Under the pieces are notes generated by a model. That model saw nothing but the letters and a program-made list of their open reading frames with translations, had not been told where the DNA came from and searched no databases. From a virus, in IMG/VR virus record IMGVR_UViG_3300042387_000871, positions 1-37,847 of that record: a stretch of 37,847 nt of DNA; one strand, 5' to 3'. The first letter of the stretch is position 1, and each line of letters begins with the position of its first letter. Positions 1 to 37,847 of the stretch are shown here, piece by piece. The position numbers and the translations under genes were made by a program.

Positions 1-179
1 CCTATTTCATCCCAACCCGTCCTGGCGCTACGCGTTTCTGACGGGCGGCCGTGGGTCGGGGAAATCGTTCCATCTGTCGGTGTTCCTGCTGAACCTGACG
101 TACGAGACGGGGCACGTCATCCTGTTTACCCGGTACACGATGGAGTCGGCCGGCGCGTCGATTATCCCGGAGTTCGTGG
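1..179. repeat. Left copy of the 179-base terminal overlap
   Basis: Bases 1-179 match 37,669-37,847 in the same orientation with two differences: C at 28 against T at 37,696, and T at 52 against C at 37,720. From base 53 to 179 the copies are identical for 127 bases. The repeat lies inside the large terminase gene and continues its reading frame across the join, so the contig closes into a circle of 37,668 bp. Both differences are third positions of arginine codons and are silent. I read this as an assembly overlap that captured two strain variants, not as a physical terminal repeat. Confidence 0.93.
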
Positions 180-1195
180 ATAAGCTCGAGCGGCTCGGCA
201 AGCGGGACGATTTCGACATCACGCAAAAGGAAATCGTCAATAAGTGGACCGGCAGCCGTATCCTGTTCCGCGGCATCAAAACCTCGAGCGGGAACCAGAC
301 GGCTAAGCTCAAGTCGATTCAGGGCGTGACAACGTGGGTGCTCGACGAGGCCGAGGAATTGGTGGACCGGATGACGTTCGACCGGATCGACGACTCGATT
401 CGCTCGCAGCTCCGGCCGAACCGCGTAATCCTGTCGCTCAACCCGTCGACGGTCGACCATTTCCTGCACGGGTTGTTCGTGGCCGCGCCGCGGCCGGATA
501 CGCTGTATATCCATACGACCTGGCAGGACAACCGCGACAACCTCTCGGAGTCGTTTCTCGCCAAGATCGAGGAGACACGGACCAGCAACCCCGGCCGGTA
601 CGCGCATATCTATGCCGGCGAGTGGTTGCGCGAGGTGGCCGGGCTACTGTGGACGCCGACGGAGATTCAACGGGCGCGCGTGGCGACGGCGCCGGACGAT
701 TTAAGCCGGGTCCTGGTGGCGATCGATCCCGCGGTGACGGCGAACGCGGAAAGCGACGAGACCGGCATCGTGGTCGTGGGGGCGGATCGGAACCGGCGCG
801 GGTATGTGCTCGAGGACCTGTCGGGCCGGTATTCGCCAAACCAGTGGGCGACGATCGCGATTGACGCGGCGCGGCGGTGGAAGGGCTCGATCGTGGCCGA
901 GACGAATCAGGGCGGCGATATGGTAACGGCGGTACTCAAGTCGCTGGGCGATCGGGCAAACGGTATCCGGATCATCGACGTGAAGGCGAGCCGGGGAAAG
1001 TTGGCGCGCGCGGAGCCGGTGTATTCGCTGTACCAAGAGCAGCGCATTTTTCATGTCGGGGCGTTCCCGTTGCTCGAATCGCAGATGGTAGGGTTCAATC
1101 CAGAAAACCAGATCACGTCGCCGGACCGGGTGGATGCGCTCGTCTGGGGGCTCTCGGCGCTGCTCTTGACCGGGGCGCAAGCGTTTGTTGTGTGA
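2..1195 (+). CDS. terL: Terminase large subunit, C-terminal part (continues from 37,610)
   Basis: ATPase and nuclease motor that pumps DNA into the prohead. The gene is open at the left window edge. Joined to the piece starting at 37,610 it encodes about 417 residues, a normal length for the family. In full-protein numbering, Walker A is GGRGSGKS (35-42), and Walker B ends in Asp135-Glu136 within WVLDEAEE. The C-terminal RNase H-like nuclease shows acidic residues in VAIDPAVTA (Asp262), VAETNQGGD (Glu320) and SPDRVDAL (Asp395, Asp398). Two silent differences separate the two copies of its 5' part. The portal gene follows after about 100 bases. Assignment is firm; the packaging mode (cos or headful) cannot be read from the protein. 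Confidence 0.96.
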   Translation, partial: LFHPNPSWRYAFLTGGRGSGKSFHLSVFLLNLTYETGHVILFTRYTMESAGASIIPEFVDKLERLGKRDDFDITQKEIVNKWTGSRILFRGIKTSSGNQTAKLKSIQGVTTWVLDEAEELVDRMTFDRIDDSIRSQLRPNRVILSLNPSTVDHFLHGLFVAAPRPDTLYIHTTWQDNRDNLSESFLAKIEETRTSNPGRYAHIYAGEWLREVAGLLWTPTEIQRARVATAPDDLSRVLVAIDPAVTANAESDETGIVVVGADRNRRGYVLEDLSGRYSPNQWATIAIDAARRWKGSIVAETNQGGDMVTAVLKSLGDRANGIRIIDVKASRGKLARAEPVYSLYQEQRIFHVGAFPLLESQMVGFNPENQITSPDRVDALVWGLSALLLTGAQAFVV

Positions 1196-1230
1196 CGGGC
1201 CGTAGGTGTCAAGGATGAACGTCGGTTCGG

Positions 1231-1259
1231 TTGACGCGTCGCGCGGGGCGGCGTAGGCT
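1231..1259 (+). promoter_or_regulatory. Candidate sigma70-type promoter for the head genes
   Basis: TTGACG (1231-1236) and TAGGCT (1254-1259) are 17 bases apart, ideal spacing for a housekeeping promoter. They sit in the 100-base gap between terL and the portal gene. Transcription would start near 1266, about 30 bases before the portal ATG at 1297. The -35 matches five of six consensus bases; the -10 keeps the key T, A and final T. This is sequence inference only. Confidence 0.5.
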
Positions 1260-1296
1260 TGCAGGGGAATGTGTCACTCTATTTCGTCGGGGCCGC

Positions 1297-4284
1297 ATGA
1301 CTGAAAACCGACCGCCGTTGTTGACGCGCCTGTCGACGGCGCTGCGGACCTTGCGCGGCGAGGCGATGGTGCCGGCCGCGAGCGCGCGCGCGATCATCGA
1401 CACGACGTATCCGAACTTCCCTGGCGGCACGGCGCAAGCGGCGCTGGTGCGGACGGCGAACCCGCAGGAGTATAAGCCGGACGGCGCGACGATTCGCGTG
1501 CAGGGCTTTAGCCGGCATCCGGTCGTGCACGCCTGTATCCGCGTGGTGGCCGATATCGTGGCCTCGGTGCCGTTGGTGGTCCTGACCGAAAAGGGTAATC
1601 GCGAGTCGCGGGTGCCGGAGACGCATCCGTTGCAGCGGTTGCTCGATTATCCTGGGCCGCGGTTCACGGCGCGGCAGATGCGGACGCGGTACGCGGTCGA
1701 CTACCTCGGATACGGCAACGCGTTTTTTCAGATGGACCGGCCGAGCCACAACCGGCCGCCGGTGGCGCTCCGGTCGGTCAATGCGGAGTCGATCCAAACG
1801 GTGTGGGTGGATGCGGACGGCGACGCGCGGCGATACGATTACGGCAACTGGGCCGGCATTATCGTGCAGGTGCCGGTCGAGGACATGATCCATTTCAAAG
1901 ACATGGAAATGTCCCGGCCGTTCGCGCCGGACGTGTTCGGGTTCCCGCGAGGGGCGACCGCGATCGCGAGCATGACGGCCGATAACGAGGCGACGCAGTA
2001 CGTGCGGCAGGTCGTGACCAACGACGGGACGCCGACGTTCGCGGTCTTGCTGTCGGATGAGGCGACGCAGGACGATGCGGTCGCGATGCAGGACCGGTAT
2101 CGGGCGCGGGTCGTGGATCGCGGCAAGCGCGGGTCGCCGGCGTTCTTTGGGGCGGTGCGGGATATTAAGCCGCTCGGCTTTACGTTGTCGGACCTCGAGT
2201 TCCCGAGCCTCCGGCGCGTCTCGCGCGAGGATATTTGCGCGGCCTACGGCGTCGACCCTCGAATGATCGGGATCGCGTCGGCCACGTCGGACGCTGGTCT
2301 ATCGGGGGCGCAGTACGCGGAGGCGCGGGCGCGGCTCGTGCAGCATACGATCGAGCCGATGATGTCGGCGATCGAGGACGAACTAAATAACTGGCTCGCG
2401 CCGGAGTTCGGCAACGTCTGGATCACCTACGACCACGACATCCTGCGGGACCTCGTGGAGAATGACGGCGAGACCAGCGAGCGCGTCCGGGCCGAGTTCA
2501 AGGATTCGCTCCGCACGTGGGAGGAAGCGCGGCGCGCGCTTAAGCTGTCGCCGGTGCCGGAGCCGGCCGATACCCTGGCGATGACGACCGGTACGACGTT
2601 GGTGCCGGCCGCGACGGCGGTGATCGATCCGACCGCGGTGCTCGAGGCGCCCCCGGCCACGGATAACGAGACGCCGGCGGTGGGGCCTGGGCCGATGGTT
2701 ACGGAAGCGCAGGACGAAGCGGACGCTGAGGGCGACGCGATGGCCGGCCTCGAGGACGAGCAGGGCCGCGCGGACGGGATGTCGAACTTCCCGGCGAAGG
2801 GCGACAATAAGGCGGTGAGCCTCCGCAACTCGCAGTGGAAGCTGTTCCCGGTGGCCGAGGCCGAGGACCTGAAAGCAAACTGGCCGGCTATCTGGCGGAA
2901 GGGCGGCAATATCCGCGGGAATCGGCAGTTTATCGCGCTGGCGCCGATCGCGAAGCGCGGCGGGAAGCCTGACGGGCTGGCCGAGGAAAACGCGATCCGG
3001 CTCCGTGAGGCGTGGGGCGCGCGGCATCGTGGGAATACGCGACTCGCTGGCGTCGTCGCCCAAGTGAAATGGCTCGTCGTGGGCGATAACGGGTTGCCGT
3101 TTATGCGCGAGGTGCTGCGCGAGGCAAAGGCGAAGGTAAAGGGGCGGAACGCGGCGTACCTCGAGGTGCGCGCGATGGCGGATAGCGCGTTGTCGGGCGA
3201 TCAAATCGAGGCGCTGTACGAGCTGCTCGAGGCGATTGTGGAGCAGGAATTGCCGCCGGCCGCGGTCGAGGCGCTGATCTTGGCGGCGTTCCCGAAGCTG
3301 TCGCCGTCTCTGGTGGCGTCGATGATCGAGGCCGCGGTAATGTTTGTCGCGCCGGACGAGGAACCGGAGGACGAGGAACCGGAAGCGCCCGAGGACGAGG
3401 CGCCGGAGGAACCGGAGGACGGCGAGGAACCCGAGGACGACGAACCGCTCGAGGCGGCCGCGGCGATGTGGTGGGAACGCCTGTCGCGCGAGGAGCTTGA
3501 GGCCGACGGTCGGTATCAATACTGGCGCGCGGTGAACGACGAGCTCGATCGGCGCGAAGTGGGGTTCTACGATCGCGCGGTGACGCTGTTTAAGGCGGAA
3601 CGCGAGTCGGTCGGGGCGATGTTCGGGGTCGGGACGCGCGCGGACGATGAGGTCTTGCGGCGGATCGAGCGCAAGATTCGCGAGGCGTATACGGACGAGG
3701 ACGGCGAGTATTACCGCGCCTGGCGAGATGCGTACCTCAAGCTGATCGGCGAGACGTATATGGTCGGGGCGCGGCAGGTGGGCGGCGTCGGCCTGTCGTT
3801 TACGCTTGAATCGCCGCAGGTGCTCGAGGCGATCACGAAGCGCGCGGATACGCTCGCAGAATTGGTCGGCGAGACGACCTCGAAGCAGATTCTGGCGGCC
3901 ATTCGGGCGGCAGAGAAGGCCGGACTGTCAGTCAAGGAAACGGGCCGGCTCGTGCAAGCGGCCGTGTTCGGTGAGACGGTCACGGATGCGCGCGCGCGGA
4001 CGATTGCGCGGACGGAATCGGCTGGCGCGATGTCGCAGGGTAACTGGGATCAGGCGCGGGAGATGGGCGACCTGTATCAGTCGAAGGAATGGTTGGCGTT
4101 CGAGGACAATCGGACGCGACCGACGCATCTCGGCTGTATGGCCGAGGGCCGGATTCCCTTCGAGGATCGGTTCTCGAATGGACTGCAGTACCCGCTCGAT
4201 CCGGCCGGCGACGCGGCCGAGGTGATTAACTGCCGGTGCGTCCTGGCGTACTACGATACGACGGTGGAGGAAGTGCCTCGATGA
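1297..4284 (+). CDS. Portal protein fused to a Mu F-like minor head protein
   Basis: 995 residues, about twice a normal portal. Residues ~35-430 are an HK97-family portal, the dodecameric ring through which DNA passes; its early part reads HPVVHACIRVVADIVASVP. Residues ~497-620 form a middle domain that includes NFPAKGDNKAVSL, KGGNIRGNRQF and AGVVAQVKW, a segment I have seen in other phage head proteins but cannot name. An acidic Glu/Asp/Pro linker follows (~685-720). The C-terminus (~880-990) resembles Mu gpF minor head proteins, with ARTIARTESAGA and a terminal CRC motif (979-981). I chose ATG 1297 over an in-frame TTG at 1231, which coincides with the predicted -35 box. The stop overlaps the protease start as ATGA. 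Confidence 0.9.
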   Translation: MTENRPPLLTRLSTALRTLRGEAMVPAASARAIIDTTYPNFPGGTAQAALVRTANPQEYKPDGATIRVQGFSRHPVVHACIRVVADIVASVPLVVLTEKGNRESRVPETHPLQRLLDYPGPRFTARQMRTRYAVDYLGYGNAFFQMDRPSHNRPPVALRSVNAESIQTVWVDADGDARRYDYGNWAGIIVQVPVEDMIHFKDMEMSRPFAPDVFGFPRGATAIASMTADNEATQYVRQVVTNDGTPTFAVLLSDEATQDDAVAMQDRYRARVVDRGKRGSPAFFGAVRDIKPLGFTLSDLEFPSLRRVSREDICAAYGVDPRMIGIASATSDAGLSGAQYAEARARLVQHTIEPMMSAIEDELNNWLAPEFGNVWITYDHDILRDLVENDGETSERVRAEFKDSLRTWEEARRALKLSPVPEPADTLAMTTGTTLVPAATAVIDPTAVLEAPPATDNETPAVGPGPMVTEAQDEADAEGDAMAGLEDEQGRADGMSNFPAKGDNKAVSLRNSQWKLFPVAEAEDLKANWPAIWRKGGNIRGNRQFIALAPIAKRGGKPDGLAEENAIRLREAWGARHRGNTRLAGVVAQVKWLVVGDNGLPFMREVLREAKAKVKGRNAAYLEVRAMADSALSGDQIEALYELLEAIVEQELPPAAVEALILAAFPKLSPSLVASMIEAAVMFVAPDEEPEDEEPEAPEDEAPEEPEDGEEPEDDEPLEAAAAMWWERLSREELEADGRYQYWRAVNDELDRREVGFYDRAVTLFKAERESVGAMFGVGTRADDEVLRRIERKIREAYTDEDGEYYRAWRDAYLKLIGETYMVGARQVGGVGLSFTLESPQVLEAITKRADTLAELVGETTSKQILAAIRAAEKAGLSVKETGRLVQAAVFGETVTDARARTIARTESAGAMSQGNWDQAREMGDLYQSKEWLAFEDNRTRPTHLGCMAEGRIPFEDRFSNGLQYPLDPAGDAAEVINCRCVLAYYDTTVEEVPR

Positions 4285-5144
4285 GCAAGACACAGACGCC
4301 GGCCGTGAAGCCGACGCAGTTCTATAGCGCGGACGCGCACCTGCAGATTCGGGCCGAGGGCGGAGGGCTGCCGCCGGGGATTGCTGGGCGGATCTCGGGC
4401 GTCGCGCTGACGTATGAGGTGCTTGACAGCTACCGGACGATTTTTGCCCGGGGTTCGGCGAAGCGGTCGATCGATAATAAGGTGGCCGCGCGGAAGGTGC
4501 CGTTGCTGATGGATCACAACAAGACGACCGCGGCGCACGTCGGGGTGGTGGCGGCGATGACGGAGGTCGGCGATGCGGTGATGATGACCGCCGAGGTGTT
4601 CGATACGCCGGAAGGTCGGGCGGCGCTCGAGTACGTCAAGGCGGTGATCGCGGCCGGGGCGTCGACGGGGCTCTCGATCGGGTTCGTGCCGCGGCGCTCG
4701 GAGATGGTGCAGACGGCCGACGGGATGGCCGAGCGGTTTACGGAGATCGAGCTCCGCGAGGTCTCGATTACGCCGATGCCGGCGGTGCCTGGCGCGGACG
4801 TGACGGGCGCGCGCGCGGACGCGGTGGCGATGGACGAAGGGAAGGAGGTCGGTGAGGACGTGCCGGCCGAGGATGTTCCAGCAGGGGCGGCAACGGACGC
4901 GCGATCCGATGCGGACCTGTTGGCGATCGCAGCGCGGGTAGCATTGGACGCGATGAGCGCGGACCAGCGGAACGCGTTGCTCGAGCAGTACCGCACGACA
5001 CCAGCACCGATTCCGACCCGATCGGCGGCGAAGGCCGCTACCGCGTCGACCGCACCGCTGACCGGACGGCAACCGGCGACGATGGCCGAGCGGCTCAAGG
5101 CTGTTCGCGCGACGTTCGTCTCACCTCACGGGCATGGAGCCTAA
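4281..5144 (+). CDS. Prohead maturation protease, HK97 family
   Basis: Serine protease that cleaves the scaffold part of the capsid protein during head maturation. 287 residues; the catalytic domain fills roughly 35-190. Visible marks are LLMDHNKT with the likely catalytic His79, GLSIGF with likely Ser132, and LREVSITPMPAVPGA, the usual end of this fold. Residues ~190-287 are an Ala/Asp/Glu-rich tail of low complexity that may act as scaffold or targeting sequence. The ATG overlaps the portal stop as ATGA, which suggests coupled translation. The gene directly precedes the capsid, the standard order for HK97-type heads. Confidence 0.9.
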   Translation: MSKTQTPAVKPTQFYSADAHLQIRAEGGGLPPGIAGRISGVALTYEVLDSYRTIFARGSAKRSIDNKVAARKVPLLMDHNKTTAAHVGVVAAMTEVGDAVMMTAEVFDTPEGRAALEYVKAVIAAGASTGLSIGFVPRRSEMVQTADGMAERFTEIELREVSITPMPAVPGADVTGARADAVAMDEGKEVGEDVPAEDVPAGAATDARSDADLLAIAARVALDAMSADQRNALLEQYRTTPAPIPTRSAAKAATASTAPLTGRQPATMAERLKAVRATFVSPHGHGA

Positions 5145-5145
5145 G

Positions 5146-6501
5146 ATGAAGAATACCCTGGTAACGAAGAATCGCGCGGCTAACGAGCTGCGCGAAAAGG
5201 CGCACAAGATTCGCCACGACCTGATCGACGCGAGCAACACGTTTAGCGCCGAGGAAGTGGAGCGCATGACGTCGGAAATTCGCTCGCTTGAGATGCGGGC
5301 GCAGGCCGCGGCCGAGTTCACGCCGGACGCCGAAGTGTCGCGTCAGGGCGGCGACGAGGGCCTCGTGCGTGTGGATGCCGGCGCGGAACGCACGGAGTTC
5401 AGCGGGATGCGCGACGCGACGGCCGAGGTGCGCTCGGTGATCGTGAACGCGTTCCCGAACGTCGGGAGCTTTATCCGTGCCGTGCATCGCGGCCCGGCCA
5501 ACGCGACGCAGGCCGCGGCGATCAAGCAGGTCGAGACGATGACCCGTACGATCACCGGTAGCACGAACGGCGGCGAGTTCCTGCTCCCGCTGACGCAGGT
5601 GCCTGAGATTTTCTCGGTGAGCAATCAGCAGCCGGGTCTGTTCCAGTATGCGCGCCGGTACAACGTGCCGGGTCGCTCGCTGCGTATCCCGTACCTCGTG
5701 CAGGACGAGGGCACGACGGTGCTCAACCGTCCGATGGCCGGTAAGATCGCCAACGTGACGATCGTCGGCGAAGGCGCGACCAAGCCGGAACGCGAGCCGA
5801 CGTTCGGTCAGCGTCTGCTGACCATGTACAAGTACGCGGCGATCACGCAGTTCGGCGACGAATTGCTCGGCGACGACTTCACGGGCGAACTCCCGTCGGA
5901 AGTCACGACCGCGGTCGGCGGTCAGATCGTGAACAAGATGAACGAAGATATCACGATCGACGGCACCGGTTCCTCGGCTCCGCTCGGGGCGCTCAACAAC
6001 GCGAACACGGCGCTGATCGCCGTCAACCGTGCCACGGCCTCGCGCTTTACGGCCGCGGACGCGTTCGCGATGTACGAGCGTCACACGCACGGCCCGAACT
6101 CGGTGTGGATGATCTCGCGTCGCGTCCTGGCGCAGTTGTTCGCGCTGCAGACCACGAACAACACGATGGTCACCTGGATCGCGAACCTGCGCGACAAGCC
6201 GCAGATGCTGCTGCTCGGGCTGCCGGTGATCGTCACCGACCTGCTCCCGACGCTCGGCGTCAAGGGCGATGTCGCGCTGGTGAACGGCGACTTCTACGCG
6301 ATGGGACTCCGTCAGGCGCTTACGGTGGAAAGCTCGATCCACTTCGCGTTCGTGAACGACGTGACGACCTATCGGTTCGTCGCGCGTGGCGGCGGTATTC
6401 CGCTCCCGACCTCGACCTATGCCTACAAGGTGGACGGCTCGGGGAACAAGGTGGACCCGCACTCGCCGTTCGTGGTGCTCGATGTCCCTGCCTCGTCCTA
6501 A
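5146..6501 (+). CDS. Major capsid protein, HK97 fold
   Basis: 451-residue shell protein. Residues ~1-105 are a charged helical N-terminal delta-like region that would be removed by the upstream protease. The mature part begins near the VETMTRTITG segment and carries hallmarks such as NGGEFLLPLTQV, IVGEGATKP and IDGTGSSAPLGALN. I chose ATG 5146 over ATG 5134 because GGAG (5136-5139) lies six bases upstream of it. Codon use is more relaxed than in neighbouring genes, with frequent CGT and GGT, and no CTCGAG was seen here although the hexamer is common elsewhere. That fits high expression or a separate origin. A long hairpin lies just beyond the stop codon. Confidence 0.93.
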   Translation: MKNTLVTKNRAANELREKAHKIRHDLIDASNTFSAEEVERMTSEIRSLEMRAQAAAEFTPDAEVSRQGGDEGLVRVDAGAERTEFSGMRDATAEVRSVIVNAFPNVGSFIRAVHRGPANATQAAAIKQVETMTRTITGSTNGGEFLLPLTQVPEIFSVSNQQPGLFQYARRYNVPGRSLRIPYLVQDEGTTVLNRPMAGKIANVTIVGEGATKPEREPTFGQRLLTMYKYAAITQFGDELLGDDFTGELPSEVTTAVGGQIVNKMNEDITIDGTGSSAPLGALNNANTALIAVNRATASRFTAADAFAMYERHTHGPNSVWMISRRVLAQLFALQTTNNTMVTWIANLRDKPQMLLLGLPVIVTDLLPTLGVKGDVALVNGDFYAMGLRQALTVESSIHFAFVNDVTTYRFVARGGGIPLPTSTYAYKVDGSGNKVDPHSPFVVLDVPASS

Positions 6502-7858
6502 GACGAAGGCGGCCGCAGGACTGTCCGGGGGTGGGTTCCCACCTCCGGCAGTCGGCGCGGATTCGGGCGCGGTCGTCACGGTGTTGGCGGTCGCGTCCTG
6601 CATTATTGACGGTATCCGGCGCGATCCTGGCGAACGGTTCGAGGTGGCCGCGGATCGGGCGGAGGCGTTGGCGTCGATCGGCTATGTCATGCCCGATGCG
6701 TTGTTTGCGCTGATGCGGCCGGAAGCGGCGGCGATGTGGCGCACGGTCGGCACGGAGCGGGAGGCGTTGCTCGAGCAGAGCCTGGCCGTCTCGCCGGAGC
6801 TCGTGGACCGGTTATGGGACGGCGCGGGGCGGGTCCTGACGCCGGACGAGGTGCCGACGACGGTGCAGCCGGCCGCGGGAGCGGCGACGTTTCGCGTGCT
6901 GCAGCTCACGCAGTACGACCCGGGCAGTGCGGTGTATCGGTACCATTCCGCGGCGAACACGGTGCTGGGCGTGCGCTCGGCGTTCGTGCGGTACGGGTAC
7001 AGCAACCCGCATTGTCATTTGCGGCAATGGGACGGGGAGCTGCACCGGCAGACGGTCGAGCTCTTGGCGATGACGGCGGACGTGATCCATTGCCACATGG
7101 ATTACCGCGCGTTGCATCAGGACCTCCGGTACGTGCTGCGGACAAACCAACGAGCGGCGATCACGTACCACGGCTCGGTGCTACCTGGGGACGAGGCGCG
7201 GGTGTTCGTGGATACGGCGGCCGATCAACGGATGCGGGCGATCCGGTTCGGGGCGCGGCCGTACCATCAACGGTACGGGGTGGAGCATTACCTGCCGATC
7301 CCGATGCCGGTGTCGGATTACGCGGCGCTCGCGGCGTCCGAGGAGGCGCGGGCGGTCCGGTCCGCCGGCACGTTCCGCGTGGCGCACAGTCCGACCAAAC
7401 GGGCGATCAAAGGCACGGCCGAGTTCCTTGAGGCGGTCGCGGCCGTACAGGCGCGCGGGATCGCGATCGAGCCGGTGCTGATTGAGGATATGGCGCACGG
7501 GGCGGCGCTGCAGATCAAGGCGACCTGTCACGCGACGTTTGATGCGTTTTGGCTCGGGATGCAGGGGTCCGGGCTTGAGGCGGCGGCGATGGGACAGGCG
7601 GTGTTGGCCGGCGATGTGGACGCGGCGCGGGAAGCCGCGGCGCTCAACGGGGGCGCGGTGCCGTGGACGTTTTGCGATTCGGGGGCGTCCCTAGCGGTGG
7701 CGCTCGAGCGGCTGGCGACGGACGCGGCGTACTATACAAAAGAAACGGCGCGGGTCGGACGATATGTCAAGCGGGTGCATGACTATTCGGTCGTCGGTGC
7801 CCAATATGCGACCATTCTACAGGCCGAGGTGTTGCGTGGCATTGCCGAGCGTTGCTGA
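6482..7858 (+). CDS. GT4-like glycosyltransferase with a phage connector-type N-terminal domain
   Basis: 458 residues from ATG 6482, which overlaps the capsid 3' end by 20 bases. GTG 6581 is a credible alternative that would exclude the hairpin at 6,519-6,553. The stretch IIDGIRRDPGERFEV followed by GYVMPD resembles a small domain that phages often encode right after the capsid gene (DUF7302-like, from memory). The rest looks like a GT-B glycosyltransferase: ITYHGSVLPG, FRVAHSPTKRAIKGT, then GMQGSGLEAAAMGQAVLAG, where the Glu and small residues match the nucleotide-sugar binding region. It could decorate virion proteins or modified DNA bases; the substrate cannot be read from the sequence. 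Confidence 0.75.
   Translation: MSLPRPKTKAAAGLSGGGFPPPAVGADSGAVVTVLAVASCIIDGIRRDPGERFEVAADRAEALASIGYVMPDALFALMRPEAAAMWRTVGTEREALLEQSLAVSPELVDRLWDGAGRVLTPDEVPTTVQPAAGAATFRVLQLTQYDPGSAVYRYHSAANTVLGVRSAFVRYGYSNPHCHLRQWDGELHRQTVELLAMTADVIHCHMDYRALHQDLRYVLRTNQRAAITYHGSVLPGDEARVFVDTAADQRMRAIRFGARPYHQRYGVEHYLPIPMPVSDYAALAASEEARAVRSAGTFRVAHSPTKRAIKGTAEFLEAVAAVQARGIAIEPVLIEDMAHGAALQIKATCHATFDAFWLGMQGSGLEAAAMGQAVLAGDVDAAREAAALNGGAVPWTFCDSGASLAVALERLATDAAYYTKETARVGRYVKRVHDYSVVGAQYATILQAEVLRGIAERC
6519..6553 (+). other. Long hairpin just after the capsid stop codon
   Basis: The arms GACTG (6519-6523) and CAGTC (6549-6553) flank a second stem from 6525 to 6548, CCGGGGGTGGG against CCCACCTCCGG. Only one T is bulged and the apical loop is tiny, giving about 15 paired positions. 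No T-tract follows, so it is not a classic terminator. It may stabilise the capsid mRNA 3' end or reduce expression of the next gene. Confidence 0.6.
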
Positions 7859-8396
7859 TCTGAAAAGCTACCTGCGGATCGAGTCGACCGCGGAGGATAC
7901 GCTGCTCGCGGCGTTGCTCGGGCGCGCGACGGCGATGCTCGAGATGTGGATCGATACGCCGATCACGGCCACGACGCAGACGGCCATCGATCGCGCGGAC
8001 TCTGGGGGCGATCCGGTCCGGTCGCTGATCTTTCCGCGGCGTCCCTGTGCGGTAACGGCGGTCGTGGATAGCGACGGGCTGACCGTGCCGGCAGCCGAGT
8101 ATTGGACGGACGGCACCTCGGGCGTGATCTACGGCAAGGAGTATTACACGTTTCCGTACGGGCCGTATACGATCACGGCGTCGGTCGGACTGTCGCTGCG
8201 GCAAGATTACGCGCGGCTTGAACCCCTGCTCAATGAGGCAATCATCGACCTGGCGGCCGACCTGTATCAGCGACGGACGCCGGGCGCGGCCTCGGAAACG
8301 GCGGCCGGCACGTCGGTGACGTGGGACGCGAGCCGGGAGACGGTGGCGCGGATTATGAAAACGCTGCGGCTGCTCAAGCTGCCGGTGGCCGTATGA
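7836..8396 (+). CDS. Head-tail connector protein, gp6-like
   Basis: 186 residues. The start PSVADLKSYLRIESTAEDTLLAAL is characteristic in style of phage head-tail connector/adaptor proteins (Phage_gp6/YqbG-like), helical subunits that sit under the portal; the C-terminal half has the expected LNEAIIDLAADLYQRR helix. I chose GTG 7836, with GAGG at 7826-7829 as its ribosome site; TTG 7842 is possible. The gene overlaps the end of the glycosyltransferase gene by 23 bases. Position, size and helical pattern fit together; the exact family is from memory. Confidence 0.75.
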   Translation: MALPSVADLKSYLRIESTAEDTLLAALLGRATAMLEMWIDTPITATTQTAIDRADSGGDPVRSLIFPRRPCAVTAVVDSDGLTVPAAEYWTDGTSGVIYGKEYYTFPYGPYTITASVGLSLRQDYARLEPLLNEAIIDLAADLYQRRTPGAASETAAGTSVTWDASRETVARIMKTLRLLKLPVAV

Positions 8397-8806
8397 CCGT
8401 GACGCCTGGCCTATTGGACCGCCGGCTGACGCTCTGGGAACGGCGCGAGGGCGGCGCGGACGGGTTCTCGAGGCCGGTGTACGTCCGGATCGGGGAGTAT
8501 TGGGGCCGGCTCGACGAGATTGCGGACGATGAGCAAATACCGCTGAGTCCGCAGGGACATATCGAGTCGCAGACCCGCGCGACCGCGACAGTGGCCGATT
8601 ACGTGGTGGTCCCGAAGTTCGGGATCGTGCGGGAGGGCAACGGGCCGCTCTATTTCACGCGCGGGACAATCCTGCTGCGGGCGCTTCGGTGCCAGCGGAT
8701 CACGCTCGAGGCGATCGACCCGACGGAGTTCAGCACGTTTGCGATGTTCGAGGACGTCGACGTTCGGGACGGGTACCACCTGGTAACTGATCCGGTGGTG
8801 CCATGA
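8393..8806 (+). CDS. Probable head-tail joining (stopper) protein
   Basis: 137 residues beginning GLLDRRLTLWERREGGADGF, which has the form of phage head-tail joining proteins (SPP1 gp16/HK97 gp7-like): a short turn, a strand with RRLTLW, and a GEYWGRLDEI segment. Such proteins close the connector after DNA filling and give a platform for the tail. The ATG overlaps the previous stop as ATGA. Assignment rests on the N-terminal pattern, length and place after the connector gene. Confidence 0.65.
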   Translation: MTVTPGLLDRRLTLWERREGGADGFSRPVYVRIGEYWGRLDEIADDEQIPLSPQGHIESQTRATATVADYVVVPKFGIVREGNGPLYFTRGTILLRALRCQRITLEAIDPTEFSTFAMFEDVDVRDGYHLVTDPVVP

Positions 8807-9072
8807 GCCGCGACGAGATTGGGCACGACGTCCGGCGAGGATGGACCGCTGAGGATCGGGCGCGAGCCGAGGGGCTAGTCGCGCGACACGGCGGAATGTT
8901 GTCAGCATATTCCGGCCACGGAGCCGGTGTTTCCGTTGAATGGATCGAGCAGGGCGGCGAACGCGTCAGTATCGAGGGCCATAACGCGGCCGATGTCCTG
9001 GCGGTCCTTTCAACGGTGCTGGGCGGCGAGGGCCGGCCGGCACGGTCTCGGGTCACACACTTAGGAGGGTAG
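8803..9072 (+). CDS. Hypothetical 89-residue protein in the connector block
   Basis: ATG overlaps the preceding stop as ATGA, so it is co-translated with the joining protein. The protein is hydrophilic, has no membrane segment, and contains EGLVARHGGMLSAYSGHGAG near the middle. I do not recognise a family. Position suggests a virion or assembly role, but nothing in the sequence proves it. Confidence 0.6.
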   Translation: MSRDEIGHDVRRGWTAEDRARAEGLVARHGGMLSAYSGHGAGVSVEWIEQGGERVSIEGHNAADVLAVLSTVLGGEGRPARSRVTHLGG

Positions 9073-9076
9073 CAGC

Positions 9077-9502
9077 ATGGCGGCGTTCAACAAGTTCGAC
9101 GCGTTCGTGGAAGCGTTGGCCGAAAAGGTGCATAACCTCGGGGCCGATACGCTCAAGGTGTATCTGTCTAACGATACGCCGTCGGCCTCGGCCGATGCGG
9201 TGAAGGCGGACCTCGGCGAAATCACGCCTGGCAACGGGTACACGGCCGGCGGCAATACGGCGACCCTGACCTCAAGCTCGCAGACCGGCGGCCTGTACAA
9301 GCTGGTCCTGGCTGATCCGGCCGCGTGGACGGCCTCGGGCGGCTCGATCGGACCGTTCCGGTTCGCGGTGCTCTACAACAGCACGACGGCCAGCGGCAAC
9401 CTGATCGGCTGGTGGGATTACGGGACGAGCATCACGCTCGGCTCGGGCGATACGTTTACCGTGGACTTCGATCCGTCGACGGGCGTTCTCACGTTGCAGT
9501 AA
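9077..9502 (+). CDS. Phage structural protein of the AFxKFxAFVEALAEKVHNL type
   Basis: 141 residues. It starts FNKFDAFVEALAEKVHNLG and contains LGEITPGNGYTAGG, GGSIGPFRFAVLY and LIGWWDYGTSITL. I know closely similar sequences from many phage structural operons, usually near fibre genes, without an agreed function. Beta-rich pattern; perhaps a decoration or tail-fibre accessory protein. A strong ribosome site, AGGAGGGT (9063-9070), precedes the ATG. It is the first gene of the fibre cassette. Confidence 0.7.
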   Translation: MAAFNKFDAFVEALAEKVHNLGADTLKVYLSNDTPSASADAVKADLGEITPGNGYTAGGNTATLTSSSQTGGLYKLVLADPAAWTASGGSIGPFRFAVLYNSTTASGNLIGWWDYGTSITLGSGDTFTVDFDPSTGVLTLQ

Positions 9503-9517
9503 GAGGAGTAGGAACCG

Positions 9518-11992
9518 ATGCCGCTGCTTGCCGATCGCGTAAAAGAAACCACAACCACGACGGGAACCGGTCAGCTTACGCTGGCCGGCGCACCGACGGG
9601 GTTCCAATCGTTTACGACCGCGTTCGGCAACGGCGCGTCGGTGTACTATGTGATCGCTGGGGGCGCGCAGTGGGAGATCGGCATCGGGACGACCGGTGCC
9701 GGTACCCTGACGCGCGAGACGGTGCTGCAGTCGACCAACGCCGATGCGCTGGTCGATTTCGCCGCCGGCGTGAAGGACGTGTTCTGTTCGTATGTCGCCG
9801 ATCGCGCGGTCACGACCTCGGATACCGCGACGCTCACGAACAAGACGATCGACAGCTATACGAACGACGTCGGCGCGAACAGCACGCACTTCCGGATCAA
9901 GGCCGGCGCGACCCTCGGCAAGGGCGACGTGATCCGCGCGGTCGGGTTCACGCCTGGCGAGCAAGCGATCGAGGTGGTGAAGGTCGCGAGCGCGAACGAG
10001 CCGTCAATCGGTATCTGCGAACAGGCGCTCACCTCCGGCCAGTTTGGTATGGCGGTCGTGATCGGCGAGTTGTTCAACGTCAACACTAACGGGTTCACGG
10101 TAAACCAAACGCTGTACAGCAATGGGACGGGGGGGTTCACCGCGACCAAGCCCTCGAGCGGGTTGTACCAAGTGCTCGGGTGGGTCGTGCGGGCGAACGC
10201 AAACAACGGCGTGATAGCGGTCAACGTGGTCTCGCCGCTTTATGTCGAGGCCTCGACCAATACCGCAAATACGTCCGTGATACGCGACGGCAGCGGCAAC
10301 TTCGCGGCCGGCACGATCACCGGGGCGCTGACCGGGAACGCCTCGACCGCGACGACGCTGCAAACGGCGCGGACGATCAACGGCGTCTCGTTTAACGGCT
10401 CGGCGGATATCACCGTGGCGGCAGCGGCTGGGACACTCACCGGCACAACGCTGGCCTCCAACGTGACGGCGAGCAGCCTGACAAGCGTCGGCACGCTGGC
10501 GAACCTGACCGTGACCAACCCGATCACGGGCAGCGTGACGGGCAGCAGTGGTAGTACGACAGGGAACGCCGCGACGGCGACGACGTTGCAGACGGCGCGC
10601 ACAATTAACGGCGTCTCGTTCAACGGCTCGGCCAATATCACGGTACCGGCGGCCGCGGGAACCCTGACGGGTAGCACCCTGGCGAGCGGCGTCACGGCCT
10701 CGAGCCTGACCAGCGTCGGGACGATTGGCACGGGCACATGGCAGGGTAGCGCCATTGCCGACACCTACTTGGCCACGATCAGTACGGCTGGCAAAGTCTC
10801 GAACAGCGCCACGACCGCCACCAGCGCCAACACGGCGAGCGCGATTGTCGCCCGTGATAGCTCGGGCAACTTCTCGGCTGGCACGATCACGGCGGCGCTG
10901 ACGGGTAACGCCAGCACAGCGACGGCGTTGCAGACAGCTCGAGCGATCAACGGCGTGAACTTCGACGGCACGGCCGCAATTACGGTTGCGGCGGCGGCAG
11001 GTACACTGACGGGCACCACGTTAGCGGCGGGCGTGACCGCCTCTAGCCTGACCAGCGTCGGGACGCTCGCGGGTCTGACGGTGACAGCGCCGATTACGGG
11101 CAGCGTCACGGGCTCGAGCGGCAGCACGACCGGCAACGCCGCGACGGCGACCGCGTTGCAGACGGCTCGAGCGATTAACGGTGTGAACTTTGATGGTACG
11201 GCAGCGATCACGGTAACCGCTGCCGCTGGCACGCTGACGGGGGCCACGCTGTCAAGTGGCGTGACGGCGAGTAGCCTGACGAGTGTAGGGACGTTGTCGA
11301 GCTTGGGTGTCACAAACAACATCACCTCGTCAAGCGGCATCATATCAGCTGGTGCTGATTTCCGACTCTCGGGGTCGTCGTTTACCCGCGTTGCTGACGC
11401 TGATACCGGCGGAGGCTTTGGTGGTGGTTACAACTTAATGATTGACGGCGGGACCGCCAAACACGATTCAACGGGAAATATCTCCGGATACCATTACAAA
11501 ACTGGCGGAAGCATTGAGCTGTATACCGGCAGTTCGCAACCGGCAGGGACAACGGCTACGCCAAAACTAACGCTGGACGCGAACGGCAACCTGACGATGA
11601 CCGGTACCGTGTCGATGGCGGATAACGTCATTAGCCGTCCGCGCTTCACGGACTACGCCGAGACCTACACCACGCCAGCGATTAGCAGCAACACGCTGAC
11701 GCTGAACTTGGAAAACGGCAACGTGTTCCGTGTGACGCGCAATGCGAACATCTCGACGCTGACGATTAGCAATCCAGCCGCCAGCGGCAACGCCTGTAGC
11801 TTCACGCTGATCTTCGATGCGAACGGCACCAGCTACACGATCACATGGCCCGCAGCGGTGAAGTGGCCGGGTGGGACCGCTCCGACGATCACGACCACGA
11901 ACGGGCGCTCTGATATGTTCGTGTTCTACACCAACAACGCGGGTACGACATGGTACGCCATGACCGCTGCCCAAAACTTCGTGACGACCTAA
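9518..11992 (+). CDS. Tail fibre protein with tandem sequence modules
   Basis: 824 residues. The N-terminus (~1-245) is a virion-attachment type region (ADRVKETTTTTGTGQLTLAG, EQAIEVVKVASANEPSIGI). Residues ~255-590 repeat units containing LQTARTINGVSFNGSADITV and TASSLTSVGTL four times. The last ~200 residues form a different distal domain ending in TITWPAAVKWPGG and WYAMTAAQNF, typical for the end of phage side fibres. From about 11,300 onward the base composition is less GC-rich and codons less extreme, suggesting exchange of the distal receptor-binding part. The ribosome site AGAGGAG lies 9-15 bases upstream. The glycine-rich tip protein follows one base after the stop. Confidence 0.85.
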   Translation: MPLLADRVKETTTTTGTGQLTLAGAPTGFQSFTTAFGNGASVYYVIAGGAQWEIGIGTTGAGTLTRETVLQSTNADALVDFAAGVKDVFCSYVADRAVTTSDTATLTNKTIDSYTNDVGANSTHFRIKAGATLGKGDVIRAVGFTPGEQAIEVVKVASANEPSIGICEQALTSGQFGMAVVIGELFNVNTNGFTVNQTLYSNGTGGFTATKPSSGLYQVLGWVVRANANNGVIAVNVVSPLYVEASTNTANTSVIRDGSGNFAAGTITGALTGNASTATTLQTARTINGVSFNGSADITVAAAAGTLTGTTLASNVTASSLTSVGTLANLTVTNPITGSVTGSSGSTTGNAATATTLQTARTINGVSFNGSANITVPAAAGTLTGSTLASGVTASSLTSVGTIGTGTWQGSAIADTYLATISTAGKVSNSATTATSANTASAIVARDSSGNFSAGTITAALTGNASTATALQTARAINGVNFDGTAAITVAAAAGTLTGTTLAAGVTASSLTSVGTLAGLTVTAPITGSVTGSSGSTTGNAATATALQTARAINGVNFDGTAAITVTAAAGTLTGATLSSGVTASSLTSVGTLSSLGVTNNITSSSGIISAGADFRLSGSSFTRVADADTGGGFGGGYNLMIDGGTAKHDSTGNISGYHYKTGGSIELYTGSSQPAGTTATPKLTLDANGNLTMTGTVSMADNVISRPRFTDYAETYTTPAISSNTLTLNLENGNVFRVTRNANISTLTISNPAASGNACSFTLIFDANGTSYTITWPAAVKWPGGTAPTITTTNGRSDMFVFYTNNAGTTWYAMTAAQNFVTT
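10289..10726 (+). repeat. Fibre super-repeat, copy 1
   Basis: Contains two LQTAR-type units whose Leu codons lie at 10,358 and 10,586 (228 bases apart). The whole block recurs 570 bases downstream. It encodes the GNFAAGTITGALTGNAST start and two TSVGT ends. Copies have drifted mainly at third positions. Confidence 0.8.
10859..11296 (+). repeat. Fibre super-repeat, copy 2
   Basis: Second copy of the 570-base-period block, with LQTAR units at 10,928 and 11,156, again 228 bases apart. It encodes GNFSAGTITAALTGNAST. Both units here read TARAINGVNFDGTAAITV, where copy 1 has TARTINGVSFNGSA. Confidence 0.8.
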
Positions 11993-11993
11993 G

Positions 11994-12851
11994 ATGCTGG
12001 CAGATCGACTACGACAGGCCGCAACTGTAAAGGAAGCAGCGCCGGGGCAGCAAGCCTACACCACGGCGGGGACGTACACGTTTACGGTTCCCGCTGGCGT
12101 GACAAGCGTTTCGGTACTGTGTGTTGGCGGTGGGTCAGGTGGTGGGAACTACTTTTACTACAACACTTTAGGCACCGGCGGATCATTAGCTTATAAAAAT
12201 AGCATTACCGTTTCTAACGGAGATGCTTGCACTGTTGTTGTTGGGGCTGGCGCAGTGGGGCAAACTGGGGGCAGTTCAACCGTCCCAAGGGGAGGAGACT
12301 CATCTTTTACGCTCCCAAATCTTTCCATTGAAGTTCGCGCTCGCGGCGGCCTTTCAGCCACGTCCTCAAATATTGGCAGCGTGTCTTACGATGGTGGAGC
12401 AGCGTTTACCTACGAATCTGGCGGCGGCGGCGGAGCCGCCGGGTATTCGGCAAATGGCGGTACTGGAGGTTCAGGTGGTGGGACTAACGGTTCTAGCGCG
12501 ACAGGCGGGGGAGGAGGTGGTGGTGGCGGGGGAGGGATTTACGAGTTTGAAGGGCTGATAACGGGTTTCGGTGGCGGCGGTGGTGGTGGTGTCGGCATCC
12601 TTGGCGCTGGATCAAATGGTACTGGTGGAAATGCAGGGGACGGAGGAGGGGGTGGTGGTGGTGGTTCCAGCGGATCATCTGGGGGTAGTGCTGGTTTAAC
12701 CGGCGCAAATGGCGGCGCATATGGTGGCGGCGGTGGGCAGGGTGGATGGGAAAATCCAAATTATTACGCTGGCGGAAATGGCGCTTCCGGTGCCGTCCGA
12801 ATCATCTGGGGTACTGGCCGTAGCTATCCGTCGAACGCCGCAAACGTGTAA
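11994..12851 (+). CDS. Glycine-rich fibre tip or adhesin
   Basis: 285 residues. After a short lead comes AYTTAGTYTFTVPAGVTSVS, a beta module usual at the start of phage glycine-rich adhesin domains, then about 200 residues dominated by glycine, with one run of about eleven glycines near 12,510-12,535. Such proteins pack as polyglycine sandwiches and form receptor-binding tips of fibres (T-even gp38-like in principle). The terminal GASGAVRIIWGTGR is typical of the domain end. The ATG follows the fibre stop by one base. Base composition is poorer in GC than the structural genes around it, and I saw no CTCGAG. Confidence 0.75.
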   Translation: MLADRLRQAATVKEAAPGQQAYTTAGTYTFTVPAGVTSVSVLCVGGGSGGGNYFYYNTLGTGGSLAYKNSITVSNGDACTVVVGAGAVGQTGGSSTVPRGGDSSFTLPNLSIEVRARGGLSATSSNIGSVSYDGGAAFTYESGGGGGAAGYSANGGTGGSGGGTNGSSATGGGGGGGGGGGIYEFEGLITGFGGGGGGGVGILGAGSNGTGGNAGDGGGGGGGGSSGSSGGSAGLTGANGGAYGGGGGQGGWENPNYYAGGNGASGAVRIIWGTGRSYPSNAANV

Positions 12852-12862
12852 CTGAGAACACC

Positions 12863-13363
12863 ATGGGACTCACGATTTCTGATAGTGACCTGCTGGTCAT
12901 CAAGGTGGAGAACGGTCAGCCGGTCAACTACCCGCTGACGTATTCCAACTTCCGCCTTATCCACCCGCAGACCAGCTTCCCCGATCTACCGGACAACTCG
13001 TTCCTGGTGGACTTCGGGTACGCCGTGTTCAAGTACACGGAGCAGCCAACGCCGGTGCAGTTTGAGAACACCAACGACGGCCCGATTGTGTGGGACGCGG
13101 CGAAGGATGCGTACACGAACACATGGATCAACACGCCGTTCACGCCCGAGCAGATGGAAGCCGCGAAGCAGAACGCGCTCTACGCGCTGCGCCGTCAGCG
13201 GGACCAGAAGCTTTTTGCCTGTGACTGGACGCAGTTGCCAGATGTGACGCTGACGCCGAGCGAAGTCTCTGCATGGCGCGTCTATCGCCAGCAGTTGCGG
13301 GATTACATGGGCGGCGTCACCGATCCGTTCCATCCTCCGGCGTGGCCGGTTCCGCCTCGATAA
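12863..13363 (+). CDS. Tail fibre assembly chaperone-like protein
   Basis: 166 residues. The C-terminal third, NALYALRRQRDQKLFACDWT followed by LTPSEVSAWRVYRQQLRDY, matches the phage tail assembly chaperone pattern (Phage_tail_APC type), proteins that help fold or attach fibres. The N-terminal part (FPDLPDNSFLVDFGYAVFKY) is of the kind seen in fibre-linked proteins. It lies directly behind the two fibre genes, as expected. ATG 12863 has only a weak ribosome site. Codon use resembles the fibre genes. Confidence 0.75.
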   Translation: MGLTISDSDLLVIKVENGQPVNYPLTYSNFRLIHPQTSFPDLPDNSFLVDFGYAVFKYTEQPTPVQFENTNDGPIVWDAAKDAYTNTWINTPFTPEQMEAAKQNALYALRRQRDQKLFACDWTQLPDVTLTPSEVSAWRVYRQQLRDYMGGVTDPFHPPAWPVPPR

Positions 13364-13376
13364 AGGACGATAAGCG

Positions 13377-14465
13377 ATGCTATCAGCCTTTCCCCTCAGT
13401 ACGTTCCCGTTATCGTCCGTCGGGACGGTGGCGCTCGCGTTGTCGGCCGCGGCCGGCACGTTCTCGGCCACGGGCGGCGCGGCAAGGTTCGCGCTGACGC
13501 GGGCCTCGAGCGCGGCGACGTACACGCTGACGGGAGAGGCGGCCGGCCTGAACTACGGCCGAACGCTGACGGGCGACGTCGGAACGTTCACGCTGACGGG
13601 ATTCGGCGCGGTGGCGCGGTACAACGAACCGTCCGCGGCGGGCGCGTTCGTGCTGACCGGTCAGGATGCGACGGTGCAGGTCGGGCGCTACCTCGAGGCG
13701 GTCGCGGGCACGTTTACGCTGACCGGCAAGGCGGCGCGAAGCCAGACGGTCCGGCAAGCGTCGCTCGGGACGTTTATCCTGACGGGCGAGGCGGCGACGT
13801 TCCGCACGGGCAAGGGCATGGGGCTCGGGCACGGGACGTTCGCGCTTACCGGCCAGCCGGCTAGCCTAATCGCTGCGGTCAGTGTCGACGCGGACGCGGG
13901 CGCGTTTTCCCTGGCGGGACAGGCGGCGGCGCTTCGGCGCGGGTACATGGTCCTCGGGGCGGTCGGCACCTTTACGCTGACCGGTCAGGACGCGACCTCG
14001 CGGTATAACGGGCCGAACGCGGGCGGGTCGTTTGCGCTCACCGGTGGGGCGGCCGCGTTCCGCGTCTCGCGAAGCTCAAGCGCCGGAACGTTCACGCTGA
14101 CGGGACAGGCCGCGACCCTCAAGCGCGGGCGGCGGCTGCCGGCAGACGTGGGGACGTTTGTCCTGGCGGGACAGGCCGCGGGCCTCAGGAGGGCGCGAGT
14201 CGTGACGGGTGGCGTTGGCACGTTCGCGCTGACCGGCCAGCCGGCGACGCTGAACCTCGGCAAGCGGCTCGAGGCCGCGGTCGGGACGTTCACGCTCACC
14301 GGTCAGGCGGCAAGCGCCGGCCGGATGATGGCCGCGGGCGTCGGGATGTTTGCCCTGACCGGCCAGCCGGCGACGTTCTCGATTGTCGGCATGAGCCGGT
14401 TGCGGGTGCGGGACTTTTCGGGGCCGTACGTGGCGGTCCGCGACGACTCACAAGGGTACTGGTAG
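13377..14465 (+). CDS. Protein of about 15 tandem 20-22-residue GTFTLTGQ repeats
   Basis: 362 residues, almost wholly a repeat of the form G-T-F-T-L-T-G-Q-x-A, then about 12 variable residues often containing RG or RY. I count about 15 units between ~13,460 and 14,390, some 20 and some 22 residues long. The N-terminus (LSAFPLSTFPLSS) and the last ~30 residues (RLRVRDFSGPYVAVRDDSQG) are not repeats. The alternation of short strands and turns suggests a beta solenoid or repeated blades, probably on the virion surface. I know similar GTFTLTGQ arrays in other phages but no proven function. It closes the fibre cassette. Confidence 0.75.
   Translation: MLSAFPLSTFPLSSVGTVALALSAAAGTFSATGGAARFALTRASSAATYTLTGEAAGLNYGRTLTGDVGTFTLTGFGAVARYNEPSAAGAFVLTGQDATVQVGRYLEAVAGTFTLTGKAARSQTVRQASLGTFILTGEAATFRTGKGMGLGHGTFALTGQPASLIAAVSVDADAGAFSLAGQAAALRRGYMVLGAVGTFTLTGQDATSRYNGPNAGGSFALTGGAAAFRVSRSSSAGTFTLTGQAATLKRGRRLPADVGTFVLAGQAAGLRRARVVTGGVGTFALTGQPATLNLGKRLEAAVGTFTLTGQAASAGRMMAAGVGMFALTGQPATFSIVGMSRLRVRDFSGPYVAVRDDSQGYW
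13458..14390 (+). repeat. Degenerate 60-66-base tandem repeat array
   Basis: DNA behind the GTFTLTGQ repeats. The conserved core is a version of GGGACGTTCACGCTGACGGG, seen for example near 13,580, 13,705 and 14,087. Units differ at many positions, so the array is old or selected at protein level. Confidence 0.7.
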
Positions 14466-14476
14466 GAGGGCGAACG

Positions 14477-14827
14477 GTGGCGGTCATGACCTATAAGCCG
14501 ATCTATGTCGGCAACGCGTATCTAGTTCGGTCCTGCGTGGAAACCTACGTGCCGGCCGACGATGCGTACGAACCCTATACGGGCGGCGGCATCCTGGTCT
14601 CGTTCGCGCGGAACTCGGACGGGACGAACCCGATCACGGGGTTGCAGAACTTGGCGATGAATACGGACGTGAGCGGCGTATTCCATCGGGTGCTGTCGCC
14701 GGCCGAATTAACGGGGCTGCCGGCCCTGGTCGGTCAGGTGATCTATCAGATCGTGACCGGCGGGCCGTATAACGGCCTCCGCGCGGTGACGGCGCTCAAG
14801 GTGTCGCAGCCGCGGTGGGCGCAGTAG
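14477..14827 (+). CDS. Hypothetical structural-operon protein
   Basis: 116 residues from GTG 14477, preceded by AGGAGGG (14464-14470). It contains VGNAYLVRSCVETYVPADD and a beta-rich VSGVFHRVLSPAEL, and ends LKVSQPRWAQ. The stop is followed at once by the next start. I do not recognise a family. Its place between the fibre cassette and the gp10-like gene, and its beta-rich pattern, suggest a small virion protein. Confidence 0.6.
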   Translation: MAVMTYKPIYVGNAYLVRSCVETYVPADDAYEPYTGGGILVSFARNSDGTNPITGLQNLAMNTDVSGVFHRVLSPAELTGLPALVGQVIYQIVTGGPYNGLRAVTALKVSQPRWAQ

Positions 14828-15229
14828 GTGCCGATTTCGGTCGTGAACCGGTCGGCCGAGGCGATGCGTCGGTACGAGGATGCGGCGTACAAGGGGATGG
14901 ACGCCGCGGCCAATCATTTGCGGGTTGAGGTTCAGAAGGCGTTCGGGTCTTGGTACTATAAGGGCGGCGCGTTCCGGTCGACGCTGCAGGTGAAGCAAGC
15001 GATCCGGCGCACGCCGCCGATGCGGACGCCGACGGGCTACGAGGCGCGGGTCGGGATCAAGGGCGGCGAGGTGGGGATGGTCGCGCTGTATTGGGAGCTC
15101 GGCCACCGGAACACATTTACGCGCCGGTACGAGCGGGTCGAGATATGGGTGCCGACGGCGGTCAAGGAGACGCCGGCGATGCAGACCACGTTCGCGCGGG
15201 TGGTCGCGCGGTTTATGAACCGGAGCTAA
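14828..15229 (+). CDS. HK97 gp10-like connector/tail completion protein
   Basis: 133 residues from GTG 14828, directly behind the previous stop codon. The pattern AAANHLRVEVQKAF, a variable middle, GMVALYWELGHR and a closing VPTAVKETPAMQTTFARVVA agrees with the HK97-gp10 family, which sits at the head-tail interface or tail top. Family assignment is by the WELGHR type motif and position. The tail terminator-like gene follows one base later. Confidence 0.7.
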   Translation: MPISVVNRSAEAMRRYEDAAYKGMDAAANHLRVEVQKAFGSWYYKGGAFRSTLQVKQAIRRTPPMRTPTGYEARVGIKGGEVGMVALYWELGHRNTFTRRYERVEIWVPTAVKETPAMQTTFARVVARFMNRS

Positions 15230-15230
15230 G

Positions 15231-15731
15231 ATGGCGACGAAGCCGCGGTATGTGGTCCCTGGGAGCCTCGCCACGCCGTCCACGTTGTCGACGGTGCAGA
15301 TTTACGCGACGATCCGACGGGCGCTGTTGGCGTATCGGAGCCCGCAGGGCGAGATGTTGCGGGAGCTGGTCGGCGAGGAACCGCGGGTGTACGTGCGCGC
15401 GCAGCCGGAGCCGCCGGTGTTTCCGTACCTCACGCTGCTGCTCAACCGGACCAGCGATGCGGCCTATAACGGGTACCGCGAGACGGCGGTGCTCGAGGTG
15501 CAAGCGATTGGGAAGCCGGAATCGCAGTTGCCGTTGGTCGAGACGGCGATGGACCTCGTGGACCAATGCTTGACGGCCTATACCGATCCGGCGTCGGGGC
15601 TGATGGTGGGCCGGAGCCGGAACCGGTTCACGCTCCCGCTGTTTACGACGCCGGCCGAGTCGCAGACGGTGGGCGTGGTGGCGACCTACAACCTGTTCCT
15701 GTGGCCGGTGGTCTTGACGAGTCGCGACTAA
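15231..15731 (+). CDS. Probable tail completion/terminator protein
   Basis: 166 residues. The order IYATIRRALLAYRSPQGEML, VYVRAQPEPPVFPYLTLLL, then strands with ETAVLEVQAIG, has the form of tail completion proteins (DUF3168/gpU-like), which cap the tail tube. The family name is tentative; size and location between the gp10-like gene and the tail tube gene support it. ATG 15231 follows the previous stop by one base. Confidence 0.55.
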   Translation: MATKPRYVVPGSLATPSTLSTVQIYATIRRALLAYRSPQGEMLRELVGEEPRVYVRAQPEPPVFPYLTLLLNRTSDAAYNGYRETAVLEVQAIGKPESQLPLVETAMDLVDQCLTAYTDPASGLMVGRSRNRFTLPLFTTPAESQTVGVVATYNLFLWPVVLTSRD

Positions 15732-15789
15732 CCGTCGGGCGTCGCGGCAGTATATTCGAAGCGTCCCTTTCCAAAACCTCGAGGCATTT

Positions 15790-16353
15790 ATGACGGCTCC
15801 GCTTACAGGCTTTACGTCGACGTTCCCGACGGATGTGCTGCTCGATTCCGGTGTCTTGTACGTGGGCGCGACCGCGTTCGGGGCGTTTCAGGGCGGCCTT
15901 AAGTTCGATCCTGGCGTCGAGTATCTGAACACGGTGTTTGACGGCAAGCGGTCGCCGGTGCGGCTGCTCGATCGCAAGTCGAACCAGATGCCGAAGATCA
16001 CGGGCACGGTGATTCAGTTGTCGACGACGAACGTGGCGCAGATCGAGCCTGGCGCGACGGTCGCGGCCTCGGGCGCGTGGACGGGCTCGACGTCCTATCT
16101 GCCGAAGCGGGCCGGCTCGTACCTCGCCTCCGGCGATTACCTGACGGACGTCCGGGCGATCTGGCTCCGGGGCGGCGGCAACTTTGTGCAGGTCCGCTTC
16201 CCGTCGGCGCTGTTGCTCAAGTACGACGTGACGTCGCAGGACGGGCAGGAAGTGGCGATCGCGCTCGAGATCGAGGCGCGGCTCGATATGTCGGTGTCGG
16301 GCGCGAACGTGGGCGACGCGCCGTACCGGATCGAGTATATCGCGGCGGTGTAA
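15790..16353 (+). CDS. Major tail (tube) protein
   Basis: 187 residues. It contains LLDSGVLYVGATAFGAFQGG, FDPGVEYLNTVFDGKRSPV and a long beta-rich C-terminal part (VAIALEIEARLDMSVSGANV), the usual appearance of siphovirus tube proteins that stack as hexamers. A 58-base gap precedes it, and GAGG near 15,781 serves as ribosome site. A terminator-like hairpin follows the stop, as is common for highly expressed tube genes. The gpG-like gene is next, which strengthens the call. Confidence 0.78.
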   Translation: MTAPLTGFTSTFPTDVLLDSGVLYVGATAFGAFQGGLKFDPGVEYLNTVFDGKRSPVRLLDRKSNQMPKITGTVIQLSTTNVAQIEPGATVAASGAWTGSTSYLPKRAGSYLASGDYLTDVRAIWLRGGGNFVQVRFPSALLLKYDVTSQDGQEVAIALEIEARLDMSVSGANVGDAPYRIEYIAAV

Positions 16354-16361
16354 TCGGGAGG

Positions 16362-16397
16362 CCGGACGGCCGCGGTGCCGTCCGGTCGCTGTTTCTT
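16362..16397 (+). terminator. Rho-independent terminator-like hairpin after the tail tube gene
   Basis: CCGGACGGC (16362-16370) pairs perfectly with GCCGTCCGG (16377-16385) around a six-base loop. A T-enriched stretch follows (TCGCTGTTTCTT). The T-run is imperfect, so some read-through is expected, which would lower expression of downstream genes relative to the tube protein. Confidence 0.65.
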
Positions 16398-16427
16398 GGC
16401 AGTCTCACGTCAACCGGACCTGATCCA

Positions 16428-16742
16428 ATGACGACCCTCGATCTTGACGCGCTGGTCAATACCGCGCGGTTGCCAAAGGCGCGGCTGTTTAGCCGCGAAG
16501 TAATTGTCTACCCGATGACGGGCGCCGCGGCGCATCGCGTCGCCTCGGTACAGGAAGCGGACCAGACGGGCGCGAAAATGCTTGGGGTGCTGCTCGAGGT
16601 GATCGGCATGACGGTGCCGGCCCTGACGGCCGAGGAACGCGACCAATTAAGCGTCGACCAGATTGCCGCGCTGATCCAACTGTCGCGCGGACAGATCGCG
16701 GACGTCGAAACGCTGCTGGCGGAACGCGCGGAAAAAAACTAA
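16428..16742 (+). CDS. Tail assembly chaperone, gpG-like short form
   Basis: 104 residues from ATG 16428. The sequence is mostly helical and acidic near its end (LTAEERDQLSVDQIAALIQL, ETLLAERAEKN). The final codons GAA AAA AAC TAA contain the slippery heptamer A AAA AAC directly before the stop. Tail assembly chaperones are typically made as a short form and a -1 frameshifted long form, and the next open frame (to 17,143) is in exactly the right phase. Location between the tail tube and tape measure genes is the classical one. Fold and family are inferred from context, since these proteins diverge quickly. Confidence 0.8.
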   Translation: MTTLDLDALVNTARLPKARLFSREVIVYPMTGAAAHRVASVQEADQTGAKMLGVLLEVIGMTVPALTAEERDQLSVDQIAALIQLSRGQIADVETLLAERAEKN

Positions 16743-17143
16743 CGACCGCGGCAGATGACGCAGCACGGCGCACTGGGTCGGTCGCGGTGTCGTGGTCTGT
16801 CGCGGAATACATCGCACGCGTCATCGTGCAAACGGCGCGCGAGACGGGTCGATCGGTGCGTGAGGTCGCCGCGGAGTCGTTTGCGTTGACGCTCTGGACC
16901 TGGGGCGAGCTGCGGCAGATGGAGCGTGAGGCGACGGTCGAGCGGCTCGGGGAGCGGACGGACCTCGCGGGATTAATGGCGGTCGCGTTCCACGAGCCAA
17001 GCAAACTGCAACAGGCGGAATTGCGCTATTTGTCCGCGGCCGGCCGGCTGTCGACGATGCTCGAGCAGACGCGGGAGCGATTGCTGGCGGTGGCGCAGCG
17101 CGCGGAGGCCGCACAGGCGGCGGCGCTGACGACGACGAACTAA
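16428..17143 (+). CDS. Tail assembly chaperone, gpGT-like -1 frameshift product
   Basis: Predicted 238-residue fusion: 104 codons of the short form, a -1 slip on A AAA AAC, then reading from 16,739 to the stop at 17,143. The -1 frame is open throughout the junction (CTA ACG ACC GCG and onward) and merges with the second frame. In the well-known lambda G/GT system the long form binds the tape measure protein while the short form coats it; the order of genes here is the same. Confidence 0.8.
16733..16788 (+). promoter_or_regulatory. Programmed -1 frameshift signal: A AAA AAC and downstream stem-loop
   Basis: Slippery heptamer at 16,733-16,739 in the correct phase (X XXY YYZ). Five bases further on, ACCGCG (16745-16750) can pair with CGCGGT (16783-16788) around a 32-base loop, a possible stimulatory structure. 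The stem also covers the GTG at 16,787. Confidence 0.8.
16787..17143 (+). CDS. T-domain frame of the tail assembly chaperone
   Basis: 118 codons from GTG 16787, but no strong ribosome site precedes it and the frame is better explained as the 3' part of the frameshift product. It contains SVREVAAESFALTLWTWGEL and MAVAFHEPSKLQQAELRY, then a helical Ala/Arg-rich end. Independent translation cannot be excluded. Confidence 0.6.
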   Translation: MSWSVAEYIARVIVQTARETGRSVREVAAESFALTLWTWGELRQMEREATVERLGERTDLAGLMAVAFHEPSKLQQAELRYLSAAGRLSTMLEQTRERLLAVAQRAEAAQAAALTTTN

Positions 17144-17155
17144 CCTGGGGCGATC

Positions 17156-19210
17156 ATGGACGTATTTGCGCTATCGCTTAAGCTGAAAGAAGAAGGCGCG
17201 GCGACCGTCAAGGCGGCGACCGACAAGCTGCGGCAATCATTTACGCAGACAGCCGCGGCCGGCGCGAAACTCGACAGCACCAACTCGAAGCTCGCCGGCA
17301 GTTTTAAGAAACTGGCGGCGTCGATGGCCGCGACGTATGGCGTCGGGCAGTTGGCAAATATGGCCGACAGCTATACGAACCTAAACGCACGGCTGTCGTT
17401 GGTTGTGAAGAACAGCGACGACCTGGCTTCAGTGCAACGGCAACTGTTCGCGATCGCGCAAGCAAGCCGAACGCCGTTCGAGGAAATTGTCGGGCTGTAT
17501 CTTCGGACCGCGAACGCGTCAACGGCGCTCGGCCTAGAACAAGCCGACGTCATTAAGCTGACCGAGCAAACGGCGCGAGCGATCGCGTTGTCTGGTTCGT
17601 CCGCAGCAGAAGCGGCCGCCGCGATTCAGCAACTCGGGCAAGCGTTCGGCAACGGCATGGTGCAAGCGCAGGAATGGAACTCGATCGCGGAACAGACGCC
17701 GCGGCTGGCGCGAGCGATTGCCGAATCGGTTGGCATGACTACGGCGGAGTTCCGAAAGGCCGTACTTGAGCAGCGCGTCAGCTCGGACGTGCTCGCGCAA
17801 GCGATCTTGCAAAACAAAAATCTCGCCGCCGAAGCGGCAAAACTGCCGACGACGATTGGCGGCGCGTTTACGCAGTTACGTAATCAAGTGCTGCTGCTGG
17901 TCGGTGAAATCAATAAGGGGACCGGCGCGAGCGAAAACATCGTCAAAATGCTGACGTGGGTCGGCGAGAATATGCCGATCATCGCCGGCGTGATTGCGAG
18001 CGTTACGCTAGTCTGGGGCGGCTATCGCCTCGCACTGATCGGCGTGGCCGCGGCACAAACCGCGGTTGGCGCGGCGACGGCGATCGCCTCCGGCAATATT
18101 GTGCAAGCGGGCGCGGTGGCGGCTGGCGCGACGGTGGCGGTTGGCGCGTTTGCCGAGGTGTATTCGCGGCTGAACAATATGCTCAAGACGACAGCGGGCG
18201 GTGCCGCTGGTGGGGCCGGAGGCTCGCCGGCAGCCTCACCGTTTAAGCCGCTCGAGCTCGGACTGAAAAGCACCGCGGAGAAGGGCAAGACCACGATTGA
18301 GATGCTGACCGAGTTGGCGAGCATTGCGCCAATTTCTAAGCAGCAAGCGGCAACGCTAGCGGCTGAGCACGAGCGGCTGACCGCGAGGCTCGCGAAGGGC
18401 AATCTGACCCTTGAGAAGCGCCTCAAGCTCACAAAGGAGCAAGTTGCGATCGGCGACGCGTTGCGTGATGCCGAAATTCAGCTATCGGCGCAGGAACTCA
18501 CCGATCTGCAGCGCATGATGGGCCGCGGAACGGCTGCGCCGATGATGGCGGCCGCTGGTCCGGCTCCGGTGGTCAAGGTCGATCAGGCGATCGTCAATCA
18601 GGTCAAGGCGCAAATGGACGCGACAGAAAAGGAGTTCAAGGCGCGGGCCGACGAACTTCGGCAAAACGTTGGCGCGGACCTGGCGCAAGGGCTCACGATG
18701 ACGCTCGCAGATTCGATCGGGAGTGCGTTCGAGGCGGCGTTTGCCACGGGGAAGATTGGCGAAGGGTTTAAGGCGTTAGGGCGGGCGATGCTGGCCGGGC
18801 TCGGGAGTATGATTCAGGCGTTTGGCGTCAAGGCGTTGGCGGCTTCGAAGCTGATGGGTACGTTGCTCGAGGCGTTTAAGACGTTGAATCCGTATCTCGC
18901 GATTCCCGCGGCGCTCGGGCTGATCGCGCTCGGTGGGGCGCTCAAGGGCGCGGCGGCCGGCGCGTTTGGTGGCGGCATGGGTGGCGGGATCGGGGGCGGC
19001 GGTCTGCCGGTGGCCGGCGCGATGGGCGGCACGGTCGGGGGCGCGATGCGATTGCCTGGGATGATGTACGGGCCGACGATGGCTGGGGCGACCAGCACAA
19101 TACAGCCGATGCCGAATATGAACGTGACCATCATCGGGCCGAACGATCCGAGCGCGCAGCGGCAGCTCCAAGAATTGATGCGAAACGCGCAACGTCGGGG
19201 GAGCGTCTAA
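17156..19210 (+). CDS. Tape measure protein
   Basis: 684 residues. The N-terminal 60 are a charged helix, followed by the tape-measure N-terminal domain: LANMADSYTNLNARLSLVVK, AIAQASRTPFEEIVGLYLR, and IQQLGQAFGNGMVQAQEWNS. Residues ~275-345 hold hydrophobic segments (MPIIAGVIASVTLVWGGY), then a helical region, then an Ala/Gly-rich end with long hydrophobic stretches (~550-640). The protein sets tail length and enters the cell during injection. At about 0.15 nm per residue a tail near 100 nm would be expected (inference). Codon use is less extreme than in the early structural genes. Confidence 0.92.
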   Translation: MDVFALSLKLKEEGAATVKAATDKLRQSFTQTAAAGAKLDSTNSKLAGSFKKLAASMAATYGVGQLANMADSYTNLNARLSLVVKNSDDLASVQRQLFAIAQASRTPFEEIVGLYLRTANASTALGLEQADVIKLTEQTARAIALSGSSAAEAAAAIQQLGQAFGNGMVQAQEWNSIAEQTPRLARAIAESVGMTTAEFRKAVLEQRVSSDVLAQAILQNKNLAAEAAKLPTTIGGAFTQLRNQVLLLVGEINKGTGASENIVKMLTWVGENMPIIAGVIASVTLVWGGYRLALIGVAAAQTAVGAATAIASGNIVQAGAVAAGATVAVGAFAEVYSRLNNMLKTTAGGAAGGAGGSPAASPFKPLELGLKSTAEKGKTTIEMLTELASIAPISKQQAATLAAEHERLTARLAKGNLTLEKRLKLTKEQVAIGDALRDAEIQLSAQELTDLQRMMGRGTAAPMMAAAGPAPVVKVDQAIVNQVKAQMDATEKEFKARADELRQNVGADLAQGLTMTLADSIGSAFEAAFATGKIGEGFKALGRAMLAGLGSMIQAFGVKALAASKLMGTLLEAFKTLNPYLAIPAALGLIALGGALKGAAAGAFGGGMGGGIGGGGLPVAGAMGGTVGGAMRLPGMMYGPTMAGATSTIQPMPNMNVTIIGPNDPSAQRQLQELMRNAQRRGSV

Positions 19211-19648
19211 ATGGCGGCGATCACGTTTACGGATGGGACGGGCACGGCCACGCTTGATAACGGGCTGACGGCGACGGCTGGCGGTGTGGGGTCGCGCTTT
19301 GCGTCATGGGTGCCGTTTACGCGGCGCATCGGGGAACGCGCGGTCGCGTTAGGAACGGGCGCGTCGTACAGCTTCACGTTCCGGATCGACTACGGCGCGG
19401 CGTTCGAGATGCGCGATATCCCGAACACGAATCAAGGAACGATCCTCCGGCTGATCCGTCACCTCGAGGGCGGCGGGACGATCACGGTGACGACGGGCGA
19501 TTCGGCGAGCCGCACGTACACGAATTGCTCGATCGATCCGGAGACCGCACCGAGCCTGGCGTTTCAGGACGCGCAATTTCTCACGTATTCGCTGTCGCTG
19601 TCGGTGATTAATCTCGCCGGCGCGGATATGCTCTGCACGTACGACTGA
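19211..19648 (+). CDS. Minor tail protein (distal tail position)
   Basis: 145 residues, start directly behind the tape measure stop. Beta-rich, with FASWVPFTRRIGERAVALG, YSFTFRIDYGAAFEMRDIP and LAFQDAQFLTYSLSLSVINL. Location between tape measure and hub is where distal tail proteins lie in siphoviruses. I do not identify a named family with certainty. Confidence 0.6.
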   Translation: MAAITFTDGTGTATLDNGLTATAGGVGSRFASWVPFTRRIGERAVALGTGASYSFTFRIDYGAAFEMRDIPNTNQGTILRLIRHLEGGGTITVTTGDSASRTYTNCSIDPETAPSLAFQDAQFLTYSLSLSVINLAGADMLCTYD

Positions 19649-19658
19649 GGCGACGACG

Positions 19659-22600
19659 ATGCCCGCATCATTGCTGCAGTACCGGCTGCGTATCCGGAAC
19701 GCCTCGACCCTTGCCAATCCGGACGGGACCGACGACGCGGTGGTGATTTCCTCCGTCCCTGGGGATACGGGGCCGTATTTGGCGTCAGCGCCATCCGGCG
19801 ACGGGCAGGAGGTCGACCCGATTACGGGCGCGGTCCGGACGGGATCGTATACGGTCGAGGTGGTCGACGCGAACACGGGAACAGACGCGACGGGCACAAT
19901 TCGGTATCTGACCTCGCGGCTCGAGGACGCGACGTTTCGGCAACAGCTTATTAGTCGGCGCGCGTATGTCGAGATACGGACCGACGGCGGCGCGTGGTCA
20001 ATCCTGATCGCCGGCTATGTGCTCGGCGTCCGGCTGGTCTCGCCGATGCGGTACGCGATCGCGGTCGGCGATACGCGGCGCGTGGAACAGTCGCAGGAGA
20101 TTTTTCAGGGCGGCACCCTGGGGACGTACACGACTCGCGGCTGCATCCTCGGGGGTCCGGTGACGTCGGATTGGGGGCCGGTCAAGGCGCGAGGCGGGTG
20201 GCGGTATCGCGTCACCAAGAACGGCGACGACGTGGCGCTCGAGTTTGTGGAAGGGTACGCCTCGACGTTTAACGCACCGCTGGTGCGGGATTGGCGGAAG
20301 GTGACGCGGCCGGAGATGCTCGAGGCGATCGCGAACTATCGGACGGTGAATCCGTACGCGCTGGGCGGCGGGTCGCAGTTCGTGACGGCCTATACGACGG
20401 CCGCGTATGATTTCAGTCTCAACGATTGGGCCGTGGTCGGTGGCGTCGTGGCGTATGTCGGTACCTCGGCGACGACCGCGGCACCGGTGCGGGCGCTGGT
20501 GGTCAGCAATACCTCGGGACCGACGACGGCCGTGGTGAACCTGTACTGGCCTGGGTGCCCGCATAGCACGGGCGATCTGGTGTATCTGTCGCTGTCGACC
20601 GTCGACGTCACGGCCGTGACGCCGCTGTACCTCGACGCGCATCCGGTCGACCTGGTGACAGCGATCTGGTCGAACGCGCGGGTCCGGTACAACGCGGCCG
20701 GCGCGTGGATTCCTGCAGTCAAGGCGCTAATCGGCGATACGGTACGGCTGGCCTGTCGGTTTACGGACGCGCCAAAGATCGCGGAGTTCCTCGAGCGGTC
20801 GATCTATGGTCCGTTTGGGATCGCCTCGAGGACAACGACCGACGGGCTGCAGGAGTTGTTCCCGACGCGCATCCGGACGGATGTCGTGCCGTTGATCACG
20901 GTCGCCGTCGGGTCGCTTCGGAGCGCCGATCCGGTGGTGTTCGACCTAGACGAAGCGAGCGCGGTAAGCTCGATCGCGCTAACGCAGCAGGTGTTTAATC
21001 AGGCGATCTACGTCGAAGGCGGGTCGGCGACCAACGGGTACACGCAAACGCAGTCGCAGGGCAACCCGCTCGATGGCGTCCTGGTCTCGAGCGTGACGCA
21101 AACAGCGCAATATCTCGATCCGAACCTGACGGTATTCGCGGGACGCGAGATCAATTACACGGTGCCTGGCATGGTGCATACCGTGACCGATTGGACGCCG
21201 AACACGATGCCGCAACTCGACGCGATCGCGGTCGGGGTGTTCGACCGGTTCGGTCGGGGCGCGTCGGCGGCGGAGGTGGAGGTGCTCGCGGGCTCGAGCG
21301 CGGCCACGGCGCAGGTCGGGGACGAGGTGTACTTCGAGGGGCCGAGTTTCCCGAACAAGGGGTACCGGATCGGCGAGTCGACGGTCGGGGCGCGGATTAT
21401 GCAGGTCGTGCGGCGGACGGAAACGCCGTCCGGCCCGACGCTCAAACTGCTGGATTCAGGGCTCGCGGCGCAGCCGGCGACGTTGCCGACGCTGACGATC
21501 TCGGCGGCCGCCGGAGCGGCAACGACGACCGCGGCCTTTACGATCACGAACGCGGCGACCCTTAACGCGACCGGCCTAATTTCGGTCCGCGTGGAATGGT
21601 CGACCGGCGTGACGACGCCGACCGGTGGCGCAGACTTTGCGATCTACGCACCGGCGCAGATTCCGACCGGCGCGGTGAACTTGCCGGCGCTGACGACCTC
21701 GGGCGAACGGGTCTGGGTACGGGCGCGATCGGAACAGGCTGGCCGCCGGCCGTCGGCGTGGACGGCGTGGACGTCGGTCGTGCTGTCGGCGATTCCGACG
21801 ATCACGGGCGCGACGATCAGCAATATCCGGCAGACCGCGGCGACGGTATCGTGGACGAATACCTCGAGCACGTTGCCGGTGGTCCTGTTCGCGGCGCAGG
21901 GCAGCGGAGCGCCGGCGTCGTGGACGCCGTTTCGCGTGGCTTCGGTGCCGGCGGGCTCGACCTCGAGCGTGGTCCGGAACCTCACGGGTCCGTCGGTGGC
22001 GTGGACGATCGGCCTCGCGTACGAGAGCGCGGGCGTCCTGGGGCCGGTGACCGCGGTCACGCTGACGACCAACAGTACGAGCGATACCAGCAGCCGGCCG
22101 GCGGCGCTGGCCGTCATCCCTGGCGTCGACGATGTGACGCTTGCGCAGGGTGTGGCGTTGGCGATGTGGCCGGCGGATCAAGCGCTTGACCTAGTGGTCG
22201 AGCGGAGCACGACCAGCGGTAGCGGGTTCGCAGAGATCGCGCGGGTGGCCGGTTCGACGCCGACCTATGTCGACAGCCGGCCGCGGGACGGGGTGACGTA
22301 TTACTACCGGATTGCGCACGTCCTGGGCGGGTTCGGCCTGTCGCCGTACTCGCAGGAGGTGTCGGGGATCGCTCGAGGCGTACCGCGGGACGTGGTGCGA
22401 CCTGGCGCGGTCGGGCCGGTGGTGCAGGTCGAGACGACCGAGGTCGGCACGACGGGCACGGTGACGCTGACGATTACCGACCCGCAGGGCCGCGTCGAAC
22501 AGGTCCGGTTTCGGGAACGGACGGGCGGCGGCGCGTGGTCGGCGTGGACGGTTGATACCTCGGTGCCGTACAGCTACAGCGGCACGATCCCAAGTAGCGG

Positions 22601-24482
22601 GTTCCTCGATATCCAGTACGAGGTAACGGGCTACAACGCGGCCGGCGTCAGCGGACTGCTGGCCGGCGGGACGGAATCGTTCGACGTGGGCTCGACCTCC
22701 GATATGGTCTCCGTGGTCGGGACGTTTGATTCGGCCGGCGCGTTCGTCCTGGCGATTAGTGCCGACAGCGATACGGCCTCGATCAAGTACGCGACCTCGA
22801 CCGTTTCGCAGCCGTCCCTGGCGACGACGCAAGCGCAGACGGCGGTGAACGGGCGCAATATCACGGCGTCGCTCCCTGGGCCGTTTACCGCGAACACGAC
22901 CGTATTCGTGTCGGTGCTCGGGTATACGGGCCTCAACGGGACCGGTACCGAGTCGGTGCTGTTCCAGTACCGGTTCACGCGCGACGGCGGCTTGATCTAT
23001 TCGCAGTGCTTGGCGTCGCTGGCCTCGAGCACCGAAACGCAGATTTCGGTGACGGTGACGGGTACGGCCACGACAGGGACGCCGACAGTGCAGCTTGTCG
23101 CGATCACCGGATCGGCGACCCTCGCCTCCGGCGCGGCGATCGGGGTGCCGGTGCCGTCTGGGAGCGGATGGGTGTTCAACCGCGGGCCGGCGCTCGGGCA
23201 ACCTGGTGGGGCGCGGTTCCGCGCGGTGCTCGTCGGAACGGTCAGTGACGACGACTTTATCGAGATTCCGGAACTCGGCCGCGGGACGACGTACCTTGCG
23301 TCGCGGGCGCGGGTGATCGCGACGACGGATACCACCGTGACGGCGCGGTACGCGGTGGCTGATCCGTACCCGCAGGGCGCAAACAGCGTCACGGTCACTT
23401 ATCAGAACCTCGGAGCGCCGAGCGTGACGCCGGCAAGCGGGGGGACGATCACGCCGCAAGCGACCCTGACCGAAGCCGCGGGCACGTTTATCGACTACAC
23501 GATCACGCGGCCGGCGTTCGGGGCGGGCACGGCTCGCGTAACGTTTACCGCGACCGCAGCGAACCGCGTCAGCGATTCCGATGCCGTCGACGTGCCGGCG
23601 GTGGAGCGCGACACTATCGCGATGACGTCTCGAGCGCGGATATTCTCGCAGACCTCGACGCAAATGGTGGTCCGGTACGCGGTGGCGACGCCGGTTGCGT
23701 TGTCGCCGAATACGGCATCGATCGCGTACGTTGCGGAAGGATTGGCCGGTATCTCGCCTGGTTCGCCGCAAACAATCACGCCGGAAACAAACACGCAGGT
23801 AACGGAGGCCGCGGGCTCGTTCGTCGACTTTACGGTGCCGCGGCCAGCAGTCGGGTCGAACCCTGGGCGTATTTCCTTTCAGGGGACGGCGACCGGACGG
23901 ACGGCGACGAGCGACGCGGTGGATATCCCTCCGCAAGAGCGGATCGGGCCGAGCTTGAACGTGGTGACGACACCGAGCGCGAACAGCTATGCCCTCGTCG
24001 TGACCTGGGACGGGACGATCGCGTATGCGCTCGATGGCGTGTCGCAGAGCGTGAGCGGCTGGACCTCGCCGCGGACGGTGACGATTACGCGCAACGACTA
24101 TCTCGGGGCGACGCAAGTGGCGGCGTTTGCCGTGACGAGGGACAGCGCGACGGTCTCGGAGAGCGTCAATGTGCCGCCGAAGGACAACGCGAACGCGACG
24201 ATCACGATCGGGACGCAAACGGCGGACGACGTGACGAATACGTACACGTTTAGTTGGTCGACGTCGGGGATGCCGACCGGCACGACGTTCGATCTCACGT
24301 ACACGACGACGACGACGGCCGGCGTCGTGGAGCAGGGCACGTTGAATAACCAGACATCGCCGGTATCGGTCGTGTCCGGATATTCGATCGGGCTGAATCC
24401 GAGATATCAGATGACGGTCACGGCGATCAAGAGCGGCACCCTGCTGCTGAGTAAGAGTCGCTCGGGGACGTTCCTTGTGTAA
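19659..24482 (+). CDS. Tail hub / host-specificity protein with Fn3-like and repeat modules
   Basis: 1607 residues, the largest gene. The first ~600 residues form the hub part (ARGGWRYRVTKNGDDVALEF, GREINYTVPGMVHTVTDWTP). Residues ~610-910 include immunoglobulin/Fn3-like modules, the clearest ending GVTYYYRIAHVLGGFGLSPY (~880-900). Residues ~1180-1430 contain about two copies of a ~105-residue unit marked by ARYAVA/VRYAVA, then TITPQATLTEAAGTFIDYTI or TITPETNTQVTEAAGSFVDF, then SDAVDVP or SDAVDIP. The C-terminus is a further beta-rich unit. Such proteins sit at the tail end and contact the host surface. CTCGAG is frequent here (about a dozen copies), twice built with rare codons. Confidence 0.8.
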   Translation: MPASLLQYRLRIRNASTLANPDGTDDAVVISSVPGDTGPYLASAPSGDGQEVDPITGAVRTGSYTVEVVDANTGTDATGTIRYLTSRLEDATFRQQLISRRAYVEIRTDGGAWSILIAGYVLGVRLVSPMRYAIAVGDTRRVEQSQEIFQGGTLGTYTTRGCILGGPVTSDWGPVKARGGWRYRVTKNGDDVALEFVEGYASTFNAPLVRDWRKVTRPEMLEAIANYRTVNPYALGGGSQFVTAYTTAAYDFSLNDWAVVGGVVAYVGTSATTAAPVRALVVSNTSGPTTAVVNLYWPGCPHSTGDLVYLSLSTVDVTAVTPLYLDAHPVDLVTAIWSNARVRYNAAGAWIPAVKALIGDTVRLACRFTDAPKIAEFLERSIYGPFGIASRTTTDGLQELFPTRIRTDVVPLITVAVGSLRSADPVVFDLDEASAVSSIALTQQVFNQAIYVEGGSATNGYTQTQSQGNPLDGVLVSSVTQTAQYLDPNLTVFAGREINYTVPGMVHTVTDWTPNTMPQLDAIAVGVFDRFGRGASAAEVEVLAGSSAATAQVGDEVYFEGPSFPNKGYRIGESTVGARIMQVVRRTETPSGPTLKLLDSGLAAQPATLPTLTISAAAGAATTTAAFTITNAATLNATGLISVRVEWSTGVTTPTGGADFAIYAPAQIPTGAVNLPALTTSGERVWVRARSEQAGRRPSAWTAWTSVVLSAIPTITGATISNIRQTAATVSWTNTSSTLPVVLFAAQGSGAPASWTPFRVASVPAGSTSSVVRNLTGPSVAWTIGLAYESAGVLGPVTAVTLTTNSTSDTSSRPAALAVIPGVDDVTLAQGVALAMWPADQALDLVVERSTTSGSGFAEIARVAGSTPTYVDSRPRDGVTYYYRIAHVLGGFGLSPYSQEVSGIARGVPRDVVRPGAVGPVVQVETTEVGTTGTVTLTITDPQGRVEQVRFRERTGGGAWSAWTVDTSVPYSYSGTIPSSGFLDIQYEVTGYNAAGVSGLLAGGTESFDVGSTSDMVSVVGTFDSAGAFVLAISADSDTASIKYATSTVSQPSLATTQAQTAVNGRNITASLPGPFTANTTVFVSVLGYTGLNGTGTESVLFQYRFTRDGGLIYSQCLASLASSTETQISVTVTGTATTGTPTVQLVAITGSATLASGAAIGVPVPSGSGWVFNRGPALGQPGGARFRAVLVGTVSDDDFIEIPELGRGTTYLASRARVIATTDTTVTARYAVADPYPQGANSVTVTYQNLGAPSVTPASGGTITPQATLTEAAGTFIDYTITRPAFGAGTARVTFTATAANRVSDSDAVDVPAVERDTIAMTSRARIFSQTSTQMVVRYAVATPVALSPNTASIAYVAEGLAGISPGSPQTITPETNTQVTEAAGSFVDFTVPRPAVGSNPGRISFQGTATGRTATSDAVDIPPQERIGPSLNVVTTPSANSYALVVTWDGTIAYALDGVSQSVSGWTSPRTVTITRNDYLGATQVAAFAVTRDSATVSESVNVPPKDNANATITIGTQTADDVTNTYTFSWSTSGMPTGTTFDLTYTTTTTAGVVEQGTLNNQTSPVSVVSGYSIGLNPRYQMTVTAIKSGTLLLSKSRSGTFLV

Positions 24483-24506
24483 CCGCGCACGGCCTCGAGG
24501 CGAGAC

Positions 24507-25622
24507 ATGCGGCTGCATTGCTTAGGCATCCCGCACACGGTGACGCATCCGGATTGGTCGCACTGCGCGTTTACGCAAAAAGTGCGCCGGTTCGCGCCGA
24601 TGCTGCAGCCGTTTGGGTTCCATCTGACGCACTACGGCGTGGCCGGGTCGGTGTCGGGCGCGGATGAGGACGTGGTGTTGATGGCGCAAGACGAGCATCA
24701 GCACCTGCTCGGGCATCCGTACGCGCACGGGTCGGCGCTCTATGGGAACGACGCGCAGGACGGGTCGGACTTGTACCGGCAGTGGAATTTGTACGCGCGG
24801 GATGCGCTCAAGGACCGGGTCGCGCCGGGTGATCTGATCCTGCTGCCGTTCGGCCACGCGCACGCCGCGGCGGTCCGTGGGCTCCCGGTGCTGGCGGCTG
24901 GCGCGGGAGCGGTCGAGTCGGGGATCGGGTATTTCGATACGCTGGTGCCCTGGCGCGTGTACGAATCGTTCGCGGTCCGGCACGCGGTGATGGCGAAGGA
25001 GGGGCGGTACGGCGTGACGCTTGAGTCGTCGCGGCTCGAATGGGTGATCCCGAATTATTATGACGTGACGGAATGGCCGGCGCAGCTCGCGCTCGAGGCC
25101 GACGCGCCGGTGGTGTATCTTGGCCGCCTGACGGAAGGGAAAGGGCTCGCGATTGTGCTCGAGGTGGCGCGCGCGCGGCCGGACGTGCCGTTCGTGGTGG
25201 CCGGGCAGGGTGACATCGCGGCGTTTGGGCCGTTGCCGGCGAATGTGACGTATGCGGGGAGCCTCGGGCCGGAACGCGCGGCGTTGTTAGGTCGGGCGCG
25301 CGCGATTCTCGCGCCGAGCCGGTACATCGAGCCGTTTGGGGGCGCGGTGGTCGAGGCGGCCTTGTGTGGGACGCCGGCGATTACGTCGGACTTCGGCTGT
25401 TTTGCGGAGACGGTGCAGCACGGGATTACGGGGCTCCGGTGTCAAACGGTCCGGCAGTTTATCGCGGCCGTCGATGGGGTACTCGGACTCTCGCGCGCGC
25501 GGGTCGCGAAGCGAGCGCGGAAACTGTATGCGATGGAGAACGTGGGCCGGTTATATGCCGACGCGTTCGCGGTCGCGGGCGAACGGCTGGCCGCGGGCGG
25601 GTATCCGGCGACGGGCTGGTGA
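24507..25622 (+). CDS. Glycosyltransferase family 4-like (GT-B fold)
   Basis: 371 residues. The C-terminal half carries the family marks: VVYLGRLTEGKGLAIVLEVA near 205, FVVAGQGDI, and LAPSRYIEPFGGAVVEAALC followed by GTPAITSDFGCFAE (~270-305), where the two Glu residues of the EPFGGAVVEA segment bind the nucleotide sugar. The N-terminus is the acceptor-binding half, beginning MRLHCLGIPHTVT. No signal peptide or membrane segment is visible. It lies between the hub and lysis genes. It could glycosylate tail proteins, phage DNA, or a host surface sugar; the sequence does not decide. Overlaps the next frame as GTGA. Confidence 0.85.
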   Translation: MRLHCLGIPHTVTHPDWSHCAFTQKVRRFAPMLQPFGFHLTHYGVAGSVSGADEDVVLMAQDEHQHLLGHPYAHGSALYGNDAQDGSDLYRQWNLYARDALKDRVAPGDLILLPFGHAHAAAVRGLPVLAAGAGAVESGIGYFDTLVPWRVYESFAVRHAVMAKEGRYGVTLESSRLEWVIPNYYDVTEWPAQLALEADAPVVYLGRLTEGKGLAIVLEVARARPDVPFVVAGQGDIAAFGPLPANVTYAGSLGPERAALLGRARAILAPSRYIEPFGGAVVEAALCGTPAITSDFGCFAETVQHGITGLRCQTVRQFIAAVDGVLGLSRARVAKRARKLYAMENVGRLYADAFAVAGERLAAGGYPATGW

Positions 25623-25969
25623 TCCTAGACACGTCGGCTGTTGATCGGGCGCGAGTCGTGGTTGACATTATGGCGAGGGAGGACCATCACGCGAGGGCGA
25701 GACGGATGACGACGGAACAGGTGGCGGCAGGGATGACGGGCATACTGACGGGCGGGGGCACGTTTTTGATGCAAGCGACGACGGTGAACCTGAGCCCGGT
25801 GCTTTCGCTCGCGTCGCCGGTCGTGGCCGCGTTGGTGGGCGGCGGCGTGGCCTGGGGCGTGATGCAAGCGAACCAGCGCGCGATGCAGCGCGAGGTACAA
25901 AAGTTGTCGTCGCTGATGCTGACGGTCTCGGAGCGCGTGGCGCGGATCGAGGGTAGTCTCAGCAAATGA
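25619..25969 (+). CDS. Holin-like or spanin-like single-membrane-segment protein
   Basis: 116 residues from GTG 25619, which overlaps the preceding stop (GTGA). ATG 25708, with GAGGG about ten bases upstream, would give an 87-residue form and may be the true start. A hydrophobic stretch (LSLASPVVAALVGGGVAWGV) is followed by a charged amphipathic helix with heptad-like spacing (REVQKLSSLMLTVSERVARI). It lies directly before the endolysin, with an ATGA overlap, so a lysis role (holin or regulator) is likely. No lipobox is seen. Confidence 0.6.
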   Translation: MILDTSAVDRARVVVDIMAREDHHARARRMTTEQVAAGMTGILTGGGTFLMQATTVNLSPVLSLASPVVAALVGGGVAWGVMQANQRAMQREVQKLSSLMLTVSERVARIEGSLSK

Positions 25970-26469
25970 CAACGCGGCGGCGCGCGATGGGTACGGTGCC
26001 GGTTGAGGTGCCGGTGACGCGCGATGTGCATGTCCTGGCGCCGCGGTTTAAGTCGGCGCTCGAGAGGGTGCTGGCGACGCTGCGCGGCCTCGGGCACGCG
26101 CCGCTAGTGGTCGAGACGCTGCGGACCACGGAGCGCCAGCGGTTTCTGTATGGGTTCGGGCGCGAGTACGATGACGGCCGCGGCGTGGTGACGCACTCGA
26201 GCGATGCGGACGAGACGTGGCACGGGTATGGGTTGGCTGCGGACGTGGTGTGCGCGACGCGGTATTGGGCGGCCTCGAGCGCGTTCTGGGACGCGATGGG
26301 ACGCGCGTGCGAGCGGGAAGGGCTCGAGTGGGGCGGAACGTGGACGTTTGTCGACCGACCGCATATTCAGTGGGGGCCGCCGATGCGTCGGAGCCCGAGT
26401 CCGCGGGCCGGGCGGTTGCTGGCGCAGGGCGGGCCGCCGGCGGTGTGGCGTGAGGTGGGTGCGATTTAA
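25966..26469 (+). CDS. Endolysin, M15-family peptidase
   Basis: 167 residues. Zinc peptidase of the L-alanyl-D-glutamate/D-Ala-D-Ala type. His86 and Asp93 in WHGYGLAADV and His133 in DRPHIQW are the expected zinc ligands; RTTERQRFLYGFGREYDD and GLEWGGTW are further family marks. It would cut the peptide links of the cell wall at lysis. No signal peptide is visible, so it needs a holin. Residues 137-167 are a short basic/proline tail. The ATG overlaps the preceding stop as ATGA. Confidence 0.9.
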   Translation: MTTRRRAMGTVPVEVPVTRDVHVLAPRFKSALERVLATLRGLGHAPLVVETLRTTERQRFLYGFGREYDDGRGVVTHSSDADETWHGYGLAADVVCATRYWAASSAFWDAMGRACEREGLEWGGTWTFVDRPHIQWGPPMRRSPSPRAGRLLAQGGPPAVWREVGAI

Positions 26470-26479
26470 CCGTCTAACC

Positions 26480-26488
26480 GGAGGTGAT
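26480..26488 (+). promoter_or_regulatory. Full-length Shine-Dalgarno sequence
   Basis: GGAGGTGAT is complementary to the conserved 3' end of bacterial 16S rRNA over nine bases and lies just upstream of GTG 26491. It decides that start and points to high translation of the holin-like gene. Confidence 0.8.
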
Positions 26489-26490
26489 CG

Positions 26491-26811
26491 GTGGAGCTGC
26501 TGAAGATCAAGGCGTTAGAGATGGGGCTCGCGTGGGTGATCGGGCCGCTGGCGATGCTGACGATGCAGGGGATGAAAGCGGCGTCGCGCGGCATCGATGC
26601 GTTGCCGGCCTGGCAGCAGCGTGTGGTCGTGGTCGCGGTCTCGGCGGTCCTGACGCTGCTCGGGCAGGTGCTCGGAGTCGATTTCGGGGTCTCGATGGAT
26701 AGCCTCGAGGGACTCAAGGCGATCGAGCTCGAGACGCTCAAGGTCGCGATCGCGTCCGCGCTGGCGATGGGCTTGCACGCGATGAAAAAGACGGTCGGTA
26801 AGCGGCGTTGA
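26491..26811 (+). CDS. Holin-like membrane protein
   Basis: 106 residues from GTG 26491. Hydrophobic stretches lie at ~9-28 (MGLAWVIGPLAMLTMQGM), ~43-65 (QQRVVVVAVSAVLTLLGQVL) and ~83-98 (LKVAIASALAMGLHAM), followed by a basic end KKTVGKRR. This agrees with small phage holins that open the inner membrane. It is the last gene of the late operon, behind the endolysin, and precedes the terminator at 26,943. Which of the two candidate membrane proteins is the actual holin is open. Confidence 0.7.
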   Translation: MELLKIKALEMGLAWVIGPLAMLTMQGMKAASRGIDALPAWQQRVVVVAVSAVLTLLGQVLGVDFGVSMDSLEGLKAIELETLKVAIASALAMGLHAMKKTVGKRR

Positions 26812-26813
26812 CG

Positions 26814-26842
26814 TTGACAAGCCGCGACCTGTTCGCCATCTT
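26814..26842 (+). promoter_or_regulatory. Candidate promoter just behind the lysis genes
   Basis: TTGACA (26814-26819), a 17-base spacer, then CATCTT (26837-26842). The -35 box is perfect, the -10 box weak (three of six). Transcription from it would start near 26,849 and meet the terminator at 26,943-26,970, giving a small RNA of about 120 bases. Confidence 0.35.
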
Positions 26843-26917
26843 ACGCCACCGCCGGCGACGTCTCGAGCATCGTCTGGCGTGATCACTCCGTAAGGGTGTC
26901 CAAAAAAAGGCTAGTGA

Positions 26918-26933
26918 GCGAAGCTTGCTTCGC
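26918..26933 (+). other. Short hairpin with CTTG loop
   Basis: GCGAAG (26918-26923) pairs with CTTCGC (26928-26933) around the stable tetraloop CTTG. It lies ten bases upstream of the terminator and may be part of the same RNA 3' end. Confidence 0.55.
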
Positions 26934-26942
26934 GTCATGCAC

Positions 26943-26976
26943 AAACCCCTGGGTCTGGACCGGGGGTTTTGTGTTT
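26943..26976 (+). terminator. Rho-independent terminator of the late operon
   Basis: AAACCCC (26943-26949) pairs with GGGGTTT (26963-26969); inside, GGTC (26952-26955) pairs with GACC (26958-26961). A T-rich run follows (TTTTGTGTTT). It is the first strong terminator after the lysis genes. Confidence 0.8.
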
Positions 26977-26979
26977 CTG

Positions 26980-27395
26980 GGTATTTACAGAACCGAACAT
27001 CGATAGTAAGGTCCTAGACCGCGAGCAATCGTGGGTCCGGCCCTTCCTTGGGTCTGCCGGGCGTCCCTATCCAGACTAGGGACAAACCAATCCTGACCTT
27101 ACCGGATCAGCCGTTCTACCAAACCCGGGCTCTGTCGTCCTACAACCCGGTCGGACATCACGGCTGCAGCCGCGCTACACGGTCGCATAGCACGACCGAT
27201 AGACTTCCCCCGAGGGCGTCCCATTACGGCGAGATGGGTACGGGTAGGGGCCTCCGTGCTAGTTAGTCTGTTTGTGACGGTACCCGAGCGTACCGCGTGA
27301 AGCTCCCACCGACCGGACTGGGCTCCGCCCTGGTCTGATGTCCGGGAATGGACTCGCCATGCCCTGAAAAAAAGCTCGAAAAAAAACGCGGCCGA
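26980..27395 (+). other. Gene-free region dense in hairpins; possible structured RNA or origin
   Basis: About 415 bases without a credible gene. Local perfect or near-perfect stems: GACCGCGA with TCGTGGGTC around a GCAA loop (27,017-27,037, one bulge); CGGC/GCCG (27,038-27,059); GTCCCTA/TAGGGAC (27,063-27,083); CCGGG/CCCGG (27,125-27,150); palindrome CGGCTGCAGCCG (27,161-27,172); CGGTCG/CGACCG (27,180-27,198); CCCAT/ATGGG (27,220-27,238); CGGTAC/GTACCG (27,278-27,295); CCGGAC/GTCCGG enclosing GGGC/GCCC (27,313-27,345). GTAAGGTC (27,006) is complementary to GACCTTAC (27,095). No tRNA, tmRNA or RNase P signature was found. It ends in two A-tracts upstream of an early promoter. Strand and function are unknown. 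Confidence 0.5.
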
Positions 27396-27427
27396 CTCTT
27401 TACAAAAGACTAGGCCGGTGGTATATC
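27367..27427 (+). promoter_or_regulatory. Strong early promoter with upstream A-tracts
   Basis: TTTACA (27399-27404), a 17-base spacer and TATATC (27422-27427). A-runs at 27,367-27,373 and 27,379-27,386 lie where an UP element would contact RNA polymerase. The start would fall near 27,434, giving a leader of about 44 bases before ATG 27478. The sequence ACTCTTTACAAAA is shared with the promoter at 29,785. Confidence 0.7.
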
Positions 27428-27477
27428 TCTGGTGTGCGCGGTAGCCGCCGCGGCACGAACCCTTACCGGAGAAAGCA

Positions 27478-27657
27478 ATGACAAAGACCTACAAGAACGG
27501 CATCGGCCACATCGACGAGCGCGACGGGCAGTACCTCGTTTCCTTTTATCCGGCCGGGCACCGGATGCCGGGGCAGCCGATGGTCCGGCAGTTTGTGGCG
27601 GAGACGCTGGTCGAAGCGCGGACGGCGCTGCTCGCCTTTAGCCGTGGGGAGGGCTAA
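27478..27657 (+). CDS. Small hypothetical early protein, 59 residues
   Basis: Starts ATG 27478 with GGAGA seven to eight bases upstream, and is the first gene behind the early promoter. The protein begins MTKTYKNGIGHIDERDGQY and includes LVSFYPAGHRMPG and a final helix. No family recognised. The early location and good ribosome site suggest host takeover or regulation, but this is only inference. Confidence 0.65.
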   Translation: MTKTYKNGIGHIDERDGQYLVSFYPAGHRMPGQPMVRQFVAETLVEARTALLAFSRGEG

Positions 27658-27660
27658 CCG

Positions 27661-27855
27661 ATGATGAGGAAAGCCGAGGTTCTGGCGCGCATGGCGCGGG
27701 ATGAGCGGGACATGATGAACCGGCTCGCGTGGTTTACCGCGGAGCCGGCCGCGCTCTCGATCGTGGATGTGTTTGGGCAGGTGTATGATCGGGCGCGCAC
27801 GGAGGCCGCGTTGGCCGCGATTCGGGCCTGTATGGCCGAAGTGCGGGAGGGGTAA
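27661..27855 (+). CDS. Small hypothetical early protein, 64 residues
   Basis: Starts three bases after the previous stop, with GGGGAGGG upstream. Mainly helical and charged (RKAEVLARMARDERDMMNRL, then EAALAAIRACMAEVREG). No family recognised. Part of the early operon. Confidence 0.6.
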   Translation: MMRKAEVLARMARDERDMMNRLAWFTAEPAALSIVDVFGQVYDRARTEAALAAIRACMAEVREG

Positions 27856-27858
27856 GCG

Positions 27859-28149
27859 ATGAGTAAATACGAGACACCACGCCAGCGTTTTGTCCGGCAC
27901 GCCGCGCAGCTACTTGTCGACGGGATCAACGCTGGTCGTATTGAACGGATGGAGGTGAGCCCCACCGCGATAAAGCAATCGCTGTGCGGCGCAGAAATTG
28001 AGCGGCTGGCGCTAGTAACGCGATTCGACACGTTTACCCAACTGACGAGCAGTCAGCAAACGAGCCTTGCTCGCGCCATCGCCGGCGCCGTGGCGAACCA
28101 TCCAAACCGACAGCTCGAGCCGGCACCGTCGGCCACGCGGGAGGGCTGA
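27859..28149 (+). CDS. Hypothetical early protein, 96 residues
   Basis: ATG 27859 with GGGAGGGG upstream. Helical, soluble; contains ETPRQRFVRHAAQLLVDGIN and SSQQTSLARAIAGAVANHP. Codon use is milder than in its neighbours, for example several CTA, AAA and ATA codons. No family recognised. Confidence 0.6.
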   Translation: MSKYETPRQRFVRHAAQLLVDGINAGRIERMEVSPTAIKQSLCGAEIERLALVTRFDTFTQLTSSQQTSLARAIAGAVANHPNRQLEPAPSATREG

Positions 28150-28152
28150 TCG

Positions 28153-28512
28153 ATGGGCACCTTTTACGATCCGGCTGACGACGCGCGGCGTGCAATGTGG
28201 GCGAAGATTCACGTGTACGGCGAGCCGCGGCCGGCAGCAACGCCGGATGACGAGGACGACGACCGGACCACGGCCGAGCGCATTTTGGCCGCGTTCCGTG
28301 ATGCGGTGCGGGACGAAAAGGGGCGGTTGCTGAGTGAGCGGATGGACGCGGACGGGGGCGTCTACGGGTGTATTGAGCGAGGCGGCATCCCGGTAGAAAA
28401 GTGGGTGTTTCGCGATCGGTCGACGATAATCTATGATCGGCACAACGAGTTAACGCTTGGGTACGCGGCGTGCTTTTGTCTACTCGAGGACGGCTGCGGG
28501 TGCGATCGGTGA
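28153..28512 (+). CDS. Hypothetical early protein, 119 residues
   Basis: ATG 28153 closely follows the previous stop. An acidic stretch (TPDDEDDDRTT) precedes a helix (AERILAAFRDAVRDEKGRLL) and a small beta part ending in cysteines (ACFCLLEDGCGCDR). The four cysteines at the end could bind a metal. The stop overlaps the methyltransferase start (TGATG), so both are probably co-translated. Confidence 0.6.
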   Translation: MGTFYDPADDARRAMWAKIHVYGEPRPAATPDDEDDDRTTAERILAAFRDAVRDEKGRLLSERMDADGGVYGCIERGGIPVEKWVFRDRSTIIYDRHNELTLGYAACFCLLEDGCGCDR

Positions 28513-29594
28513 TGCGGTATGTCGAGCTGTTTGCCGGGGCCGGCGGCATGTCGCGCGGCCTCGAGGCTGCCGGACTGACGCCGATGGCGCATTGCGAGAT
28601 CGCGGAGCACGCGCGCGCGGTCTTGCGCTATCGGTGGCCGACGACGCCGCTATATGGCGATGTCCTGGCATTGGATGGACGATCGTTTCAGGGCGCGGCG
28701 ATCGTGTCGGGCGGGTCGCCGTGTCAGGAGTTGAGCGTCGCCGGGAAACGGGCCGGGCTCGAGGGCGTGCGGTCCGGGTTGTTTTACGAACAGGTCCGCA
28801 TATGGCGGGAAAGCAATGCCACGTACTGCGTATGGGAGAACGTTTATGGCGCACTCAGCAGCAACCGCGGCGCGGATTTCGCCGCGGTCCTATCGGCCCT
28901 CGTGGGAAGTCCCGTCGTTGTTCCCGGAGACGGATGGGAACGCGCAGGTGTGGCAGCAGGATCGACCGGAGTGGCCGCGTGGCGCGTGTTGGATTTGCAA
29001 TACTTCGGCTGGCCGCAGCGACGCCGGCGCGTGTTTGTCGTCGCTGCTCGAGCCGGCGGCGTCGATCCCGCGGAAGTATTGGATGTCGGACCGACAGGTT
29101 GCGAACATACAGCGGCGCGTCCGGCGCCCGCTGGTGATTGGTGGGATGGTTCGGGAATAGTCCCGGCGCTCGATCATTCGGGCATCGTGAAACAGCAGAC
29201 GATGCCGGAGAAACAGCGACTCTGGGCCGTGCGTGCCGCAACCTGGCGCGAGGTGGTCTTTGCTCCGGGCGATGAAGAACCGTGCGAGCGGTGCGGTGCG
29301 GAGTATGCCGAGTGCTGTTGCCCGGGACCGACGCAAGAGTTCGAGTATCGGACAAATGCCGATGGCGACCTCGAGGCGTTTGTGCCGTGGTTGCGCCGGC
29401 TGACGCCACGCGAGTGCGAACGCTTAATGTCCTGGCCGGATGAGTGGACGCGATTCGGGCTGAAAGAAAACGGGACGCTCTTTGATGTGCCGGACACCGC
29501 GCGGTTTCGGCTTTGTGGGAACGGGGTTGCGTCCGCGTGTGTCGAGTGGTTCGCGAGACGGCTCGTCGCGCTCGAGACGGGCGGGTCGGTATGA
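28512..29594 (+). CDS. C5-cytosine DNA methyltransferase
   Basis: 360 residues, start ATG 28512. Motif I is LFAGAGG (6-12), catalytic motif IV GGSPCQELS with Cys71, motif VI ENV (109-111), motif VIII QRRRRVF (169-175), and the last motifs RRLTPRECERLMSWPDEWT and RLCGNGVASACVEWF. All catalytic parts are present. The target-recognition region holds CERC, six residues, then CCC (258-270), a possible zinc site that is not usual in the family. No restriction gene is adjacent. It may protect phage DNA against host enzymes or supply 5-methylcytosine for further modification by the TAGT-type enzyme at 35,826. Target sequence unknown. Confidence 0.92.
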   Translation: MRYVELFAGAGGMSRGLEAAGLTPMAHCEIAEHARAVLRYRWPTTPLYGDVLALDGRSFQGAAIVSGGSPCQELSVAGKRAGLEGVRSGLFYEQVRIWRESNATYCVWENVYGALSSNRGADFAAVLSALVGSPVVVPGDGWERAGVAAGSTGVAAWRVLDLQYFGWPQRRRRVFVVAARAGGVDPAEVLDVGPTGCEHTAARPAPAGDWWDGSGIVPALDHSGIVKQQTMPEKQRLWAVRAATWREVVFAPGDEEPCERCGAEYAECCCPGPTQEFEYRTNADGDLEAFVPWLRRLTPRECERLMSWPDEWTRFGLKENGTLFDVPDTARFRLCGNGVASACVEWFARRLVALETGGSV

Positions 29595-29809
29595 CACCGC
29601 AACAGTTTCGGCGCTACCGGACGGCGCTCGGATTGACGCAGAAAGCGATGGCGAAGGCGCTCGGCCTCAGCGCGAACCATGTCGCGCGGCTCGAGCGCGG
29701 CGAGCGTCCGATCTTGACACGAACGGTCGTGGCGCTGCGGTTATTGGTGCAATATGAGTCGGCGCGGCGCGCGGTAGCTCACTCTTTACAAAACGATCTC
29801 GCGGAGTAG
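29591..29809 (+). CDS. XRE-family (Cro/CI-type) DNA-binding regulator
   Basis: 72 residues; ATG overlaps the methyltransferase stop as ATGA. Residues 5-40 form a typical helix-turn-helix, FRRYRTALGLTQKAMAKALG followed by LSANHVARLERGERP. Small size and lack of a C-terminal protease domain suggest a Cro-like or methyltransferase-controller-like regulator, not a CI repressor. Right after it lie a second early-type promoter and the inverted repeat GTAGA/TCTAC, a plausible operator. Confidence 0.85.
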   Translation: MTPQQFRRYRTALGLTQKAMAKALGLSANHVARLERGERPILTRTVVALRLLVQYESARRAVAHSLQNDLAE

Positions 29810-29812
29810 ATT
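29785..29812 (+). promoter_or_regulatory. Second early-type promoter
   Basis: TTTACA (29785-29790), a 16-base spacer, TAGATT (29807-29812). It lies in the end of the regulator gene and would drive the genes from 29,854. The 13 bases ACTCTTTACAAAA recur exactly at the promoter near 27,399. Confidence 0.6.
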
Positions 29813-29820
29813 GCCTCTAC
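29806..29820. promoter_or_regulatory. Inverted repeat, candidate operator
   Basis: GTAGA-TTGCC-TCTAC is a perfect five-base inverted repeat that overlaps the -10 box and the expected start point of the promoter at 29,785. A protein bound there would block that promoter. The adjacent XRE regulator is the natural candidate (inference). Confidence 0.4.
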
Positions 29821-29853
29821 GCCGTAGGACAACTCTTACCCTGGAGTATCTCG

Positions 29854-30090
29854 ATGACTACGCAGGACGTTTCGCAGGACATGCCGCAGGAGACCGCGCA
29901 GGACGCGTACCGCGACCTCGTGACGAAGTATTCGGATCGCAAGCTGGCGACCGCGATCGAGTTTATGACGACCTGGCAGCGCACCGGCGCACCGGCCACG
30001 GTCGATACGTTCCTCGAGGTGCTGCACGCCGAGGCGGCGTTGCGTCGCGCGGAAGATCAGGCGCAGCTCGAACCGGAGGTGTGGTCCTAA
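29854..30090 (+). CDS. Hypothetical protein, 78 residues
   Basis: ATG 29854 preceded by GGAG. A Gln/Asp-rich start (TTQDVSQDMPQETAQDA) leads into helices (YSDRKLATAIEFMTTWQRTG). No family recognised. It is the first gene after the second early promoter and overlaps the next gene by one base (TAATG). Confidence 0.6.
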   Translation: MTTQDVSQDMPQETAQDAYRDLVTKYSDRKLATAIEFMTTWQRTGAPATVDTFLEVLHAEAALRRAEDQAQLEPEVWS

Positions 30091-30398
30091 TGCCGGCGAA
30101 CCGGTTGCCGGCCATGACGGGCCGGGTGTGCGCGTTTACGCAGGTGGTGAGCGTGCAGGTCGAACAGACGACCGAGACGGTTAATGCGTTGCTCGCGGAG
30201 CTCAATGGGGAGTTTTTCGCCAGCATGACGGCCGAGCCCGGGACAGGATCCGCCGCCTCGTGGCCGGAGGAAGCAGAAAAGCTGCGGAATAGCCTCAACG
30301 TCATCGCGATCGACCTGCAGCATCTGGCGAACGCGGTCGTGGCGACGCGGTACCGAGCCGATGCGCTGACGCGTGTCCTGACGACGACGGAGGGCTGA
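30090..30398 (+). CDS. Hypothetical helical protein, 102 residues
   Basis: ATG 30090 overlaps the previous stop (TAATG). A beta-like start (VCAFTQVVSVQVEQTTETVN) precedes helices (EEAEKLRNSLNVIAIDLQHL). It lies directly before the ERF annealing gene, so a link to recombination or replication is possible. No family recognised. Confidence 0.55.
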   Translation: MPANRLPAMTGRVCAFTQVVSVQVEQTTETVNALLAELNGEFFASMTAEPGTGSAASWPEEAEKLRNSLNVIAIDLQHLANAVVATRYRADALTRVLTTTEG

Positions 30399-30401
30399 GC
30401 G

Positions 30402-31184
30402 ATGCAGACCTCGGAGACGATTACGAAGATCGCGCCGGCCATCGTGGCCGCGGCCGCGGAGTTGGGCCCGGTGGCGAAGGATGCGGTAAATCCGGCGTTC
30501 CGCAACAAATACGCGACGCTCGACGCGATTATGGAGCAGGTGCGGCCGGTCCTGGCGCGGCACGGGTTGGCGGTCCTGCAGGGCGTGCATCATCCGGAAA
30601 CGGTGGACGGGACGCTGCGCTGCATTAGCGTCGAGACGCGGTTGTTGCACCTCTCGGGTGAGTGGATCGCCTCGAGCGTGGCGCTGCCGGTCGAGAAGGT
30701 GACAAGTCAGGGGATCGGGTCGGCGACAAGTTATGGCCGGCGGTATGGGTTGTCGGCGATCCTCGGGCTGACGGCGGACGATGATGACGGCAACGCGGCG
30801 TCGATGTCGGGTCGCGCGGATGGCCGGACCACGGCGGCGCCGGCTCCGGCCGCGGTGGCCGCGGCGGTGGAGCCTGGGCGCCGGTTGCACGAACAGGTGC
30901 CCTCGACGCCGCGACGGAAGCCGTTTACCGGCAACCTCGAGGAAGCGATGCGGACGCCGTTCCCGTTCAAGAAACGGCCGGAGTTCCATCAGCGGCCGTT
31001 ATCGGAGGTGCCGACGGACGTGCTCGTGGCGACGCTCGATTGGTGCCGGAAAACGGACGCGGAGAAGTTCGCGGACTTGATCGCGCGGATTGACGCGGTG
31101 ATCGGGCATTATCTGACGCTCGAGCAGGAACAGGCGGACGAGGATCGCGCCCGGGCGATGCACGACGAGGCGCTGCCGTTCTAA
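30402..31184 (+). CDS. erf: ERF-family single-strand annealing protein
   Basis: 260 residues. The ERF core (~5-135) shows NPAFRNKYATLDAIMEQVRP, VLARHGLAVLQ, and QGIGSATSYGRRYGLSAILG followed by an acidic DDDDGN. These proteins anneal complementary single strands and serve phage recombination, replication restart or genome circularisation. An Ala/Pro-rich linker (~140-175) leads to a helical C-terminal part. The last residues are DEALPF, resembling the acidic-Pro-Phe tip of SSB proteins. I see no separate SSB gene in the window. ATG 30402 follows the previous stop by three bases. Confidence 0.85.
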   Translation: MQTSETITKIAPAIVAAAAELGPVAKDAVNPAFRNKYATLDAIMEQVRPVLARHGLAVLQGVHHPETVDGTLRCISVETRLLHLSGEWIASSVALPVEKVTSQGIGSATSYGRRYGLSAILGLTADDDDGNAASMSGRADGRTTAAPAPAAVAAAVEPGRRLHEQVPSTPRRKPFTGNLEEAMRTPFPFKKRPEFHQRPLSEVPTDVLVATLDWCRKTDAEKFADLIARIDAVIGHYLTLEQEQADEDRARAMHDEALPF

Positions 31185-31732
31185 TGCCGGTGGTCCGGTG
31201 CGAGAATCAGATTCCGCCGAACCGGCCCTGTAACGCGCCGATGGTGGCGTCGATGGACGCGATCGGTCGGGTGCTGTGGCATTGCCAACGCTGTGCGGCT
31301 CGAGCGGCCGGCCGGTGTTGGCAATGCGGCCAGCGCCGGGAGAAGCAGGGGCCGAAGGCGGCGTATTGTCGGCGATGCAAGGTGCGCCGGGAGCTGCTGA
31401 ATAAACGGGTGACGTGCCTGACGCCGGAACAGGTGGCGCGGAAGCGACAGTATGACCAGCGGTATCGGGACCGGCCGGAGTATCAGCCACGCAATTCCGC
31501 GCACAAACGGGCCTGGATGGCCGCGCATCCGGAGAAATATCCCGAATACGCGGAAAAAGCGCGCACACGGTGGCAGGAAAAACGGCGCGATCCGGTGTGG
31601 TGGGAACAGGAAAAAGCGAGGCAACGGGCGCGGTATGCGGCGCGGGTCGCGGCGCAACAGGCGTCCTGCCTTGACAAGACACGCCGCACGTATAGGTTTT
31701 CCGAAGCGGGACAGCCACCCGCACAACCCTAG
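31184..31732 (+). CDS. Basic zinc-finger-like protein
   Basis: 182 residues; ATG overlaps the ERF stop (TAATG). Cysteine pairs CQRC, CWQC and CRRC within the first 75 residues suggest one or two zinc fingers. The rest is strongly basic and aromatic (RKRQYDQRYRDRPEYQ, then WQEKRRDPVWWEQEKARQRA), as in the DNA-binding part of some phage HNH enzymes. I see no HNH catalytic motif. Probably a nucleic-acid-binding protein. A promoter-like element lies in its 3' end. Confidence 0.6.
   Translation: MPVVRCENQIPPNRPCNAPMVASMDAIGRVLWHCQRCAARAAGRCWQCGQRREKQGPKAAYCRRCKVRRELLNKRVTCLTPEQVARKRQYDQRYRDRPEYQPRNSAHKRAWMAAHPEKYPEYAEKARTRWQEKRRDPVWWEQEKARQRARYAARVAAQQASCLDKTRRTYRFSEAGQPPAQP
31671..31698 (+). promoter_or_regulatory. 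Candidate promoter inside the zinc-finger gene end
   Basis: TTGACA (31671-31676), 16-base spacer, TAGGTT (31693-31698). Perfect -35 box; the -10 keeps T, A and final T and resembles TAGGCT at 1254. It would start transcription near 31,705, just ahead of the small membrane protein gene. Confidence 0.45.
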
Positions 31733-31748
31733 ACAGACGGAGGCGACG

Positions 31749-31907
31749 ATGGTCGAGTTGCTGAATGATCCACAGATACGGATGGAGCTCAAGGCGGCGA
31801 TCCGGTGGGCGATCCCGGTCGGCTTCCTGGTGATGGCCGCGGTCGGTTTGGCGGTCGCGTCGTATGAGGCGTGGACGGCGCGGACGACGCGCGGGGGCTC
31901 GCGATGA
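31749..31907 (+). CDS. Small single-pass membrane protein, 52 residues
   Basis: Starts ATG 31749 with GGAGG (31739-31743) upstream. After an amphipathic start (VELLNDPQIRMELKAAIRW) comes one membrane segment (AIPVGFLVMAAVGLAVASY), then a basic end. Early expression and size suit a host-interaction or exclusion protein, but I know no homologue. The next gene overlaps as ATGA. Confidence 0.6.
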   Translation: MVELLNDPQIRMELKAAIRWAIPVGFLVMAAVGLAVASYEAWTARTTRGGSR

Positions 31908-32209
31908 CGGCGCCGGCGGTAGCCGGGATGGTGCGCGCGACGGACCCGGCGACGAGTACGCGCGCGGCACGGTCGGTGGTGCGTGGCCTAAGTGCGCTGC
32001 AGCGGCAGGTGCTCGAAATGATTGCCGCGGCCGGCGAGGCCGGATGCACCGACGGGGAGCTCGAGCGGTTGCCGGTGTTTGCGCAGTTTGCGTATTCGAC
32101 CGTTCGCAAGCGCCGGTCGGAGCTGTATCAGGCCGGCTACCTGACAAGCATCGGGGAGCGGGACGGGTTCTCGGTGTGGGCGGTGCGGTCGGACGCGGGG
32201 GCGCTATGA
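31904..32209 (+). CDS. Winged-helix DNA-binding protein
   Basis: 101 residues. Residues ~30-98 have a winged-helix pattern: LQRQVLEMIAAAGEAGCTDG, then FAYSTVRKRRSELYQAGYL as recognition helix, then a wing (TSIGERDGFSVWAV). Phages often encode such proteins in early regions. Probably a small transcriptional regulator; target unknown. Confidence 0.65.
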   Translation: MTAPAVAGMVRATDPATSTRAARSVVRGLSALQRQVLEMIAAAGEAGCTDGELERLPVFAQFAYSTVRKRRSELYQAGYLTSIGERDGFSVWAVRSDAGAL

Positions 32210-32568
32210 AAACGCCGGAACAGGTGCTCGAAGCGTTTGGGCTCGAGGACATTACGACGCTGAATCGGGCCGGCGTGGAGCGGCGATTGCTGACGTTGGC
32301 GGACTATACGGCCTCGTACGAAGCGAGCTACGAAAAGCTGTCGTCGGTCCTGCAGAAGCGGACGCGTCGGCTCCGGGCGCTCGAGGATGCGGACATCCTG
32401 GCGCAACAGCAGGTCGAACGGCTGCGGGTGATTGCCGCGGCGCAAGCGCAGATGTTGTCGGCGCTGTTCTGGTGGGACGCGTGCCTCGGGACGGACCTCG
32501 AGCGTCAGGCGATGGCCGAGCTGCGCGAGGCGATGACGACGTACCGGCATATGGAGGCGCAGCCGTGA
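32206..32568 (+). CDS. Hypothetical helical/coiled-coil protein
   Basis: 120 residues; ATG overlaps the previous stop as ATGA. Mostly long helices (KLSSVLQKRTRRLRALEDAD, QQQVERLRVIAAAQAQMLSA). No catalytic motif or family recognised. It overlaps the next gene as GTGA. Confidence 0.55.
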   Translation: MKTPEQVLEAFGLEDITTLNRAGVERRLLTLADYTASYEASYEKLSSVLQKRTRRLRALEDADILAQQQVERLRVIAAAQAQMLSALFWWDACLGTDLERQAMAELREAMTTYRHMEAQP

Positions 32569-33086
32569 GGCAGATCGAGACGCCGAAGGAGCCGGAAGTG
32601 ATTGCGGAGCTGCGCGGGTGGCATCGTGAAGGGTGCGAGAACCTGTTCACGATTGGCGAAGTGCTGGCGGTGGATATTGCCGACATCCTCGCCGCCTACG
32701 ACGCCATCGTGGCCGAGCGGCAGGCAACGGTGGTGGTGCTAGATGAGTGGCGGGTGACGGACAAGGACGGGGTGCTGATTGCCACGTTTCGCACAGAACA
32801 TGACGCCAACGCATATCGTGTCGGCTTGGACGATGACGACGAGGCGTGGCCGCTGTATGCCCCTCACCGCGTCGTGCGCGTGGCGCTGGTGGATGAACGT
32901 GTAAGCAAGGCTTACACGTTGCCACGGGTGACGGACGAGATGGTGGAGCGGGCGGCGGGAGTGTTCTACGCGGCGACGATCCGATTCCCGTCGTTTGAAG
33001 ATGCTCACCAGTACCTCCGAGAGATGTACACACGGACAGCCAGAGCCGCCATTACCGCCGCGCTGGAGGGGCCGCGTGACGAATAA
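32565..33086 (+). CDS. Hypothetical protein, 173 residues
   Basis: Starts GTG 32565 (GTGA overlap with the previous stop). The middle is a small alpha/beta unit (VVVLDEWRVTDKDGVLIATF, then EHDANAYRVGLDDDD), and the end helical (DEMVERAAGVFYAATIRFPS). Codon use is milder than in nearby genes. No family recognised. Confidence 0.55.
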   Translation: MRQIETPKEPEVIAELRGWHREGCENLFTIGEVLAVDIADILAAYDAIVAERQATVVVLDEWRVTDKDGVLIATFRTEHDANAYRVGLDDDDEAWPLYAPHRVVRVALVDERVSKAYTLPRVTDEMVERAAGVFYAATIRFPSFEDAHQYLREMYTRTARAAITAALEGPRDE

Positions 33087-33255
33087 CCCCGGCAGCGACG
33101 AGGCCGTGGCGCAGGGCTGCACCTGCCCCGTGCTCGACAACGGGCGCGGCCGTGGCGCCTATTACATCGGCGGGAAATGGATGCACTGGATTGCGTTCGG
33201 ATGTCCCGTTCATGATGGCGTAAAGTCAACCATCAACAACAACGACGATGCTTGA
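33076..33255 (+). CDS. Small conserved phage protein, NNPGSDEAVAQGCTCPVLDN type
   Basis: 59 residues from GTG 33076, with GGAGGGG at 33,064-33,070. The start NNPGSDEAVAQGCTCPVLDN and later FGCPVH are familiar to me from many small phage proteins of unknown role. Three cysteines and a histidine could bind a metal. It overlaps the preceding gene by 11 bases and the exonuclease by 8. Confidence 0.7.
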   Translation: MTNNPGSDEAVAQGCTCPVLDNGRGRGAYYIGGKWMHWIAFGCPVHDGVKSTINNNDDA

Positions 33256-33925
33256 ATATTCGGCAAAGCGCCCGCTAATCCTGGATATTGAGACCGTGCC
33301 GATAGCGGCGCACCTCGAGATGCCGTATCCGGAATCGAGCCGATCGGCGCCGGCCAATTATAAGAGCGAGGATGCGATCGCGAAGTGGCGGGAGGCGGAC
33401 CGGCTCAAGTGGGCCGCGGAACGCGCGAAGGAGTGCAGTCTGAACCCGCGGCTCGGGCGTCTGTTGGTGATCGGGACTAGCGTCGAAACGTTGGTGGTCG
33501 ACGATCCGGCGCAGGAAGCCGCGGCCCTGACGCGATTCTGGGAGCTCGCGCACGGGACCGGCGGGCGGGTCGTGACGTGGAACGGGTCGTGGGACCTCCG
33601 GTTCCTCGTGATTCGGTCCCTTGCGCACGGCGTGACGATCCCGCTGCCGCCGTCAACCGTGCAGGGATGGTTTAAGCGGTACGTAACCTTTCCGCATTAC
33701 GACTGCAAAGCGGTGCTGATGAACTGGGATACGGCGCGGGCCGGCGACGGGCTGAACGAGTGGGCAATCTTTTTCGGGCTCGAGGGGAAGGCCGACGGCA
33801 TGACTGGCGCGGACGTGTGGCCGATGTATCAGGCCGGCCGCCTCGAGGACGTGGTGCGGTATTGCGAGCAGGACGTCGCGCTGACCGCGGCCATTTACCA
33901 ACGCATCGCGGCGGTTCTGGCGTGA
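33248..33925 (+). CDS. 3'-5' exonuclease, DEDD (PolB-like) family
   Basis: 225 residues. RNase H-like nuclease with ILDIETV (Asp13, Glu15), TWNGSWDLRFL (Asp116) and RYCEQDVALT (Tyr205, Asp209), the three DEDDy motifs of predicted 3'-5' exonucleases related to the proofreading domain of family B polymerases. No polymerase domain is present here or elsewhere in the window, so it likely acts in recombination, repair or host DNA breakdown with the ERF protein and VRR-NUC nuclease. It overlaps the next gene as GTGA. Confidence 0.85.
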   Translation: MLEYSAKRPLILDIETVPIAAHLEMPYPESSRSAPANYKSEDAIAKWREADRLKWAAERAKECSLNPRLGRLLVIGTSVETLVVDDPAQEAAALTRFWELAHGTGGRVVTWNGSWDLRFLVIRSLAHGVTIPLPPSTVQGWFKRYVTFPHYDCKAVLMNWDTARAGDGLNEWAIFFGLEGKADGMTGADVWPMYQAGRLEDVVRYCEQDVALTAAIYQRIAAVLA

Positions 33926-34365
33926 CGGGGTTCCCGGATCGGTTCCGGCGTCGACAGCAGCAAGCCGCGGCGCCGGATGGCCGGCAGAAAAAAGCGCCGC
34001 GGCACCTCGAGTCGCTCGAGCAGCGGCTGTTCGTGCAGCGGTTTCGGCTCGATCCGGTGACGCGCTACCTCACCGCGTGTGCCATTCCGAACGGGGGGAA
34101 GCGGTCGGCGCGCGAGGCGGCCATCCTGAAAGCGGAAGGCGTCACGGCCGGGGCGCCGGATTGGGTGCTGTTCCATCGGACGCGGCAGTATGTCGGGCTC
34201 GCGCTCGAGTTTAAGTCGCCGAACGGAACGGGGCGGGTGTCGCCGGCGCAGGTGGCGTTTCTTGACGGATTGCGGCACAACGGCTGGTCAGTCCATATTG
34301 TCAAGACGGCGGTGGACGCCTGGGAGGTGCTGATGCGGTTTATCGAGGGGGAAGCCGGTGCGTGA
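33922..34365 (+). CDS. VRR-NUC domain nuclease
   Basis: 147 residues from GTG 33922. Residues ~45-140 hold the domain: IPNGGKRSAREAAILKAEGV, then GAPDWVLF (Asp80) and LALEFKSPNGTGRVSPAQ (Glu96, Lys98, Gln110), a PD-(D/E)xK active site. Stand-alone phage VRR-NUC proteins are proposed structure-specific nucleases that resolve branched DNA before packaging. The N-terminal ~40 residues are basic and Gln-rich. It overlaps the next gene by eight bases. Confidence 0.88.
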   Translation: MTGFPDRFRRRQQQAAAPDGRQKKAPRHLESLEQRLFVQRFRLDPVTRYLTACAIPNGGKRSAREAAILKAEGVTAGAPDWVLFHRTRQYVGLALEFKSPNGTGRVSPAQVAFLDGLRHNGWSVHIVKTAVDAWEVLMRFIEGEAGA

Positions 34366-34708
34366 TATGACGGTGACGGAGGCGGCGAAAATGATCGGCG
34401 TGTCGCGCGCGCGGGTCTATCAACGGATTACCGGACAGGCCGGGACCTGGGACCCGGGACGGCCGTTGCCGGCGATTCTGGTGCGATCGACTTCGCGGGG
34501 GGCGCGGAACGGCCGGCAGATGCGGATCGATTTCGCGTTGGCGCTCGAGTGGCGGCAGGAGCGGTTGGCGGCCGGCCTCGAGGTCGGGCCGATCCCGGCG
34601 GCTGATCCCGAGGACGCGGTGCCGGCGCCGCCGGTGATGCCGAGTAAACACGACGCGATCAACGAGCCGACGGTGACGATTGGGTTGCCGACACTGACGC
34701 CTTTTTGA
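34358..34708 (+). CDS. Helix-turn-helix protein (MerR/excisionase-like start)
   Basis: 116 residues from GTG 34358; ATG 34367 is possible. The start TVTEAAKMIGVSRARVYQRI is a clear helix-turn-helix of the type found in excisionases and MerR-like regulators. A basic middle follows (RSTSRGARNGRQMRIDFALA), then a Pro-rich tail. Without an integrase in the genome an excision role is unlikely; a small-terminase-like or regulatory role is possible. Confidence in DNA binding is good, in function low. Confidence 0.65.
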   Translation: MRDMTVTEAAKMIGVSRARVYQRITGQAGTWDPGRPLPAILVRSTSRGARNGRQMRIDFALALEWRQERLAAGLEVGPIPAADPEDAVPAPPVMPSKHDAINEPTVTIGLPTLTPF

Positions 34709-34718
34709 CGGAGGAACG

Positions 34719-34886
34719 ATGGACGAGACGACGACGACGCCGTGGGTGGAAACGGTGATGGGACTGTCGCATGGACGCCGCATTGTGTCGCATGTGTACC
34801 ACGATCACCTGCAGCGGGTGCGGTGTGCGCGCGCCCAAGCGGAGTGGGCGGCCGGCGTGTGCGATCTGACGCTCGGGCGGACCTGA
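34719..34886 (+). CDS. Small hypothetical protein, 55 residues
   Basis: ATG 34719 with GGAGGA (34710-34715) upstream. It begins MDETTTTPWVETVMGLSHGR and has a helical, His/Arg-rich remainder (IVSHVYHDHLQRVRCARAQ). No family recognised. It precedes the next start by three bases. Confidence 0.6.
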   Translation: MDETTTTPWVETVMGLSHGRRIVSHVYHDHLQRVRCARAQAEWAAGVCDLTLGRT

Positions 34887-34889
34887 CCG

Positions 34890-35090
34890 ATGCCGATGCC
34901 GACGCCGGCTCCGGGGGAGAAGAAGGACGCGTTTCTGGCGGCCTGTATGGATGATACGGTGATGCTGGACGAGTACCCGGACGCGGCGCAGCGGTATGCG
35001 GTCTGCCTGGCGCAATGGGATAAGGACCGCAGCGCAAAGGTCGCCCGGGACACGGGGAGCGGATGGCCGACGAATCCGTTTACGGCATGA
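34890..35090 (+). CDS. Small protein with EYPDxxQRxAVC motif
   Basis: 66 residues. KKDAFLAACMDDTVMLDEYP continuing to QRYAVCLAQW is a short domain I know from many phage head and packaging-region proteins, either alone or fused to larger ones, with no settled function; two cysteines and a Trp are its constant points. Its stop overlaps the internal ATG 35087 of the ParB gene. Confidence 0.65.
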   Translation: MPMPTPAPGEKKDAFLAACMDDTVMLDEYPDAAQRYAVCLAQWDKDRSAKVARDTGSGWPTNPFTA

Positions 35091-35833
35091 GTGCCGCGCC
35101 GTGGGTGCGGATGCCGCTCGGGAAGGTGAAGTCGAACCCGAGCAATCCGCGGATTATCAAGGACGACAAGTTCCGGAAGTTGGTGCAGTCGATTCGGGAC
35201 TTTCCCGAGATGCTTGAGCTCCGGCCAATCGTCGTGGATGCCGAGGGCGTGGTGCTCGGGGGCAATATGCGCCTACGGGCGGCGAAGGAAGCCGGCCTAA
35301 CGGACGTGCCGGTGATCCGGGCCGAGCACCTCACCGCGGAGCAACAGCGGGAGTTCGTGGTCAAGGACAACGTGGGGTTCGGCGAGTGGGATTGGGACGC
35401 GTTGGCGAACGCGTGGGACCGCGACGAGTTGGTGGCGTGGGGTATGGACGTGCCGACCGAGGCCGAGGACAAGGAAGCGTATACGGCGAAAATTGTGGCG
35501 CCGGACTACGAGATGACGGGCGAGTGCCCACCGGTCGAATCGTTGATCGATGTCGGCAAGTACGAGGCCCTGGTGACGGCGATCAATAAGGAAAAAGCGT
35601 TACCGGCTAACGTGAAAGCGTTTCTTGCGTACGCGGCGACGCGGCATGTCGTGTTCGACTACCAAGCGATCGCGGAATACTACGCGCACGCCCCGGCCTA
35701 TGTGCAACGGCTGATGGAGGCGTCGGCCCTTGTGATTGTCGATTACGAGGACGCGATCAAGAACGGCTTCGTCGTGTTGTCGGACAGTATCCGTGACGCG
35801 ATGCTCGACGATTACGAAACGGTTGATGTGTAA
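35063..35833 (+). CDS. ParB-like nuclease-fold protein linked to TAGT
   Basis: 256 residues from ATG 35063 (GGAG close by); ATG 35087, overlapping the previous stop, is an alternative. Residues ~15-110 form a ParB/sulfiredoxin domain: KVKSNPSNPRIIKDDKFRKL, and VVLGGNMRLRAAKEAG with the conserved GNxR-type motif. The C-terminal half (YEALVTAINKEKALPANVKA, AIAEYYAHAPAYVQRLMEAS) resembles the region that, from memory, follows ParB domains beside TET-associated glycosyltransferases. It overlaps the TAGT gene by eight bases. Suggested role: recognising or nicking DNA for modification or packaging. No ParA gene is present, so plasmid-type partition is unlikely. Confidence 0.8.
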   Translation: MADESVYGMSAAPWVRMPLGKVKSNPSNPRIIKDDKFRKLVQSIRDFPEMLELRPIVVDAEGVVLGGNMRLRAAKEAGLTDVPVIRAEHLTAEQQREFVVKDNVGFGEWDWDALANAWDRDELVAWGMDVPTEAEDKEAYTAKIVAPDYEMTGECPPVESLIDVGKYEALVTAINKEKALPANVKAFLAYAATRHVVFDYQAIAEYYAHAPAYVQRLMEASALVIVDYEDAIKNGFVVLSDSIRDAMLDDYETVDV

Positions 35834-36680
35834 GGACTTCGCGGCGTTTGTGCTGTCGAACCGTCGACCGGATCGCGTGTATACCGTGGCCTCGTTGCGG
35901 AAGGCCGGGTATACGGGGCCGGTCTACATCGTGCTCGACAACGAAGATCCGACGATCGAGGAATATCGCGCGCGGTACGGCGAGCAGGTCCTGGTATTCG
36001 ATAAGGAGGCGGTCGGGCGCACGTTCGACCTGGCGGATACGTTTTTTGCGAAAAAGGGGGTCGTCGTGTTTGCGCGCAATGCGGTGGCGGCGCTGGCCGA
36101 ACAGCAGGGCGTTGCGCGATGGATTCAGCTTGATGACGATTATACGGATTTCGTGTACAAGTTTGACGGCGACGGGCAGTATCGGGAGCGGAAAATTCGG
36201 TCCCTGGACCGGGTGTTTGCGGCGTTAGTGCAGTTTCAGCAAAGCACGCCGGCCGTGACCATCTGCATGGCGCAGAATGGCGATTTTTTAGGAGGAGCGA
36301 AATCGCGATACGGGCAAGCGGTGCTGTTGATGCGGAAAGCGATGAATACGTTCGTCTGCTCAAGGGACAAGCCGCTGCAGTTTGTCGGCCGGATAAACGA
36401 GGACGTCAATACGTATGTCACGGCTGGGATGCGCGGCGCGTTGCTATGTAGCATCAACACGGTGGCGATCATCCAAAAGCAAACGCAGAGCAATAAGGGC
36501 GGGATGACGGAAACGTACCTCGCGGCCGGGACGTACCTCAAGTCGTTTTACACGGTGATGATGGCGCCGTCCTGCGTAAAAATCGGCATGATGGGGCAAA
36601 ACCATCGTCGGATTCATCATCGGATTGCCTGGCGATATGCGGTTCCGAAGATCATCGACCAACGGCATCGGAAGCCGTAA
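35826..36680 (+). CDS. TET-associated glycosyltransferase (TAGT family)
   Basis: 284 residues. GT-A type: WIQLDDDYTDF with the Asp103-105 metal site, AMAQ-like CMAQNGDFLGG, VGRINEDVNTY (187-197) and QKQTQSNKGGMTETYLAAGT (217-236), then MMGQNHRRIHHRIAW with conserved histidines. This set matches the TAGT family as I remember it, predicted to add sugars to hydroxymethylated pyrimidines in phage DNA made by TET/JBP dioxygenases. No such dioxygenase is visible in this genome. Start ATG 35826 overlaps the ParB-like gene; codon use is clearly milder (more A and T) than average here, so recent transfer is possible. It lies directly before the packaging genes. Confidence 0.88.
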   Translation: MCKDFAAFVLSNRRPDRVYTVASLRKAGYTGPVYIVLDNEDPTIEEYRARYGEQVLVFDKEAVGRTFDLADTFFAKKGVVVFARNAVAALAEQQGVARWIQLDDDYTDFVYKFDGDGQYRERKIRSLDRVFAALVQFQQSTPAVTICMAQNGDFLGGAKSRYGQAVLLMRKAMNTFVCSRDKPLQFVGRINEDVNTYVTAGMRGALLCSINTVAIIQKQTQSNKGGMTETYLAAGTYLKSFYTVMMAPSCVKIGMMGQNHRRIHHRIAWRYAVPKIIDQRHRKP

Positions 36681-36708
36681 GGCCTCCGGCATAAACAATG
36701 GGGGAACA

Positions 36709-37011
36709 GTGACAACAAAGAACCTCAAGCCGTTTCCGAAGGGCGTCAGCGGGAACCCGAAGGGGCGGCCAAAGCTGCCCGACATCCGCGAGGCTTTGGC
36801 GAAGGTGCTGGCCGACGAAAAAGACGGCATCACGGCGCTCGAGGCGACCCTCGCGGCGCTGCGGGCGAAGGCAGTCCGGGGCGACGTTCGGGCGGCGGAG
36901 GTGCTGCTCGATCGGGCGTTCGGAAAGGCGGCGCAAACAATGGACGTGACCTCGGCCGGCGAGAAGATCGTGACGCCGCCGATTGTCTGGTCGGATGCGG
37001 TGGGGTCGTGA
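36709..37011 (+). CDS. DUF5681-type protein, probable small terminase
   Basis: 100 residues from GTG 36709 with GGGGGA four bases upstream. It begins TKNLKPFPKGVSGNPKGRPK, the DUF5681 signature, then helices (IREALAKVLADEKDGITALE, AVRGDVRAAEVLLDRAFGKA). Proteins with this signature commonly lie just before large terminase genes, and a basic N-terminus with helical core would suit DNA recognition at packaging start. The small-terminase role is inference from position. It overlaps the next gene as GTGA. Confidence 0.7.
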   Translation: MTTKNLKPFPKGVSGNPKGRPKLPDIREALAKVLADEKDGITALEATLAALRAKAVRGDVRAAEVLLDRAFGKAAQTMDVTSAGEKIVTPPIVWSDAVGS

Positions 37012-37613
37012 AGTATTACGAAGGATGGTGGGAGGCGAACCACGTGACGCGCGGCAACGATCTCGCGCGGTGGCTCTGGGAGTCGGATCGCTCGAGCCGT
37101 GAGGCGGTCGGGGCGATCGCGGACCGGTTGTGTCGGGACCGGCTCACCGTGCTCGAGTGCGGTCCTGGCGTCTATGTGGATGCCGAGATGATTTGGCAGG
37201 ACCGGCCAGAAGTCGCGTACGCGGCGATTGATGTGACGCCGGCGATCGTGGCCGCGGGGACGGCGAAAGGGCTCGCGGTGCAGCTCGGGTCGGTTGAGGC
37301 CATTCCGTTGCCGGATCGCTCGGTCGACCTCGTGTACTGCCGGCACGTACTGGAGCATCTGCCGAGCTATCGTCAGGCGCTGACGGAGATGATGCGCGTC
37401 GCCTCGAGCGTGGCCGTGGCGGTGCTGTGGCGGCTCGATGTCGAGGCCGAGGCCGACGTCATCCTGTGGAATACGGTCGAGGACGTGCCCGACACCTTCC
37501 ATAATATGTACGCGCAACGGGCGATCTCGGCGTGGTTGGACGGGCTCGGCGTGCCGTATACCTGGGAGCGGACGCGGCAGGATTGGGTGTTGACGATGGA
37601 CGTGACGCGATGA
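37008..37613 (+). CDS. SAM-dependent methyltransferase (type 11-like)
   Basis: 201 residues from GTG 37008, overlapping both neighbours (GTGA and ATGA). Motif I is LECGPG (49-54), motif II ends in Asp75 (AAIDV), and the class I end motif is LPDRSVDLVYCRHVLEHLPS (101-120). It lacks DNA-methylase NPPY or PCQ motifs, so the substrate is more likely a small molecule, sugar or protein. Placement between the two terminase genes, with coupled translation, is unusual and may link it to DNA modification or packaging. Confidence 0.85.
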   Translation: MKYYEGWWEANHVTRGNDLARWLWESDRSSREAVGAIADRLCRDRLTVLECGPGVYVDAEMIWQDRPEVAYAAIDVTPAIVAAGTAKGLAVQLGSVEAIPLPDRSVDLVYCRHVLEHLPSYRQALTEMMRVASSVAVAVLWRLDVEAEADVILWNTVEDVPDTFHNMYAQRAISAWLDGLGVPYTWERTRQDWVLTMDVTR

Positions 37614-37847
37614 CGGGGGCGGGCTCGGCGACGGTCGAGCCGCTCGTGTTGCTCGCGCCGTACCGGGCCCTATTTCATCCCAACCCGTCCTGGCGTTACG
37701 CGTTTCTGACGGGCGGCCGCGGGTCGGGGAAATCGTTCCATCTGTCGGTGTTCCTGCTGAACCTGACGTACGAGACGGGGCACGTCATCCTGTTTACCCG
37801 GTACACGATGGAGTCGGCCGGCGCGTCGATTATCCCGGAGTTCGTGG
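37610..37847 (+). CDS. terL: Terminase large subunit, N-terminal part (continues at window base 180)
   Basis: ATG 37610 overlaps the methyltransferase stop as ATGA. It gives MTGAGSATVEPLVLLAPYRA at the start and Walker A GGRGSGKS at residues 35-42. The frame runs off the window; through the terminal overlap it continues into the left-edge fragment (2-1,195). The full protein is about 417 residues. The only differences from the left copy are two silent arginine codons. Confidence 0.95.
   Translation, partial: MTGAGSATVEPLVLLAPYRALFHPNPSWRYAFLTGGRGSGKSFHLSVFLLNLTYETGHVILFTRYTMESAGASIIPEFV
37669..37847. repeat. Right copy of the 179-base terminal overlap
   Basis: Counterpart of bases 1-179, with T at 37,696 and C at 37,720. 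The last 127 bases are identical to 53-179. It shows that the sequence is circular or circularly permuted. Confidence 0.93.

Follow-up and report, generated by a model that had tools for sequence, protein, structure and literature searches.

A glycosyltransferase and its conserved adaptor as a probable TET-independent DNA glycosylation module in phages

How could a phage place sugar on its DNA when it encodes a glycosyltransferase (GT) and no detectable enzyme that prepares the base beforehand? Glycosylated DNA is a main route by which phages get past restriction and CRISPR, and the DNA glycosylation routes known to us start from a hydroxylated or hydroxymethylated base. The question is raised by IMG/VR virus record IMGVR_UViG_3300042387_000871, analysed here over its whole stretch of 37,847 nucleotides (hereafter, the window). 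An initial annotation of this DNA had described a TAGT-type GT, a ParB-like partner gene and a C5 methyltransferase, with no TET/JBP dioxygenase. The analysis reported here indicates that the GT and its partner probably put sugar on phage DNA without a TET oxidase.

The window carries a 179-bp direct end repeat, in which positions 1-179 match positions 37669-37847 at 99% identity (two mismatches), located inside the terminase large subunit gene (terL). The N-terminal end of this gene lies at 37610..37847 on the + strand and continues at 1-1195 through the repeat (PF04466 on 2-1195). A second contig (L002), 99.6-99.9% identical to the window, crosses the end junction with a spacing of 468 bp, exactly as expected. 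The window is therefore a complete circular genome of approximately 37,668 bp, and the absence of a dioxygenase gene does not stem from missing sequence. IMG/VR lists this circular genome as 'linear'.

The partner protein (35063..35833, + strand; 256 aa; AlphaFold pLDDT 86) has an N-terminal ParB domain (PF02195, E value 2e-6) and a C-terminal GT-partner domain. Its stop overlaps the start of the GT gene (35826..36680, + strand) by 8 nt, ATGTGTAA, in agreement with the overlapping ParB-like partner described initially. The pair is followed by a DUF5681 protein (36625..37011, + strand; PF18932, E value 2e-13) that is terminase-small-subunit-like by position, and then by terL. Between these two lies a Methyltransf_11-type SAM methyltransferase gene (37008-37613), which is common only to the close relative L006 among the first 86 loci.

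The GT is a genuine and conserved enzyme. Its assignment as TAGT-type was upheld by a Pfam profile search, in which the product of 35,826-36,680 fell inside the family with 123 bits against PF20691 (cut-off 27.5; E value 2e-35), and the motifs named for it are present: DDD at residues 103-105, RINEDVNTY and QKQTQSNKGGMT. In an alignment of 79 GT relatives, D104, D105 and G226 occur in 79/79, D103 and D193 in 78/79 and E192 in 76/79, while R84 is nearly invariant (76-78). On this conservation, D103-D105 (36132..36140, + strand) is assigned as the metal/nucleotide-sugar motif and E192-D193 (36399..36404, + strand) as a candidate catalytic-base motif. The AlphaFold model (pLDDT 92.9, pTM 0.91) has a GT-A fold, with a best Foldseek E value of 5e-5 and a VIA Z score of 14.4 to GnT-I (1fo8; rmsd 3.5, 196 residues); polypeptide GalNAc-transferases are among its closest fold matches. 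No solved structure was found among its sequence relatives.

Both the GT family and solitary TAGTs are already known. The label TAGT is a loose one: the T6 enzyme (37 bits) and the c5-type ParB-linked enzyme (184 bits) both score within PF20691, and 288 of 753 phage genomes are reported to carry a TAGT without an alpha-GT or beta-GT (PMC13216743). The premise that a TAGT needs a TET, from which the initial annotation started, is thus wrong for the family as a whole.

What accompanies the GT instead is its partner. Immediately upstream of the GT, 120 of the first 130 loci have a ParB-type gene, and the C-terminal domain of the partner (hereafter, the C-domain) is missing in only three of the first GT loci, two of which are cut by a contig end. 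A search with the C-domain alone returned loci with the GT downstream in 75/75 testable cases, and in a larger set the GT adjoins 513 of the 519 C-domain ORFs with room for it, out of 526 such ORFs; these loci were gathered by similarity, in partly overlapping sets that differ in flank length. By mirror-tree analysis, divergence of the C-domain follows that of the GT (partial Spearman 0.43 given ParB), whereas the ParB domain shows no such correlation (0.05 given the C-domain). These computations show that the pairing is obligate and that the two have co-evolved; the GT's real partner is an undescribed C-domain of about 105 aa. The ParB domain, which can be absent and shows no co-evolution with the GT, was rejected as the essential partner. 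One exception to the pairing is a GT 62% identical to that of the window (L004:9947-10870), with no C-domain detectable in its record. An HTH-like ORF occupies the partner's position there.

The ParB domain of the window protein (residues 15-112; 35105..35398, + strand) has the ParB/Srx fold, with a VIA Z score of 13.6 to ParB-CDP (7bnk; rmsd 1.5 over 90 residues) and the P-motif GGNMR. The P-motif Arg is kept in 58 of 65 partner proteins and lost in the other 7. By analogy with ParB, the domain may act as a DNA clamp in this GT-partner subfamily. It is of a type common to phage DNA-methyltransferase fusions (phrog_498, E value 2e-25). Compared with the ParB of ParABS partition systems, the window protein shares ParB_N and differs in its C-terminal domain; no ParB HTH domain was found in the protein and no ParA among the scanned window proteins. 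No clear block resembling a conserved upstream parS site appeared in the alignment section examined for the enterobacterial copies.

When 65 partners were aligned, the ParB domain was variable and the C-terminal 105 or so residues far more conserved. In the window the C-domain spans residues 137-240 (35471..35782, + strand), as delimited by conservation, GT adjacency and co-evolution. Its consensus reads Y[TS]xK..PxYE...FLxxAAxRHxVFxYxxIAxYYA...QxLMExSALVIIDF...G, with Y, P, Y, F, R, A, Y, D and G invariant. A profile search of the partner proteins gave no Pfam family over the C-domain, and a structure search with the partner-protein model gave no PDB match covering it. The conserved segments 137-156 and 221-240 are of lower AlphaFold confidence.

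About 226 of the 526 C-domain ORFs lack a ParB domain, and in these stand-alone proteins the C-domain is preceded by a short N-terminal extension. A strict Q..[LMI]F or hexapeptide motif was found in this extension in 51 of 106 non-redundant stand-alone proteins (shuffled control: mean 1.9, maximum 8 in 2000), e.g. MKQTNLFG, MKQINLFG, KQSTLDIF and NQIKMNLF, and a DnaN-like gene lies within 3 kb in 39/119 stand-alone loci versus 0/178 ParB-fused loci; the sampling behind both counts was seeded from four stand-alone proteins, one of them with DnaN adjoining the GT. For comparison, 6 of the 676 other ORFs from the same loci contained the motif, and none of 181 non-redundant ParB-fused partners, the form present in the window, had it before the C-domain. 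The consensus for binding the sliding clamp is QxxLF (PMC12309361, PMC4549789), and the motif thus suggests that the stand-alone adaptor binds the clamp. The remaining 55/106 proteins have no strict motif. A DnaN of their own accompanies 26/43 stand-alones without the canonical motif as against 5/47 with it (p 6e-7), as if motif and clamp had changed together. Among the DnaN-like homologues, that of L276 is above the Pfam cut-off for PF00712 and that of L096 is a weak match to a solved beta clamp. The cultured Vibrio phage pv27 carries the stand-alone form near a helicase, with an extension that has no motif.

The two forms also differ in genomic context. A terminase gene lies within 3 kb in 126/178 ParB-fused loci versus 13/119 stand-alone loci, a contrast inflated by detection with terminase sequences taken mostly from ParB-fused loci. 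As in the window, the ParB-fused pair sits before the terminase genes in the relatives: in the E. coli prophage the order is Q and the lysis genes, then the pair, then the terminase, and in Lactobacillus phage c5 the pair is first after cos. The GT family was found in 36 INPHARED phages, at least 515 stretches of IMG/VR, 44 genomes that span several bacterial phyla and the archaeal virus HHTV-2, and the full-length pair is present in 885 of 5,426 complete E. coli genomes. Rac-like prophages hold an intact homologous ParB-GT pair, ynaK-ydaY, of which K-12-type Rac keeps only decayed remnants (L208). In E. coli LR-71-1 (L207:6001-7717), ynaK is annotated as an incomplete pseudogene, yet its ORF is intact. 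The literature on the function of ynaK and ydaY yielded incidental mentions only.

The reading that we favour, and hold to be somewhat better than an even bet, is a two-component, TET-independent DNA glycosylation module composed of a PF20691 GT and a DNA-tethering adaptor, linked either to packaging or to replication. The GT would transfer a sugar from a nucleotide sugar, while the all-helical C-domain of about 105 aa, its obligate partner, would serve as the adaptor that tethers it to DNA. The window phage has this adaptor fused to a domain of ParB fold, which may act as an NTP-binding DNA clamp. The ParB-form pair lies just before the terminase, which suggests that progeny DNA is most likely modified late, around packaging. 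In other phages the adaptor appears to carry a peptide that binds the sliding clamp, and a phage DnaN gene is often close by; the GT of this stand-alone form may act behind the replication fork, much as T4 alpha-GT binds the clamp gp45. We infer the physical complex of GT and adaptor, the clamp binding, the use of DNA as acceptor and the late timing.

The DNA model does not account for the acceptor, since these phages are not known to contain any hydroxylated base. The main rival, given GREB1, is a protein substrate: the GT would glycosylate a protein while held at DNA, such as the adaptor, the terminase or a packaged or clamp protein, and would affect packaging or replication rather than base chemistry. 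Human GREB1 has been reported to O-GlcNAcylate proteins (PMC12645433), some E. coli GT copies are annotated 'GREB1-related', and the adaptor segments 137-156 and 221-240 are conserved yet modelled at lower confidence, a pattern that an interface or an acceptor peptide might show. The lack of a known source of a hydroxyl-bearing base and the resemblance to polypeptide GalNAc-transferases are in keeping with the same idea, but GT-A fold matches say nothing about the substrate. DNA is the better fit to an adaptor that is swapped between two DNA tethers, i.e. ParB and the clamp-binding motif, and to a ParB type that is common to DNA methyltransferases. We regard the protein substrate as unlikely, at about one chance in five.

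A conventional TET-type pathway, in which an unrecognised phage oxidase or one from the host converts 5mC to 5hmC before the TAGT adds sugar, draws on the Pfam name and on the complete C5 methyltransferase that had been noted in the same genome and is indeed encoded there (28470-29594; PF00145, E value 6e-37). The reported lack of a dioxygenase was likewise confirmed: no 2OG-Fe(II) family matched any of the 40 predicted + strand proteins scanned at E<0.1, and PF12851 gave no match in the six frames of the window at E<=10. A scan of the window for HxD...H...R found the pattern only in proteins known to be something other than dioxygenases, in sequence preceding a start and in one 204-aa familyless protein. 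PF12851 was found in 0/49 long-flank relatives, 0/46 stand-alone-type records and 0/44 GT-carrying bacterial genomes, although the profile was without a positive control here, having failed to match a TET both in the controls and across 396 actinobacterial genomes, and phage TETs may escape it. The absence of TET is for this reason weaker evidence than that of a hydroxymethylase: a thymidylate-synthase/dCMP-hydroxymethylase-type gene (PF00303) was found in 0/49 long-flank relatives and 0/46 stand-alone-type records while the T6 positive control matched, and PF00303 had no match among the scanned window proteins. A thymidylate-synthase homologue does occur in one Vibrio phage of 191 kb.

A C5 methyltransferase occurs in just one of the 49 long-flank relatives, so its presence in the window is incidental, and it was rejected as a partner of the GT. 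With these counts (PF12851 0/49, PF00303-type 0/49, C5 methyltransferase 1/49), the suggestion of a reduced TET pathway found no support. The pair is moreover frequent among E. coli prophages, whose host is not known to us to make 5hmC. We consider the TET-type pathway improbable. Of the three options offered in the initial annotation, another substrate for the TAGT survives as part of our best reading, while the 2OG-Fe(II) and PF12851 searches spoke against an oxidase of either origin, phage or host. Its broader proposal of a new form of phage DNA hypermodification stays the best reading.

That the ParB protein serves in partition or as a nuclease, accompanied by a GT that is a bystander or has lost its activity, is very improbable: the protein has a ParB_N domain, and nicking and NTPase activity have been reported for ParB-like phage domains (PMC5512222), but the GT is fixed beside the C-domain across several phyla and an archaeal virus with its catalytic residues kept in 76-79 of 79 relatives, and it is the ParB domain, not the GT, that is dispensable. 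Least probable of all, and rejected, is a T6-like second-sugar transferase acting on already glycosylated hydroxymethylcytosine; T6 beta-glucosyl-HMC-alpha-glucosyltransferase belongs to PF20691 and databases name window-type GTs after it, but identity to it is 17% with no significant profile match (hhalign E value 0.54), the dCMP hydroxymethylase gene that adjoins the T6 gene is absent in 49/49 relatives, and the best C-domain match in T6 (E value 0.002) is not convincing. The T6 enzyme uses hmC made by this dCMP hydroxymethylase.

If the module acts on DNA as we favour, a further and more doubtful step, to which we give somewhat less than one chance in three, is that the pair alone glycosylates an unmodified DNA base, or another DNA atom, with no prior hydroxylation. 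Were this true, it would constitute a class of DNA modification common in phages, working either at the replication clamp or, by way of the ParB clamp, when DNA is packaged; some one in six complete E. coli genomes would carry it in a dormant state. A conserved GT without a detectable hydroxymethylating enzyme, present across several phyla and in an archaeal virus, means either that the acceptor chemistry is new or that the family has been wrongly labelled. With tethers that can be exchanged, a ParB fold or a clamp-binding peptide, the adaptor lends itself to direct tests of DNA targeting; the E. coli copies offer a laboratory model.

Several known systems resemble parts of the module. The window GT shares its Pfam family, GT-A fold and DDD and ED motifs with the TET-associated, T6 and base-J/GREB1-type members of PF20691; it differs in forming a distinct clade, in its obligate C-domain partner and in having no detected link to TET or hydroxymethylase. 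T4 alpha-GT, which binds the sliding clamp gp45 (PMC13216743), is a DNA GT at the clamp, as the replication-linked form appears to be through a separate adaptor, but it is a GT-B enzyme with its own clamp contact and a substrate, hmC, made by gp42. In the phage ParB-DNA methyltransferase fusions (phrog_498, PF02195+PF01555), a homologous ParB domain sits on the DNA-modifying enzyme itself (PMC12704722), whereas the window phage has it joined to an adaptor that serves a separate GT. Another known relative is the homologous ynaK-ydaY pair of Rac-like prophages. In the literature searched we found neither the C-domain nor the tether swap nor the two contexts described, and the portions of the 2025 survey of ParB folds available to us mention no glycosyltransferase partner (PMC12704722).

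The genes that directly follow the GT fit varied sugars and point to a modification pathway. A UDP-galactopyranose mutase is found there in three loci (L127:8828-9976, E value 1e-72; L467; L479), suggesting galactofuranose as the sugar in these phages. Radical SAM/SPASM genes directly follow the GT in 13/91 loci and were found in some 35 loci, many of them from Clostridia (overlapping or following it in, e.g., L104, L105, L112, L115, L116, L119, L095, L100 and L336), and possibly provide a base- or sugar-modifying step. Epimerases, cytidylyltransferase-like genes and N6/N4 methyltransferase genes also occur in this position. In seven loci (L052, L098, L099, L105, L112, L115 and L130) two or three tandem TAGT copies follow one partner, suggesting added disaccharides or two specificities. 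A gene with an S-adenosylmethionine-synthetase-like N-terminal domain (L239:3840-4637) lies directly after one stand-alone-type GT.

Elsewhere in the window, a GT4-family glycosyltransferase gene (24507-25622; phrog_3408, moron class) is located past the tail genes, where it adjoins an M15 peptidase, and showed no link with the GT-partner pair in relatives. ARAGORN called a tRNA with an odd 4-base anticodon at 22187-22274, within a 1607-aa gene, which is probably spurious. Internal repeats of up to 300 nt, including a 66-nt period, are present at 10295-11293 and 13511-14375 in tail/fibre-like genes.
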